From an uncultured Actinomycetes bacterium (lineage in GTDB: Bacteria; Actinomycetota; Acidimicrobiia; Acidimicrobiales; RAAP-2): 56,206 nucleotides of DNA. The stretch covers positions 1 through 56,206 of the forward strand of contig CAIQEU010000009.1 of assembly GCA_903870905.1 (NCBI GenBank), read 5' to 3'. A model generated the notes under the pieces. The model saw only the letters and a list, made by a program, of their open reading frames with translations, had not been told where the DNA came from and made no database searches. The position numbers were made by a program, and so were the translations under genes. Below, piece by piece: positions 1-56,206 of the stretch; the first letter of the stretch is position 1, and the number at the start of each line of letters is the position of its first letter.

Positions 1-1020
<1,020 letters not shown>

Positions 1021-1052
1021 GACATGTTCGTGCTCGCTCTGGAGCGCTCAAG

Positions 1053-1071
1053 GGCTGCGATATTCGCAGCC
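1053..1071 (+). other. Hairpin in the 23S-5S spacer
   Basis: GGCTGCGA, loop TAT, TCGCAGCC forms a perfect 8-bp stem in the roughly 100-nt spacer between 23S and 5S. It is probably a pre-rRNA processing structure; no U-tract follows, so it is unlikely to be a terminator. Confidence 0.5.
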
Positions 1072-1123
1072 GCTTGGGGTTCCGGGATTGATCCCTCTGG
1101 GATCTCCCGTTACCCAGCGCAAA

Positions 1124-1241
1124 GTTTCCGGTGGCCATGGCGGTGGGGATACACCCGTTCCCATGCCGAACACGGCAGTTAAGCCCACCAGCGCCGATGG
1201 TACTTGGGGGGAGTCTCCCTGGGAGAGTAGGACGCCGCCGG
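1124..1241 (+). rRNA. rrf: 5S ribosomal RNA
   Basis: The stretch opens GTTTCCGGTGGCCATGGCGG and contains the conserved 5S core CACCCGTTCCCATGCCGAAC, AGTTAAGCCCACCAGCGCC and GATGGTACTTGGGG. Its 3' end (CGCCGCCGGGAT) pairs with the 5' end to close helix I. About 117 nt is normal for bacterial 5S. The exact ends may be off by 1-3 nt. Confidence 0.95.
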
Positions 1242-1251
1242 GATTTCGATA

Positions 1252-1291
1252 GAAGTAGCCCTCTCCTTCGGGAGAGGGCTACTTCGCTTTT
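1252..1291 (+). terminator. Intrinsic terminator of the rRNA operon
   Basis: GAAGTAGCCCTCTCC, loop TTCG, GGAGAGGGCTACTTC is a perfect 15-bp stem closed by a stable tetraloop and followed by GCTTTT. It lies 10 nt after 5S and is the strongest classical terminator in the window. Confidence 0.95.
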
Positions 1292-1347
1292 CCGAGATCA
1301 GCGCTCGGTCTCAGGCTGATTCGGTCTGCGGTCCGCTCATGGTGGCC

Positions 1348-1353
1348 TACAAT
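1348..1353 (+). promoter_or_regulatory. -10 element TACAAT of the TPR protein gene
   Basis: TACAAT ends 6 nt before the ATG at 1360, so transcription should begin at or next to that A. This supports 1360 over the in-frame upstream ATG at 1339, which lies upstream of the -10 element. Confidence 0.65.
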
Positions 1354-1359
1354 GTTGCG

Positions 1360-3123
1360 ATGCCTCGCCCCTCTGACTCTGACCGTTCGCGCCCAAATTC
1401 ACCTTCTGGTCGTCCCTCGGGGCGTCCCGGTGGCGCAGGTCGGTCTGGGTCGTCTGGATCCGGTCGTCCCTCGGCACGACGTGAGGACCAGCGTGGAGAG
1501 CGACCGGCGTCGGCTTCGGGCGAGCGTTCGACCTGGAAGCCTCGAGCTGAGGGTGGTCGGGCATCGGCCCGTCCGAGCTCCGGGCGCCCCGGCGATCGGA
1601 GGGACGGTGCTCGCTCTGGAACTGAGCGGCCCGCTCGCCCGACCCGTGATGGTGGCGATGGGGCAACCTGGCGCCCTCGCCGAGACGATGATCGACCGAG
1701 TGCTCCTCGACCGCGAGCCGAAGGCGGCGCCCGCCCCTACCAGCGTCGTGACGACGATCGCCCACAGCGACCCCGATCAGACGGTGGTGCCCGCCCCTCC
1801 GTCCGAAGAGATGACGACCGTTCAGGAACACCGCGGCCTCGTCCTAGCGGCGAACGCCCCGCTCGCCCGACCCGTGATGGTGGCGATGGGGCAACCTGGC
1901 GCCCTCGCCGTGATGACGATCGCCCACAGCGACCCCGTGCCGATGGTGGCACCCGTCGTCCGGGTGCAGGTCCGCGCCCCGATGGGCTGTCGCGCCCCTA
2001 CCAGCGTCGTGACGATGATCGCCCTCAACGGCCTCGGGCAGAAGGTGCAGGTCGTCCAGCCCCCCGTCGTGACGGCGATCGTCCGTTCACGCCAAGACCC
2101 CGGGCCGAAGGCGGTGCTCGCCCCTACCAGCGTCGTGACGACGATCGCCCACAGCGCCCTCGCCGGGATGATCGTTTCGGTGGAGAACGCGCACCTGAGC
2201 GCCCCTTGCCGAAGGGCTGGGGAGGCGTTGCCCGTCGCGGCGCCTTCCAAGTCAATCGATCCAACGAAGAAGCAGGCCATCCTGGCGTCGTGCAGTCTGG
2301 CGCTCCAGTCGAGGGTCCGCCCGAGCAGGACCAGTGGGTGCGGGTCGACGAGCGGCCATCGAAGCGTGCTGGTCTGACCGGTGACGGGGTTCGTCGAGGC
2401 ACAGGTCGGGAGCGTCCCCTGCCAGCAGATATTGCGGCGACGATCCGCAAGGCAGCCGACACTGCAACCGCGCACCGCCGAGAGGTGCTGGTGAGCTACA
2501 TGCAAGATGCCATGGCTGCCTACGACCGACACCGCTACGGCGAGGCCATTGCCGCGCTTCGCCCGCTCCTCGATGAGGTTCCTGGTGTGGAATCGGTGCG
2601 AGAGATTGCGGGACTCGCGAACTACCGAGGAGGGCGGTGGCGCGATGCTGCCAAGCACTTGGAGGCCTACTTCGAATTGAGTGGCGATCCGCAGTACCTC
2701 CCGGCAGAGATGGACTGCCAGCGGGCCCTCGGGCACCCGCGTTCGGTCAAGAAGCTCTACGACCGGCTCCGCGGCATGTCACCAGAGCCCGATGTGCTGG
2801 CTGAAGCCCGCATTGTCTACGCAGGCGCGCTCGCCGACGCCGGGAACTACACCGAAGCAATTGCGGTGCTCGTCGGCGAGGGTGGCGCCAAGGTGCTCCG
2901 CAATCCCTCAGCTCGGCACATCCGCCAGTGGTACACCTTGGCGGATCTCTACGACCGAGCCGGCGATTTGCCCGCAGCGAGAGAGTGGTTCGGTCGTGTC
3001 TTCCAAGCCGAGCCCGATGCCTACGACGTGCGCGATCGCCTCGAAGCACTCGGGACGGGACGTCCGAAGAAGAACAAGAAGCGTCCGACGGTTCCCGTCT
3101 CGACGAAGAAGCGGGACGAGTAG
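1360..3123 (+). CDS. Low-complexity Arg/Asp/Pro-repeat protein with C-terminal TPR-like domain
   Basis: About 587 aa. Residues ~5-290 are an extreme low-complexity polyampholyte rich in R, D, P and G, built from repeats of the type RRDDDRPQRPR: six RRDDDR cores plus one RRDGDR, some copies nearly identical at DNA level. Residues ~340-560 form a helical tetratricopeptide-like domain with repeated A/Y/G spacing (for example YDRHRYGEAIAAL). The tail is lysine-rich (GRPKKNKKR). ATG 1360 is preferred to ATG 1339 because TACAAT sits 6 nt before it. The TPR part suggests protein-protein contacts; RNA or ribosome association is only a guess from the charged repeats and the neighbouring rRNA operon. 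Function unknown. Confidence 0.85.
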   Translation: MPRPSDSDRSRPNSPSGRPSGRPGGAGRSGSSGSGRPSARREDQRGERPASASGERSTWKPRAEGGRASARPSSGRPGDRRDGARSGTERPARPTRDGGDGATWRPRRDDDRPSAPRPRAEGGARPYQRRDDDRPQRPRSDGGARPSVRRDDDRSGTPRPRPSGERPARPTRDGGDGATWRPRRDDDRPQRPRADGGTRRPGAGPRPDGLSRPYQRRDDDRPQRPRAEGAGRPAPRRDGDRPFTPRPRAEGGARPYQRRDDDRPQRPRRDDRFGGERAPERPLPKGWGGVARRGAFQVNRSNEEAGHPGVVQSGAPVEGPPEQDQWVRVDERPSKRAGLTGDGVRRGTGRERPLPADIAATIRKAADTATAHRREVLVSYMQDAMAAYDRHRYGEAIAALRPLLDEVPGVESVREIAGLANYRGGRWRDAAKHLEAYFELSGDPQYLPAEMDCQRALGHPRSVKKLYDRLRGMSPEPDVLAEARIVYAGALADAGNYTEAIAVLVGEGGAKVLRNPSARHIRQWYTLADLYDRAGDLPAAREWFGRVFQAEPDAYDVRDRLEALGTGRPKKNKKRPTVPVSTKKRDE

Positions 3124-3229
3124 CCCTGCTACGAGTGCGCGCCCCACGCAGCGCGTGCGGGCATGCTCGCTCAGTTGCGTGGGTGATGATGCGGTGATTC
3201 TGGTTCCCCAGATGGGTGGCGATCCTCGC

Positions 3230-3235
3230 TAGATT
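3230..3235 (+). promoter_or_regulatory. -10 element TAGATT of the aldolase gene
   Basis: TAGATT, GAGCAC, then ATG at 3242: a 6-nt gap and no Shine-Dalgarno sequence, so the mRNA is probably leaderless. Confidence 0.65.
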
Positions 3236-3241
3236 GAGCAC

Positions 3242-4291
3242 ATGGATCTCAATCACTTGCTCGGCGCTGAAGCCGAATCGCTCCTCAACTACTCGACCCC
3301 AGCGATCTCAAAAGACCTGCTCACGCTGCCTGGGCCGGACTTCCTCGACGAGGTGTTCTTAGAGAGCGACCGCACGCCCACCGTGCTGCGGAGCCTCGGC
3401 ACGCTCTACAACCATGGACGCCTCGGTGGCACCGGCTACCTGTCAATCCTTCCCGTCGACCAGGGAATTGAGCACTCCGGTGCGGCATCGTTCGCCAAGG
3501 TGCCGAAGTACTTCAACCCCGCGGACCTCTGTGAACTCGCCATTGCCGGTGACTGCTCGGCGATCGCCACCACGCTCGGCGTCCTCAAGTCGGTGTCGCG
3601 ACGCTACGTGCACAAGATGCCGTTCATTGTGAAGCTCAACCACAACGACTGGCTGCACTACCCGAACACCTACGACCAGATCATGTTCTCTTCGGCACAG
3701 CAGGCAGCCGACCTCGGCGCGGTTGGTGTTGGAGCGACGATCTACTTCGGCTCAAAAGAATCGGACCGTCAACTCCAAGAAGTTGCCGCTGCCTTTGAAG
3801 AGGCACACCGCCTCGGCATGTTCACGGTGCTGTGGTGCTACCTGCGCAACCCCGGATTCAAGACCGACGAGGGTGACTTCCACACCTCGGCCGACCTCAC
3901 TGGTCAGGCCAACCACTTGGGCGTCACCATTGGTGCCGACATCATCAAGCAGAAGCAGGCGGAGTCCAACGGTGGCTACAACGCCGTGGGCTTCGGCAAG
4001 ACCGACCCGAAGGTCTACAGCGAACTGACGACGGATCACCCCATCGACCTCACGAGGTGGCAAGTGGTGAACTGCTACGCCGGTCGCATTGGGCTCATCA
4101 ACTCCGGTGGCGAGTCCAAGGGTGACTCCGACTTGGCGCAGGCTGTTCGCACTGCGGTGATCAACAAGCGCGCCGGCGGACAAGGCCTCATCGTGGGTCG
4201 CAAGGCGTTCCAACGCCCGACCGCCGAGGGTGCGGCGCTCATCCACGCGATCCAAGACGTCTACCTCGACCAGAGTGTGACGATCGCGTAA
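3242..4291 (+). CDS. fbaB: Class I fructose-bisphosphate aldolase (DhnA/FbaB type)
   Basis: 349 aa, matching the ~350-aa DhnA/FbaB family of Schiff-base aldolases that interconvert fructose 1,6-bisphosphate with dihydroxyacetone phosphate and glyceraldehyde 3-phosphate in glycolysis/gluconeogenesis. Visible family marks are [10 protein letters not shown] near residue 78, the IGADIIKQK segment near 230-240 holding the likely Schiff-base lysine, and the C-terminal phosphate-binding part ([23 protein letters not shown]). The start is fixed by a -10 hexamer ending 6 nt upstream. It is transcribed alone, followed by a GC-rich hairpin. FbaB is used by analogy; other DhnA-family aldolases exist, but the length and sequence fit fructose-bisphosphate aldolase best. 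Confidence 0.9.
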
Positions 4292-4303
4292 TTCGTAGCA
4301 AGA

Positions 4304-4328
4304 GCGCCAATCTGGAGAGGTTTGGCGC
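4304..4328 (+). terminator. Possible weak terminator hairpin after fbaB
   Basis: GCGCCAA (4304-4310) and TTGGCGC (4322-4328) form a 7-bp stem with an 11-nt loop, 12 nt after the fbaB stop. There is no U-tract. The right arm overlaps the probable -35 (TTTGGC, 4321-4326) of the next promoter. Confidence 0.4.
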
Positions 4329-4348
4329 CTCGGCACCACAGGTAGGGT
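4321..4348 (+). promoter_or_regulatory. Probable promoter of korAB
   Basis: TTTGGC (4321-4326), 16-nt spacer, TAGGGT (4343-4348). This gives a transcript with a ~60-nt leader containing the GAGAGG ribosome-binding site used by korA. Confidence 0.5.
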
Positions 4349-4416
4349 GGAGCGGCGATATCGCACGTTGGGTTCCATGAGTGCGCGCCAAGGTTCGAGA
4401 TGAGAGGTGGTCAACG

Positions 4417-6282
4417 GTGACGTCGAAGCATGTGGAGCAACTTGACCGGGTGGTGATTCGGTTCGCTGGAGACTCCGGCGACGGCATGCAGTTGACCGGT
4501 GATCGGTTCACCGCAGAGAGCGCGACGCTCGGCAACGACCTCGCCACATTCCCGGACTACCCTGCGGAGATTCGGGCCCCAGCCGGAACGATCGCCGGCG
4601 TGTCGGCGTTCCAAGTAGCGATCTCTGACCATGAGATTTCAACGCCTGGCGACACCCCGAACGTGCTCGTGGCCATGAACCCGGCGGGCCTCAAGGCCAA
4701 CATGGCGGTCATGGAGCGTGGCTCGACGCTCATTGTCAACGTGGACGCGTTCGACGACCGTGCGCTGGCTAAGGCCGGCTACGCCTCAAACCCTCTGACC
4801 GATGGCGCCCTCAACCACTTCACGGTGTACGAGGTCCCGATGACCTCCATCACCCAAGAGGCCTGCAAGGAAGCCGGCGTCAAGCCTCGTGACGCAGAGC
4901 GGTCGAAGAACTTCTTCGCCCTCGGCCTCGTGAGCTGGCTCTACACCCGCCCAACGGAGTCGACCCTCGCCTGGATCCACGCCAAGTTCGGCGGCAAGCC
5001 CCAGGTTGAAGATGCCAACACCCGGGCGTTCCGCGCCGGGTACGACTTCGGTGAAACCGCCGAGCTCTTCGACGCACGCTACGAAGTGCGTCCGTCGACC
5101 TTCGAGGCGGGCGACTACGTCAACGTCTCAGGCAACACGGCGCTGTCATGGGGCCTCATCGCCGCTGGTCAGCTCTCGGGTCTCGAGATCTTCCTCGGCT
5201 CCTACCCAATTACCCCTGCGTCGGACATCTTGCACGAGTTGTCCAAGCGCAAGGAGTTCGGCGTTCGCACCTTCCAAGCCGAAGACGAGATCGCCGGTAT
5301 CGGCACGGCAATCGGGGCAGCCTACGGTGGGTCCCTCGGAGTGACCACGACCTCAGGCCCGGGTTTGGCCCTCAAGGGTGAGGCCCTTGGCTTGGCGGTC
5401 AGCCTGGAACTCCCACTCGTCGTCGTCGACATCCAGCGCGGTGGTCCCTCCACAGGTCTGCCGACCAAGACGGAACAGGCTGACCTGCTCCAGGCGATGT
5501 ACGGCCGTCACGGCGAAGCCCCATTGCCAATCGTCGCTGCGCAGAGCCCAAGTGACTGCTTCGACGCAGCGATCGAGGCCTCTCGGATCGCCATCAAGTA
5601 CCGCACGCCAGTGATCTTGCTCTCCGATGGCTACCTCGGCAACGGCACCGAGCCGTGGAGGCTGCCCGATATATCGACCCTCGCTCCGATCGAGCCCAAC
5701 TTCGCAACGGAGCCCAACCACACGAAGGACGACGGAACACAGGTGTTCTGGCCCTACCTCCGTGACGAAGAGACCCTCGCGCGCCCGTGGGCACCGCCTG
5801 GCTTGGCCGGACTCGAGCACCGCATTGGCGGCCTCGAGAAGGCTGATGGATCGGGCAACGTCTCCTACGACCTCGCCAACCACGAGAAGATGGTGCACCT
5901 GCGAGCGGCCAAGATTGCCGGAATCGCCAAGGACATTGCTCCGCTGGAGGTCGATGACGAGACTGGCGACGCCGAGCTCCTCGTCATTGGATGGGGTTCG
6001 ACCTATGGCTCCATCGCTGCTGGCGTGCAGCGCACCCGTGCCCGCGGCGGCAAGGTTGCTCAAGCGCACCTGCGTCACGTGAACCCCTTCCCAGCCAACT
6101 TGGGCGAGGTGCTGCACCGCTACAAGGCTGTGCTCGTTCCAGAAATGAACATGGGCCAGTTGTCGAAGATGATCCGTGCCGAGTACCTCGTGGACGCCAA
6201 GGCGTTCACCAAGGTGCAGGGAAGTCCGTTCCGTGCCGTGGAAATGGAAGCGGCCATTGCTGAAATGTTGGGAGCCCTCTGA
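4417..6282 (+). CDS. korA: 2-oxoglutarate:ferredoxin oxidoreductase, alpha subunit (gamma-alpha fusion)
   Basis: 621 aa. With KorB it oxidatively decarboxylates 2-oxoglutarate to succinyl-CoA using ferredoxin. The N-terminal gamma-type domain begins VVIRFAGDSGDGMQ (~11-25). The pyrimidine-binding domain starts near 262 with SYPITPASD and holds FQAEDEIAGIG, TTTSGPGLALK and RGGPSTGLPTKTEQ. The C-terminal domain includes HLRHVNPFP and VPEMNMGQLS. GTG 4417 is preferred over GTG 4381 because GAGAGG sits 7-9 nt upstream and the earlier 12 residues look non-homologous. Its stop overlaps the korB ATG by one base. The family resembles the aerobic mycobacterial KorAB. Pyruvate or another 2-oxoacid cannot be excluded as substrate. 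Confidence 0.93.
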   Translation: MTSKHVEQLDRVVIRFAGDSGDGMQLTGDRFTAESATLGNDLATFPDYPAEIRAPAGTIAGVSAFQVAISDHEISTPGDTPNVLVAMNPAGLKANMAVMERGSTLIVNVDAFDDRALAKAGYASNPLTDGALNHFTVYEVPMTSITQEACKEAGVKPRDAERSKNFFALGLVSWLYTRPTESTLAWIHAKFGGKPQVEDANTRAFRAGYDFGETAELFDARYEVRPSTFEAGDYVNVSGNTALSWGLIAAGQLSGLEIFLGSYPITPASDILHELSKRKEFGVRTFQAEDEIAGIGTAIGAAYGGSLGVTTTSGPGLALKGEALGLAVSLELPLVVVDIQRGGPSTGLPTKTEQADLLQAMYGRHGEAPLPIVAAQSPSDCFDAAIEASRIAIKYRTPVILLSDGYLGNGTEPWRLPDISTLAPIEPNFATEPNHTKDDGTQVFWPYLRDEETLARPWAPPGLAGLEHRIGGLEKADGSGNVSYDLANHEKMVHLRAAKIAGIAKDIAPLEVDDETGDAELLVIGWGSTYGSIAAGVQRTRARGGKVAQAHLRHVNPFPANLGEVLHRYKAVLVPEMNMGQLSKMIRAEYLVDAKAFTKVQGSPFRAVEMEAAIAEMLGAL

Positions 6283-7301
6283 TGACCACCGTTGAGATTC
6301 CATTGACCACCCGCAAGGACTGGTCGAGCGACCAGGAGGTGAAGTGGTGCCCTGGTTGTGGTGACTACTCCATCCTCGCCGCCGTGCAGATGCTCATGCC
6401 CGACCTCGGCGTGCGTCGTGAGAACACGGTGTTCGTGTCCGGCATTGGCTGCGCCGCTCGGTTCCCGTACTACATGAACACCTACGGGATGCACTCCATC
6501 CACGGCCGTGCCGCAGCGATTGCCACCGGACTCGCCACCACACGGCCCGACCTCGACGTCTGGGTGGTGGGTGGAGATGGTGACTCGTTGTCAATTGGTG
6601 GAAACCACCTGATCCACGCACTGCGTCGCAACGTGAACCTGCACATTCTCATGTTCAACAACCAGATCTACGGTCTCACCAAGGGTCAGTACTCGCCGAC
6701 CTCTGAAGAGGGCAAGATCACCAAGTCGACGCCGTTCGGTTCACTCGACCACCCGTTCAACCCGGTGAGCTTGGCCATTGGTGCAGAGGCGACCTTCGTT
6801 GCTCGGACCCACGACATGGACCGCGCCCACATGCAGGAGACCTTCCGTCGGGCTCACGCCCACAAGGGGACCTCCTTCGTCGAGGTCTACCAGAACTGCA
6901 ACGTCTTCAACGACGCAGCCTTCGAAGGCATCACGGCCAAGGACAACCGGGCCGAGATGTTGATCGACCTAAAGCACGGTGAGCCAATCCTCTTCGGCGT
7001 CGATGGACACCGTGGGGTCTCCCAGCGTGCCGATGGCTCTCTGGAGATCGTCGAAGTGGCAGAGGTCGGTCTCGACGCCATCCTTCGTCACGACGAGCAC
7101 CGTGAAGACCCAGCGCTTGCTTTTGCCATTTCCCGCTTGAGTTCTGGCCCGACGATGCCAACCCCAGTTGGCGTCTTCCGGGACGTGCAGCGTCAGGAGT
7201 ACGGCGAGGCAATGACCACGCAGGTGGAGCACGCCAAGGCGCAGAAGGCCCCTGACCTGGCGAAGTTGCTGCGGTCGTCTGGCTTCTGGACGGTCGACTG
7301 A
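6282..7301 (+). CDS. korB: 2-oxoglutarate:ferredoxin oxidoreductase, beta subunit
   Basis: 339 aa, the thiamine-diphosphate and iron-sulfur subunit. CPGCGDYS near residues 23-30 gives two cluster cysteines and a third lies in GIGCAARFPYY. The GDGDSLSIGGNH motif (~98-110) is the ThDP/Mg2+ site, followed by NNQIYGLTKGQYSPTS. The ATG overlaps the korA stop (TGATG), so the pair is translationally coupled. No separate delta/ferredoxin subunit gene is adjacent, as is usual for the two-subunit type. A TetR gene starts 6 nt after the stop and may be cotranscribed. Confidence 0.94.
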   Translation: MTTVEIPLTTRKDWSSDQEVKWCPGCGDYSILAAVQMLMPDLGVRRENTVFVSGIGCAARFPYYMNTYGMHSIHGRAAAIATGLATTRPDLDVWVVGGDGDSLSIGGNHLIHALRRNVNLHILMFNNQIYGLTKGQYSPTSEEGKITKSTPFGSLDHPFNPVSLAIGAEATFVARTHDMDRAHMQETFRRAHAHKGTSFVEVYQNCNVFNDAAFEGITAKDNRAEMLIDLKHGEPILFGVDGHRGVSQRADGSLEIVEVAEVGLDAILRHDEHREDPALAFAISRLSSGPTMPTPVGVFRDVQRQEYGEAMTTQVEHAKAQKAPDLAKLLRSSGFWTVD

Positions 7302-7307
7302 GGCCTC

Positions 7308-7877
7308 ATGGCTTCCGAACCTGAGCAGCGGGAGATCATCCTTCAGGCGACCTACGCCTGCATTGCCCGCTGGGGTGTGAAGCGCACCTCCCTCGAAGAC
7401 GCCGCGCGTGAAGCCGGTGTCTCGAGGGCGACGCTGTACCGGTACTTCGGTTCTCGCGAGCAACTGATGAACGCAGTGGTGGCCTGGGAGTACCGTCGCT
7501 TCTTCGAGCGACTCATCGACGACGTGCGCGATGCAGGATCGCTCGCCGAGGTCATGGAGCTCGGCCTTCAATCGGCTCGCAAGGCCATTACCGAGCACGA
7601 GGTGCTCCAGATGGTGCTGCAGACAGAACCGGCGCTGTTAGAGCCGACGTTCTCCGCCATTGGATCGACGACGAGAGATCGAGTGGCGCAGTTCCTCCTG
7701 CCCTACGTGCTGGAGGCGACGCTGGCGCCGGGCCGTGATCCTGAAGCCGTTGCCGACTACTTGGCGCGCATGTTCCTCAGCTACATGGGGGCCCCTGGTC
7801 GCTGGGACCTCACCGAGAGCGACCAAGTGAAGTCGCTCGTTGAGTACGAACTCCTCGGCGGAATTCTGGCGTCGTAG
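7308..7877 (+). CDS. TetR/AcrR-family regulator
   Basis: 189 aa. The N-terminal helix-turn-helix covers ~residues 12-52 (TSLEDAAREAGVSRATLYRYFGSREQL), typical of TetR. The C-terminal helical ligand domain (~60-185) is variable and gives no clue to the inducer. It begins 6 nt after korB with a short TGAGG upstream and is probably the third gene of the kor operon. Another TetR gene of similar layout but different sequence follows, so old duplication is possible. Target genes are unknown. Confidence 0.88.
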   Translation: MASEPEQREIILQATYACIARWGVKRTSLEDAAREAGVSRATLYRYFGSREQLMNAVVAWEYRRFFERLIDDVRDAGSLAEVMELGLQSARKAITEHEVLQMVLQTEPALLEPTFSAIGSTTRDRVAQFLLPYVLEATLAPGRDPEAVADYLARMFLSYMGAPGRWDLTESDQVKSLVEYELLGGILAS

Positions 7878-7916
7878 GGGTAGAGCCGGGGGCCAGGAAC
7901 CTTGGGTCGAGATGTG

Positions 7917-7949
7917 TTGCATTGGAACACATTCAGTTCTATTGTTCCA
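7917..7949 (+). promoter_or_regulatory. Promoter with overlapping palindromic operator
   Basis: TTGCAT (7917-7922), 17-nt spacer, TATTGT (7940-7945) is a well-spaced promoter. An inverted repeat TGGAACA (7923-7929) / TGTTCCA (7943-7949) lies between the boxes and across the -10. A repressor bound there would block polymerase, consistent with autoregulation by the TetR protein encoded 4 nt downstream. Confidence 0.7.
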
Positions 7950-7952
7950 CTC

Positions 7953-8603
7953 ATGGCAACGGTGACCGAAGCGCACGAGACGACGGCTGCGAGCAACCGC
8001 ATGCGGATCATCGACGCCGCGTTGGCCTGCGTCACCCGCTCGGGAACCCGAAAGCTCACGATCGACGACATCGCCAGCCAAGCTGGAGTTTCCCGAGCCA
8101 CGATCTACCGAACCTTCGACGGAGGGCGTGACGCCATCTTGAGCGCCGCCGTTGAGACTGAAGTGGCGCGCTTCTTCTCCACCATGGCAGCGGCGATGGG
8201 TCGGGCCCATGACTTGAGTGAACTCACGGTCACGATGCTCACCGTGTCGGCGACCTACCTCTCGAACCACCAGACGCTCACCTTCCTGCGCAGCCACGAG
8301 CCAGAGACCGTCTTCACGCACCTGACCTTCGGTCGCATCGACGCCACCCTCGAAGCGGCGACGTCCTTCGCTGCGCCATTCTTCGTGCAGTGGCTGGAGC
8401 CTGAAGAGGCGAGTCGGGCGGCCGAACTCGTCGTGCGGATCGTCGTGTCGCATCTCACCGACCCCGACCCAGCGTTTGACCTCCAAGACGTCGCCGCAGT
8501 CACGGCGTTCGTCGATACCTTCGTCGTCGCAGCACTCGTTGCGCCGATGGCACCTCGTTCTCGTCGTATCCAGAAGAAGCAGGAGAAAGGACGGTCGTCA
8601 TGA
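7953..8603 (+). CDS. TetR/AcrR-family regulator of the di-iron protein operon
   Basis: 216 aa from ATG 7953, chosen because the -10 TATTGT ends 7 nt upstream; the alternative start at 7902 lies before the promoter. The helix-turn-helix is near residues 28-62 (LTIDDIASQAGVSRATIYRTF). The rest is a helical ligand-binding domain, ending in a basic tail (RSRRIQKKQEKGR). The stop overlaps the next gene by ATGA, so regulator and di-iron protein form one translationally coupled operon. The palindrome in the promoter is the likely binding site. The ligand is unknown. Confidence 0.88.
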   Translation: MATVTEAHETTAASNRMRIIDAALACVTRSGTRKLTIDDIASQAGVSRATIYRTFDGGRDAILSAAVETEVARFFSTMAAAMGRAHDLSELTVTMLTVSATYLSNHQTLTFLRSHEPETVFTHLTFGRIDATLEAATSFAAPFFVQWLEPEEASRAAELVVRIVVSHLTDPDPAFDLQDVAAVTAFVDTFVVAALVAPMAPRSRRIQKKQEKGRSS

Positions 8604-9751
8604 CCATCGCCCCAGACCAAAACGAGGCCATGCGGTCGAATTTCGACCTCATTGGCCGTCAAGACGTCGTCGACTACGACGCCATTTTCTCCCTCGTGGG
8701 TCACGAGGAAGAGAACGGCATCCACCAGACGCCGAACAACTGCCCGACCACGTTCACGTGGGACTACACGAAGGGTGCTCGCCCGGCCCTCGACAAGCTG
8801 TACGAGAAGTCGAAGAAGGCTCAGTGGAATGGCCAGACCGACCTTCCCTGGCACTTGGATGTCGACGTCGAGAAGCTCGCCTGGGAGGCCTACAACGAGG
8901 ACCAGTCCGGCTTCTTCAACGCTGACCTCTCCGGCACCGTGGTCGAGAAGTGGGGCGCCAAGGAGTGGGTGCAGTTCGGCATTGAGAACCAGAACTGGTC
9001 GCTCAGTCAGTTCATGCACGGTGAGCAGGGTGCGCTCGTGTGCACGGCCAAGATCGTCGAGACCGTGCCGTGGATCGACGCCAAGTACTACGCCGCCCAG
9101 CAGGTGGCTGACGAAGCCCGTCACGTGGAGGTCTTCTCCAAGTACCTGAACGAGAAGTTGAGCGGCCACTACCAGTTGAACGGCCACTTGGGTCTCCTCC
9201 TCGACGACATCATCAACGACTCGAACTGGGATATGACCTACCTCGGCATGCAGGTGATGGTCGAAGGCCTGGCCCTCGCCGCCTTCGGGTTCACCCACCA
9301 GATGACCACCGAGCCCCTGCTCAAGCAGTTGCTCCGTTACGTCATGGCCGACGAGGCTCGCCACGTGGCCTTCGGGATCTTGTCGCTGCAGGAGTACTAC
9401 GCAGGTCTCACTCAGGCAGAACTGCGCACTCGACAGGAGTTCGCGTTCGAAGCTGCAGTTCGCATGAACGACCGCTTGGCCTCCCAAGAGGTGTGGGAGA
9501 GGATGGGCGTGCCGCAGAAAGACGCCGTCAAGCTCTTGACGCAGGCAACCGATCGCAAGGACTTCCAGGTTCTGCTGTTCTCCAAGATCGTTCCGAACTG
9601 CAAGAAGCTCGGCCTCTTGGATGCTGGTGACGGCTGGCTGCGCCAGAAGTTCACCGAGCTCGGCGCCATCGCCTTCGAGGACTGGCAAGACACCACGCTC
9701 GACGAGGACGCCCTGGCCGAGTCTTCGCCCATGGAGCGTGGCCTGGTCTGA
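8600..9751 (+). CDS. Ferritin-like carboxylate-bridged di-iron protein, probable oxygenase/oxidase
   Basis: 383 aa. Two metal-binding repeats can be read: E142 with D171-E172-x-x-H175 (DEARHVEVF) and E222 with D251-E252-x-x-H255 (DEARHVAFG). E142-E172 and E222-E252 are each 30 residues apart. These are the six ligands expected of a class-R2/bacterial-multicomponent or AurF-like di-iron centre, so an O2-activating enzyme is likely. Which oxidation it performs is not visible; no reductase or ferredoxin partner is adjacent. It is the second gene of a TetR-controlled operon, suggesting response to a small molecule. Family placement is inference; the di-iron site is seen directly. Confidence 0.85.
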   Translation: MTIAPDQNEAMRSNFDLIGRQDVVDYDAIFSLVGHEEENGIHQTPNNCPTTFTWDYTKGARPALDKLYEKSKKAQWNGQTDLPWHLDVDVEKLAWEAYNEDQSGFFNADLSGTVVEKWGAKEWVQFGIENQNWSLSQFMHGEQGALVCTAKIVETVPWIDAKYYAAQQVADEARHVEVFSKYLNEKLSGHYQLNGHLGLLLDDIINDSNWDMTYLGMQVMVEGLALAAFGFTHQMTTEPLLKQLLRYVMADEARHVAFGILSLQEYYAGLTQAELRTRQEFAFEAAVRMNDRLASQEVWERMGVPQKDAVKLLTQATDRKDFQVLLFSKIVPNCKKLGLLDAGDGWLRQKFTELGAIAFEDWQDTTLDEDALAESSPMERGLV

Positions 9752-9774
9752 GCCAGCACCACTGCTGCGTTTCG

Positions 9775-9810
9775 CAACGGCCGGGCCACCTTTGGGTGAC
9801 CCGGCCGTTG
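9775..9810. terminator. GC-rich hairpin between the di-iron gene and dapA
   Basis: AACGGCCGGG (9776-9785) pairs with CCCGGCCGTT (9800-9809), with an inner CACC/GGTG extension. It lies 24 nt after the di-iron protein stop. There is no U-tract, so termination efficiency is uncertain, but position and stability fit a transcript end. Confidence 0.6.
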
Positions 9811-9872
9811 ACGTTGCGGAGGGTTCTGCGTCCCTCGGGGCGATCAGTGGGTGCTGGTAGCGTGGGGGGACC

Positions 9873-10772
9873 ATGAGTGGCTCGGGACGGTTCGGAACGG
9901 TTGTGACGGCAATGGTCACGCCGTTCACGAGTGACGGTGCCCTCGACCTCGATGAGGCGGCCCGCTTGGCCAAGGCCCTCGTGGCCAGTGGTTCTGATGG
10001 CCTCGTGGTGGCTGGAACGACCGGCGAAGGCTCGACCCTCACCGATGACGAGAAGTTGGACCTCTTCGCTGCAGTCGCCGAGGCGGTGACCGTGCCCGTA
10101 CTCGCTGGTTCGACGTCGAACGACACGCCGCACTCGGTGAACCTGTCCGCTCAAGCGTCGACCACCGGCGTCGCTGGGATCTTGGCCGTCTGTCCGTACT
10201 ACAACCGGCCGAGCCAACAGGGCATCGCCGCCCACTTCGCCGCCGTTGCCGACGCCACACCCCTCCCCGTCGTGCTCTACGACATCCCGGCTCGAACGGG
10301 TCGACGTGTTGGCCCAGCAACAGTTGCAGCCATCGCCGCTGGCAGCGCCAACGTCGTCGCCGTGAAGGATGCCTCTGGTGACCTGACGGCTGCCGCATCG
10401 TCGATCGCTGCGCATCACGGTCGCCTCGAGTGGTACTCGGGCGACGATTCACTCACCTTGGCCTTCGCTGCGCTCGGCGCAGTGGGTGTCATCTCAGTGG
10501 CCTCCCATTGGGCGGCCGAGGAGTTCCATGCCCTCTTCGACGGTGCAGCACAGGGAGATCTCGCCAGTGCTCGAGCAGCCAATGCTCGACTCTTCGAGTC
10601 CTACAGCTTCCAAGGTGGCGATCAGACCCCCAATCCACTTCCCGCGAAGGCCATGATGCGCACGCTCGGATTCGCTGTTGGTCAGTGTCGCCTCCCCATG
10701 GGCGTAGCAGACCCCTCCCTCGACGCCGAAGCTGCTGGTGTTCTCACTCGTCTGCAGGCCGCCCGTGGCTAA
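9873..10772 (+). CDS. dapA: 4-hydroxy-tetrahydrodipicolinate synthase
   Basis: 299 aa, the usual DapA length. It condenses pyruvate with aspartate semialdehyde, first step of the lysine/diaminopimelate branch. Visible marks are GTTGEGSTLTDDEK (~49-62), the tyrosine in VLYDIPARTG (~137) and the Schiff-base lysine in VVAVKDASGD (~164). TAGCGT (9858-9863) ends 9 nt before the ATG, leaving a leader of only a few nt. The stop overlaps the RNase J start by 8 nt (GTGGCTAA). Four other dap genes lie within 15 kb downstream. Confidence 0.96.
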   Translation: MSGSGRFGTVVTAMVTPFTSDGALDLDEAARLAKALVASGSDGLVVAGTTGEGSTLTDDEKLDLFAAVAEAVTVPVLAGSTSNDTPHSVNLSAQASTTGVAGILAVCPYYNRPSQQGIAAHFAAVADATPLPVVLYDIPARTGRRVGPATVAAIAAGSANVVAVKDASGDLTAAASSIAAHHGRLEWYSGDDSLTLAFAALGAVGVISVASHWAAEEFHALFDGAAQGDLASARAANARLFESYSFQGGDQTPNPLPAKAMMRTLGFAVGQCRLPMGVADPSLDAEAAGVLTRLQAARG

Positions 10773-12561
10773 GCCACGGACGAGGGTAGCGTCCGGCGTG
10801 GCGCGAACGACGACGAAGCCCAAGGCGCCGGTGACCCGGAACCGACCGACCCGACCACCTGCTGATGACGTGCGAGTGGTCTTCCTCGGCGGACTCGGTG
10901 AGATTGGTCGGAACTGCGCCGCCATTGAGGTCAATGGCAGGATCTTGCTGATCGACTGCGGGGTGATGTTCCCCGAGCCCGACATGTTGGGCGTCGACGT
11001 GATCATCCCGGACTTCACCTGGCTCATGGATCGCCTCGACACCATCGACGGCATCGTGCTGACCCACGGCCACGAAGACCACACCGGCTCCATTCGCTAC
11101 CTCGCCAACCAGGTGGACCTGAAGGTCTACGGCTCTGCACTCTCCCTCGCCTTGGCTCGCCCGCGCATCGAAGAAGCCCACCTGCTCCGCCACGTGGACT
11201 TCGTCGAAGTGGGCGATGGAGAGCGCCGCAAGATCGGCGCGTTCGACGTCGAGTTCTTGGCCCAGACCCACTCCGTGCCGTCGGCCTTCGCCCTCGCCAT
11301 CCACACCCCGCAAGGCGTCATCATCCACTCTGGTGACTTCAAGATCGACCTCACCCCGATCGATGGCCGACGAGCGGACCTCACCCGCATCGCCCACTTG
11401 GCGGCAACCGAGGGCATTCGACTCCTCCTCTCGGACTCCACCAACGCGGAGAATCCCGGGTTCACTGAATCCGAGGCCACGGTCGGACCAGTCCTGCGAG
11501 CGGTGTTCTCGACGCACCCGCGCCAGCGCATCATCGTGTCGTGCTTCGCCAGTCACCTCCACCGGATCCAGCAGATCATCGACGCTGCGGTGTCGTGTGG
11601 GCGAAAGGTCACGACGCTTGGACGCTCCATGCAGCGCAACATCGACTTAGGAGTCGACCTCGGCCTGCTTGAGATTCCAGCCGGAACCCTCATCTCGCTC
11701 GAGAGCGCAGAGCAACTGCCTCCCTCGCAGGTGTGTGTGATCTCAACAGGCTCCCAAGGGGAGTCGCTCTCGGCGATGACCCTCCTCGCCCGAGGGGCGA
11801 ACCGGTTCTTGACCTTGGAGCCGAGTGACGTCGTCATCTTGTCGGCCCACCCCATTCCCGGGAACGAGCACTCCGTCGGCCAGGTCATCGACGACCTGCA
11901 CCGCCGAGGCGTGGAGGTGGTGCACTCCGACCACGCCCATGTCCACGTCTCGGGTCACGCCCGCCAAGGCGAGTTGGCGCTGCTGATGCAACTCGCACAG
12001 CCCGAGTTCTTCATCCCCGTGCACGGAGAATTCCGCCACCTCGTCCACCATGCAGAGCTCGCTGAGCGCATGGGGCTCGCTCGCTCGAACGTGCTCCTGT
12101 GTGAAGACGGCGACGTGGTGAGCTTGTCCGATGACGGGATCTCCCTCGGCGACCCGGTCCCCGCTGCCTACGTCTACGTCGACGGCAACACGGTGGATCT
12201 CGGTGGGGCTGTCGTTGCCACCCGACGCACGCTGGCCGATGAAGGCCTCGTGGTCGTTGCTTGTGCAGTCGATGTGGCTGCAGGCACCTTGCTCACCCCG
12301 CCAACGGTGACCGCTCATGGATGGCTGGCTGATGAGCGCACGACGGTGACCCTCGCTGCAGCGGTCGACGCGGTGACCCGAGCGGTGACGGCAGAGCTCG
12401 CTGCTCCCGATCGATCAGCGGCGTCGGTGGAGAAGGCGGCTCGACGGGCACTCGGCAAGCACGTGGGGGAGAAGACCCGGCGCAAGCCCATGATCATCCC
12501 CGTCGTGCTCGACGCAGGTTCGAGCGTCAGTCCTTCGGCGGCTCGCCGTGGACGGCGTTAG
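10765..12561 (+). CDS. rnj: Ribonuclease J
   Basis: 598 aa from GTG 10765, which overlaps the dapA stop; the reading frame stays open further 5' but no better start is seen. The metallo-beta-lactamase/beta-CASP core carries the zinc-binding HGHEDHTG near residues 101-108, GDFKID near 192, SDSTNAE near 225 and HVHVSGHA near 396, with PVHGEFRHL after it. RNase J is a 5'-3' exo- and endoribonuclease for mRNA decay and rRNA maturation. A basic ~30-residue N-terminal extension precedes the fold. dapA-rnj pairing is common in actinobacteria. Its 3' end overlaps the convergent siderophore-interacting protein gene by 35 nt. Confidence 0.95.
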   Translation: MAKPRTRVASGVARTTTKPKAPVTRNRPTRPPADDVRVVFLGGLGEIGRNCAAIEVNGRILLIDCGVMFPEPDMLGVDVIIPDFTWLMDRLDTIDGIVLTHGHEDHTGSIRYLANQVDLKVYGSALSLALARPRIEEAHLLRHVDFVEVGDGERRKIGAFDVEFLAQTHSVPSAFALAIHTPQGVIIHSGDFKIDLTPIDGRRADLTRIAHLAATEGIRLLLSDSTNAENPGFTESEATVGPVLRAVFSTHPRQRIIVSCFASHLHRIQQIIDAAVSCGRKVTTLGRSMQRNIDLGVDLGLLEIPAGTLISLESAEQLPPSQVCVISTGSQGESLSAMTLLARGANRFLTLEPSDVVILSAHPIPGNEHSVGQVIDDLHRRGVEVVHSDHAHVHVSGHARQGELALLMQLAQPEFFIPVHGEFRHLVHHAELAERMGLARSNVLLCEDGDVVSLSDDGISLGDPVPAAYVYVDGNTVDLGGAVVATRRTLADEGLVVVACAVDVAAGTLLTPPTVTAHGWLADERTTVTLAAAVDAVTRAVTAELAAPDRSAASVEKAARRALGKHVGEKTRRKPMIIPVVLDAGSSVSPSAARRGRR

Positions 12562-13288
12562 CACGCCCCTGACGCCAGTAGGTCTTGGTCGCGATCGCGG
12601 CCTCGGGGATTCCTCGGTCCATCAACGCCGACTTCACGGCCCGCACCACTGAGAACTCGGCGTTCACGTAGACGGCGAGGCCTTCGGTTGCGAGGTCGAG
12701 TTCACTGAGTTCGTTCACGATGGGCGCTGCATCTCCTGGTGCTGCCTCGACCACGTGGATCGACGTCGCAGGAGCCACGAGGTGGAGGGGGAGCGCGTCC
12801 TCGAGATCCGCCACCGCGAGCACCACGAGGACGGTTCCCTCGGTGATGGACTCTGCCATTGATTGGGTGGCGCCGAAGGACGACGCCTCACCAATGAACA
12901 GGTGCGTGGTCGCTGATGCCTGCACCACCTGCTTGCCTCGGGGGCCAACGGCGTCGATCACGTCGCCGACTTGAAGCGATCGCGTCCACTGGGCTCCCGC
13001 GCCGTTGTCGTGGTCGACGATGAGCAGCGAGGCAGTGCCGAGGGCTGGGTCGTGGTTGCAGATGCTGTAGCGACGCCGTGGACCGGTGCCGTCGGCAACG
13101 GCCACCATGAGGTCCTGCCCTGGCAGTACGGCGAGTCCGACGAGGTCCTCGCCGACGAGGTCAATTCGCCAGAGCGCGGGGCTCACCATTGCGGTGGCCG
13201 TCACGGTCAGGTCGAGGGGGATGACGTCGCCGAGACGAGCCACGAGACTCGCTCGATCGGTGCGGGATTTGTCGGGCTGCATGGTCAT
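12527..13288 (-). CDS. Siderophore-interacting protein-like FAD/NAD(P)H ferric reductase
   Basis: 253 aa from ATG 13288, preceded by AAAGGA about 5 nt upstream; longer starts are not supported. The N-terminal FAD-binding barrel contains RRRYSICNH, matching the RxYS flavin-binding motif, and the C-terminal NAD(P)H domain ends with TKTYWRQGRAN, typical of ViuB-type siderophore-interacting proteins. These reduce ferric siderophores in the cytoplasm to release iron. No siderophore synthesis or uptake genes are nearby. A possible -10 TAGGAT lies upstream, giving a short leader. It converges on rnj with overlapping 3' ends. Confidence 0.85.
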   Translation of the reverse strand: MTMQPDKSRTDRASLVARLGDVIPLDLTVTATAMVSPALWRIDLVGEDLVGLAVLPGQDLMVAVADGTGPRRRYSICNHDPALGTASLLIVDHDNGAGAQWTRSLQVGDVIDAVGPRGKQVVQASATTHLFIGEASSFGATQSMAESITEGTVLVVLAVADLEDALPLHLVAPATSIHVVEAAPGDAAPIVNELSELDLATEGLAVYVNAEFSVVRAVKSALMDRGIPEAAIATKTYWRQGRANAVHGEPPKD

Positions 13289-13350
13289 GGGCATCCTTTG
13301 TGTGGGCAGAATCCTACGGCAGATGCCCACGCACGGCAGAGGGTGACGGG

Positions 13351-13356
13351 TACCAT
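13351..13356 (+). promoter_or_regulatory. -10 element TACCAT of ftsK
   Basis: TACCAT ends 9 nt before the GTG start at 13366, as at dapA and murT. The leader would be a few nt, although TGAGGAA between them might act as a weak ribosome-binding site. Confidence 0.5.
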
Positions 13357-13365
13357 TGAGGAACT

Positions 13366-15813
13366 GTGGCCACCAATTCTGGACGATCGTCGGCATCTCG
13401 AGCTGCGCATGGCAAGAAGAAGCCGGCGCCCCGGACGGCGGCCAAGAAGCAACCGGCCAAGCGGGCGCCGAACGCACCCCGCTCCACCGCAGAACGCACC
13501 TCACCGCCCCCATCGACGGGGACGAGCGGCATTGACCTCTCGGCCATCGCGCTCGTCACCGTGGCCATCTTGTTGGCCATTGCGAGTTGGTTCCACGCGC
13601 TTGGGCCAGTTGGATCCTTCGTCGACCAGGTGTTGGCGGACATCTTCGGCCTCAGTCGGTTCGTCATTCCACTGGGCGCTGGTGCAGCCGGCGTCATCGT
13701 GCTGGCCAACCACCTGCGCCTCAATTGGCGTCGATTCGCCGCTGGTGGATCAGCAGGGTTGATCGCCCTCGCTGCTCTCGCCGACCTCGCCAAGGGCTCG
13801 CCCAAGATCGGGGCTCCCGTTGCCACCTTGGCCAAGGCCGGTGGCTACGTCGGCGCAGCGACGGGCACGTCATTGGCGCGTGCCATTGGTACTGCTGGTG
13901 CCGTAGTGGTTGCCTGCTCGATCCTCATCACTGCTGTCATCGTCGGCAGTGGTGCACCGCTCTCGGTCGTCCTGCGGAGCTTGCGCCGATGGAGTGCGGC
14001 GGCGACGGACTGGGTTCGGACCTTCTTCGCTTCGACGCGATTCGAGACGCCGAGTGGCCTCGACGAGGTGGACACCACCAGCCCGGCTCCCAGGGCCACA
14101 GCCCCGAAGACCATCGCTCCCGAACCCAAGGTGCTTCCAGAGCCCACTCCGGCGCCCACGGCAGTGCCCGATGAGGCGGGCGCGGAGGTCATCGCCATCA
14201 ACCGCCCCGCCCCCAAGTCCAAGAAGCCTGCTCGACCAACGCCCCGAGGCAACTGGGTCCTGCCCACGATGGATCTCCTCCACCGTTCCAAGGAGCACCG
14301 CCACGACGAGCGCCAAGTCGAAGAGGCGGGCACCCAGCTCGTCGCAGCGCTCGCAACCCATGGGGTCGACACCACGCTCATTGGCTGGACCATTGGACCA
14401 ACGGTCACCCGCTATGAGTTAGAGCTCGGCCCTGGCGTGAAGGTGGCTCGCATCACCTCGCTCAACCGGGACATCGCCTACGCCATGGCCAGCCCCGACG
14501 TGCGCATCTTGGCGCCGATTCCTGGTCGCCAGGCCATTGGGATTGAGGTGCCGAACCGCCAACGCCAACTCGTGGCCCTGGGCGACATCTTGGCCTCAGA
14601 GGAAGCGGCGGCGGCGCACCACCCACTAGAAGTCGCAGTGGGACGAGACATCTCGGGTCGAGCGGTCATGGTGAACCTGGCTGAGATGCCCCACATCCTG
14701 ATCGCCGGTGCCACGGGTTCAGGAAAGTCCTCGTGCATGAACTCCCTCATCACCTCGGTGCTCATGCGCTCGACCCCCGAAGAGGTCGAGATGATCTTGA
14801 TTGACCCGAAGCGGGTGGAACTCGGGCAGTACAACGGGTTGCCGCACTTGAAGACCCCGGTGGTCGTCGACCCAAAGAAGGCGGCCAACGCCCTCAACTG
14901 GGCGGTCAAGGAAATGGAACGTCGCTACGACCTCCTCGCCGAGTTCGGTCTGCGGGACATCACCGGGTGGAACGAAGCGTTCGATCGTGGTGAGCTCCAC
15001 TCGCCGAAGCGACCGAACGACAAGGCTCGCATCGCCGAAGCTCGAGCTGCTGCGCACTTGGCAGTCCACGGTGAAGAGCTCCACCTCGACCCTGCAGAGG
15101 TTGAAGAGGACGACGATGCCCCGAAGCGCATGCCGTTCATGTTGGTCATCGTCGACGAGTTGAACGACCTCATGATGGTGGCCGCCCGAGACGTCGAAGA
15201 GTCGATCGTCCGCATCGCCCAGATGGCCCGTGCCGTTGGGATCCACCTCGTTCTCGCCACCCAGCGACCGTCGGTCAACGTGGTCACCGGCGTGATCAAG
15301 GCCAACGTCCCCTCACGGATGGCGTTCTCGGTCTCCTCGCTCGCCGACAGTCGAGTCATCTTGGATCAGAGCGGGGCAGAGCGTCTCGTCGGCAAGGGTG
15401 ACATGCTCCTGCTCACCGCCTCATCGAACGTGGCCCGCCGCATCCAAGCCCCGTGGGTCTCTGAGGAAGAAGTGCGCTCGGTGGTTGCCGAATGGCAGCG
15501 CCAAGGGGGAACCCGTGAGCCGGTCATCGCGCTCTCCGATCTCGAAGCACCACGGCTCGGATCGACGGCATCGTCGGGCGGCGGCAGCAGCAGCGGTGGC
15601 GACGACGAGCTGTACCTGAAGGCTCGAGACCTCGTCGTGCGCAACCAAACCGGTTCAACCTCCATGCTGCAGCGCAGCCTTCGGGTGGGCTTCGCACGAG
15701 CGGGCCGCCTGATGGACATGCTGGAAGAAGAAGGTGTCGTCGGGCCGTCGGATGGATCGAAGACCCGCGAGGTTCTCTGGTCGCCCGAGCAGCTCGACGC
15801 TGAACTGCAGTGA
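13366..15813 (+). CDS. ftsK: DNA translocase FtsK/SpoIIIE
   Basis: 815 aa. After a basic, Ala/Lys-rich head (~1-45) come about four membrane segments (~50-205), a Pro-rich linker (~240-300), the RecA-like motor and a winged-helix gamma domain (~740-805, ending MLEEEGVVGP). Walker A is GATGSGKSS near 448-456; Walker B reads LVIVDELNDLMM, with Asn where most homologues have Ala. FtsK anchors at the septum and pumps chromosome ends toward dif before division. GTG 13366 follows a -10 hexamer. The stop overlaps the following carboxypeptidase by GTGA. Confidence 0.96.
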   Translation: MATNSGRSSASRAAHGKKKPAPRTAAKKQPAKRAPNAPRSTAERTSPPPSTGTSGIDLSAIALVTVAILLAIASWFHALGPVGSFVDQVLADIFGLSRFVIPLGAGAAGVIVLANHLRLNWRRFAAGGSAGLIALAALADLAKGSPKIGAPVATLAKAGGYVGAATGTSLARAIGTAGAVVVACSILITAVIVGSGAPLSVVLRSLRRWSAAATDWVRTFFASTRFETPSGLDEVDTTSPAPRATAPKTIAPEPKVLPEPTPAPTAVPDEAGAEVIAINRPAPKSKKPARPTPRGNWVLPTMDLLHRSKEHRHDERQVEEAGTQLVAALATHGVDTTLIGWTIGPTVTRYELELGPGVKVARITSLNRDIAYAMASPDVRILAPIPGRQAIGIEVPNRQRQLVALGDILASEEAAAAHHPLEVAVGRDISGRAVMVNLAEMPHILIAGATGSGKSSCMNSLITSVLMRSTPEEVEMILIDPKRVELGQYNGLPHLKTPVVVDPKKAANALNWAVKEMERRYDLLAEFGLRDITGWNEAFDRGELHSPKRPNDKARIAEARAAAHLAVHGEELHLDPAEVEEDDDAPKRMPFMLVIVDELNDLMMVAARDVEESIVRIAQMARAVGIHLVLATQRPSVNVVTGVIKANVPSRMAFSVSSLADSRVILDQSGAERLVGKGDMLLLTASSNVARRIQAPWVSEEEVRSVVAEWQRQGGTREPVIALSDLEAPRLGSTASSGGGSSSGGDDELYLKARDLVVRNQTGSTSMLQRSLRVGFARAGRLMDMLEEEGVVGPSDGSKTREVLWSPEQLDAELQ

Positions 15814-17018
15814 CCCCCCGGCACCGGGCAGAGCGAGCAGCGCTCGCTGTGCTCGCCACGCTGGTGGTGGTCATCGGCGGGGGAGCGATCGTCATGGTGC
15901 GGGCTGCGGCTCCCGCCATGACGTGGACGGCATCACCGGTCAACGTGGTGGCTGGTGGATCGACACCGGCGTTCTCGTGGCCGAAGGATCAAGCAGCGGT
16001 CGCGATTCCCGGTTTCACCCTCACGGCATCGCCGGGGTTCGAACGGCCCGAACCGATCGCCAGCGTGACCAAGATGATGACCGCACTGGTGGTCGAGCAG
16101 TACCTGCCGCTCACCGGAGGCGGATCGGGTCCGACCTGGACGGTGACAACCCACGACGTCGCACAGTGGCAAAAGGTCGTGGCTGAGGGTGGCTCCAACC
16201 TCTCGGTTGACGTCGGTGAGCGGCTGAGCGAGCGCCAACTCCTCGAGGGCCTGCTCATCCACTCGGCCAACAACTTCGCCTTCCTCCTCGTCGACCTCTG
16301 TGGCGTGTCGTCATCGACCTTCGTGGCACAGATGAACGCCACCGCACGGTCCTTCGGCCTGATCGCCACCACCTACGTCGACCCGACGGGATTCCCGGCA
16401 GGCAACGTGTCGACGCCGAGCGATCAGCTCATCGTGGCCGAGCACCTCCTCGCCGACCCTCAGCTCGCTTCCATCGTGGAAATGACGAGCGCCGCTCTTC
16501 CCAACGGTGCTCCCGATACGACCTACACCCCCATGCTCGGCCGCTACGGCATCGACGGCGTCAAGACGGGGTACTCGAGCGCCGCAGGGGGCTGCGACGT
16601 GGTGGCGGTGCACCGGAGGATTGGCGGCGTCACCGTTCAGTTCCTCGCCGTGGTCCTCGGTGCTCGCGCCGGAGGTGAATTTCCCTCACTCGACAAGGCA
16701 GCACGTGAAGCCCTTGCGCTCATCGACCACGCGGTGGCGAGCGTGGTCCTGACCACGATTCCTGCCGGCACGGTGATCGGTGCCCTCCACGCCGGAGGTT
16801 CGAGCGTGCCGGTCGCCCTCGGCACCGCCCTCGCGGTGCCCATGGTCCCTGGAACCACCCTCCCGGTGCACTACTTCCCCGTGGTCGACGGCGGGTTCGT
16901 GGCCACCAGGAGCTCGGTCGGCAGTGGCGGGGTGACCATTGGTAACCAGACGGTGCTCGTGCCCGCTCTCGCCACAACCGCCATTGCACCACGCTCCACG
17001 CTCGACCGCGTAGGGTGA
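15810..17018 (+). CDS. D-alanyl-D-alanine carboxypeptidase (peptidase S11, PBP5/6-like)
   Basis: 402 aa. An N-terminal signal/anchor (~10-32) leads to a serine-peptidase domain with SVTK (~84-87, nucleophile serine), SAN (~152) and KTG (~252). Such enzymes trim the terminal D-alanine from peptidoglycan stem peptides outside the membrane. The region after ~290 is Ala/Val-rich and less conserved; no C-terminal amphipathic anchor is obvious. GTG 15810 overlaps the ftsK stop by four nt, so it is coupled to ftsK. The 3' end contains the -10 hexamer of thrB. Confidence 0.9.
   Translation: MTPRHRAERAALAVLATLVVVIGGGAIVMVRAAAPAMTWTASPVNVVAGGSTPAFSWPKDQAAVAIPGFTLTASPGFERPEPIASVTKMMTALVVEQYLPLTGGGSGPTWTVTTHDVAQWQKVVAEGGSNLSVDVGERLSERQLLEGLLIHSANNFAFLLVDLCGVSSSTFVAQMNATARSFGLIATTYVDPTGFPAGNVSTPSDQLIVAEHLLADPQLASIVEMTSAALPNGAPDTTYTPMLGRYGIDGVKTGYSSAAGGCDVVAVHRRIGGVTVQFLAVVLGARAGGEFPSLDKAAREALALIDHAVASVVLTTIPAGTVIGALHAGGSSVPVALGTALAVPMVPGTTLPVHYFPVVDGGFVATRSSVGSGGVTIGNQTVLVPALATTAIAPRSTLDRVG
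17011..17016 (+). promoter_or_regulatory. -10 element TAGGGT of thrB
   Basis: TAGGGT, GAGCAG, ATG 17023: 6-nt gap, predicted leaderless. The hexamer overlaps the last codons of the upstream carboxypeptidase gene. Confidence 0.6.
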
Positions 17019-17022
17019 GCAG

Positions 17023-17889
17023 ATGCGCGCTCTCGCTCCTGGTTCAGCCGCCAATCTCGGTCCCGGCTTCGACGCCTTGGCCCTCGCGGTCAACCGCTAC
17101 GTCGAAGTGGAGATCACCCCTGCACCCTCGCTGACGCTCGTCACCCGAGGGGAGGGGGCTGATCAATTCGCCCCCGAAGACCACCTCGCCGTGCAGGTGG
17201 CACGCCAAGTCGTCGGCCACGATCGCCTCGCCATCACCGTCACCAGCCAGATTCCGTTAGCCCGTGGGCTCGGATCCTCTGCGGCCCTCGCGGTGGCCGC
17301 TGCCGCCGCAGCGGGGTCTCCTGACCCGCTCGGCGTCGCCGTGGCCATCGAGGGCCATCCCGAGAATGCCGGCGCCAGCGTCGTCGGCGGTCTGGTCTCT
17401 GCCTGCATGGTTGGCGGTGCACCGAACGTGGTGCAGTTGCCGCTCGATCCAGCATTGGCGGTCGTCGTGATCATCCCTGAACGGACCCTCAAGACCAAGG
17501 ACGCCCGAGCGGCCCTCCCTCAAGTGATCGATCGCGGGGATGCGACCTTCAACTTGGGTCGCATGGGCCTCCTCTTGGCTGGCCTCGCCGACGCTCGGTT
17601 CTTGATCCCCGATGCCACTGATGACCGGTTGCACCAGCGGCAGCGCACGCCGCTCTTCCCCGAGGCGCCAGAGCTCCTCGCTGCCCTCATCGAGTCGGGA
17701 TGTCTGGCGTCGTGCTGGTCAGGGGCTGGACCCACGCTGCTCGGATTCGTCGAGACCGCCAACGCCGACCGTGCCGCCGAGACGGTGCGAGGTCGTCTGC
17801 AGCGGGCTGGGGTCGCCGGCAGCGTTGCGGTGCTCCAGCCCGATCACCACGGGCTCGTGATCGGCGCGCCGCCGCTCGCACCGTCCTGA
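17023..17889 (+). CDS. thrB: Homoserine kinase (GHMP family)
   Basis: 288 aa, close to ThrB. The N-terminus APGSAANLGPGFDALALA and the ATP-binding loop PLARGLGSSAALA (~78-90) are GHMP-kinase signatures; SGAGPTLLGF near 230 is the third motif. It phosphorylates homoserine for threonine synthesis. ThrB shares the aspartate-semialdehyde pathway with the dap genes around it. thrA and thrC are not adjacent, so the call relies on family resemblance. The start is fixed by the upstream -10 hexamer. Confidence 0.88.
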   Translation: MRALAPGSAANLGPGFDALALAVNRYVEVEITPAPSLTLVTRGEGADQFAPEDHLAVQVARQVVGHDRLAITVTSQIPLARGLGSSAALAVAAAAAAGSPDPLGVAVAIEGHPENAGASVVGGLVSACMVGGAPNVVQLPLDPALAVVVIIPERTLKTKDARAALPQVIDRGDATFNLGRMGLLLAGLADARFLIPDATDDRLHQRQRTPLFPEAPELLAALIESGCLASCWSGAGPTLLGFVETANADRAAETVRGRLQRAGVAGSVAVLQPDHHGLVIGAPPLAPS

Positions 17890-17920
17890 CCCGCGTGCGC
17901 AGCACGGTGCGCCGACTCCG

Positions 17921-17926
17921 TAGGCT
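17921..17926 (+). promoter_or_regulatory. -10 element TAGGCT of miaB
   Basis: TAGGCT, TGGGCA, ATG 17933: 6-nt gap, predicted leaderless mRNA that would also carry miaA, dapF, hflX and dapC. Confidence 0.6.
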
Positions 17927-17932
17927 TGGGCA

Positions 17933-19318
17933 ATGACCGAGAAGTTCCTCATCCGTACCTACGGGTGCCAGATGAACGACCACGATTCCGAGCGAATTGC
18001 CGGGTTGCTCCGCGCCAAGGGGATGGAGCCGACGACCGAGGTCGACGAGGCCAACGTCATCGTCTTCAACACCTGCACCATTCGAGAGAACGCCGACACC
18101 AAGTTCTACGCCCACCTCGGTCACGTCAAGCAACGACGTGAGTTCGGGGAGAACGTGCTGGTGGCGGTTGGGGGCTGCATGGCCCAGGCTCAAGGCGGCG
18201 CCATCTTGGACAAAGTGGGCCACGTAGATCTCGTCTTTGGTACCCACAACGTGAGCCAATTGCCGCACCTCATCGACCGGGTGCGCGCCGAGGGTCGGTT
18301 GGCCGTCGTCCCCGACGCTCCCGATCCGTCCGGTGGTGATCTCAGCGAAGCGCTGACTGCGGTTCGAGAGCTGCCCTACGCGGCGTGGATCACGCTGCAG
18401 ACCGGGTGCGACAACACCTGCGCCTACTGCATCGTCCCCGACGTGCGTGGCCCCGAGGTCTCACGACCCTTCGCTGATCTCGTCGCCGAAGCCACCGAAC
18501 TCGCACGACGTGGGGTGACCGAGGTCACCCTGCTCGGCCAGAACGTGAACAGCTACGGCCGTGACCTGACGGGGCGCTCGCCGCTGTTCGCTGATTTGCT
18601 CCGTGCCCTCGGCGAGGTTCCCGGCATTCGCCGAATTCGGTTCACCTCGCCGCACCCGAAGGATCTCCGTCCTGAGACCATTGCCGCGATGGCTGAGACC
18701 GAGGCGGTGTGCAACCAACTCCACTTGCCGCTGCAGTCGGGCTCCAACCGCATCTTGACGGCCATGCGTCGCGGCTACACCGCGGAGCGGTACTTAGAGC
18801 GCTTGGCTGCTGCTCGGGCGGCGATTCCGGACTTGGCGGTGACCACCGATCTGATTGTGGGCTTCCCTGGGGAGACCGACGAGGACTTCGCCGAGACCCT
18901 GGAGGTTGCGGCCGAGGCGGAGTGGGACTCGGCGTTCACCTTCATCTTCAGCCCCCGAGAGGGAACGAGGGCAGCGGCGATGGTGGACCAGTTCTGCGAC
19001 CCCGACGCCGTCGCGGAGCGCTTCGAGCAACTCTTGGCCGTCGTGGAGCGCTCCAGCCTGCGCCGCAACGAAGCCCGAGTTGGGCGCTTGGAAGAACTCC
19101 TCATCGTCGGACCATCCAAGACGAAGAACGAAATGACCTCCGGCCGCACCTCGCAGGGCAAGCTCGTCCACATCGCCACCCCCGAGGTCGCACTCCTGCC
19201 GGGAGCGTATGCGACCGCCACGATCACCCACGGGGCTCGCCACCACCTGCTCGGCACCTTCGAGGAACTGATCGCCCCGCCGCGGCACCGCCGCACGCTC
19301 TCGGTGGTGGCCCGCTGA
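17933..19318 (+). CDS. miaB: tRNA-2-methylthio-N6-dimethylallyladenosine synthase
   Basis: 461 aa. The N-terminal UPF0004 domain supplies three cluster cysteines (TYGCQMND ~C12, FNTCTIRE ~C47, GGCMAQ ~C81). The radical-SAM motif is CDNTCAYC near 159-166. A TRAM domain (SQGKLVHI to YATATITHG) covers ~395-440. The enzyme adds a methylthio group to isopentenyl-A37 of tRNA, acting after MiaA, which is encoded immediately downstream. Its TGA overlaps the proposed CTG start of miaA. Confidence 0.96.
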   Translation: MTEKFLIRTYGCQMNDHDSERIAGLLRAKGMEPTTEVDEANVIVFNTCTIRENADTKFYAHLGHVKQRREFGENVLVAVGGCMAQAQGGAILDKVGHVDLVFGTHNVSQLPHLIDRVRAEGRLAVVPDAPDPSGGDLSEALTAVRELPYAAWITLQTGCDNTCAYCIVPDVRGPEVSRPFADLVAEATELARRGVTEVTLLGQNVNSYGRDLTGRSPLFADLLRALGEVPGIRRIRFTSPHPKDLRPETIAAMAETEAVCNQLHLPLQSGSNRILTAMRRGYTAERYLERLAAARAAIPDLAVTTDLIVGFPGETDEDFAETLEVAAEAEWDSAFTFIFSPREGTRAAAMVDQFCDPDAVAERFEQLLAVVERSSLRRNEARVGRLEELLIVGPSKTKNEMTSGRTSQGKLVHIATPEVALLPGAYATATITHGARHHLLGTFEELIAPPRHRRTLSVVAR

Positions 19319-20256
19319 GCGCGAGGCCCATCTCGGCGGTCGCGCTCGTCGGAATGACGGCATCGGGAAAGTCCCAGGTGGCGCTCGAGGTCGCAGCGCA
19401 GTGCGGTGACGTCGCCATCTGCTCCGTCGATTCAATGACCGTCTACACCGAGATGGATATCGGCACGGCGAAGCCAACTGCCGAGGATCGAGCACTCGTC
19501 CCGCACTTCTTGCTCGACCTCGTCGACCCGGCGCAGGAGTTCTCCGTCGCTGAGTTTCAGCAGTTTGGACGGGCAGCGATGGAGGAGGCGAGCGGACGCG
19601 GTCTCGTGCCCTTACTGGTGGGCGGCACAGGGCTCTACCACCGTGCCATTGTCGACAACTTGGAGCTGCCCGGACAATTCCCTGCCGTGGCTCGTGACCT
19701 CGCGGATCGACTGGAGGCTGACGGGCTCGCTTCCCTCTACGCCGAACTCGAGCGGCTCGATCCACTGGCGGCGACCCGGATGGAGCCCACCAACGAGCGA
19801 CGCATCCTGCGAGCGCTCGAGGTGGCCATCGGGAGCGGTCGACCCTTCTCCTCCTTTGGCCCTGGACTTGAGGCCTATGGTCCATCCCCGGTCATCCAAC
19901 TCGGGTGCCTCGTCGATCGCACCAACCTCGATGGTCGCATCGCTGCTCGAGTGGCGCAGTTCATGGACCAGGGGTTCCTCGCCGAGGTGCAGCGCCTCGC
20001 CGAGCGTCCGGGCGGGCTCTCTCGGACCGCTCGCCAGGCCGTTGGGTACCGCGAACTGCTCGCCCACGTGGATGGGGTCTGCAGCCTCGATGAGGCGGTG
20101 GCGAACACCGTGACTGCCACGCGCCAGTTGGCGCGGCGACAGTGGTCGTGGTTCCGTCGAGATCCGAGGATCACCTGGGTGGAGCGGGATGATCTCGGGG
20201 ACACCCTCAGGTCTGCGCTGGCAACCGTCCGAGCAACTGGGAGAATGGAGACATGA
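19315..20256 (+). CDS. miaA: tRNA dimethylallyltransferase
   Basis: About 313 aa if translation starts at CTG 19315. The P-loop GMTASGKS (~17-24) is followed by SVDSMTVYTEMDIGTAKP (the DSxxxY substrate region), GGTGLYHRAIVDNLELPG and the C-terminal RQAVGYREL and RRQWSWFRRDPR. MiaA adds the isopentenyl group to A37 of tRNAs reading UNN codons. There is no ATG, GTG or TTG in a usable place: the only ATG (19354) lies inside the P-loop and would delete its first glycine and beta strand. CTG 19315 overlaps the miaB stop as CTGA, mirroring the GTGA/ATGA junctions nearby. The 3' end overlaps dapF by ATGA. Confidence 0.88.
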   Translation: MSARPISAVALVGMTASGKSQVALEVAAQCGDVAICSVDSMTVYTEMDIGTAKPTAEDRALVPHFLLDLVDPAQEFSVAEFQQFGRAAMEEASGRGLVPLLVGGTGLYHRAIVDNLELPGQFPAVARDLADRLEADGLASLYAELERLDPLAATRMEPTNERRILRALEVAIGSGRPFSSFGPGLEAYGPSPVIQLGCLVDRTNLDGRIAARVAQFMDQGFLAEVQRLAERPGGLSRTARQAVGYRELLAHVDGVCSLDEAVANTVTATRQLARRQWSWFRRDPRITWVERDDLGDTLRSALATVRATGRMET

Positions 20257-21041
20257 TCACCGTCACCCACCACGACGGCGCTGGCAACGACTTCCTCGTG
20301 GCCATGGCCGATGACCGCCTCGGTCCGAGTGCGGCCCGGACGTGGTGCGATCGGGTCCACGGCATCGGCGCCGATGGCCTCCTCGCCGTTGGTGTGGGGA
20401 CGACGACGGATCTCACGATGCGCCTGTGGAACGCCGATGGGTCGCTTGCGGAGATGAGCGGCAACGGCATCCGGTGCCTCGTCCATGGGGCGGTTCTGGC
20501 CGGATTGGTTGCGCCGGGGACCATTTCGGTTGCGACCGATGCGGGCGTGCGGACCGTCGAGTTCTCGGCGACGGGCGACGGTGAGGGGTGGGCGTCGGTG
20601 GCCATGGGAGCGGTCACCCTCGGCGAGGACGTCGTCCTCGCTGGTGGGGGCTCGGCGCAGCGGGCCAGCGTTGGCAACCCGCACCTCGTCTGCCTCTGCG
20701 ATTCGGTGGAGGATCTCGATCCGATGATTGACGGTCCGGCGCTGTCTGCAGCCCCAGAAGGTGGAACCAACGTCGAGTGGATTTCGGTGCGGGCTGATGG
20801 CGGCCTCGATTTCGTGGTCTACGAGCGTGGCGTCGGCCCGACGAAGGCCTGTGGCACCGGGAGCTGCGCGGCAGCGGCGGTGGCGCATGCCCACGGCCTC
20901 GTCGGCCCCACGGTTGCCGTGCACAATCCCGGGGGTGTGCTGAGCGTCGACGTTGCTGACGTAGATGCCGTCGTGCTCTCCGGTCCGGTCCGATACCTCG
21001 GCACCGCGACGGTGGCGTTCCCCGATGAGGGTGCAGCGTGA
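20253..21041 (+). CDS. dapF: Diaminopimelate epimerase
   Basis: 262 aa. It interconverts LL- and meso-diaminopimelate, giving the lysine precursor and peptidoglycan cross-link residue. The two catalytic cysteines are visible in MSGNGIRCL (~C75) and KACGTGSCAAA (~C199), with GNDFLVA at the N-terminus and RLWNADGSLAEM before the first cysteine. The ATG overlaps the miaA stop (ATGA) and the stop overlaps hflX (GTGA), so it sits mid-operon between tRNA-modification and ribosome-associated genes. Confidence 0.96.
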   Translation: MITVTHHDGAGNDFLVAMADDRLGPSAARTWCDRVHGIGADGLLAVGVGTTTDLTMRLWNADGSLAEMSGNGIRCLVHGAVLAGLVAPGTISVATDAGVRTVEFSATGDGEGWASVAMGAVTLGEDVVLAGGGSAQRASVGNPHLVCLCDSVEDLDPMIDGPALSAAPEGGTNVEWISVRADGGLDFVVYERGVGPTKACGTGSCAAAAVAHAHGLVGPTVAVHNPGGVLSVDVADVDAVVLSGPVRYLGTATVAFPDEGAA

Positions 21042-22318
21042 CGACCGCGTTCACCGACACCCTCATCTCGAGGGAGATTCGAGAGAAGATCATCCTCGTT
21101 GGGGTGACCCTGTCCGGCAGTACCGTCGAGGAGACCGACGCCCACCTCCACGAACTGAGCCAACTCGTCGAAACTGCTGGTGCCGACGTGGTCGGTATCG
21201 TCACCCAGAAGCGAGAGAGTCCCGATCCTGCGACCTACATCGGAAAGGGCAAGGTGGCAGAGCTCGTCGAACTCGCCTACGCAGAAGACGCCGACACCGT
21301 CGTGTTCGACGATGAGCTCACCCCGGCCCAGAGCCGGAACTTAGAGAAGCAACTCGGACGCACGGCGATCACCCGGACCGCGGTCATCTTGGACATCTTC
21401 GCCCAGAACGCGGTCAGCCCTGAAGGCAAGGCCCAGGTGGAATTGGCCCTCCTGCGTTACCGCCTCCCACGGCTGCGGGGCCGAGGCATCGCCCTCTCGC
21501 AGCAATCCGGCGTGATTGGAACGAGGGGTCCTGGTGAGACCCAGCTCGAAGTCGACCGCCGACGACTCGTCAAGCGCATGCTCCAGCTGGAGCGGGAGCT
21601 GAAGCAGGTCACGGCCACCCGAGCGACCCAGCGGGCCCAGCGGGCCCGAGGTCGCCGTCACGAAGTGGCCCTCGTTGGCTACACGAACGCGGGCAAGTCC
21701 AGTCTGCTCAACGCGTTGACCGGAGCCGACGTCTTGGCAGCGGATCGGCTCTTCGCCACCTTGGACCCGAGGACCCGCCAGTTCGCCCTGCCCGGTGGAG
21801 AGACCATCTTGGTCACCGACACGGTGGGCTTCATCCGCAAACTGCCTCACGAACTCGTCGAAGCGTTCCGGTCCACGCTCGACTCGGTGCACTTGGCCGA
21901 ACTCATCATCCACGTGGTCGACGGACTCGCGGAGGACCCCTACGCCCAGATCCGCGCCGTCGACGAGGTCTTGTCCGAGATCGGCGCCGAGCACGTGCCG
22001 CAGCTCCTCGTGGTCAACAAGATCGACGCCAAGAGCGATGCTCGGAATCTGGCACAGAACCTCGGCGCAGTGCCGATTTCGGCCATGACGGGGGAGGGGA
22101 TCCCAGAGCTGCTCGAGATCCTCGGGAATCGGTTGCGGCGAGAGAGTCGGGCCATCACCGTTGTGGTGCCCTTCGACCGAGGCGATGTCTTGGCAGCATT
22201 GCACCGTGAAGGTGAAGTCTTGAGCGAGACCGAAGAGGAGAACGCCATGGTGGTGCGCGCCGTGCTCGACCAGGCCTCGACCGCAGCATTCGCTCCCTAT
22301 CTCCGAGGAGGACAGTGA
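21038..22318 (+). CDS. hflX: GTPase HflX
   Basis: 426 aa. The N-terminal HflX domain contains TYIGKGKV and VFDDELTPAQSRNLE. The middle glycine/arginine segment includes SQQSGVIGTRGPGETQLE. The GTPase domain has G1 GYTNAGKSSL (~212-221), G3 DTVGFI (~262), and G4 NKID (~327). HflX binds and splits stalled 70S/50S ribosomes, especially under stress. GTG 21038 overlaps the dapF stop, and the TGA overlaps the dapC ATG by one base. Confidence 0.95.
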   Translation: MTTAFTDTLISREIREKIILVGVTLSGSTVEETDAHLHELSQLVETAGADVVGIVTQKRESPDPATYIGKGKVAELVELAYAEDADTVVFDDELTPAQSRNLEKQLGRTAITRTAVILDIFAQNAVSPEGKAQVELALLRYRLPRLRGRGIALSQQSGVIGTRGPGETQLEVDRRRLVKRMLQLERELKQVTATRATQRAQRARGRRHEVALVGYTNAGKSSLLNALTGADVLAADRLFATLDPRTRQFALPGGETILVTDTVGFIRKLPHELVEAFRSTLDSVHLAELIIHVVDGLAEDPYAQIRAVDEVLSEIGAEHVPQLLVVNKIDAKSDARNLAQNLGAVPISAMTGEGIPELLEILGNRLRRESRAITVVVPFDRGDVLAALHREGEVLSETEEENAMVVRAVLDQASTAAFAPYLRGGQ

Positions 22319-23427
22319 TGGGGTTCACCCCGCCGCCCTACCCCTACGACCGCGTGGACGCCATCCGTGACCTCGCCGTCGCGCGATTCGGCAGCGCCAT
22401 CGACTGCACGATTGGGACCCCATGCGATCCGCCGCCGCAGGCAGTCATCGATCGGCTTGGATCCTCTGGGCTCGAGCGCGGATATCCAACCTCGGTGGGG
22501 TCCCCAGAACTGCGATCGTCGATCGCTGCGTACCTCGCCCGTCGCCTCCAGGTGAGTGTTGCTCCCGATGATCTCGCCATCTGCATGGGCACGAAGGAGT
22601 TCGTGGCGTCGACGGCCTACTACCTGCACCTGCGTGATCCAGAGAAGGACACGGTGCTCTACCCGACGATTTCGTATCCGACCTACGCCATGAGCGCCAC
22701 GCTCGCCGGCCTCCGCGCCGTGCCCGTCGCCCTCGACGCACAGGGTCGTCTCGATCTCACCTCGATCTCGAGCGACGATGCCGATCGAGCCCAGTGCCTG
22801 TGGTCGAACTCGCCGATGAATCCGACCGGTTCGTTAGATGACCTCGGTGCAGTGGCCGAGTGGGGGAGAGCCCACGGCGTTCCCGTGCTCTCGGACGAGT
22901 GCTACGCCGAGTTCACGTGGGAAGATCGACCGCGGACCATCCTCGAACACGGCGCCGATGGGGTGCTGGCCGTTCACTCGGTCTCCAAGCGGTCCAACCT
23001 CGCTGGCATGCGCTGCGGTTTCTACGCTGGGGACCGCGAGCTCGTGACCTTCCTACGGTCGGTGCGCCAGCACGCAGGTGCCATGGTGCCCGGACCGGTG
23101 CAGGCTGCGGTGACGGTGGCCTACGACGACGACGCCCACGTGGATGCCCAGCGCGCGGTCTACGCCGGCCGGATCGCTCGCACGGTCGAAGCGTTCGCTG
23201 CCGCGGGATTCGCCTGCCCTGCCCCTGAGGGGGCCTTCTACTGCTGGATTCCGGTTCCCGAGCGCTTCACGGATGCCTGGCACTTCGCCCAGTTCCTCGC
23301 TGAGGCGACGGGCATCATCGTGAGCCCTGGTGACCTCTACGGTCCGACCGGTGCTGGAGCAGTCCGACTCGCCGTCGTTGTTCCCGATGCCGAGTTTGAC
23401 GTCGGGCTGGCACGTCTCGCTGGCTGA
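22318..23427 (+). CDS. dapC: Succinyldiaminopimelate transaminase (fold-type I aminotransferase)
   Basis: 369 aa. ATG 22318 is preferred over GTG 22315 because GAGGAGG sits about 6 nt upstream and TGATG couples it to hflX. The PLP lysine lies in HSVSKRSNLAGMRCGF (~224), with NSPMNPTGS near 163 and SDECYAEF near 192. SKRSNLAG is typical of actinobacterial DapC, which transaminates N-succinyl-2-amino-6-ketopimelate. The flanking dapF and dapD/dapE support the role. Another aminotransferase specificity cannot be excluded from sequence alone. Confidence 0.9.
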   Translation: MGFTPPPYPYDRVDAIRDLAVARFGSAIDCTIGTPCDPPPQAVIDRLGSSGLERGYPTSVGSPELRSSIAAYLARRLQVSVAPDDLAICMGTKEFVASTAYYLHLRDPEKDTVLYPTISYPTYAMSATLAGLRAVPVALDAQGRLDLTSISSDDADRAQCLWSNSPMNPTGSLDDLGAVAEWGRAHGVPVLSDECYAEFTWEDRPRTILEHGADGVLAVHSVSKRSNLAGMRCGFYAGDRELVTFLRSVRQHAGAMVPGPVQAAVTVAYDDDAHVDAQRAVYAGRIARTVEAFAAAGFACPAPEGAFYCWIPVPERFTDAWHFAQFLAEATGIIVSPGDLYGPTGAGAVRLAVVVPDAEFDVGLARLAG

Positions 23428-23467
23428 CACGGGGGTGGCGACGCTCGCACGGTGAGGGAGCGCCGCG

Positions 23468-23473
23468 TAGATT
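23468..23473 (+). promoter_or_regulatory. -10 element TAGATT of dapD
   Basis: TAGATT, GGCACC, ATG 23480: 6-nt gap, predicted leaderless start for the dapD-dapE unit. Confidence 0.6.
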
Positions 23474-23479
23474 GGCACC

Positions 23480-24304
23480 ATGGCAGATCTCGCAACGCAG
23501 CTGACCGAACTCTACGACCGTCGCAGCGAGGTGACACCAGCAGACCTCGACGCGCACGCGCTCGTCAACGAAGCGATCACGCTGCTCGACACCGGTGCTG
23601 CCCGGGTGGCGGAGTTCGCAGCCGATGGCACGATGGTGGTCAACGAGTGGTTGAAGAAGGCCATCTTGCTGCTGTTCCAACTCCGCCAGATCGAGACGAC
23701 CAACCTTGGACCCTTCGAGTACGCGGACAAGCTGCCTCTCAAGCACAACTTCGCCGAGGCCGGGGTGCGCGTCGTTCCTGGTGCGTCAGCGCGGTGGGGT
23801 TCCTTCCTCAGCCGAGGCGTGGTCCTCATGCCCTCCTACGTCAACATCGGCGCATGGGTGGGGGAAGGCACGATGGTCGACACCTGGGCGACGGTGGCAT
23901 CCTGCGCACAGATCGGCGCCCGAGTGCACCTCTCTGGTGGCGTCGGCATCGGTGGCGTCTTGGAGCCACCGAACGCAGTCCCCGTGGTCGTGGAAGATGA
24001 GGCGTTCATCGGGAGCCGGTCGATGATCACCGACGGCGCTCGAGTGGGGCGCGGTGCGGTCCTTGGGGCTGGGACCATCCTCAACCCCTCGATTCCCGTC
24101 ATCGATGCCGAAACCGGAGAGGAGATCTCCCGTGGTGTCGTGCCGCCGTGGTCGGTGGCGGTCTCTGCGAACCGTAAGCGCACCTTCCCCGGTGGTGACT
24201 TCTACCTCCCGTGTGTGCTCGTGCTCAAGACCCTGACCGAGGGCGAACGCCACGACAAGGTGGCGCTCAACGAGGTGCTCCGGACCCACTCGGTGGCCAC
24301 CTGA
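23480..24304 (+). CDS. dapD: 2,3,4,5-tetrahydropyridine-2,6-dicarboxylate N-succinyltransferase
   Basis: 274 aa, the length of the proteobacterial-type DapD. It transfers succinyl from succinyl-CoA to tetrahydrodipicolinate. The C-terminal half is a left-handed parallel beta helix of hexapeptide repeats (RVVPGASARWG, MPSYVNIGAWVGEGTMVDTWATV, GVGIGGVLEPP), here ~95-210. The stop overlaps the dapE ATG (TGATG). With dapC and dapE it fixes the succinylase variant of the DAP pathway rather than the dehydrogenase or acetylase variants. Confidence 0.95.
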   Translation: MADLATQLTELYDRRSEVTPADLDAHALVNEAITLLDTGAARVAEFAADGTMVVNEWLKKAILLLFQLRQIETTNLGPFEYADKLPLKHNFAEAGVRVVPGASARWGSFLSRGVVLMPSYVNIGAWVGEGTMVDTWATVASCAQIGARVHLSGGVGIGGVLEPPNAVPVVVEDEAFIGSRSMITDGARVGRGAVLGAGTILNPSIPVIDAETGEEISRGVVPPWSVAVSANRKRTFPGGDFYLPCVLVLKTLTEGERHDKVALNEVLRTHSVAT

Positions 24305-25359
24305 TGGATCTGCTCGCCTTCACCGAGCAGCTCATGGCCATCCCGTCGGTGAGTCGGGATGAGGACGCCATCGCCACCTTCGTCGCAGAGTACCTCGCTC
24401 CCTTTGGGCACTTGGACGTCGTGCGAGTAGGGGACAACGTGGTGGCGAGGACGGCAGGGGACGATGCCGATCGCATCGTGGTTGGCGGACACTTGGACAC
24501 GGTGCCCCCACACGACGGCCAGAGCATCCGCATCGTCGACAACGTCCTCTACGGTCTCGGCGCAGCCGACATGAAGTCCTCCATTTCGATCATGGTGGAC
24601 CTGGCAACGACGATTGAGCGTCCACGGCGACCGATCACCTGGGTCTTCTACGCCCGAGAAGAAATTGGGAGAGCAGAATCGGGCTTGGAAGACCTCTTCG
24701 CTGTTCCGGGACTCGTGAGTGGTTCCGTGGCCCTCCTCTTGGAGCCCACCGATCTCGCGGTGGAAGCAGGGTGTCAGGGAACGCTCCGCTTGGAGATCAC
24801 CATGGCTGGAGCACCGGCGCACACCGCCCGGCCGTTCATGGGGCGCAACGCCATCCACCGGCTCGCTCCGGTCCTCGCCACCTTGGCGTCGACGCAGCCA
24901 GCACCAGTCATCGTCGATGGCCTCTCCTACGGCGAGCAACTTCAAGTCGTGAAGGTGAGCGGGGGAACCGCCGGCAACGTCGTCCCCGCGTCTGCGAGTT
25001 GCGCGGTGAACTACCGCTTCGCCCCGACGAAGTCCTTGGAGGATGCAGCAGCCTGGGTGACCTCACTCATCGAGCACCACCTCGACCGAGAAGGTGGCGA
25101 CACGGTGGTTGTGGCCGATGGAGCCGCTGGCGGCATGCCGAACCTCAACCACCCGGTGATCCACGAGCTCGTGGCTGCCACCGCCGTCACCCCGGTAGCC
25201 AAGGTGGGCTGGACTGACGTCGCAACCTTCGCGCAGCGAGGTATTCCGGCGTGTAACTACGGGCCGGGGAGTCCGCTGGTTGCCCACCACGCCGATGAGC
25301 ACGTCCGCGGCGATGCCCTCGTGACCGCCCGATCGGTCCTCGAGAACCTGTTGCACTGA
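24304..25359 (+). CDS. dapE: Succinyl-diaminopimelate desuccinylase (M20 peptidase)
   Basis: 351 aa from ATG 24304. GGHLDTVP (~61-68) gives the first metal histidine, GLGAADMKSS (~81) the bridging aspartate, and YAREEIGRAESGL (~115-127) the catalytic glutamate pair; a dimerisation lid follows (APAHTARPFMGRNAIH ~170). It hydrolyses N-succinyl-LL-DAP to LL-DAP, the substrate of DapF. Its coupling to dapD makes the role confident. Longer in-frame starts inside dapD were rejected. Confidence 0.94.
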   Translation: MDLLAFTEQLMAIPSVSRDEDAIATFVAEYLAPFGHLDVVRVGDNVVARTAGDDADRIVVGGHLDTVPPHDGQSIRIVDNVLYGLGAADMKSSISIMVDLATTIERPRRPITWVFYAREEIGRAESGLEDLFAVPGLVSGSVALLLEPTDLAVEAGCQGTLRLEITMAGAPAHTARPFMGRNAIHRLAPVLATLASTQPAPVIVDGLSYGEQLQVVKVSGGTAGNVVPASASCAVNYRFAPTKSLEDAAAWVTSLIEHHLDREGGDTVVVADGAAGGMPNLNHPVIHELVAATAVTPVAKVGWTDVATFAQRGIPACNYGPGSPLVAHHADEHVRGDALVTARSVLENLLH

Positions 25360-25371
25360 GGGAGGCGCTGC

Positions 25372-25377
25372 TAGGTT
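25372..25377 (+). promoter_or_regulatory. -10 element TAGGTT of the unknown gene at 25384
   Basis: TAGGTT, CGCACC, ATG 25384: 6-nt gap. Predicted leaderless start for the two-gene unit with the monooxygenase. Confidence 0.6.
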
Positions 25378-25383
25378 CGCACC

Positions 25384-26220
25384 ATGGCGCAGACCCCACC
25401 TGTTGCAACCTTCACCCTGACCGCCAGTGCTGAGCCCATCGCCCTCGGCTCGATCCTCCTCACCGTGGTGGAGCCACACCGGGGCCATGAGGTCGCCTAC
25501 AACCGGTGGTACGAGCGGGATCACTTCTACGCCGGGTGCATGGTTGGGGCGTACCAATTCGCAGGCAAGCGCTTCGTCGCCACCGCTCCGCTGAAGGCCC
25601 TTCGACCTGCAGGCTCAGCGGCCATCACGGGGGAGCCCGGCAAGGGCTCCTACGTGGCCTGCTACTTCGTCCTCGCCGGTTACCACGACTACTGGAACGC
25701 GTGGGCGGTTGCCCAGGTGAACCAGCTCCACGCCAAGGGTCGGATGTTCGCCGAACGTGACCACGTCCACACCCTGCTCTACGACTACCAGTTCGAGGTT
25801 CGACGCGACGCTGACGGCGTGCCCGTGGAACTGGCCCTCGATCACCCCTTCGGTGGGTTCGTCCCGGTCTGGGTGGACAAGACGACGAACGACAGCGACG
25901 CGGTGTTCTTCGAGCGTCTCCAGCGAGAGGTGCTGCCAGAGGTGATGGCCGCGACCACCCTGGCGCTCGCTGCTGGGTTCACCCCACAGGCCCTCCGAGA
26001 CGATGCCCCCGCTGATGTGCCGCGAGCGGCCGCCGGCGGTGGGCGAGTGCTCCTCCTGTGCTTCCTCGAAGATTCTCCATTGGAGTCCTTCGACGCAACC
26101 ATCGGGGCGCTCGGACGAGTCCTCGACGCCAGTGGCGTCGGCACCATGGTCGCAGCGCTGCCGTTCATCCCGACCATTCCTGGGACCGACCGCTACACCG
26201 ACGAACTGTGGGCCGACTGA
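25384..26220 (+). CDS. Conserved protein of unknown function coupled to a flavin monooxygenase
   Basis: 278 aa, soluble, no signal peptide or membrane segment. The stretch YNRWYERDHFYAG (~38-50) resembles the WY-x3-H pattern of EthD-like dimeric alpha/beta-barrel proteins, and residues ~205-270 (RVLLLCFLED... ALPFIPTIPGTDRYTDELW) could be a second, degenerate half of such a fold. Aromatic residues are frequent around 95-145. The stop overlaps the monooxygenase ATG (TGATG), so the two are made together. A role as partner, product-binding or lactone-processing protein for the monooxygenase is inference only. Confidence 0.75.
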   Translation: MAQTPPVATFTLTASAEPIALGSILLTVVEPHRGHEVAYNRWYERDHFYAGCMVGAYQFAGKRFVATAPLKALRPAGSAAITGEPGKGSYVACYFVLAGYHDYWNAWAVAQVNQLHAKGRMFAERDHVHTLLYDYQFEVRRDADGVPVELALDHPFGGFVPVWVDKTTNDSDAVFFERLQREVLPEVMAATTLALAAGFTPQALRDDAPADVPRAAAGGGRVLLLCFLEDSPLESFDATIGALGRVLDASGVGTMVAALPFIPTIPGTDRYTDELWAD

Positions 26221-27677
26221 TGCAGCTCACGCCGGTCGACGTCGACGTCCTCATCCTCGGAGCTGGGTTGTCGGGAATTGGATCCGCCTGTCACCTGCAG
26301 AAGACCTGTCCCGACAAGTCCTACGCCATCCTCGAAGCTCGAGCCGTCTCAGGTGGAACGTGGGATCTCTTCCGCTACCCAGCCGTTCGCTCGGACTCGG
26401 ACATGTTCACCCTCGGCTGGCGCTTCGAACCTTGGCGAGACGCCAAGGCCATCGCCGATGGTCCAGCCATCTTGGACTACATCCGCCACACCTCTGCCAC
26501 CTACGGCGTCGAGCAGCACATCACCTACAACGCCAAGGCGGTTGCGGCATCGTTCTCGAGCGATACCGCGGTGTGGACCGTCACCGTCGAGAACCCTGCA
26601 ACCGGGGCAACTCGGGAGATGACCTGTCGGTTCATCATGGGGTGCACGGGCTACTACCGCTACGACGCTGGGTATCGTCCGACGTTCCCCGGCGAGGAGC
26701 GCTTCACCGGAACGTTCATCCACCCGCAGCACTGGCCGCAGGACTTCGACCCGACGGCGAAGAAGATCGTGGTGATCGGGAGCGGGGCGACGGCGATGAC
26801 CCTCATCCCCGCACTGGCCAAGACCGCAGCGTCGGTCACCATGCTGCAGCGGAGTCCGACCTATGTGGTGGCTCGACCCGATCGAGACCGTGTCGCCGAC
26901 CTGCTCCGCAAGTACCTCCCGGCCAAGGTCGCCTACGCCCTCGTTCGGGGAAAGAACATCTTCGGCGGCACACTGAGCTACCAACTCAGCCAGCGACGAC
27001 CCGCCATGGTGAAACAGGCGTTACGCCAGGCAGCGGTCGAGGCCCTGCCCGAGGGCTTCGACGTCGACACCCACTTCAATCCGTCCTACAAGCCGTGGGA
27101 CCAGCGCATCTGCTTGGTGCCCAACGGCGACCTGTTCGCCGCGATCTCGAGCGGGGCGGCGTCGGTGGTGACTGACACCATCGCCGAGATCGCCGAGACG
27201 GGGATCACGACGACCAATGGGACCGTGCTCGAGGCGGACGTCATCGTGACGGCCACTGGGCTCCAGATGGAACTGCTCAGTGGACTTGCGCTCACGGTCG
27301 ATGGACGAGCGATCAACTACGCCGACACCATTGCCTACAAGGGCATCATGCTGTGTGGGGTGCCCAACCTCAGTTTGACGTTCGGGTACACGAACGCCTC
27401 GTGGACCCTCAAGGCGGACCTCACCTCGGACTACATCTGCCGGTTGCTCAAGTTGATGGACCGAAAGCACGTCCGCATGGCGATCCCGGTAGCTCCAGAG
27501 CCCGGAGCGCCAACCCAACCGTTCCTCAACTTGACGTCGGGGTACGTGACCCGAACCTCGGCTGCGCTCCCGAAGCAAGGGACGAAGGCGCCCTGGCGTC
27601 TGCATCAGAACTACTACTTGGACGTCCTCATGTACCGCCTCGGGCGACTCGATCGGGCGATGGAGTTCAAGCCCTGA
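26220..27677 (+). CDS. FAD-dependent Baeyer-Villiger-type monooxygenase
   Basis: 485 aa from ATG 26220. The FAD site is ILGAGLSGIG (~12-21), the NADPH site VIGSGATAMTL (~184-194), and between them the diagnostic Baeyer-Villiger fingerprint FTGTFIHPQHWP (~162-173; FxGxxxHxxxWP). It therefore probably inserts oxygen next to a carbonyl to form esters or lactones, as EtaA/MymA-type enzymes do; heteroatom oxidation is also possible in this family. The substrate is unknown. It is coupled to the unknown gene upstream and ends 12 nt from the convergent lexA stop. Confidence 0.9.
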   Translation: MQLTPVDVDVLILGAGLSGIGSACHLQKTCPDKSYAILEARAVSGGTWDLFRYPAVRSDSDMFTLGWRFEPWRDAKAIADGPAILDYIRHTSATYGVEQHITYNAKAVAASFSSDTAVWTVTVENPATGATREMTCRFIMGCTGYYRYDAGYRPTFPGEERFTGTFIHPQHWPQDFDPTAKKIVVIGSGATAMTLIPALAKTAASVTMLQRSPTYVVARPDRDRVADLLRKYLPAKVAYALVRGKNIFGGTLSYQLSQRRPAMVKQALRQAAVEALPEGFDVDTHFNPSYKPWDQRICLVPNGDLFAAISSGAASVVTDTIAEIAETGITTTNGTVLEADVIVTATGLQMELLSGLALTVDGRAINYADTIAYKGIMLCGVPNLSLTFGYTNASWTLKADLTSDYICRLLKLMDRKHVRMAIPVAPEPGAPTQPFLNLTSGYVTRTSAALPKQGTKAPWRLHQNYYLDVLMYRLGRLDRAMEFKP

Positions 27678-27689
27678 CGTTCGTCATCC

Positions 27690-28322
27690 CTAGAGCGAGC
27701 GGATGACCGTGACGACCTTGCCGAAGATCGTGATCTCGTCGGAGCGGAACTCCATGGGGGCGTAGGACGCATTGGCTGGCTGGAGCACGATCGTTGCTCC
27801 GTTGCGCTGGAGGAACTTGACCGTTGCTTCCTCGCCCGGAATTCCTGCGACCACGATCTCGCCGTTCTCTGCGGTGACCTGCTCGCGAACCACCACGTAG
27901 TCGCCATCGAAGATCCCCGCCTCGATCATTGAATCACCGCGGACTTGCAACATGAAGACGTTGCCGGCACCGGTGAAGCTCTCCGGCAGGGGCAAGAGCT
28001 CTTCGACCTGCTGGTCGGCCAAGACTCCAGTTCCTGCGGCGACCGATCCGATGAGGGGAACGTGGCGGAGCGAACTGGTCTGGATCTGGGTAGGTCGCTG
28101 CTCGGGGGTGTAGCGAACCTGAATGGCCCGTGGCTTCGTTGGGTCCTTGTAGAGATAGCCCTCACGCTGCAAGACGGCGAGGTGCGTGTGGACGGTGGCT
28201 GACGAGGTCAGGCCGACGTGCTCACCAATCTCCCGGACTGATGGCGGGTAGCCACGGTCACGGGTCGAACTCGCGATGAAATCGAGGATCATCTTGCGTT
28301 TTGGCGTCAGGACTTCGGACAC
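27690..28322 (-). CDS. lexA: LexA repressor
   Basis: 210 aa. The winged helix (~1-70) includes GYPPSVREIGEHVGLTSSATVH. The autocleavage bond is A96-G97 in SVAAGTG; the Ser-Lys dyad is S131 (RGDSMIEAG) and K169 (ATVKFLQ). LexA represses SOS genes and cleaves itself with RecA-ssDNA. GTG 28322 is preceded by GGAGGT with good spacing. The divergent upstream region holds four SOS boxes, so it represses itself and its neighbour. Confidence 0.97.
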   Translation of the reverse strand: MSEVLTPKRKMILDFIASSTRDRGYPPSVREIGEHVGLTSSATVHTHLAVLQREGYLYKDPTKPRAIQVRYTPEQRPTQIQTSSLRHVPLIGSVAAGTGVLADQQVEELLPLPESFTGAGNVFMLQVRGDSMIEAGIFDGDYVVVREQVTAENGEIVVAGIPGEEATVKFLQRNGATIVLQPANASYAPMEFRSDEITIFGKVVTVIRSL

Positions 28323-28353
28323 GTCGACCTCCAGATCGAGTCAAGGTTCAATC

Positions 28354-28365
28354 GAACACCTGTTT
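28354..28365. promoter_or_regulatory. SOS box 1 (LexA operator)
   Basis: GAACACCTGTTT, 32 nt upstream of lexA; one mismatch to GAAC-N4-GTTC. Confidence 0.75.
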
Positions 28366-28395
28366 GGCATGCTACTGAGCGTCGAGGCAGAAAGC

Positions 28396-28407
28396 AAACA
28401 TCTGTTC
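28396..28407. promoter_or_regulatory. SOS box 2 (LexA operator)
   Basis: AAACATCTGTTC, one mismatch to the GAAC-N4-GTTC consensus; lies between boxes 1 and 3. Confidence 0.65.
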
Positions 28408-28413
28408 GACTTG

Positions 28414-28433
28414 ACACGAACATTTGTTCGTGT
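28414..28433. promoter_or_regulatory. SOS box 3 (LexA operator), extended palindrome
   Basis: ACACGAACATTTGTTCGTGT has 9-bp perfect arms around a central TT and contains the consensus GAACATTTGTTC (28418-28429). It should be the strongest site. Confidence 0.9.
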
Positions 28434-28450
28434 TGAACTCTGAACCAAGC

Positions 28451-28462
28451 GAACAGGCGTTC
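28451..28462. promoter_or_regulatory. SOS box 4 (LexA operator)
   Basis: GAACAGGCGTTC, a perfect GAAC-N4-GTTC flanked by GC on both sides, 34 nt before the LysM gene start. Confidence 0.85.
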
Positions 28463-28496
28463 GCACAAGACGTGAGAAGCAGTTGAGGAGGCAGTC

Positions 28497-28937
28497 ATGG
28501 TGATGGTTCCAATGTTCGACGTGGACGAGCTCGACGAATTGGTGTGGCCACGACCCGAGCTGCGGGTGATCGCCGGTGGTCGTGACGAGGACGCAGCGAC
28601 GGTACAACCGCTCCGCCGTCCATCGCACCGGCGCCCGTCGGCTCGAGTGCTGCGTCGACGCCGCCAGGTAGTTGGTCTCCTCGCTGCGACCATCGTGGCG
28701 TTGGCCTTCTGGGCGCTGTCCGCCGTGCTTCCCTCGCCGCTCCCTGTTGGTGCCGCATCGACGATGGCTCCAGGCGTGGCGCTCAACGGTTACTACACCG
28801 TGCAGGCGGGGGACACCGTTTCATCCATTGCCGCATCGGTGGCGGGCGGACGATCCGTCGCTGCCGTACAGTCAGCGATCCTCAATGACCTCGGCACCTC
28901 GGTCATCGTGCCAGGCGAGCGCATCCCTATTCCCTAA
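28497..28937 (+). CDS. SOS-controlled LysM membrane protein (probable division-control protein, DivS/ChiZ/YneA-like)
   Basis: 146 aa. A basic cytoplasmic segment (~35-57), one membrane helix (~58-80) and an extracytoplasmic LysM domain (YYTVQAGDTVSSIAASV to VIVPGERIPIP, ~98-146). ATG 28497 follows GAGGAGG. Position and build match the lexA-divergent division inhibitors of other Gram-positives: YneA in Bacillus, DivS in Corynebacterium, Rv2719c/ChiZ in mycobacteria. Sequence similarity to those is limited to the LysM part, so the function is inferred from context. SOS boxes 3 and 4 lie in its promoter region. Confidence 0.85.
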   Translation: MVMVPMFDVDELDELVWPRPELRVIAGGRDEDAATVQPLRRPSHRRPSARVLRRRRQVVGLLAATIVALAFWALSAVLPSPLPVGAASTMAPGVALNGYYTVQAGDTVSSIAASVAGGRSVAAVQSAILNDLGTSVIVPGERIPIP

Positions 28938-28978
28938 ATCGCCCCGAAAACTGCAGCGGCCGTGGGTGACGATGGCGT

Positions 28979-28984
28979 TAGGGT
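28979..28984 (+). promoter_or_regulatory. -10 element TAGGGT of nrdR
   Basis: TAGGGT, TGGAGG, GTG 28991: 6-nt gap. TGGAGG could also serve as a ribosome-binding site on longer transcripts reading in from the LysM gene. Confidence 0.55.
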
Positions 28985-28990
28985 TGGAGG

Positions 28991-29461
28991 GTGCGATGTC
29001 CATGGTGCTCTGCAGATGATGACCGCGTGGTCGACTCGCGAGTTTCTGATGAGGGAAGCGCGATTCGTCGTCGACGAGAGTGTCAGGGTTGCGGCCAGCG
29101 CTTCACGACGTTCGAGCGCGTGGAAGAGGTTCCCCTCTGGATCGTCAAGCGTGACGGTTCTCGTGAGCCCTTTGACCGCCTCAAGGTCATCCGGGGCGTC
29201 GAAGCTGCCTGCAAGAACCGGCCGGTGGAGCCAGCCATGATCGACATCTTGGTGCAAGAAGTCGAAGACGACCTTCGCGACCTCTCGGGCGATCCGACCT
29301 CAGAAGCGGTTGGCAAGGCGGTGCTCGAGCACCTCGGAAAGCTCGACCAGGTGGCCTACGTGCGCTTCGCCAGCGTCTACAAGGGATTCGACGACATCGG
29401 TGACTTTCAGCGAGAAGTCGGAGCGCTGATCAAGAGCACTCAGCCAAAGGCCAGGAAGTGA
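28991..29461 (+). CDS. nrdR: Transcriptional repressor NrdR
   Basis: 156 aa. The zinc ribbon uses C3, C6 (RCPWC) and C31, C34 (CQGC); the ATP-cone domain follows (~48-138; WIVKRDGSREPFDRLKV). NrdR senses ATP/dATP and represses ribonucleotide reductase genes at NrdR boxes; no nrd gene is in the window. The GTG start is fixed by the canonical MRCPWC N-terminus. The stop overlaps the PIG-L gene (GTGA). Confidence 0.97.
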   Translation: MRCPWCSADDDRVVDSRVSDEGSAIRRRRECQGCGQRFTTFERVEEVPLWIVKRDGSREPFDRLKVIRGVEAACKNRPVEPAMIDILVQEVEDDLRDLSGDPTSEAVGKAVLEHLGKLDQVAYVRFASVYKGFDDIGDFQREVGALIKSTQPKARK

Positions 29462-30171
29462 GCACGCTCGACCTCCACACGGCCACGCCCGAGATTGTGC
29501 TCGCTATCTACGCCCACCCTGACGACGCTGATGTTGCAGCTGCAGGAACGCTCAGCCGATGGGTGAAAGAAGGCACAGTGGTGCACCTCATGGTCATCGC
29601 CGATGGTGGGCGGGGATCGACGAACCCTGATGCGAGCCCCGAGTCGACCGCTGCACTGCGGGCTGAAGAGCTCGAAGCAGCCTGCGCGATTACGGGGGTC
29701 TCGGTTGAGGTGCTCGGCGTTGGCGATGGGGACATTGTGAACGATCACACGCTCCGGCGGATGCTCGTCGAGCGCATTCGACGCCTCCGTCCAGACGTGG
29801 TGCTCAGTCACGATCCAACGGCGATCTTCTTCGGCCAGCACTACTTCAACCACGCTGACCATCGAGCGCTCGGTTGGGCAGTGCTCGACGCGGTCGCTCC
29901 GGCTGCAGCGATGCCGCACTACTTCCCCGAGGCCGGTGCGCCCCATGGTGTGAGCGAAGTCCTGCTGTCGGGCACCCTCGAGCCGAATTGCGTGGTCGAC
30001 ATCTCCGCGACGCTCGACGTCAAGATCTCCGCTGTTGCTTGCCACCGGAGTCAATTCGACGGCCAGGGGGACGCGATTGGCGATGTGCTCCGGCACCGAG
30101 CGGGAGAAGATGGCCGTCGGGCCGGGCTGAAGGCGGCGGAGTCGTTCCGCCTACTCCGTCCCAATGGCTGA
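29458..30171 (+). CDS. PIG-L family (LmbE-like) zinc deacetylase
   Basis: 237 aa. The motif AHPDDADV (~19-26) supplies zinc-binding H and D residues; HADH near 131 provides a further ligand. PIG-L enzymes remove N-acetyl groups from GlcNAc-type substrates, including MshB/Mca in mycothiol metabolism. This protein lacks features that would identify it as MshB or Mca, so the substrate is open. GTG 29458 overlaps nrdR by four nt and its stop overlaps dinB by eight (ATGGCTGA). Confidence 0.87.
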   Translation: MSTLDLHTATPEIVLAIYAHPDDADVAAAGTLSRWVKEGTVVHLMVIADGGRGSTNPDASPESTAALRAEELEAACAITGVSVEVLGVGDGDIVNDHTLRRMLVERIRRLRPDVVLSHDPTAIFFGQHYFNHADHRALGWAVLDAVAPAAAMPHYFPEAGAPHGVSEVLLSGTLEPNCVVDISATLDVKISAVACHRSQFDGQGDAIGDVLRHRAGEDGRRAGLKAAESFRLLRPNG

Positions 30172-31456
30172 GGCACCCCCGCTCACTCCCACCATCCTCC
30201 ACGTGGACATGGACGCGTTCTTCGCTGCTGTTGAGGTCCTCGATCACCCAGAACTCGCCGGTAAGCCGGTCCTCGTGGGTGGAACGGGCAACCGCGGCGT
30301 GGTTGCAGCCTGCACCTACGAAGCTCGAGCATTCGGCGTTCGATCGGCCATGGCGATGGTCAAAGCTCGCCAACTGTGTCCCGATGCCATCGTGCTGCCC
30401 GGAAACTTCGCTCGCTACCACGAGGTGAGCACGCAGGTACACGCCGTCTTCGCCGAGGTCACCGACCAGATCGAAGCCATTGGGCTCGATGAAGCGTTCT
30501 TAGACGTCGCCCCGGCGGTTCGACGGATGGGCGACCCCCTCGAGATCGCACAGTACCTCCGGGCACGAATCGCTACCACGACGGGCCTTCGGGCATCGGT
30601 CGGGATCGGCACCACGAAGATGGTGGCCAAGTTGGCCAGTCGCCAAGCCAAACCCCGGGCGACGGCCACTGGTGTCGAAGATGGCCAGGGCGTGGTCGTC
30701 GTTCCGGCCGGCACGGAGCGAGCCTTCGTCGCACCGCTTCCGGTCCGGGCGCTGTGGGGCATCGGTCCCTCCACCGCGGCGAAGCTCGCAGGCGTTGGGA
30801 TCACGACGGTGGCAGAACTCGCCGACATTGGCGAGGCGGTGCTCATCGGCCTCCTCGGCGGAGGAGCTGGTCGGCACCTCTCGGCCATGGCGAATGGTCG
30901 AGATCCCGATCCCGTGTCGGGTGGTCGACCGGTGCAATCCATCAGCCAAGAATCAACCTTTCCCGTGGACCTCCACGATGCAGGGGAATTAGCGGCGGTG
31001 CTCACCGAGCACGCTGAACGTGTGGCGGCGCAGTTGCGATCGAAGGGCATGGTGGCCCGAACCATTGCGATCAAGGTGCGATTCGGAGACTTCACCACGG
31101 TGTCGCGCCGAGCCACACAGGCTCGTGGTCTCAACACCGGTCAGGCAATCGCCAAGGTGGCGACCGACCTCTTGGCCAGCGTTCCGCTCCGTGGGGGTGT
31201 GCGACTCCTCGGGGTTGGCGCCAGTGGCCTGAGCGAGTCCGCTGACGAACAGCTCACGATGTTCATGGATGACGGTGCTGTCCAGGCCATTGAGGAGGAG
31301 TGGACGCCGGTGACGACCGCCATCGACGCGGTCCGCGACCGCTTCGGGCCAACAGCCGTTGGGCTCGGTCGCGACCTCGACGCTTCGGGGCTCCTCGATC
31401 GAACGGGTCGTCGGCCCGATCGCTGGGGTCCGACTGCGCCGAACCCTACGCCGTGA
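30164..31456 (+). CDS. dinB: DNA polymerase IV (Y family)
   Basis: 430 aa. Catalytic carboxylates are visible in HVDMDAFFAAVE (~13-24) and IGLDEAFLD (~105-113), with the YEAR fingers motif near 52. Thumb and little-finger domains follow. DEQLTMF near 361-367 is a good beta-clamp-binding peptide. Pol IV performs error-prone translesion synthesis. It is the last gene of an overlapping nrdR / PIG-L / dinB unit downstream of the SOS boxes. The 3' end overlaps the convergent DUF2332 gene by 11 nt. Confidence 0.95.
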   Translation: MAEAPPLTPTILHVDMDAFFAAVEVLDHPELAGKPVLVGGTGNRGVVAACTYEARAFGVRSAMAMVKARQLCPDAIVLPGNFARYHEVSTQVHAVFAEVTDQIEAIGLDEAFLDVAPAVRRMGDPLEIAQYLRARIATTTGLRASVGIGTTKMVAKLASRQAKPRATATGVEDGQGVVVVPAGTERAFVAPLPVRALWGIGPSTAAKLAGVGITTVAELADIGEAVLIGLLGGGAGRHLSAMANGRDPDPVSGGRPVQSISQESTFPVDLHDAGELAAVLTEHAERVAAQLRSKGMVARTIAIKVRFGDFTTVSRRATQARGLNTGQAIAKVATDLLASVPLRGGVRLLGVGASGLSESADEQLTMFMDDGAVQAIEEEWTPVTTAIDAVRDRFGPTAVGLGRDLDASGLLDRTGRRPDRWGPTAPNPTP

Positions 31457-32549
31457 GATTCAGCCAGTAGCCGTGATGGTGGGAGGTCCCGAGGACGCGC
31501 GGTGTGAAGGATCCGCCGGTGAGGGTGGTGGCCACCACCACGGTCTGCTGGTTGAGTGACGAAGCAGCGGCATCGTCGAGGAGGCCGAGCCTGTGGGCGG
31601 CACCTGCGGGCTCCATGGCGATCCACGTTGCTTCTTGGCGCTGACCAATGGTGCGGAGTTGGTCGAGGAATGCCTCGTGGGCTCCTTCTGGAAGGTAGGC
31701 GGCGGCCCACGAGGTCATGACGACGAGGTGCGTTGACGGGTCGCTCAATTGAGCGCACGCCGCCAAATCGTGCTCGAGGGCGCCGGTGCGAATGGTGCAG
31801 CTCGCTCGTTCGCGACGAGCGATGCTGAGCGCCCTCTGGAGACGGGTGAATCGCTCCAGGTCGTCGGGCCACAGACAGGCTTCGAGCCAGCGGCTGTCGT
31901 CGGGATCAGCCGGGTCGAGCGGATGTTGATCGAGGCCCAAGCGCTGCACGATCGTCGGCATGGTGCCTTTGGGTGCGGCCCCTCGATGCTCGATGGCGAT
32001 CGCCACGGAACTCGCTGGATCTCCAACGGTCCGCCCCGAAGAATCGGTGATGGCGTAGTGGTCGAGGAAGAGGTTGAGTCCCGCAGAGCAACCGCCATCA
32101 AGGAGCGTTACGGGATCATCAGCGCTGAGCCCAACTTCGCAGATCGCCGATTGGAGGACTCCGCATCGCTGGACTTCATTGGTCTGCGTGAAGCGCTGCT
32201 CGAGGAGGGGGATGATCCTGGTGCGGTAGTGCGTGACGAAGTCGTTGAAGAGTGCGCCGATCTGTGAAGGGGAGCGTTGGACGAACGTGAGGCCTCTGCT
32301 GGCAGCCACCGAGTCGTAGGAGGTGGCGAGGGGGTGGTCGACGCCACCTAGGAGGAGGTCGTGCACCGAAGCGAAGAGGAGGTTCGCCGGGAACTGCGGT
32401 CGTGGCACGAGTGCAGCGAGCGCCAAGAGGTCGTCGCTGCCCATGACGGCATCGACGAGGGCGACGTAGGTGGGGTTGGCGGCACGAGAGTCTTCGGGAA
32501 TCCACGAAGCGAAGTGTCGAATGAGGCCGTCACGAGTTGCAGCGTCCAT
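31446..32549 (-). CDS. DUF2332 family protein
   Basis: 367 aa. The pattern FASVHDLLLGG, VQRSPSQIGALF, and LLDGGCSAGLNLFLDHY (~148-165) identifies DUF2332, an actinobacteria-rich family of unknown activity. The GCSAGLNL loop looks like a glycine-rich nucleotide or SAM-binding turn, so a methyltransferase-like fold is possible but unproven. ATG 32549 follows GGAGGA about 8 nt upstream, inside the end of the sortase gene; the two are 1 nt apart and evidently cotranscribed. Confidence 0.85.
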   Translation of the reverse strand: MDAATRDGLIRHFASWIPEDSRAANPTYVALVDAVMGSDDLLALAALVPRPQFPANLLFASVHDLLLGGVDHPLATSYDSVAASRGLTFVQRSPSQIGALFNDFVTHYRTRIIPLLEQRFTQTNEVQRCGVLQSAICEVGLSADDPVTLLDGGCSAGLNLFLDHYAITDSSGRTVGDPASSVAIAIEHRGAAPKGTMPTIVQRLGLDQHPLDPADPDDSRWLEACLWPDDLERFTRLQRALSIARRERASCTIRTGALEHDLAACAQLSDPSTHLVVMTSWAAAYLPEGAHEAFLDQLRTIGQRQEATWIAMEPAGAAHRLGLLDDAAASSLNQQTVVVATTLTGGSFTPRVLGTSHHHGYWLNLTA

Positions 32550-32550
32550 T

Positions 32551-33408
32551 TCAGAATCCTCCAGGGAGTGCTCGAGCGATGAGGGTGTAGGTCAAGGAGA
32601 GTGCTGCCATGCCACCGAGGCCGACGAGCACGCTCGCCAAGCGCTGGCGGCGCCAGAGCACGACCGTGAGGACGGCAGCGAGTGCGGTGAGCGCCACCAC
32701 CAGTGCGAGCACGAGCGGCGATGGTGGTCTCGGCGCCAACAGAGGAGTGCTCCAGCGAAGGTGCGCAGCGGAGCGAGGGACCGCAGAGGCCTGGAGGCTG
32801 GCGCGGACGATGAGGCGGCGTGCGGCAGAGAACTTCGGCGTGCAGGTGGTGAGGGTGAGTGATGGCGTTGTGCTCGGGAGAATCGCACCCAGATCGGTCG
32901 GGAGCACGGTGACGGCTCCGGTCACCGTGAAGGTGAATCGTCCGAGTGGGCTCTCGACGATGATGGGGTCGCCGAGACGGAGGCGGTCGAGCGACCAGAA
33001 GGGTCGTCCCCAGGTTGTGCGGTGTCCGGCGATGGCAGCGTCACCAGTTTCACCGGGCAGGACGGTCCCGGGGTAGTGGCCAGGACCTGCTTCGAGCTGT
33101 GCTTCCCCGGTGCCCTCGATGATGACCTGATTGACGCCGATGGTGGGAATGATGATCCGACCAATGGCGCTCCCGATGGGGGGAGTGGGCTGAGGGGCGG
33201 CCACGGTGTGCCCCGCAGGCACGAGGTTGTGGAGCGCTGGGAGATTGAGCCGCTCGGCGAGCAGGACTTGGTCGTGGTGTTCACTCAGGCTGGTGCCGAC
33301 GGTGAGGTAGAGGGCGAATCCGCAGATCGCGAGACCGAGGACGACCAGCGTGCGCCCAATGGTGCCGACCACCTCCCACCATGGCTGTCGGGCGGGTGGT
33401 GCCTCCAC
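32551..33408 (-). CDS. Class E sortase
   Basis: About 285 aa from GTG 33408, 10 nt after the transpeptidase stop. An N-terminal membrane helix (~13-36), then the sortase barrel with H in AGHRTTWG, C in LTTCTPKF and R in RRLIVRA as the catalytic triad, then a second membrane region (~225-280) that makes it two-ended in the membrane. The TLTTCTP motif is typical of class E enzymes, which prefer LAxTG signals. No protein in the window shows a clear sorting signal. An open frame continues 153 nt further upstream inside the transpeptidase gene but is not coding-like there. Confidence 0.88.
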   Translation of the reverse strand: MEAPPARQPWWEVVGTIGRTLVVLGLAICGFALYLTVGTSLSEHHDQVLLAERLNLPALHNLVPAGHTVAAPQPTPPIGSAIGRIIIPTIGVNQVIIEGTGEAQLEAGPGHYPGTVLPGETGDAAIAGHRTTWGRPFWSLDRLRLGDPIIVESPLGRFTFTVTGAVTVLPTDLGAILPSTTPSLTLTTCTPKFSAARRLIVRASLQASAVPRSAAHLRWSTPLLAPRPPSPLVLALVVALTALAAVLTVVLWRRQRLASVLVGLGGMAALSLTYTLIARALPGGF

Positions 33409-33418
33409 GCAGATCGTG

Positions 33419-34558
33419 TCAGGAAGGGAGGATGGTGACGAGCGTGCCGATTGGCGTGTAGGGCCAGACCGCACCGGCATTGGCGAAGGGCATCTCGACG
33501 CATCCAAGGCTCTGCGGCCAGCCGTAGGACGCTCGGATGTAGCCGTGGAGGGCATCGCCACCGTTGAAGTAGCTCACCCACGGAATGCCGGTGTCGTGGT
33601 AGTGCGAGCCATCGGGGTTCGTGCCACTCATCGTGGTGGACGAGAAGCGGAGGTACACCGGGTAGGTGCCGACGGCAGTTTCGACGCCGCTCGCTCCCGT
33701 GTTGACGAGCGTTGTGTACTGCAGGTGACCATTCACGAAGAGCTTCAGGGTCTCGGGTCGAGTCTGGTTGACGACAACGTAGTTCCAATTATGGGTGTTG
33801 CCCTTGTGAGCAGCGGCATCTCTGAGGAGCGCTGACCAGACATCGGCCGAGGCAATGCCATCGGTGGTCATGGCGTGCTGGTACTCGAAGTTCATGACGG
33901 CACCTCTAGTGATGACCGTGAACTGCGAGGGGTGCCAGAGCGTGCCGACCACCTTCGGCAGCGCACTGAACCGAGGGCTGAAGGTTCCAGGAACCGGAGC
34001 GAGTGAGGTCCACGCGGTGGCGTCAGCGGTGGCTGGGGTGAAGGTTTCCGGCAGGTAGTTGAGCTGGGCCAGCAACTGGTTGAGTCGGAGTGCTGACCCC
34101 CCGTCGGCGGTGAATCGAATGATGGTTGGGCTGGCGAGCGTGTGGTTCGCGACATCGGTCACTCCAGAGCGGCCGCTCGGAACGGTGATCGTGTAGGTGG
34201 TCTTCGGAATGAGCGCACCCGTCGGCGTGAAGGTGAAGGTGGTCGGCGCCGACAGCGCCCACGACCCAGCGACGACTGGTCGGATGGTTGGGTGCACGAC
34301 GGCGTTCATGGGGTTGTTGAACGTGATGGAGATTGGGCTTCCGCCTTGGAAGTGGGTGCCAGAGGCGGGGTTGGTTGCGGTCACGACCAAGGTTGGGCTG
34401 ATCTCGTTGACCGACGCATTGGCAGCGAGGCCTCGGCTCATGAGCGCAAACGATCCCGCGGCAACCGCTCCAACGGCCACGATCACGGTGGCGACGAGAC
34501 CCACGCGCCGGACGCGCCGCTCCAGCAGAGACTGAGGCGAGCGTTCGCGAGTGGCCAC
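33419..34558 (-). CDS. L,D-transpeptidase (YkuD) with N-terminal Ig-like domain
   Basis: 379 aa. A membrane anchor (~17-38), a Big_5-like beta domain (~50-150; NPASGTHFQGGSPISITFNNPM), a short peptidoglycan-binding-like helix region (~150-175), and the catalytic YkuD domain (~220-379) with HGYIRAS and SLGCVEM holding the nucleophile cysteine. It forms 3-3 peptidoglycan cross-links or attaches proteins outside the cell. GTG 34558 is 6 nt after a -10 TAAACT. First gene of an operon with sortase and DUF2332. Confidence 0.92.
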   Translation of the reverse strand: MATRERSPQSLLERRVRRVGLVATVIVAVGAVAAGSFALMSRGLAANASVNEISPTLVVTATNPASGTHFQGGSPISITFNNPMNAVVHPTIRPVVAGSWALSAPTTFTFTPTGALIPKTTYTITVPSGRSGVTDVANHTLASPTIIRFTADGGSALRLNQLLAQLNYLPETFTPATADATAWTSLAPVPGTFSPRFSALPKVVGTLWHPSQFTVITRGAVMNFEYQHAMTTDGIASADVWSALLRDAAAHKGNTHNWNYVVVNQTRPETLKLFVNGHLQYTTLVNTGASGVETAVGTYPVYLRFSSTTMSGTNPDGSHYHDTGIPWVSYFNGGDALHGYIRASYGWPQSLGCVEMPFANAGAVWPYTPIGTLVTILPS

Positions 34559-34564
34559 GGCCGG

Positions 34565-34570
34565 AGTTTA
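34565..34570 (-). promoter_or_regulatory. -10 element TAAACT of the L,D-transpeptidase operon
   Basis: On the minus strand TAAACT, CCGGCC, GTG 34558: 6-nt gap, predicted leaderless. It lies in the 35-nt space after glnD. Confidence 0.6.
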
Positions 34571-34593
34571 TCCCTCGGAGCGGTCCGTGGTCG

Positions 34594-36957
34594 TCATGAG
34601 GCGCTGGAGATCGTTGGCCCGGCCAGGACGTGGGCGAGGGCATCGCAGATCTCGCGCACTCGATCGGCATCGTCGAGGCGTCGTCCGTCAGCAGTTCGCA
34701 GGTAGAAGACGTCGACCACGGCGCTACCGGTGGTAGAGACTCGAGCGCTCACCACGTCGACGTTCAAGTTGAAGAGCGCACTGGTCAGTTCGTGGAGGAG
34801 GCCCAGACGGTCCTCGGCGCGCACTTCAATCACCGTTGACGACGACGACGCTTCTCGATCGGTGGCGACGGTTGGGGTGGCAGGACGGGCCGATTGGGGA
34901 CGGCGGGCCCGGTCGTAGACCTGTCGCCGCTCGGCCAGTGCTCGATCGAGGTCGACGTCTCCAGCGACCACGCGGTGGAGCATCGCAGCGAACGCCGATG
35001 CTTCTGGCCAGGCATCGGCGTCCGTTGAGACGGTGAAGACCTCGAGCGCCACGCCGGATTCGCCGAGGATGTCGGCTGAGTGGACCTCCAAGCCGAAGGT
35101 GGCCAAGGTTCCAGTGACGAGGGCGAGCAGCCCTGGGCGATCGAGCGCCGCCACGGCGATGCGCGGTGGATCGAAGACAACTTCAGGCTGGGTTGACGTT
35201 CGTGCGGTCTCCATGAGGCGCCGGTGCGCATCGGTGACCCAACTCGCAATCGGCGGCGAGTCGGCGCCGTCGAAGGATGCCAGGGTCCGACGGACGAGTT
35301 CGTCGACCAGGTTGGCCTTCCAAGGTCCCCACGCGGCTGGTCCGGTGGCCTGGCTATCGGCAACGGTGAGCCCGTGGAGCAGGAGTAACCGCTGGCGATT
35401 CTTGGTGAGCTCGGCCACTCTGGCAATGGTCGCAGGGTCGGAGAGATCTCGGCGGGTTGCCGTGTCGGGGAGGAGGAGGTGGTGCTCGACCATGGCCACG
35501 AGCGTGGCGGTGTCCTCGACACTGAGGCCCAAGCGGTGTCCAATGGTGGCGGCGAGCACCATGCCGACCTCGGTGTGGTCTCCGGGCCTTCCTTTGCCAA
35601 TGTCGTGGAGCAAGGTGCCGAGGAGGAGCAGGTCGCCTCGATCAACCCGGTGCACGGTGAGGGCGGCGTTCGCGGTTGCCTCGAGGAGGTGGCGATCGGT
35701 GGTGAAGCGGTGGTAGGCGTTGCGCTGATGGTGGTAGCGAACGGGCTCCCATTCGGGCAAGAACTTCGTGATGAGGTCGAGCTGATCGAGGGCTTCGAAC
35801 GCCACGATGCCCCGGCGACCGGTGGCCAAGAGGCGGATGAACGCCTCGAGGAGTGCTGGTGGCCACGGGTCGGGGACGTCCCCCATCTGATCGGCGAGGC
35901 GGTAGAGCGACACCAGGCTGATGGGGCGGTCGAGTTCGGCAGCGTGCGCTGCCAAGCGGAAGGCGAGCGTGGGGTCGGTCGCTACCGGGGCTGCGGACGT
36001 CAAGGTGAGCTCGCCATCGATCTCGACGATGTCAGCGTCGATCGGGAACGCTGATCGCTCGTCCGTGTCGCGGTGCTTGCGCCGTCCTCGTCCACTTGGG
36101 AGCGGTTCCCAGTGCGTGCGTCGTCGCCAGATGTCGTCCGAGAGCCGAGCAATGGTTCGCCCAGCTTCAGAAACTGCCCGCATGAGGGCGTCGGCATCGG
36201 ACATCCCTAGCCGTTCGGCGCAGGCGTCTTGCTCTTGGAGGAGGAGCCGGTCGAGGTCTCGGCCCGCACCACGGTGGAGTTCCACGCGGACGGCAGTGAG
36301 GAGTGACGCCGAGGGCTCGAGGACGCGGAGGTCGACGAGATCCCCCAGTCGAGGGGCGTACTTCGCGACTGCAGTCAGCACGTTGACGTCTCGGAGGCCG
36401 CCATGGGACTCCTTCAAATTGGGCTCCAAGAGGTACGCGAGGTCACCCTGGGCAGCGTGGCGTGCGGCCATCTGATCGGCGAGGTCGGTGAGGAATTGAC
36501 CACCGAGTCGAGACCGCCAGATCTCCTGCACTTCAGCGAGCACCGGCAATGCCGTCTTCTGGTCGCCAGCGATGATCCGGGCGTCGAGGAGTCCGAGGGC
36601 AACGCGGAGGTCCTTGGCTGCTGCAGCGTGGACTTCTTTCGGGCGGCGGACACTGTGGTCGAGGCTGACGCCTTCGTCCCAGATGGGATACCAGATCCGA
36701 TCAGCAATAGCGGCAATGTCACTGCGCCCGCTGTGGATGAGGACGAGGTCGAGGTCAGAGTAGGGGCAGAGTTCACCGCGCCCGTAGCCGCCGACGGCCA
36801 CGAGGGCCACGTGCTTCGTGTCGCCGCTGGTTGCCCGATCGACGAGGTCTGCCAACCACTGGTCGGCGGCAGCGGCGTAGGTGGTGCAGAACGCATCGCC
36901 GTGCAGGCTCGCATCGGCGAGGAATTCGTCGCGCTGGAGCCGGAGAGAACGCTGCAC
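34594..36957 (-). CDS. glnD: Protein-PII uridylyltransferase/uridylyl-removing enzyme
   Basis: 787 aa. Nucleotidyltransferase domain near 48-95 (VAVGGYGRGELCPYSDLDLVLI) with the G-rich loop and DLD pair; GlnD helical linker; HD phosphohydrolase (TLLHDIGKGRPGDH ~445-458); two C-terminal ACT domains (~620-700 and ~715-785). It modifies PII signalling proteins according to glutamine. glnB/glnK and amtB are not in the window. GTG 36957 lies 6 nt after TACGGT. In actinobacteria GlnD homologues often adenylylate rather than uridylylate PII, so the exact nucleotide is open. Confidence 0.94.
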   Translation of the reverse strand: MQRSLRLQRDEFLADASLHGDAFCTTYAAAADQWLADLVDRATSGDTKHVALVAVGGYGRGELCPYSDLDLVLIHSGRSDIAAIADRIWYPIWDEGVSLDHSVRRPKEVHAAAAKDLRVALGLLDARIIAGDQKTALPVLAEVQEIWRSRLGGQFLTDLADQMAARHAAQGDLAYLLEPNLKESHGGLRDVNVLTAVAKYAPRLGDLVDLRVLEPSASLLTAVRVELHRGAGRDLDRLLLQEQDACAERLGMSDADALMRAVSEAGRTIARLSDDIWRRRTHWEPLPSGRGRRKHRDTDERSAFPIDADIVEIDGELTLTSAAPVATDPTLAFRLAAHAAELDRPISLVSLYRLADQMGDVPDPWPPALLEAFIRLLATGRRGIVAFEALDQLDLITKFLPEWEPVRYHHQRNAYHRFTTDRHLLEATANAALTVHRVDRGDLLLLGTLLHDIGKGRPGDHTEVGMVLAATIGHRLGLSVEDTATLVAMVEHHLLLPDTATRRDLSDPATIARVAELTKNRQRLLLLHGLTVADSQATGPAAWGPWKANLVDELVRRTLASFDGADSPPIASWVTDAHRRLMETARTSTQPEVVFDPPRIAVAALDRPGLLALVTGTLATFGLEVHSADILGESGVALEVFTVSTDADAWPEASAFAAMLHRVVAGDVDLDRALAERRQVYDRARRPQSARPATPTVATDREASSSSTVIEVRAEDRLGLLHELTSALFNLNVDVVSARVSTTGSAVVDVFYLRTADGRRLDDADRVREICDALAHVLAGPTISSAS

Positions 36958-36963
36958 AGTGGC

Positions 36964-36969
36964 ACCGTA
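36964..36969 (-). promoter_or_regulatory. -10 element TACGGT of glnD
   Basis: On the minus strand TACGGT, GCCACT, GTG 36957: 6-nt gap, predicted leaderless. Confidence 0.6.
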
Positions 36970-37021
36970 GCAGCGCGGTTCGCCTCCACCTCGGTCGAAT
37001 GAGTCGGCAAGATGAACGCAC

Positions 37022-37027
37022 TAGGAT
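37022..37027 (+). promoter_or_regulatory. -10 element TAGGAT of tRNA-Cys
   Basis: TAGGAT lies 11 nt before the mature 5' end of tRNA-Cys, giving a short 5' leader for RNase P. No convincing -35 is seen. Confidence 0.45.
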
Positions 37028-37038
37028 GGAGGTTCCAC

Positions 37039-37116
37039 GGTGGCGTGGGAGAGCGGCCGAATCCAACAGCCTGCAAAGCTGTACAGCCCCCGGTTCAAAT
37101 CCGGGCGCCACCTCCA
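37039..37116 (+). tRNA. tRNA-Cys (GCA), CCA encoded
   Basis: Acceptor GGTGGCG (37039-37045) pairs with CGCCACC (37106-37112); anticodon stem ACAGC/GCTGT encloses loop CTGCAAA with anticodon GCA at 37073-37075; T arm CCCGG-TTCAAAT-CCGGG. Discriminator T37113, then an encoded CCA (37114-37116). Confidence 0.95.
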
Positions 37117-37185
37117 CAGAGTCGAAACCCCGGTTTCGACGCGTCCATCGCGCCGTTGTCACACCCCACCTGCGAACATGGGGTC

Positions 37186-37992
37186 GTGCAAACAACGTGG
37201 AGTGCAGGGCCCCTCATCGGCTTCGACCTGGAAACCACGGGAACCGATCGGTACCACGACGTTCCCGTCTCTTTCGCCTTCGTCCCCTATGAGGGTGGCG
37301 TCAAGGTGGACGGAAGGATCAACCAGATCGTCAACCCCGGTCGACCCATTCCTCAGGGGGCCATCGATGTCCACGGCATCTCCAACGAGCGAGTCGAACG
37401 TGAAGGCATCGCGCTCATCGACGCTGCCATTGAGATCGTCGCACGGCTGCTCGAAGCTTCCGAAGCCGGGACCCCCATCGTTGGCTCCAACCTCGTCTAC
37501 GACCTCTCTATGGTCGAAGCGCTCGCCCGTCGGGAACTCGGTGTGGGCCTCGTGGCCCAAGGGTTCAACGCACCAGTCATCGACGTGTTGGTGATCGACA
37601 AGACCTTCGCGAAGTACCGAGGAGGCAAGCGACGCCTCGAGGTCTTGAGCGAGTTCTACGGCGTGACCTTGAGCGGTGCCCACGACGCCGCCGCAGACGC
37701 CGAGGCCGCTGTGCAGGTGGCCATCGCTCAAGCTGAACGGTTCTCCACCGACGCCGGCCGAGCAAAGGCCGATCGCAGTGTGAAGAACGTGGACCTCTCG
37801 GCGCTCTCGTTGAGCGAACTCCACGAACGTCAAATTGGTTGGCACCGAGCGTGGGCAGAGGACTTCCAGCAATTCCTCGAATCGAAGAATTTGAAGCCCA
37901 TGACCGTGGACGAGTTCCTCTGGCCAATCGCCACTCCCGATGACATTCCAGAAGGCGGTTCGTCGAGTTCGAGAATGCCGACGAGCGACTGA
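37186..37992 (+). CDS. DnaQ-like DEDD 3'-5' exonuclease
   Basis: 268 aa from GTG 37186; the open frame upstream crosses the tRNA and is not coding. Exonuclease motifs: GFDLETTGTD (~10-19, ExoI), IDVHGISNE (~61-69), GSNLVYDLSMVE (~100-111, ExoII) and HDAAADAEAAV (~166-176, ExoIIIe type). This is the proofreading-exonuclease fold of DNA polymerase III epsilon, but as a stand-alone protein with a C-terminal tail (~190-268) it may serve repair or RNA processing. Followed after 7 nt by the unknown gene at 38000, so probably one transcript. Confidence 0.88.
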   Translation: MQTTWSAGPLIGFDLETTGTDRYHDVPVSFAFVPYEGGVKVDGRINQIVNPGRPIPQGAIDVHGISNERVEREGIALIDAAIEIVARLLEASEAGTPIVGSNLVYDLSMVEALARRELGVGLVAQGFNAPVIDVLVIDKTFAKYRGGKRRLEVLSEFYGVTLSGAHDAAADAEAAVQVAIAQAERFSTDAGRAKADRSVKNVDLSALSLSELHERQIGWHRAWAEDFQQFLESKNLKPMTVDEFLWPIATPDDIPEGGSSSSRMPTSD

Positions 37993-37999
37993 GCGCACC

Positions 38000-39418
38000 G
38001 TGTTTCTTGATGCGTCCACCTCGCTGGTTGCGGTTCACGAGGCGTTGGTCGACGAGGACCGCGGACTGCTCCGACTCGCTCCTGGAGTAACACCGGGACA
38101 CGATCTCTCGGCGTTCAACCTCCACAGCGTCCGTGAGTCGCTCTACGGTGCGATCCTCGACGTCACCCTTGGGCGAATCGACCGAGCGCTCCGGACCGTG
38201 AGCAATGTCCTCGAGCTCCAGTACGACGAACCGGGGACACCGTGGCACGGGACGTTTCCGGTCCTCGCTGAATCACCTCTACCCGCACCAGGGGCTGCGG
38301 TGTGGGTGGACTTCGATCCGAATTGGCGGCAATTCGTTGGCGTGGGGTTGGCGCTGTTCATCGAGCGAACTGGCGCTGCGCTCGACGCATCGTTCCGAGG
38401 GAAGATCGACGATGCCCTCGAGCGCTGCGTCGAGGGGGAGCGAGATCGCCTGACGGTCGAGTACTCCAATCCCGCCCTTCTCTATGCCTGGCTCGCAGGC
38501 TGGGTCGGGGAACACCTGAGCGACGCTGCGGCCTCGGCAACGTCCGTCGACTGGTGCAGTGCACTTCGCGCCCAAGTCGAACGCGACGGGGACCTCGCGG
38601 AGTACAACTCGCCGACCTACGACGGCATTGATCTGTTCGCCCTCGCCCTCTGGATTGGACGGCCGTCTTCGGAGCTCATGGCAGCGAGTGGTCGAGAAAT
38701 CCTGCAGCGGGTGACTGCTCGCATGCGGACGCTCTTCCATCCCGAACTGGGCATCGTTGCCGGCCCCTACCACCGCGCCTACGACGTCGACCTCCGTTCC
38801 AGCGTGAGTTTGACGGGGATGTGGTGGGCGGCACACGGGGCGGTGGGCACCTTACCCGAGGTGCTGACGCCGTCGACCGTGCATATCCACGACCTCTACC
38901 ACCTTCCGCTCCTCGAGATGGCCCTCGAGCAGACCGGCCCGCTCCTCGAGTGCGTGCCGGTCCTTGGAGCTCGCTCGCACGAGCAACGATTTCCTGGGTC
39001 GGTTGCCACCTCGCTCGTCGTGCCCGAGGGGGTGATCGGTTTGGAATCGGGCAGGCGGTCGACGTTCGCCATCACCCAGTACACCCCCTTCGTCCTCGCA
39101 CTTCGAGGCAGTGCGCACCCCGTACCGGCGTGGATGGCGGTGTTCGCCGATGGAGCGACCACGTCGCTCGACGTGACTCGGACCGGGTCGACGGTGCACG
39201 TGACGTCGTCGAGTGGTGATGGGTCCGCAGCCGCGACGATCAGGATGAGTAGCGACGAACAACTCCGTTCACTCCTCACCGTACCAAGTGGGGTCACGAC
39301 GGTGATGGGTCAGGCCGATCGAGGTGGCAGCGCCCTCATCCTCGAGGCTGAGCAATCACCCCTCGAGTTCACGATTGAGATTCCACCCGTCTTCATGGAG
39401 TTCTTCGACGCCGAGTGA
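38000..39418 (+). CDS. Protein of unknown function, possible alpha/alpha-toroid fold
   Basis: 472 aa from GTG 38000, 7 nt after the exonuclease stop. No signal peptide or membrane helix. The segment AEYNSPTYDGIDLFALALW (~200-218), an acidic cluster, and HPELGIVAGPYHRAYDVDL (~247-265) recall conserved turns of alpha/alpha-barrel carbohydrate-active or heparinase-like proteins. The C-terminal part (~340-472) is beta-rich, as in such enzymes. No family name can be given with confidence. Possible roles are a glycoside-active or polysaccharide-related cytosolic protein; this is inference. Confidence 0.75.
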   Translation: MFLDASTSLVAVHEALVDEDRGLLRLAPGVTPGHDLSAFNLHSVRESLYGAILDVTLGRIDRALRTVSNVLELQYDEPGTPWHGTFPVLAESPLPAPGAAVWVDFDPNWRQFVGVGLALFIERTGAALDASFRGKIDDALERCVEGERDRLTVEYSNPALLYAWLAGWVGEHLSDAAASATSVDWCSALRAQVERDGDLAEYNSPTYDGIDLFALALWIGRPSSELMAASGREILQRVTARMRTLFHPELGIVAGPYHRAYDVDLRSSVSLTGMWWAAHGAVGTLPEVLTPSTVHIHDLYHLPLLEMALEQTGPLLECVPVLGARSHEQRFPGSVATSLVVPEGVIGLESGRRSTFAITQYTPFVLALRGSAHPVPAWMAVFADGATTSLDVTRTGSTVHVTSSSGDGSAAATIRMSSDEQLRSLLTVPSGVTTVMGQADRGGSALILEAEQSPLEFTIEIPPVFMEFFDAE

Positions 39419-39424
39419 GGCTGG

Positions 39425-39430
39425 TAAGGT
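39425..39430 (+). promoter_or_regulatory. -10 element TAAGGT of tRNA-Val
   Basis: TAAGGT lies 12 nt before the tRNA-Val 5' end, a spacing similar to that at tRNA-Cys. Confidence 0.5.
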
Positions 39431-39442
39431 TGGAGGTCAAGC

Positions 39443-39516
39443 GGAGCATTGGCGCAGCCTGGTAGCGCAGCACCTCGACACGGTGAAGGTCGCAAGTTCG
39501 AATCTTGCATGCTCCA
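39443..39516 (+). tRNA. tRNA-Val (GAC), with unusual C33
   Basis: Acceptor GGAGCAT/ATGCTCC, D stem GCGC/GCGC, T arm GCAAG-TTCGAAT-CTTGC and discriminator A all pair well. The anticodon arm reads GCACC-TCGACAC-GGTGA: anticodon GAC (Val), but position 33 is C instead of the near-universal U, and the basal 27-43 pair is G.A. The 3' CCA is not encoded, unlike tRNA-Cys. Either a functional valine tRNA with a deviant anticodon loop or a decaying copy. Confidence 0.85.
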
Positions 39517-39543
39517 CAGAACCACTTCGGCGGCGACGCAGGT

Positions 39544-39565
39544 GGGGGTGACGATCGTCACCCCC
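39544..39565. terminator. Perfect 22-nt palindrome between tRNA-Val and the convergent phosphodiesterase gene
   Basis: GGGGGTGACGATCGTCACCCCC is fully self-complementary. It lies 28 nt after tRNA-Val and 11 nt after the end of the opposing gene. There is no U-tract. A bidirectional terminator is the simplest reading; a protein-binding site is an alternative. Confidence 0.55.
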
Positions 39566-39575
39566 ATTCGTGCAT

Positions 39576-40283
39576 TCAGAGGGCTTCTCGAAGCGCCAAC
39601 GCAGCGAGTGGCCGGTTCGTCGTCAGCACGGCAATAGGGCGTCGGAGCCACTTCTGCAGGTCTGCGTCGGCGTCGACCGTCCAGACCGCCACGGGGAGAT
39701 CGCGTCTCCGACACCACCAGCGAGTCGGCCACCACGCGAGCGTCTGGTGAATGGCGATGCCGGTGGCAGCACAGGATCTGATGGTGGCCTCAGGGAAGAG
39801 CTCGCTGAGGCGAAGACGGAGCGTCGCCCATCGAGAGAGTCCGGCAGCACTTCGGCCAATGGTGAGGTAGGCCGGGACGTCTGGGCGCTCTCTGCGGAGG
39901 AGGACAATGGAGGGAACTTCACCGGTGGTGACGAAGAAGGGTCGGTGGCGCTCCACGAGGGCGTCGACTGCTTCGAGCTCGTAACCAGCGTCCTTGAGGT
40001 CGTAGTGGACCACGATTCGGCGCTCAGGATCCTCTCGGTCGAGGTCGTCCAAGAACTGCTCGAGAGTGAAGACGTCCGTGCCGGCGAGCGTGGCATGTGC
40101 AACTGGACCGATGCCGGGGAGATCGGGATCGTGGACGCAGACCAAGACCCCATCTGCACTCTGGCGGACGTCGACTTCCACCATGGCAGCGCCACGTCGT
40201 GCAGCGGCGACGAACGCTGCTCGTGAAGCAGAGGGTTCGAGTTCACTGCCACCGCGATGCCACGAGATAGTGGGTGCAGCCAT
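39576..40283 (-). CDS. Glycerophosphodiester phosphodiesterase family protein
   Basis: 235 aa, TIM-barrel family. HRGG near residue 9, EVDVRQSADGVLVCVHDPDL (~37-56) with the E-x-D pair and catalytic HD, and the C-terminal VAVWTVDADADL typical of the barrel's end. These enzymes split glycerophosphodiesters into glycerol 3-phosphate and an alcohol. There is no signal peptide, so it acts in the cytoplasm. TAGGAGAC precedes the ATG. It is divergent from the amidohydrolase gene. Confidence 0.88.
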   Translation of the reverse strand: MAAPTISWHRGGSELEPSASRAAFVAAARRGAAMVEVDVRQSADGVLVCVHDPDLPGIGPVAHATLAGTDVFTLEQFLDDLDREDPERRIVVHYDLKDAGYELEAVDALVERHRPFFVTTGEVPSIVLLRRERPDVPAYLTIGRSAAGLSRWATLRLRLSELFPEATIRSCAATGIAIHQTLAWWPTRWWCRRRDLPVAVWTVDADADLQKWLRRPIAVLTTNRPLAALALREAL

Positions 40284-40353
40284 GGGGTCTCCTACGTCGA
40301 ACTCGCCAGCACCGAGAGCTGGGTCGTAGCATCATGGCGCACGAGGAGGAATG

Positions 40354-42009
40354 ATGACGACCGTCTTCACTGCCCGCACCATTCACACCATGGACCCATC
40401 GTGTCCAACGGCGACGGCGATTGCGGTCCGTGACGGTCGGATCCTCCACGTCGGCACCGAAGCCGACGTCGTTGGGTATCTGAGTGGTGGCGACTTCTCC
40501 GTCGACCGTCGCTACGAGGACTGCGTGATCGTTCCTGGCTTCGTCGAGGCGCACGGACACCTGGTCTTCAACGGCTCCATTGGTGAGTACGTGTGGCTGG
40601 GCTACGACGACCGCATGCGACCTGACGGCACGGTGGCTCCGGGCTGTCGGTCGGTGGACGACGTGGTCGATCGCTTGGCCGCTGCGGCGTCGATTCGAGA
40701 GGGAGAGGGTTCGTCGGTCTCGGTAATTGGGTACGGCTACGACCCCACGTTCCAGGACAACTACTCGCTCAACCGACACGACCTCGACCGAGCATCGTCA
40801 ACGGTGAAGATCTTGGTCATCAACGCCTCTGGTCACCTGGCCTACGCCAACAGCGCCCTCATGGAGGCTCGTGGCATCACCGGGGTAACGGACGACCGTG
40901 GGGTCTTGAAAGATGCCGATGGCCACCCCCTGGGCGAGTTCCACGAGACGGCCATGGGGCTCCTCTTCGCGCCAGAGGACTTCGCCACCGCCGATCCATC
41001 GGTGCCGGTCTGGAACGGCGGGTGGTTGGCCCAACTCGCTGGCTGCACGACGATGACCGATCTGTCGATGGTGACCCTCGGAGGCGCCTTCGACACGCTC
41101 CTCGCCACCGCCAACCGAGCCGACTATCCCGTCCGGGTGGTCTACGCACCGTCGATGGCGACGCTCACGGGGATGATGGAGGGTGCAGCACTTTCTGATC
41201 ACCTGAGCGGACTTCGCGATGCCAACACCGATCGGGTTGCGATGGGACCGCTCAAGTGGATCGCAGACGGCTCCATCCAGGGCTACACCGGCAAACTGCG
41301 CTGGCCCGGGTACTGCGGCGGCATGGATCACGGATTCCTCATCTTGGACGAGGAGCAGATCGTCGACCAGCTCCAACCGCTCCACGAACTCGGGTTCCAA
41401 GCAGCGATTCACACGAACGGCGACGAAGCAACCGAGGTGACGCTCCGAGCACTCGAGCGAGTCCTCACCGAAGCGCCCCGACCCGACCACCGACACCGGC
41501 TCGAGCACTGCCAACTCGCCTCGCGGGATCAGTTCCGCCGGATGGCACAGATGGGCGTAGGGGTGAACCTCTTCTCCAACCACCTCTTCTACTGGGGCGA
41601 TATCCACCGATCCTCAACGGTCGGGCCCGATAAGGCGCGCCGGATGAACGCCGCTGCCACTGCGCAGCGAGAGGGTGTCCACTTCTCGCTGCACTCTGAT
41701 GCCCCGGTCACCCCTGTTGGCCCACTGTTCACCATGTGGTGCGCGGTCAACCGAGTGACGAGAACCGGCGTGGTCCTCGGCGAGCACGAGAAGATCGCAC
41801 CCGAAGCGGCCCTCGAGGCGATGACCCTCGGGGCAGCGTGGTTGCTCAAGATGGATGACGTCATTGGCTCGATCGAGGTGGGGAAGTTCGCCGATCTCAC
41901 CGTGCTCGATGCCGACCCGCTGAGCGTTGACCCAATGGTCATCAAGGACATTGGCGTCGTCGGCACCGTGCTCGGCGGTCAGCCGGTTGTGCGCACCGTG
42001 CAGTCGTGA
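40354..42009 (+). CDS. Amidohydrolase family 3 protein (YtcJ-like metal-dependent hydrolase)
   Basis: About 551 aa from ATG 40354; ATG 40351 is in frame but sits directly on the GAGGAGGA ribosome-binding site, so the second ATG is favoured. The N-terminal composite sheet contains VRDGRILHVGTE and VIVPGFVEAHGHLVFNG (~62-78) with the metal histidines; LKWIADGSIQGYTG, IHTNGDEATEV and HRLEHCQLA provide later active-site residues; LHSDAPVTP near 448. It hydrolyses C-N bonds of unknown small molecules. The stop overlaps the next gene by GTGA. Confidence 0.88.
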   Translation: MTTVFTARTIHTMDPSCPTATAIAVRDGRILHVGTEADVVGYLSGGDFSVDRRYEDCVIVPGFVEAHGHLVFNGSIGEYVWLGYDDRMRPDGTVAPGCRSVDDVVDRLAAAASIREGEGSSVSVIGYGYDPTFQDNYSLNRHDLDRASSTVKILVINASGHLAYANSALMEARGITGVTDDRGVLKDADGHPLGEFHETAMGLLFAPEDFATADPSVPVWNGGWLAQLAGCTTMTDLSMVTLGGAFDTLLATANRADYPVRVVYAPSMATLTGMMEGAALSDHLSGLRDANTDRVAMGPLKWIADGSIQGYTGKLRWPGYCGGMDHGFLILDEEQIVDQLQPLHELGFQAAIHTNGDEATEVTLRALERVLTEAPRPDHRHRLEHCQLASRDQFRRMAQMGVGVNLFSNHLFYWGDIHRSSTVGPDKARRMNAAATAQREGVHFSLHSDAPVTPVGPLFTMWCAVNRVTRTGVVLGEHEKIAPEAALEAMTLGAAWLLKMDDVIGSIEVGKFADLTVLDADPLSVDPMVIKDIGVVGTVLGGQPVVRTVQS

Positions 42010-42983
42010 GGGCCGTCCTCTGCACCACGCCGGGGTCGGTTCGAGACCTCACCGTTGCCACGATGTCGCCGCTCCCACTGCCCGACAACGGGGCTCGGGT
42101 CATGGTGGAGGCTGCAGGCGTCAACTACGTCGATGCACTCTTCGTTGAGGGGCGCTACCAAATCAAGCCCAACCCACCGTTCACCCCCGGGAGTGAAGTA
42201 GCGGGAAGGATCGGCGAGGTTGGGTCAGAGTGGTCGGGGCCAGCCGTGGGGACTCGGGTGCTCGTGTCGTGTGGCATGGGTGGGTATGCCACCGAGGTGA
42301 TCGCTCGACCGGGTCAAGCGGTGCCGATTCCTGAGCAGCTCTCCGCACCTGCTGCCGCGTGCTTCACGCAGAGCTACGCCACCGCCCTCTTCGCGCTCCG
42401 GACCCGCGCCCACCTCGTCGGTGGTGAACGCGTCCTCGTGCTGGGCGGAGGTGGTGGCGTCGGTCTGGCCGCCATCCAAGTCGCCACCGCGCTCGGGGCG
42501 ACCGTGATCGCTCAGGGGTCCACTGAGGAGAAGCGAGACGCCGCACGTCGAGCTGGAGCATCGATCACCATCGGTGGCGATGCCACCACGCTGAAGGACG
42601 ACGTTCGAGGATCGCTCGACGGTGGCGTCGACGTCGTGATCGATCCTGTCGGCGGGGCCTTCACCGGGCAAGCGCTCCGCACCCTCCGAGATGGCGGACG
42701 CCTCGCGGTCATTGGATTCGTCGCTGGGCCCATCCCAGAGATCCCGACCAACCAGATCCTCCTGCGGAATCGCTCCGTTGTGGGGGTTGACTGGGGAATC
42801 TGGGCCATGACCAACCCGGCTGCCCAAGGGGCGCTCCTCGGTGAGCTCCTCGCCATGGTGGAGGCAGGTTCCCTCACGCCAGCGGAACCGACGCTGTTCT
42901 CCCTCGATGATGCAGCCCTCGCCCTCCTCGCGCTGCAAGAGCGACGAGTGGTGGGCAAGATCGCACTCAGCGTCAGCGAGTAG
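42006..42983 (+). CDS. NADPH:quinone reductase-like medium-chain dehydrogenase
   Basis: 325 aa. N-terminal GroES-like domain (GVNYVDALFVEGRYQIKP, TPGSEVAGRIGEVG) and Rossmann domain with VLGGGGGVGLAAIQVA (~145-160). No structural-zinc cysteine cluster, so it belongs to the zinc-free quinone oxidoreductase branch. GTG 42006 overlaps the amidohydrolase stop, suggesting joint action on one pathway. The 3' end overlaps the convergent methyltransferase by 11 nt. Confidence 0.88.
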   Translation: MRAVLCTTPGSVRDLTVATMSPLPLPDNGARVMVEAAGVNYVDALFVEGRYQIKPNPPFTPGSEVAGRIGEVGSEWSGPAVGTRVLVSCGMGGYATEVIARPGQAVPIPEQLSAPAAACFTQSYATALFALRTRAHLVGGERVLVLGGGGGVGLAAIQVATALGATVIAQGSTEEKRDAARRAGASITIGGDATTLKDDVRGSLDGGVDVVIDPVGGAFTGQALRTLRDGGRLAVIGFVAGPIPEIPTNQILLRNRSVVGVDWGIWAMTNPAAQGALLGELLAMVEAGSLTPAEPTLFSLDDAALALLALQERRVVGKIALSVSE

Positions 42984-43743
42984 GTCGCTCTCGTCGAGCG
43001 CCCAGCCACACTCGGGCTGCCATCGGCATGGTTACCGTTCCTTCGCTGGTCACGTGGTCGGCGAGGAGTTCACGACCTCGGTGGGCAACCGCCGCTCGTG
43101 CCACATCATCGGCGGTGATGACGCCGGAGTAGGTGGCGAGCATGGCCACCAGATCCTCGGCGGATCGCTCCCAACTCCACGAGATGGTGGTGGTCACTGG
43201 TTGGTCGAAGAGCTCCTCGTCGACGACGACCGCTGCTGGCGAGTAACCCACACGGCTCTGGTCGTTGTGGGGCATGGCCATGGCATCGCGCAGTCGGGCG
43301 AAGGCTGCAACCCAGTCGACGCGTTGGTCGAGGCCGTTCCAGACAATGGCGAGGTGACCGCCGTCACACAGCACGCGTCCGATCTCTCTGCTGGCCGGAA
43401 TTGGGTCGAACCAGTGCCACGCAGAGCACACGATTACGAGGTCAACGCTGGCATCGGGGAGCGGAAGAGATTCAGCAGTGCCCGAGAGTGCGGTCACCGT
43501 CGGCGACCGTTGCGTGAGCACCTCGTGCATGGCGGCGTCTGGTTCAACGGCGGTGACGGTGCAGCCGAGGTCGACGAAGGTGCGGGTGGCGAGTCCGGTG
43601 CCTGCTGCGAGATCGACCACCGAACTCGCCGCTGTTGCACCGCAGAACTCGGCCACTGAGCGGGGGAGCGGCGGCCGGAAGCGGTCGTAGGCGTCAGCGA
43701 CGCTGCCGAACGACAGCGCTCGTTGGTCCTTCGGGGCGCTCAC
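42973..43743 (-). CDS. Class I SAM-dependent methyltransferase
   Basis: 256 aa. Motif I VVDLAAGTGLATRTF (~42-56), motif II VEPDAAMHEV (~66), and VCSAWHWFDP (~109-118), the WHWFD post-motif common in UbiE/TAM-like small-molecule methyltransferases. The substrate is unknown. GTG 43743 overlaps the S51 peptidase stop (GTGA), so the two form a minus-strand operon. Confidence 0.87.
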   Translation of the reverse strand: MSAPKDQRALSFGSVADAYDRFRPPLPRSVAEFCGATAASSVVDLAAGTGLATRTFVDLGCTVTAVEPDAAMHEVLTQRSPTVTALSGTAESLPLPDASVDLVIVCSAWHWFDPIPASREIGRVLCDGGHLAIVWNGLDQRVDWVAAFARLRDAMAMPHNDQSRVGYSPAAVVVDEELFDQPVTTTISWSWERSAEDLVAMLATYSGVITADDVARAAVAHRGRELLADHVTSEGTVTMPMAARVWLGARRERPTR

Positions 43744-44483
43744 TTGACGATGGGTCCGGGCGCGAGCCGGGTTTCGACGACCTCGCCACCACGGCGCTCA
43801 ACGCGGTACGCGGCTGGTCCTGAGACGGGATCGACGGGTCGATCGGTCAAGACGGCAACCGGCGTGGTGCCTTCGTAGAGGATGCCGGTTCGATCATCGG
43901 TTGCGTAGTTGACCTCCGGCATCGTCCCGTCGGCGACGAGGGAGTGCAGGAGCGGGCGGCGTTGCGCTTCGGAGTCGTAGTGGACGCCGTTGCCGTAGGG
44001 GAGCAGCGCGAGGCCGTTGGTCACCGGCTTGAGTTCTGGTCCGAAGGAGTCGGTCGTCCCGCCGACGTGCCAGCAGATCGATCCTGCCGACACCCCGCCG
44101 AGAATGGTGCCTCGCTCCCACGCTGCTGCCATCGCCTCGTCGATGTGGTGGAGGCGCCAGAGCGTCAACAAGTTGGCGACCGAGCCACCACCGACCCAGA
44201 TGAGGTCGGCGCTGCCGAGGATCTCCTCAGGGTTGCCGCTCGGTTGGGGGAACACACGAAATGGCGTCACGTCGCACCCAGCAACCGCGAAGGCCTCGAG
44301 GCCGAGGGCGTAGTAGGTGGCAGCATCGCCGATCGCGGTCTCGAGGAGGCAGACACGTGGTCGGGTCTTGCCGGTCAAGGTGAGGGCGTGGAGGAGTTGC
44401 TCAGACAGCCTCCAGGTCATCTGCACAGGGCCAGGCACCATGCCGCCGGAAGTGGCGAGGATTCGTCTCGTTGGAGCAGTCAT
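43740..44483 (-). CDS. Peptidase S51 family protein (dipeptidase E/cyanophycinase-like)
   Basis: 247 aa from ATG 44483; the frame is open to 44837 but TACCAT ends 6 nt before 44483 and the sequence MTAPTRRILATSGG is the natural start. Nucleophile serine in GGVSAGSICW (~133), IWVGGGSVANLL (~103-114) and a downstream histidine-containing segment. S51 enzymes are serine exopeptidases of alpha-aspartyl dipeptides or hydrolyse cyanophycin. No cyanophycin synthetase is nearby, so the dipeptidase role is more likely. Confidence 0.87.
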   Translation of the reverse strand: MTAPTRRILATSGGMVPGPVQMTWRLSEQLLHALTLTGKTRPRVCLLETAIGDAATYYALGLEAFAVAGCDVTPFRVFPQPSGNPEEILGSADLIWVGGGSVANLLTLWRLHHIDEAMAAAWERGTILGGVSAGSICWHVGGTTDSFGPELKPVTNGLALLPYGNGVHYDSEAQRRPLLHSLVADGTMPEVNYATDDRTGILYEGTTPVAVLTDRPVDPVSGPAAYRVERRGGEVVETRLAPGPIVK

Positions 44484-44489
44484 GAGGCG

Positions 44490-44495
44490 ATGGTA
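44490..44495 (-). promoter_or_regulatory. -10 element TACCAT of the S51 peptidase gene
   Basis: On the minus strand TACCAT, CGCCTC, ATG 44483: 6-nt gap, predicted leaderless. Confidence 0.6.
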
Positions 44496-44640
44496 TCGGT
44501 TGGGCCTGAACGTGCGGCGATGGTCGTCGGCGATCACGAGGACTTCGGCCACACTCCTTTCGTGGACGGGGCCTACGCTGTGGGCTAGCTTCGCCAGAAG
44601 GGACACGACGAATGGCGAGATTCGCTCGAGCCGCAGCGTG

Positions 44641-44922
44641 ATGGAGAACTCGCGGAACGGAGTGCTGGTGTCCAACAGCGCTGGAGCGACGGATGCAATC
44701 GACCGTGTTCGGTCGGACTGGCGGAGATTCGCCGTCCGAGTCCGATGGTTCATCATTGCCTTCTCGCTCACGATGATCACCATTGGCGACACCACAGTCG
44801 GGCAACTTCTGGCCGTTCCCCTCTCGTTCGGTGCCATCGTCGTGCTGTTCAGGATGTGCGCCTACGGGGTTAGGTATCGGCGAGCACTGCTTCAAGAGCG
44901 TCGACGTTCCGACCGCAGCTGA
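44641..44922 (+). CDS. Small predicted membrane protein, unknown
   Basis: 93 aa from ATG 44641 (GTG 44638 is equally possible). After a charged head with RVRSDWRRFAVRVRW come two hydrophobic segments (~36-55 and ~58-78; FIIAFSLTMITIGDT and LLAVPLSFGAIVVLF) and a basic tail (RRRSDRS), a two-helix hairpin. No Shine-Dalgarno sequence and no well-placed -10 is seen, so the start is uncertain. The frame stays open from 44317, but the part overlapping the S51 gene does not look coding. No family recognised. Confidence 0.55.
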   Translation: MENSRNGVLVSNSAGATDAIDRVRSDWRRFAVRVRWFIIAFSLTMITIGDTTVGQLLAVPLSFGAIVVLFRMCAYGVRYRRALLQERRRSDRS

Positions 44923-44986
44923 GGTGTGCGGTGGCCAGCACGGCACGGTCATCGCCACAGTGGCCACTTCGAGAACCGGTCAGTCG

Positions 44987-44992
44987 TAGGAT
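44987..44992 (+). promoter_or_regulatory. -10 element TAGGAT of the glycosyltransferase gene
   Basis: TAGGAT, TCGCCC, ATG 44999: 6-nt gap, predicted leaderless. Confidence 0.6.
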
Positions 44993-44998
44993 TCGCCC

Positions 44999-45982
44999 AT
45001 GCCGGTCGACCCGCGAGTCCTCGTCGTCGTTCCCGCCTTCAACGCCGAGACAACGATCCTCGAGACGCTGCAAACGATTCTCGCCTCGACGGTGCCACTG
45101 CGGTGCGTGGTCGTCGATCCGTCGAGCACCGATGCCACCCCTTCGCTCGTCGCTGAGCTCGCCCGCAACGATGCTCGATTGACCTACGCCCGAGTTGACC
45201 TTGGCGGCCCTGGGGTCACCCGGCGACGAGGAGCGGAGGGAGCATCGGAGGAATTCCTGATCTTCGTCGACGCCGATGACGTGTGGTCACCCGGTTGCCT
45301 CGAAGCACTGGTCGCCGCTCTCGATGCCAATGCCACCGCTCCGCTCGCAGTGGCACGCTTCTCGACAGTCGACTTGGCAGGGTGTCCCGTGGAGGTGTCG
45401 TCGTATCCGACCTGGGTGGATGCGCCCCAACGCCCCGTTCGCCTCCACTTGGAAGCGAGTTCGGTGCTCGATTTCGCCACCGCCAGTAGTCGCCTGTGCT
45501 TCCCGCCACCAGCTGGGGTACTGGTGCGCCGTTCGGCCTACGAAGCCGTTGGGGGCTTCGATCCAGGAGTTGAGCGATCAGAAGACGTCTTCACCTGGAT
45601 CAAGATGACCCAACTCGGCTCAGGGGTGCTCGCGACCGATGCCCACTTCTCCTACCGAGTCCACGATGCGCAACGGAGCCAGTCGAGCGGTCGAGGTCGA
45701 GGCGCGATTCGGGCTCGTGTCCTCGGGCTGAGTGTGGCCCGCGATCGCTCCCTGCTTCTCGTGAGTCTGCATGGCGCCATTGTCACCTACGCCACCTTCG
45801 CTCGAGAGCGGATCAGCGCTGGACTGCGTCGGAGAGACGCCCATGCGTTGGGCGGAGGACTTCGCAACCTCGCGATCTGCGGGTATCTCGCCGGTTGGGC
45901 GCTCGTGTGGTTGGTTGTTCCCAACGCCGTTCGAGTGCGGCGATTCGCTGGAGGAATCGATCGGGGCCTCAGGCGAAGCTGA
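44999..45982 (+). CDS. Family 2 glycosyltransferase
   Basis: 327 aa. GT-A fold: VVVPAFNAETTILETLQ (~8-24), VDPSSTDAT near 40, the metal-binding DAD in FVDADDVW (~90-97), and an acceptor-side ED in GVERSEDVFTW (~190). The C-terminus has a hydrophobic stretch (NLAICGYLAGWALVWLVV, ~290-307) that may touch the membrane. It transfers a sugar from a nucleotide donor to an unknown acceptor, probably for envelope glycans. The 3' end overlaps the convergent secreted-protein gene by 14 nt. Confidence 0.88.
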   Translation: MPVDPRVLVVVPAFNAETTILETLQTILASTVPLRCVVVDPSSTDATPSLVAELARNDARLTYARVDLGGPGVTRRRGAEGASEEFLIFVDADDVWSPGCLEALVAALDANATAPLAVARFSTVDLAGCPVEVSSYPTWVDAPQRPVRLHLEASSVLDFATASSRLCFPPPAGVLVRRSAYEAVGGFDPGVERSEDVFTWIKMTQLGSGVLATDAHFSYRVHDAQRSQSSGRGRGAIRARVLGLSVARDRSLLLVSLHGAIVTYATFARERISAGLRRRDAHALGGGLRNLAICGYLAGWALVWLVVPNAVRVRRFAGGIDRGLRRS

Positions 45983-46625
45983 GGATGTGCGCGATGTACC
46001 ACTGGCCACGCCACGAGATCATGCAGAGCACTCGAGTCGTGTGGATTGCTCCGGTCGTGCCGAAACGGTAGGAGACCGTGGCGTTGAGGGTCCGGTAGTA
46101 GGACCCCTTGTTCTCCTCGATTCCCGGGGTAATCCAGACCGCTCCCAGGGGGGTGCTGGCCGAGACGAAGGTGAGGTGGCGCCCGCTCGGGTCGAGGGAA
46201 CGATGCAAGGTGGCGAGGTCATCGGCGTAGTGCGCCACGAGTCGGTAGTGCCAGTCGTAGTCGTTGCCACCGCCTGATTTCGTCTGGAGGTAGGCGGTGA
46301 GCGGGAAGAAGGCCGTGAGGCCCGGCTTCAAGCGACCAGAGGCGATCGAGTTGAGGAATGCCTGCAACCGCAGCGCGAGCGTTGGACTGGTGACCGATGG
46401 AAGGGCGTGGGTTTGGGGGAGCGTCCCGACGTCGACGGTCGTGGTGGTGGTCGGAGGCGCCACCGTCGTTGGCGTCGTCGTCGTCGTGGTCGTCGTCGGA
46501 GCGTGGCTCGATCCTCGTCCAAGAGCGAACCACCCGGTCACGAGGAGCACGAGGGCAGTGAGGGCGACTGAGGCAGTGGTTGAGCGGTTACCCCCACGAT
46601 GGGGCCGTTGCGGTGAAGCCGGCAT
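45969..46625 (-). CDS. Membrane-anchored secreted protein with Thr/Pro linker
   Basis: 218 aa from ATG 46625, supported by TAGCCT ending 7 nt upstream (46633-46638 on the plus strand). A membrane helix (~17-36), a linker almost entirely Thr/Pro (~42-64, encoded by a GTC/GTG-type simple repeat near 46437-46500), then a globular extracytoplasmic domain (~75-218) ending VLCMISWRGQWYIAHILSF. The last part resembles small NTF2-like or lumazine-type beta/alpha domains in length and in its Trp/Tyr-rich strands, but no family is certain. Confidence 0.75.
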   Translation of the reverse strand: MPASPQRPHRGGNRSTTASVALTALVLLVTGWFALGRGSSHAPTTTTTTTTPTTVAPPTTTTTVDVGTLPQTHALPSVTSPTLALRLQAFLNSIASGRLKPGLTAFFPLTAYLQTKSGGGNDYDWHYRLVAHYADDLATLHRSLDPSGRHLTFVSASTPLGAVWITPGIEENKGSYYRTLNATVSYRFGTTGAIHTTRVLCMISWRGQWYIAHILSFA

Positions 46626-46698
46626 GGCGGGCAGGCTACTGCGCCTCGCTCCGAAGGGGTGGTGAATCTGGAAGAATGACGAGGTCAAAGGAGCGACC

Positions 46699-47904
46699 AT
46701 GGCTGAGACCTACACCCCTGAACACATCGACGAGATGGTGGACCAGTTGCTGGCGGACATGACCCCAGCATCGGTGGACGCCAAGACCTTCCTCGGCGAG
46801 CAGTTCGACCGGGGTCTCGCATGGGTGCACTTCCCAGAGGGCTGTGGCGGCCTCGGCGCATCGCCGAGCTACCAGGCCCGAATCGGCAAGCGCCTCCACG
46901 CTGCCGGCGCTCCCGGCGTCGACCCCCGCAACGTCATCGGCCACGGCATGATCGCACCGACCATCGCGGTGCATGGCACTCCGGAGCAGAAGGCGAAGTA
47001 CCTCCGCAAGCTCTACTCGAGTGAGTACATCTTCTGCCAGCTCTTCTCTGAGCCCGGTGCAGGTTCAGACGTCGCATCGCTCGCCACCAAGGCTGAGCTC
47101 GACGGTGACGAGTGGATCCTGACCGGCCAGAAGGTGTGGACCACCCTGGCGCACCTCTCTGACTTCGGCATGATCGTCGCTCGCACCGACCCGAACCAGG
47201 TGAAGCACCGTGGCATCACCGCCTTCATTGTTGACCTGAAGGCTCCCGGCGTCGACGTGCGACCGCTCTACCAAATGACCGGCGAAGCAGAGTTCAACGA
47301 GGTCTTCTTCGAAGAGGTTCGCATTCCAGAGTCCGACCGTCTGGGAGAGGTGGGCAGCGGCTGGAACGTGGCCATCACCACCCTCATGAACGAGCGCGTC
47401 TCCATTGGTGGTGGCGTGCCCCAGCGTGGCGCTGGTCCCATTGGTGAAGCCGTCGCGGCCTACCGCAAGCGCTTCGGCGACAGCGAGACGGCGGACGCCT
47501 TGGCTTATCGTGACCGCGTCATGGACCTGTGGGTTCGTGCCGAGGCCACCCGCCTCACCAACATGCGTGCCGCTGCCGCTCGCAAGGTGGGCACGCCTGG
47601 ACCAGAGGGTTCAGTGGCGAAGCTGTCCCACGCCGAGCTCAACCAGGAGATCTACGAGCTCGTCGTTGACCTCATGGGCCTGGAGGGGCAGATGATGTAC
47701 TCCAAGTACGAGAAGATTCGCCCGAAGGCCACCGGCATGGGGGCCAGCGACCCGCAGAAGCTGTTCCTCCGCGTCCGGGCCAACTCCATTGAAGGTGGCA
47801 CCTCCGAGGTCATGCGCAATATCCTCGGTGAGCGCGTGCTCGGTCTTCCCGGCGAGCCTCGCAACGACAAGGACGTCCCGTGGAAGGACGTTCCTCGGAG
47901 CTGA
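46699..47904 (+). CDS. Acyl-CoA dehydrogenase family protein
   Basis: 401 aa. FAD/substrate motifs FCQLFSEPGAGSDVASL (~113-129) and TGQKVWTTLAHLSDF (~141-155); the C-terminal helical domain ends with RVRANSIEGGTSEVMRNILGERVLGLP (~355-381), characteristic of the family. It oxidises an acyl-CoA thioester at the alpha-beta bond, passing electrons to ETF. Chain length or substrate cannot be read; the FadE-like, steroid/cholesterol-side-chain group is possible. A good AAAGGAG ribosome-binding site precedes the ATG. Confidence 0.92.
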   Translation: MAETYTPEHIDEMVDQLLADMTPASVDAKTFLGEQFDRGLAWVHFPEGCGGLGASPSYQARIGKRLHAAGAPGVDPRNVIGHGMIAPTIAVHGTPEQKAKYLRKLYSSEYIFCQLFSEPGAGSDVASLATKAELDGDEWILTGQKVWTTLAHLSDFGMIVARTDPNQVKHRGITAFIVDLKAPGVDVRPLYQMTGEAEFNEVFFEEVRIPESDRLGEVGSGWNVAITTLMNERVSIGGGVPQRGAGPIGEAVAAYRKRFGDSETADALAYRDRVMDLWVRAEATRLTNMRAAAARKVGTPGPEGSVAKLSHAELNQEIYELVVDLMGLEGQMMYSKYEKIRPKATGMGASDPQKLFLRVRANSIEGGTSEVMRNILGERVLGLPGEPRNDKDVPWKDVPRS

Positions 47905-47911
47905 GGAGCGA

Positions 47912-48616
47912 CTAGCTGAGCGAGGTTTCGAGCCAGCTGAGCGCTCGAGCCCACGCGTCGGCTGCGGCATCGGCGACGAAGTCTGGCCGTGCGTCGCAGT
48001 TGAAGCCGTGCCCGGCATTCTCGTAGCGCACGATGCTCGTTGGCGCCTGCGCCTGCGCGGCCGCCATACGGAGCGCTTCGACTTGGTCGACGGGAATGGA
48101 CTGGTCGAGGTCGCCGTAGAGGCCGAGCCACGGAGCACGGAGGTTTGGTGCCAGCTCGACGAGGGGGGCTAAACCGAAGCGACCGGTCGTCACGCCACCG
48201 CCGTAGAAAGTGACCGCAGCCCCGACGAGATCACAGGTGTCGGCGTAGAGCGCAATGGCGCCTCCCATGCAGAACCCCACAATCCCTCGCTGCGCTCGGT
48301 TGAATCCCCGGCGCTCGAGTTCGGCGATCGTGGCAGCGAGGTCGGCGTCGAGGTTGGCTTGGGTCACCGAGGAGATCACGGGGATCACCGAAGCGAAGTC
48401 GTCGTAGGCGAACACCGGCGCACCATCGCGGTGGAAGAGCGCTGGGGCGATGGCGACGTAGCCCGCCATCGCCAACCGGTCGGCGATGGCGAGGATGTGG
48501 TCGGTGAGGCCGAAGGCCTCTTGAACGACGACGATGGCTCCCTGAGGGGCAAAGTCTGGTTCGGCGACGTAGGTCGGCATCTCGCCGTCAGGTGTCGTCA
48601 ACGAAATGGTGGTCAT
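47912..48616 (-). CDS. Dienelactone hydrolase family protein
   Basis: 234 aa, alpha/beta hydrolase. Triad: C116 in GFCMGGA, Asp in YGDLDQSIPV (~172) and His in AGHGFNC (~203). The cysteine nucleophile is the mark of true dienelactone hydrolases, which open lactones in aromatic catabolism, although many family members act on other esters. Convergent with the acyl-CoA dehydrogenase, 7 nt apart. Confidence 0.88.
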   Translation of the reverse strand: MTTISLTTPDGEMPTYVAEPDFAPQGAIVVVQEAFGLTDHILAIADRLAMAGYVAIAPALFHRDGAPVFAYDDFASVIPVISSVTQANLDADLAATIAELERRGFNRAQRGIVGFCMGGAIALYADTCDLVGAAVTFYGGGVTTGRFGLAPLVELAPNLRAPWLGLYGDLDQSIPVDQVEALRMAAAQAQAPTSIVRYENAGHGFNCDARPDFVADAAADAWARALSWLETSLS

Positions 48617-48646
48617 CGGGGCTCCAAGGTGAGGGTGGTGGCAGAA

Positions 48647-49372
48647 CTAGCCCTCGAGGCCAGTCTTGGAAATTTTGGTCGACGTTGCCGGTGACGACGT
48701 GGCGGAGGTGGAACCGACGTGGCTCACGGCGAAGTCGAGTGTGAGGGACTTTCCGCTCCCAGTGGCGTGGACCACGAGGCGGAGTGGCGTGTGGGGTGCA
48801 GCGGTTGCCACGTAGAGGGTCTCACTCCCGGTCACCTTGGCGCCGCCGGTAATGGACTGGGAGACCTTGCCGGTGATCGCCGTCGCTGCCGTGCCATGCA
48901 CCGTGGTCGATGCGGCGAAGGACAGCGGGGCAGCAGGGGTCATCATCTTGAGGGCAGAGGCCAAGGTGATGCCGCTCGAGACGGAGGCGTAGTTGGGGTC
49001 AGACTTCGGCACCTCGATCCACTTATTGGCCCACGTGGTCTTCGACGTCCCGAAGACGGTTAAGAGTCCCTTCGCGTTGAACTGAACGAAGCATCGTCCG
49101 TTGACGACTCGAGTGGACTGGGTTGCCCCGTCGTGGACAATGACCTGTTGCCCGGTCGATGTCGTCGACCTAATCGTCTGCGTGCCGCCCACTGCGCCTG
49201 ATGTCGTGACCGAACCGGCGACCGTCATCGAGCCCGCCGCAGTCACCGAAGACAGGGCAGCATGGAGCTCGGTCGACGCACTCGGAGCGAGGGCAACGGC
49301 TGCAGACGCCACCGATGCTGATGCGGCGAGTGCCACGACAGAGGAAGCGAGGAGCGGAACAATTCGGCGCAT
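48647..49372 (-). CDS. Secreted protein of unknown function
   Basis: 241 aa from ATG 49372, preceded by AAAGGACA. A clear signal peptide (~1-26, cut near ASA-AVALAP) and no lipobox cysteine. The mature protein is Ser/Thr/Ala/Val-rich with alternating short beta strands, in one domain (~35-220) whose layout (VAGSVTTSGAV, QQVIVHDG, FVQFNAKGLLTVF, LRLVVHATGSGKSLTLDF) recalls LppX/LprG-type lipid-binding half-barrels. That is a resemblance in pattern only. The tail is low-complexity (TSATSSPATSTK). Confidence 0.75.
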   Translation of the reverse strand: MRRIVPLLASSVVALAASASVASAAVALAPSASTELHAALSSVTAAGSMTVAGSVTTSGAVGGTQTIRSTTSTGQQVIVHDGATQSTRVVNGRCFVQFNAKGLLTVFGTSKTTWANKWIEVPKSDPNYASVSSGITLASALKMMTPAAPLSFAASTTVHGTAATAITGKVSQSITGGAKVTGSETLYVATAAPHTPLRLVVHATGSGKSLTLDFAVSHVGSTSATSSPATSTKISKTGLEG

Positions 49373-49430
49373 GGTGTCCTTTGGGATCGAGTGCTGCCGA
49401 GGGTAGCAGGGCGCCCGCATGCCGTTCCGG

Positions 49431-50039
49431 TCAGTCGAAGATGGGACCGTCGGTGCGGCTGCGCTTCAACTCGTAGAAGCCCGGGGTGCTGCAGACGGCC
49501 TTCACGCCGTCGTAGAGCACGCCGGCAGCTTCACCCTTGGGGGCTGGGGTGATGACGGGACCGAAGATCGACGTGTCGCCAATGCGGATGACCGGGGTGC
49601 CGACGTCCATGCCGACCGGTTCCATGCCCGCGAGGTGCGATGCCCGAACGGCGTCGTCGAAGGACGAGTCGTTGGCAGCAGCGAGGAGATCAGCGTCGAG
49701 TTCGGCGAGCTCGAGGGCCCGGCGCAGCGCGTCGTCACCTTCGAGCTTCTCCAAGTGAATGGCGGTGCCGAGTGCGGTGTAGAGGGAGCGGTGCACGTCC
49801 ACGCCGTAGCGCTGCTCGGCGGCGATGGCCAGGCGCACCCCGGACCACGCCTTGGCCATGAAGTCAACGTACTGCGGCGGGAGCTCACGTCCTTCGTTCA
49901 AGACGGCGAGGGACATCAGGTGGAAGTTGGTCGTGACGGGGCGAACCTTCTCGACTTCGAGCATCCACCGTGAGGTGATCCATGCCCACGGGCAGTACGG
50001 GTCGTACCAGAAGTCGACGATTTCTTGGGTTCCAGCCAT
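49431..50039 (-). CDS. DsbA-family protein, mycothiol-dependent nitroreductase-like, CPWA active site
   Basis: 202 aa. Strong overall resemblance to mycobacterial Rv2466c, a mycothiol-dependent disulfide reductase/nitroreductase: VDFWYDPYCPWAWITSRW, FHLMSLAVLNE, GVRLAIAAEQ, VGTPVIRIG, FYELKRSRTDGP. Rv2466c has CPWC; here the second cysteine is alanine (C16-P-W-A19), leaving a monothiol site. The cis-proline segment VGTPVI is intact. It should still form mixed disulfides with mycothiol but not an internal disulfide. GAGGAGGA precedes the ATG. Confidence 0.88.
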   Translation of the reverse strand: MAGTQEIVDFWYDPYCPWAWITSRWMLEVEKVRPVTTNFHLMSLAVLNEGRELPPQYVDFMAKAWSGVRLAIAAEQRYGVDVHRSLYTALGTAIHLEKLEGDDALRRALELAELDADLLAAANDSSFDDAVRASHLAGMEPVGMDVGTPVIRIGDTSIFGPVITPAPKGEAAGVLYDGVKAVCSTPGFYELKRSRTDGPIFD

Positions 50040-50066
50040 GATTCCTCCTCGAGAAGTGGCCTCAGC

Positions 50067-51485
50067 CTACGAGGAGGCCTGTGGCCGTCGTGCGAACGCT
50101 GCGAGCAGCGACGCCAGCGCCCCACTCAGTCGTTGGGTGTAGTCGAGGTGGAGCGATTCGTCGGGACCGTGGGCGTGACTGCCGGGTCCGAGAGCACCGG
50201 TGGCGATGATCGTGACGTCGGGGAAACGTTGGCCGAGTTGGGCCAGGAAGGGAATCGATCCACCCTCACTGGTCCAGCCCGCAGGCCGTCCGAAGTGCGC
50301 TTCGGATGCAGCGTCGATGGCGGTATCGAGCCACGGTTCTGGATCGGGGCACACCCACCCATTGCCAATGGGTCGTGGTGCCTGCACAGTCACCGACGCT
50401 CCATGGGGTGGGTTGGCGGTCAGGCGAGCAACGATGGCATCCACGGCGACCTCGCCGTCGACGCTCGGGGGGAGCCGGAAGCTCAGCTTGGCGGTCGTCG
50501 ACGCACGCAGCACGTTGCCCGCAGTTGCCACCGAGGGGATCCCATCCATGCCCGTCACGGCCATGGCGGGCATCCAGGCTTGGCGGATCATTCGGTCGAG
50601 TCCGTGGTCACCGTGGAGGTCGAGGCCCGAAACGGTGGGGAGCGCGTCGCCGACAGGGTCGCCGAGTTCGGTGGCGAGGTGGGCGAATCGCTGGTGGTGG
50701 GATGGGGGAACTTCGGCGTGGAGCTCGGGGATGAGGATGGTTCCGGTGGCGGGATCTTCGATGCGGTCGAGGAGTTGGCGCAGAATTCGGAACGACGATG
50801 GCACGACGCCACCTGCTTCGCCAGAGTGGACCCCTTGGTCGAGGACTCGCACCTCCACGGTGACGATGGCGTTCCCTCGGAGCGACTGGGTGAGCCAGAG
50901 GCGGTCGTAGGTGAGGGCACCAGAATCGAGGCAGATCATGAGGTCGATGGTCCCGAGCCGACCGCCGAGGGCATCGAGGTGAGCGTCTAAGTCGGGACTG
51001 CCGCTCTCCTCGCCACCTTCGATGAGGAGCACGATCCGGCTGTAGGGCATCTGCGCTGCCGCCAGAGCCTCAATGGCGAGGAGCGAGGCGAAGGTGGCGT
51101 AGCCATCGTCCACCGATCCACGCCCGTACAGGCGTCCGTCACGGATGACGGGGACGAAGGGGTCGAGTCCCTCACCCCAGGCTCCGAGCGGTGGCTGCTT
51201 GTCGAAGTGGCCGTAGAGCACGACGGTGCCCGTTGCGCTCGGGGTGCTGGCCGGGATATCGACGAAGAGGAGGGGCGTTCGTCCTGCGAGGCGCTCAATG
51301 GATGCGGTGAGTCCGGGGATGGACCGCTCCGCCGCCCACGCAGCGAGAAACCCAACTGCGGTGTCGAGGTGACCGGCCTGCTCCCACGAGGCGTCATAGT
51401 CCGGAGAGATGCAGGGGATGGTGATGTAGTGGGTCAGGGCATCGACGCCCGCTCCGAGAAAGTCGACCGTTGGGGTTGCGTCCAT
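50067..51485 (-). CDS. M20 family dipeptidase/metallopeptidase
   Basis: 472 aa. YGHFDKQPPLG (~93-103) gives the first metal ligand, GRGSVDDGYATF (~125) the bridging Asp, IEGGEESGSPD (~158-168) the catalytic and metal glutamates, and GPGSHAHGPDES near the end the last histidine. It matches the larger M20 carnosinase-like/CNDP dipeptidases rather than DapE. Cytoplasmic; substrate probably dipeptides. TAACTT ends 6 nt before the ATG. Confidence 0.9.
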   Translation of the reverse strand: MDATPTVDFLGAGVDALTHYITIPCISPDYDASWEQAGHLDTAVGFLAAWAAERSIPGLTASIERLAGRTPLLFVDIPASTPSATGTVVLYGHFDKQPPLGAWGEGLDPFVPVIRDGRLYGRGSVDDGYATFASLLAIEALAAAQMPYSRIVLLIEGGEESGSPDLDAHLDALGGRLGTIDLMICLDSGALTYDRLWLTQSLRGNAIVTVEVRVLDQGVHSGEAGGVVPSSFRILRQLLDRIEDPATGTILIPELHAEVPPSHHQRFAHLATELGDPVGDALPTVSGLDLHGDHGLDRMIRQAWMPAMAVTGMDGIPSVATAGNVLRASTTAKLSFRLPPSVDGEVAVDAIVARLTANPPHGASVTVQAPRPIGNGWVCPDPEPWLDTAIDAASEAHFGRPAGWTSEGGSIPFLAQLGQRFPDVTIIATGALGPGSHAHGPDESLHLDYTQRLSGALASLLAAFARRPQASS

Positions 51486-51491
51486 GCCCCC

Positions 51492-51497
51492 AAGTTA
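51492..51497 (-). promoter_or_regulatory. -10 element TAACTT of the M20 peptidase gene
   Basis: On the minus strand TAACTT, GGGGGC, ATG 51485: 6-nt gap, predicted leaderless. Confidence 0.55.
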
Positions 51498-51514
51498 CCG
51501 GTGTCGTTTCAGCG

Positions 51515-52474
51515 TCAGAGTGAGGCCGTCAGTTGGATGGGGGAGATGCCGTCTGGCAGGACGTCGGTTGACCGCACAATTTCTTTCATGGCTTCAACGA
51601 CCACTCGAGTCGATGCAGCGGGAAAGCCCCGTCGTCGTACGGCAACACCTACGGTCCGATGGGGTGACGTCTCGAGAGGAATGGCTGCGAACCCTGCCCG
51701 AATGTGCTCCGGGATTGCGGACGCGGGGATGATCGCTGGACCGTGGCCATCGAAGGCCAAGCTGGCCAACATGCGAATGCCTTCGAGCTCAATGAGCGGT
51801 GTCAGTACGACGCCTGCGGGGGCAACCGCAGCGTCGATTTGCTCTCGAAGTGTCGTGCCCTTGAGCGGCAGGAGCAACTCAATCGTGCTGAGTTCTACCA
51901 ACGGGACCGGGTCGTAGTGGACGCCCTTGCGGTCCTTGCTGCGATGGGCGGTGGCGAGCGCGCTGTCTCGGGTGGTGACGAGGCAGAGGTCTTCTTGGAA
52001 GAGAGGGAACGAGTCGATGTCGCTCGAGGGGATGGGGAGGTTGACGACGGCCACGTCCAACGTGCCATTCTCCAGACCGGCCTCGAGCGTGGAGTTCGTT
52101 CCTTCGAGGACTTCCAAGCGGACGTTTGGGTGGTGGTCTCGGATCACGGCGAAGAGGATGGGGACGAGCCACCGACCGGTCGTGCCGATCATTCCAACGC
52201 TCACGACTCCCGAGACACCGCTCTGGAGGGCGATCACGTCGTCGACGATGGCATCGACCTCCATCTCGATGCGTTGCGCTCGCTTGGCGACCGCTTCGCC
52301 GACCCTCGTGAGCCGTCCAGTTGAACGGTCGATCAACGTGGCATCGAGGGACGCCTCGAGCGCCTTGATACGGCTCGAGATGTTGGACTGCACCGTGCCG
52401 AGGGCCCTCGCCGCTTCAGAGAAGCTGCCGTGGTCGCCAATTGCAATGAGTGCTTGGAGCTGCTTGAGATCCAT
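51515..52474 (-). CDS. LysR-family transcriptional regulator
   Basis: 319 aa. The N-terminal winged helix (~1-60; LQALIAIGDHGSFSEAARALGTVQSNIS) is classic LysR, and residues ~90-300 form the inducer-binding domain beginning VVSVGMIGTTGRWLVP. GGAGGTGAGGT precedes the ATG at 52474. LysR proteins usually control a divergent neighbour; here the divergent unit is the 6C-like RNA and murT, or it may control the M20 gene 29 nt downstream on its own strand. The effector is unknown. Confidence 0.9.
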   Translation of the reverse strand: MDLKQLQALIAIGDHGSFSEAARALGTVQSNISSRIKALEASLDATLIDRSTGRLTRVGEAVAKRAQRIEMEVDAIVDDVIALQSGVSGVVSVGMIGTTGRWLVPILFAVIRDHHPNVRLEVLEGTNSTLEAGLENGTLDVAVVNLPIPSSDIDSFPLFQEDLCLVTTRDSALATAHRSKDRKGVHYDPVPLVELSTIELLLPLKGTTLREQIDAAVAPAGVVLTPLIELEGIRMLASLAFDGHGPAIIPASAIPEHIRAGFAAIPLETSPHRTVGVAVRRRGFPAASTRVVVEAMKEIVRSTDVLPDGISPIQLTASL

Positions 52475-52534
52475 ACCTCACCTCCACTCCTCACCCTATC
52501 TCTAAATTAGATGGAAAGTATTTCGAGAAACGAG

Positions 52535-52562
52535 TTGACTGATAGGACAATTCCCGTACAAT
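52535..52562 (+). promoter_or_regulatory. Strong promoter of the 6C-like RNA
   Basis: TTGACT (52535-52540), 16-nt spacer, TACAAT (52557-52562). This is the closest to sigma-70 consensus in the window and places the transcription start near 52569. Confidence 0.75.
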
Positions 52563-52568
52563 TGTTTC

Positions 52569-52680
52569 ATCGCCGGAAACGGCAAGTAGTACCAAGGATT
52601 GACCGAACCCCCCCTCGGATCTCCTTGAGATAAGACGAGAGGATCGCCTACCCCCCCCAGGCGGTCCTCTTGTCGCGTCT
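52569..52680 (+). ncRNA. 6C-type small RNA (two hairpins with poly-C loops)
   Basis: Two consecutive hairpins carry C-rich loops. Hairpin 1: CAAGGA (52593-52598) / TCCTTG (52622-52627) and CCGA (52603-52606) / TCGG (52615-52618) enclose a loop of A plus seven C. Hairpin 2: a 16-bp stem, 52634-52649 with 52659-52674 and two G-U pairs, encloses A plus eight C. Two stem-loops with at least six cytosines each is the definition of the actinobacterial 6C RNA motif. A consensus-like promoter stands just upstream. The RNA's function is not established; the 3' end is approximate. The murT start lies 44 nt further on, with its own -10. Confidence 0.8.
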
Positions 52681-52708
52681 GGGGGCAAATTGCGGCGGCG
52701 ATGGCCGC

Positions 52709-52714
52709 TAGCCT
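52709..52714 (+). promoter_or_regulatory. -10 element TAGCCT of murT
   Basis: TAGCCT ends 9 nt before ATG 52724, like dapA and ftsK; no Shine-Dalgarno sequence is seen. It implies a murT start separate from the 6C-like RNA. Confidence 0.45.
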
Positions 52715-52723
52715 TCCTGCACG

Positions 52724-53968
52724 ATGGCGCTCACGACCAGGCTTCGACGACGGGTTGCCGTGTGGGGGATGGACCTCGTGAACGCCACTTCTCGAGTGCT
52801 TCGCCGGGGGAGCGGCACCGTTGCTGGGGGACACCTCGCCCTCCGCATCGATCCGAACTTGCTCCGCTCGCTCACCGAGGGGGCCGACGTTGCACTGGTG
52901 AGTGGCACGAACGGCAAGACCACAACGACCGCGCTGCTCACTCAAGCGCTGCGGACCGCGCGCGAGGTGGCGACCAACGACACCGGGTCCAACATGACGA
53001 CCGGCCACGTTGCCACAGCCGCCCATGCAGCACCGAACGCCGTGGTCGTTCTCGAAGTCGATGAGGCCTACTTGGCGAAGACGGCGGTGTGGACGACCCC
53101 ACGAGTGGTGGTGCTCCTCAACTTGTCTCGTGACCAGCTCGACCGGGCATCCGAGGTCCGCATGGTGGCCGAGAAGTGGCGGACGATGTGTTCGACGACC
53201 ACCGCCACGGTGGTCGCCAATGCTGATGACCCGCTCATCGTCTACGCGGCGAGTGCTGCGTCGTCGGTCGTTTGGGTGGCTGCCGGGTCATCGTGGAACC
53301 TCGACGCCGTTGGCTGTCCGAGTTGCGGTGGTCACATCGCCTTCGGTGACGATGGCTGGGCGTGTGGTCACTGTGCGTTTCGTCGTCCGATGCCATCGGT
53401 GGCGTGTCGCGCAGATGACGGTGACTTGGAGGTTGCCCTCGATGGGGTTCTGTACCGACACCCCTTCTCCTTGCCTGGAGCGTTCAACCGGGGCAACGCC
53501 GCCCTCGCCCTCGCTGCCGCCTCGATCCTCGGTGCTGCGCCCGAACAAGCCATTGCGGCGCTCGTCGAGGTGAAGAGCGTGGCGGGCAGGTATAGCCACG
53601 AGGTGGTGGACGGACGACAGGTGTCGCTCCTCCTGGCCAAGAATCCAGCCGGGTGGTCGAGCTTGTTCGAGGTGGTTGCTGGCAATGGTGACCCACTCGT
53701 CCTGTCGATCAACGCCCGCACCGCAGATGGTGCCGACCCGTCGTGGCTCTACGACGTTCCCTTCGAGGTGCTGCGTGGTCGGACGGTGGTCGCCACTGGA
53801 GACCGGCGCCACGACCTCTCCGTGCGCCTCCACTACGCCGAAGTCGACCACGCCGTCGACGACGACCAGCGAGCAGCGATTACACGAGCGGCAACTCCGG
53901 GACGTCCAGTGACCTTCATTGGGAACTACACCGCGTTCGGCGCCTTGGTGGCGGAGGTGCGTGGGTGA
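52724..53968 (+). CDS. murT: Lipid II isoglutaminyl synthase, MurT subunit
   Basis: 414 aa. Mur-ligase fold: P-loop SGTNGKTTTT (~60-69), EVDEAYL near 110 and N-x-x-RDQLDR (~128). A MurT-specific zinc ribbon CPSCGG...CGHC lies near 198-222. With GatD it amidates the alpha-carboxyl of the D-glutamate of lipid II, using glutamine nitrogen and ATP, which makes stem peptides competent for cross-linking. The stop overlaps gatD by GTGA, giving the usual MurT-GatD pair. Confidence 0.95.
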   Translation: MALTTRLRRRVAVWGMDLVNATSRVLRRGSGTVAGGHLALRIDPNLLRSLTEGADVALVSGTNGKTTTTALLTQALRTAREVATNDTGSNMTTGHVATAAHAAPNAVVVLEVDEAYLAKTAVWTTPRVVVLLNLSRDQLDRASEVRMVAEKWRTMCSTTTATVVANADDPLIVYAASAASSVVWVAAGSSWNLDAVGCPSCGGHIAFGDDGWACGHCAFRRPMPSVACRADDGDLEVALDGVLYRHPFSLPGAFNRGNAALALAAASILGAAPEQAIAALVEVKSVAGRYSHEVVDGRQVSLLLAKNPAGWSSLFEVVAGNGDPLVLSINARTADGADPSWLYDVPFEVLRGRTVVATGDRRHDLSVRLHYAEVDHAVDDDQRAAITRAATPGRPVTFIGNYTAFGALVAEVRG

Positions 53969-54669
53969 TTCGCATCGCGGTGCTCTACCCCGACCTCCTC
54001 GGCACCTACGGCGATGGTGGCAACGCGCAGGTGCTCGAGTGTCGTGCCCGCTGGCGTGGCCTCGAGGTAGCCGTCGCCCAGGTGCTGGCAGGAGACGAGG
54101 TGCCCGACGCCGACCTCTACCTCCTCGGTGGGGGAGAAGATGGACCCCAAGCACGAGCTGCCGACCTGCTGCAGCGCGACCGGGGACTGCACCGCGCCGT
54201 TGATCGGGGTGCCACGGTCTTCGCAGTCTGTGCGGGCTACCAAATCCTCGGCCACCACTTCATCTCGAGCGACGGATCGGCCACGCCTGGACTCGGACTC
54301 CTCGACGTTGAGACGGTCCGCACCGATGAGCGCCGGGCAGTTGGTGAAGTGCTCGCCGAAGTCGTCGCACGGGGATGGACGGCTGTTCCTACGTTGACGG
54401 GGTTCGAGAACCACGGGGGCCGGACTCGACTGGGCGCTGGGGTCGAACCGTTGGCCCACGTGGAGTACGGCGTTGGTAACGGTGAGGACGCCACCGAGGG
54501 AGCGGTCGCCGGCAACGTCGTCGCCACCTACCTCCACGGTCCGGTGCTCGCTCGAAATCCGGGGTTGGCTGACGCGCTGCTCGAGCGGGTTGTTGGATCG
54601 CCCCTCGCACCGCTCAACGACGAGCGAATTGCCCTCCTGCGAGACGATCGGTTAGCGCTGCGTCCCTAG
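53965..54669 (+). CDS. gatD: Lipid II isoglutaminyl synthase, GatD glutaminase subunit
   Basis: 234 aa, class I glutamine amidotransferase of the CobB/CobQ type. Nucleophile cysteine in FAVCAGYQILG (~89), histidine in TYLHGPVLARNP (~191), and YPDLLGTYGDGGN at the N-terminus. It releases ammonia for MurT. GTG 53965 overlaps the murT stop. The 3' end overlaps the convergent acyltransferase by 4 nt. Confidence 0.95.
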   Translation: MIRIAVLYPDLLGTYGDGGNAQVLECRARWRGLEVAVAQVLAGDEVPDADLYLLGGGEDGPQARAADLLQRDRGLHRAVDRGATVFAVCAGYQILGHHFISSDGSATPGLGLLDVETVRTDERRAVGEVLAEVVARGWTAVPTLTGFENHGGRTRLGAGVEPLAHVEYGVGNGEDATEGAVAGNVVATYLHGPVLARNPGLADALLERVVGSPLAPLNDERIALLRDDRLALRP

Positions 54670-55403
54670 TCGTCGCTTTCGCTGACCTCTGCGTCATCGG
54701 CGAGCACCGCTCGACCGTTTGACGCAGCGATCACGGCAACTTGGATGAGCGGGGCGAAGCGACGGGCTGTTGCGCCGTCACCTGGAACGAGGGGTGCGCC
54801 AATTGCTACCCGGACATGGTGCCGTCGCAGGAGGTGATGGCGTTCTCCCGGTACGGACTTGGCCAGGATGGCACGGGTGCCGTCCAAGTAGACCGGAACG
54901 ACCGGCACACCAGTCCGACAGGCGAGGAACGCTGCCCCAGGCTTGAACGGTTGCATCCGCCCATCGACCGATCGGCCACCTTCGGGGAAGATCATGAGGT
55001 TCCAACCCTCTTCGATGAGGGTCTGTGCGACGACGGCGGAACGACGATCGATCTTCGTGCGCTCCACGGGAATTGCGTTCAGGGTGAGCGCCCAGAACGT
55101 GGCCTTCCCCTTCTTGTCGAAGAAGTAGTCCGCAGCAGCGGCGATGACCATGTGGTGGGCGAAGCGCCGGGGGAGCCGATTGAGCATCGTGGAGGTGTCG
55201 ACGTGGCTGGCGTGGTTCGCCACGAAGATGCACGGCCCATCGAGGCCTTCTAAGTGGTGGAGACCGGTGACGGTTGCCGGGGCGAACAGGCTGTTGAGCG
55301 GCTTGGTGATTACTTCCAAGAGGACGGAGCGCACGGCCTTGGCCCACGGTTTGCGCGCCCAGTCGTGGTGGAAATCGATTCCGAGACCATCGTGTGCAGC
55401 CAT
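54666..55403 (-). CDS. 1-acyl-sn-glycerol-3-phosphate acyltransferase (PlsC-like)
   Basis: 245 aa. Acyltransferase block I is NHASHVD (H64-x4-D69), block III is FPEGGRS (~131-137), and block IV follows at PVVPVYLDG (~155-163). Such enzymes acylate lysophosphatidate at the membrane for phospholipid synthesis. No clear membrane helix, so peripheral association is likely. GGGGA precedes the ATG. Another acyl acceptor is possible because PlsC-like proteins are numerous in actinobacteria. Confidence 0.88.
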   Translation of the reverse strand: MAAHDGLGIDFHHDWARKPWAKAVRSVLLEVITKPLNSLFAPATVTGLHHLEGLDGPCIFVANHASHVDTSTMLNRLPRRFAHHMVIAAAADYFFDKKGKATFWALTLNAIPVERTKIDRRSAVVAQTLIEEGWNLMIFPEGGRSVDGRMQPFKPGAAFLACRTGVPVVPVYLDGTRAILAKSVPGERHHLLRRHHVRVAIGAPLVPGDGATARRFAPLIQVAVIAASNGRAVLADDAEVSESDD

Positions 55404-55431
55404 GAAATCCCCCGTCCCTCTCCTCGGCGCC

Positions 55432-56175
55432 TCAGGAAGGCGTCTGGCCCCGCTTGGTCGGCGCCTTTGGGGTGTAGCGCTTCGACGGCTTCGGCGTTGG
55501 CTTCAGATCCGTGGGGTTGCCCTTGGCGTCACGAGTGGGCCGGCCGGCACGCTTGGCTTCGCGTTCTTCGCGGAGGCGAGCCGCCTGGGCGACTCGTCCG
55601 CCGGTCTCCCGCTGGAGGCGACTCGATCGAATGAGCAAGAAGGCCCCGAAGGCCAGGTAGAGGAGGGCGAAGGTCGTCGACGCCGTGCCGAAGGACAGCC
55701 CACCGAGGAAGACGGCGACGAGGAGTTGGGAGCGACGACCACGCTTGGCCGTGAACCAGATTGCCGCCGCCACACCCAACTGCAGGATCATCTGCGTGAT
55801 GAGGCCGCTCTTGGACATGGCGTTGAGGACACAGGTGTAGAGCTTCGGACCAGTTGCGCTCGGGGCGAGGAGCACCTTCTTGTAGTCGAAGGGGCACGAT
55901 CCCGTGTACTTCACGATGGCCGGGTCCTTGAGCACCCGAAGCCCGATGAGGTAGACGACGACCGAGAGAACGACGGTCATTCCAGCGAAGACGTAGCCCC
56001 AGGTCTTCTCCCGCTTGTCGATCCAGGTGATGAGGTGGATCTTCTCCGCTTCGGTGAGATCGCTGCGCGACATCGTGACTCTGGGCTTCGGCGCGCGGAG
56101 CCACTTACTCCCTCCTCCGTCCAGGTTTGGAGTCGGGAGTTCGTTCGGGACGGAGCCGGGGGCGTCATCGGTCAT
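55432..56175 (-). CDS. Predicted multi-pass membrane protein, unknown
   Basis: 247 aa. A polar N-terminus (~1-55), three or four membrane helices (~59-80, ~122-140, ~148-182 as one or two), then a basic C-terminal tail (~185-247) rich in K, R, P and T (KPSKRYTPKAPTKRGQ). Two cysteines (in SCPFDY and YTCVLN) lie in the loop after helix 1 and may form a disulfide outside. The protein end is similar to many actinobacterial tails of unknown role. TAGCGT lies 8 nt before the ATG, with GAGGGA between. Confidence 0.75.
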   Translation of the reverse strand: MTDDAPGSVPNELPTPNLDGGGSKWLRAPKPRVTMSRSDLTEAEKIHLITWIDKREKTWGYVFAGMTVVLSVVVYLIGLRVLKDPAIVKYTGSCPFDYKKVLLAPSATGPKLYTCVLNAMSKSGLITQMILQLGVAAAIWFTAKRGRRSQLLVAVFLGGLSFGTASTTFALLYLAFGAFLLIRSSRLQRETGGRVAQAARLREEREAKRAGRPTRDAKGNPTDLKPTPKPSKRYTPKAPTKRGQTPS

Positions 56176-56206
56176 GATCCCTCACGCTACCAAGGACCAC
56201 GAGCGC

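Follow-up and report, generated by a model that had tools for sequence, protein, structure and literature searches.

The small RNA gene and its hairpins

The window, the whole stretch of 56,206 nucleotides that was analysed, encodes a small, presumably regulatory RNA akin to the 6C RNA of actinobacteria (positions 52569–52680, plus strand). It is located between a divergently oriented LysR gene and the murT-gatD genes. The following features were assigned:

51515–52474, minus strand: LysR-type transcriptional regulator (PF00126 and PF03466), transcribed away from the RNA gene; proposed as its dedicated regulator
52498–52543, plus strand: proposed LysR operator with the invariant triplets ATC (52498–52500), GAT (52510–52512), ATT (52520–52522) and GAT (52541–52543)
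52535–52562, plus strand: small RNA promoter; −35 TTGACT (52535–52540), 16-nt spacer, −10 TACAAT (52557–52562)
52569–52680, plus strand: 6C-like small RNA gene, predicted transcript of about 112 nt; match to model R1 at 52600–52680 (77.6 bits; the sequence belongs to the training set of R1)
52572–52583, plus strand: 5′ mini-hairpin GCCG-GAAA-CGGC, read from the sequence and compared with L002 and L003
52594–52626, plus strand: hairpin 1, AAGGA/TCCTT and CCGA/TCGG, C7 loop at 52608–52614; from the flank-swap test and folds
52634–52674, plus strand: hairpin 2, 15 bp, C8 loop at 52651–52658; from covariation
52709–52714, plus strand: putative −10 region of murT, TAGCCT, 15 nt before the ATG
52724–53968, plus strand: MurT, subunit of lipid II isoglutaminyl synthase; a neighbour, not a conserved partner
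53965–54669, plus strand: GatD; a neighbour

The near-consensus promoter that an earlier note had ascribed to the RNA was borne out: TTGACT-16-TACAAT is the sole σ70-like site within 400 bp (mean of 0.0 in shuffled sequences). The RNA start is predicted 7 nt past the −10 region, and the 3′ end is deduced. A HAD-acyltransferase gene is missing from the window locus, so that murT directly follows the RNA. Past gatD, a stand-alone acyltransferase (PF01553) is encoded at 54666–55403 on the minus strand. A homologue of the mycothiol-dependent nitroreductase Rv2466c (PF22234, 247 bits) is encoded at 49431–50039, also on the minus strand.

Folding of the single sequence gave a z-score of −2.67, and the minimum free energy structure displayed hairpin 2 only, with the first C-run paired with a downstream GGGGG. 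Comparative evidence was therefore required. Using the DNA of the element as query, we found it in two congeners, and reading of the DNA that precedes MurT in other family members added seven further sequences. From the resulting ten sequences, a model (R1) was constructed that contained the structure of hairpin 2 only. In the alignment of 41 matched sequences, including two rows with weak matches on the antisense strand or off target, hairpin 2 was paired in 94% of the cells and showed compensatory changes at 14 of its 15 pairs. Its covariation score of 0.570, compared with 0.215 in shuffles, was reached by none of 500 shuffles. Hairpin 1, which had been left out of R1, was judged by a flank-swap test. 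The native flanks around the C-run folded at a mean of −16.0 kcal/mol, whereas exchange of the right arms between genomes resulted in a mean of −9.9 (sd 0.48, best −11.1; 200 permutations). As hairpin 2 covaries and the native flanks of hairpin 1 outperform swapped ones, both hairpins are real, and the two-hairpin element lies well beyond chance. The two adjacent stem-loops with seven and eight loop cytosines described previously were thus confirmed, with comparative support for their pairing. Hairpin 2 probably acts as terminator as well. The 5′ mini-hairpin showed a compensatory change in the two congeners (GCCC/GGGC in L002 and L003). It is genus-specific, missing from most other relatives, and resembles the first stem-loop of B11.

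Across the order (Acidimicrobiia), R1 found the element in 52 of 134 genera and 63 of 198 genomes; strict filters make the latter figure an underestimate, as several genomes scored as lacking the element carry it beside LysR. Nearly all genomes compared were metagenome assemblies. The distribution is actinobacterial, as judged from the order search and from the LysR-locus records, which mostly come from Acidimicrobiaceae, Acidimicrobiales or actinobacteria. R1 matches outside the order (L150, L151) were dismissed as chance hits; each consists of one hairpin and lacks the paired arrangement, and one lies next to a tRNA. Several genomes of family f16 (G128, G194, G220, G244, G163 and G075) harbor two or three copies of the RNA, which in G163 are just 2.3 kb apart.

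The divergent LysR gene and its proposed operator

The protein encoded upstream of the RNA carries HTH_1 and LysR_substrate domains above cut-off. An NCBIfam search yielded no equivalog at cut-off, the best model being CynR with 122 of 277 bits. A divergent LysR gene adjoins the element in 31 of 39 loci, with the LysR start 81–196 nt from the model match. For the converse test, 80 LysR loci were fetched by protein sequence alone, of which 78 were not truncated at the end of a contig. Two or more C-loop hairpins were present upstream of LysR in 77 of these 78 loci and the central operator in 74, with close variants in three of the other four. Where present, LysR gave one match per genome at E≤1e-40. 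Judged from sequence and gene order, the divergent LysR gene is the conserved partner of the RNA.

Beside the same LysR, three consecutive C-loop hairpins instead of two were observed in L112, L119, L122 and L123; in L119 and L122, a U-rich tail follows the last one. In L124, the LysR-linked RNA (about 165–290 nt from the LysR start) retains the operator but exhibits the altered loops CCCCATTTG and CCCCCATTG. Its third hairpin is devoid of a C run, and a changed seed is possible.

Alignment of 30 intergenic regions revealed the invariant pattern ATC-N9-GAT-N7-ATY-N18-GAT, the last part of which reads TTGAC-N-GAT. In nearly all loci, the centre of the palindrome is located at −54 to −56 relative to the predicted RNA start, whatever the distance to the LysR start. 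A centre near −55 and a GAT over the −35 region fit activation by LysR-type proteins. When 20 carrier genomes were searched for the operator pattern, the RNA promoter was matched in 19 of them, and only six other, scattered places were found; the reversed pattern, used as control, gave 0 matches. In the window's own genome, the single match is at the RNA promoter. The LysR gene, which the earlier note had taken as a hint to the target, is therefore better read as the controller, given the fixed phase between operator and RNA promoter.

A recognisable operator was missing in six of the eight element loci that have no LysR gene next to them. In L042 and L062, the RNA is apart from LysR; the operator is kept, and LysR is encoded elsewhere in the genome. 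In L045, L046, L048 and L050, the RNA has no operator, and no match to LysR was obtained in these genomes. Two loci, L058 and L059, deviate from this pattern: LysR is encoded in the genome, yet the operator is missing, so LysR control is not universal.

The LysR start codon and the first operator ATC overlap in many relatives (L041, L053 and others), which points to a lysR mRNA without a leader and makes autoregulation probable. The LysR start of the window is about 25 nt further off, and the operator ATC is still present.

The oxyR gene of the OxyR-OxyS system likewise lies next to a divergent sRNA gene and encodes a LysR-type regulator. The nearest solved relative of the window LysR is OxyR of C. 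glutamicum (E=1e-18). In contrast to OxyR, the window LysR group has no conserved cysteine across 31 sequences and displays LLPxxGTxxR at the position of the OxyR redox cysteine. A role as OxyR-type peroxide sensor was rejected on these grounds.

Relationship to 6C RNA and alternative readings

The match to 6C RNA proposed in the earlier note stood in part. C7 and C8 loops in two adjacent hairpins and conserved pairing agree with it, whereas the Rfam 6C model (RF01066) scored the element at 20.0 bits compared with a gathering cut-off of 47. A search of the own genome with this model at E≤0.001 gave no match, nor did the loci of 12 relatives even at E≤1. Being below threshold in the window, the own genome and the relatives, identity as Rfam 6C was rejected. 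A covariance score below threshold together with a lack of conserved pairing had been named beforehand as evidence against the proposal; the score was indeed low, but the pairing is strongly conserved.

Applied to 6C loci of the Streptomyces type, R1 matched in register with up to 28.7 bits (E=2.6e-4); other 6C loci scored 15–18 bits, and the best off-target score was 13.6 bits. Directly downstream of the element, many relatives carry a HAD-IB gene, frequently as a fusion with an acyltransferase-like part (14 of 39 loci, none at the window's own locus), in an orientation opposite to that at 6C loci. In six 6C-bearing genomes, the best match to the HAD-IB gene of the relatives was the 6C-adjacent gene in all six cases, with 118–127 bits compared with about 84 bits or less for the next HAD paralogue. 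Mycobacterial B11/6C is located between Rv3660 and Rv3661 (PMC12395582). The in-register matches of R1 and the shared HAD-IB neighbour favour common descent, and the element is probably a 6C-like, diverged homologue of 6C.

The element resembles 6C/B11 in its two adjacent hairpins with loops of at least six cytosines, arranged in the same order, in its own promoter, in the HAD-IB gene that relatives carry beside the locus and, by prediction, in G-tract ribosome-binding sites as targets (PMC10470900). As in B11, whose second hairpin is both terminator and seed (PMC12395582), the second hairpin is terminator-like. The two differ in their hairpin stems and in the HAD gene, which is divergent at 6C, downstream and co-directional in relatives of the element, and lost in the window. 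Moreover, true 6C has no LysR neighbour, whereas the element has a LysR-type operator at its promoter. The alphaproteobacterial sRNAs ar14 and CcsR1, with CCUCCUCCC loops, also have C-rich hairpin loops complementary to ribosome-binding sites. Their models gave 18.5 and 13.2 bits on the element, far below the cut-offs, and they contain CCUCC motifs in contrast to the pure C runs found here.

The C-loop sRNA families ar14 and CcsR1 presumably evolved separately from 6C, and the Acidimicrobiia RNA might likewise have acquired the anatomy and mechanism of 6C on its own. The Rfam score of 20 of 47 bits next to 18.5 bits for ar14 on the same stretch, the failure of the 6C model at 12 relatives' loci, and the differences in hairpin 1 stems and promoter control all point in this direction. 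They are set against the common HAD-IB neighbour, the detection of Streptomyces-type 6C in register by R1, and the same order and spacing of the C loops, which render an independent origin unlikely, if by no means negligible. If the hairpins were C-rich palindromes that had arisen by chance in G+C-rich DNA between genes, the weak signal of hairpin 1 in the single-sequence fold would be accounted for. Covariation and phylogenetic spread have already refuted this reading, and its probability is close to nil.

A cis-acting role, in which the element would attenuate or terminate transcripts of murT-gatD or lysR, was also considered, since the RNA lies 44 nt before murT, hairpin 2 is terminator-like and Rfam labels 6C as Cis-reg. 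This role is very improbable in view of the varying downstream gene, as the first tested gene after the element was MurT in 15, HAD in 14 and others in 10 of 39 loci. The RNA's own promoter in fixed phase and extra RNA copies elsewhere in some genomes also argue against it, as does the −10-like motif of murT itself. In 10 of 15 loci, a TAnnnT motif precedes the MurT start by 12–15 nt; G tracts longer than four were absent. According to these sequences, transcription of murT probably begins at a site of its own, with hardly any leader. The leaderless appearance and the absence of longer G tracts make murT an unlikely target. The suggestion that murT-gatD hints at the target was thus not supported, and the genes were rejected both as target and as cis-regulated genes.

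With a diverged 6C homologue as the preferred reading, Rfam's current 6C model misses the entire Acidimicrobiia clade. In the literature collection that was searched, no paper dealt with both 6C RNA and Acidimicrobiia.

Candidate targets and proposed mechanism

The C-rich loops of mycobacterial B11/6C repress mRNAs via G tracts that lie in the ribosome-binding site or close to it, as substantiated by compensatory mutants (PMC10470900, PMC12395582). The view in the earlier note that the function of 6C is unsettled is therefore partly outdated as far as mycobacterial 6C/B11 is concerned. By analogy, repression through G tracts would be the simplest reading for the Acidimicrobiia RNA.

As the C7 and C8 loops are uninterrupted, uninterrupted G tracts were sought as targets. 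Sites with at least seven G followed by ATG 3–9 nt on (G7-ATG) occurred 158 times in a sample of 18 carrier genomes, compared with 58 times for the reversed-pattern control. Exported proteins were predicted with a home-made rule based on hydrophobicity, and three calls were corrected by hand; on this basis, and as an association among RNA-carrier genomes that does not imply cause, exported products were encoded by 21 of 43 ORF-filtered G7+ genes and by 30 of 360 background genes of the same family (p=3e-10). After homologues had been collapsed, the fractions were 14/33 and 29/309 (p=5e-6). Restricted to the five genomes that supplied the background, 7 of 14 G7+ genes coded for exported products (p=1e-4). 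At G4-6 sites, only 2 of 39 did. G7+ genes included those for binding proteins of the Peripla_BP_6 (several, some below the Pfam cut-off) and SBP_bac_5 types, an ABC permease, a secretory lipase, and S8 and S15 peptidases. The idea that the C loops pair with G-rich ribosome-binding sites gained support from these data, with G7+ sites as a distinctive candidate class.

The own genome contains only four G7-ATG sites, one of them in front of a binding-protein-like gene. This gene, L158, is the clearest case: GGGGGGG AAT ATG is followed by a signal peptide, and the product resembles the binding proteins L160 and L166, with which it was grouped by BLAST; a Pfam search of L158 gave no match. G6 sites of the own genome showed a modest excess (116 versus 70 in the control), too weak for naming targets, and were rejected for this purpose. 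One G6 ribosome-binding site, GGGGGGACCATG at 9864–9875 of the window, precedes a dapA-like gene (L366).

We regard the exported-protein regulon as a strong lead rather than a demonstration. The RNA might be real and its true targets others, the G7 sites of exported proteins reflecting an unrelated habit of translation initiation. The rules of G-U base-pairing permit GGGGG itself to pair weakly with the anti-Shine-Dalgarno sequence. On the other hand, the enrichment appeared at G7+, the length of the loops, and not at G4-6 (21/43 versus 2/39), although such tracts are rare among the background genes, and the targets of mycobacterial 6C/B11 bear G tracts of this kind. An initiation habit is accordingly somewhat doubtful, yet has to be taken seriously.

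The reading that we prefer, and consider fairly probable, combines a dedicated LysR regulator with a trans-acting 6C-like sRNA that represses mRNAs of exported and uptake proteins at G7+ sites. The divergently encoded LysR would bind ATC-N9-GAT-N7-ATY upstream of the RNA promoter and the GAT overlapping its −35 region. Bound there, it would activate, rather than repress, the RNA promoter and probably act as a repressor of lysR itself. The RNA expressed from this promoter, about 112 nt long, would expose C7 and C8 in its hairpin loops, with the second hairpin serving as terminator. Translation would be blocked when either C loop base-pairs with an unbroken run of G at the ribosome-binding site of an mRNA. 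The G7+ sites preceding genes for ABC-transporter binding proteins, secreted hydrolases and proteases would be the candidate sites of action. One metabolic signal would thereby turn down nutrient uptake and secreted proteins, comparable to GcvA-GcvB of enterobacteria.

In that system, the gcvA regulator gene adjoins the gcvB sRNA gene. GcvA, a LysR-type regulator, controls an sRNA that lowers the levels of binding proteins belonging to ABC importers for peptides and amino acids (PMC3658693). The element shares with it a LysR gene beside the sRNA gene; importer binding proteins are predicted targets in the present case. GcvB differs in its length of 206 nt, its Hfq dependence and its G/U-rich seed, and has no known sequence relation to the element.

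Tentatively, the 6C lineage in Acidimicrobiia may form one half of a dedicated switch, in which the only strong operator of a single-copy LysR lies at the sRNA promoter and the sRNA, bearing two or at times three C loops, represses a G7+-marked class of exported and uptake proteins. If true, this switch would parallel GcvA-GcvB as a system of independent origin and would offer a general answer to the purpose of 6C RNAs. 6C is among the most widespread small RNAs of actinobacteria, and its reported targets differ between species. The near-constant pairing with one regulator in a deep branch points to a concrete input, the LysR ligand, together with an operator and a G7+ target class, all of which are testable.
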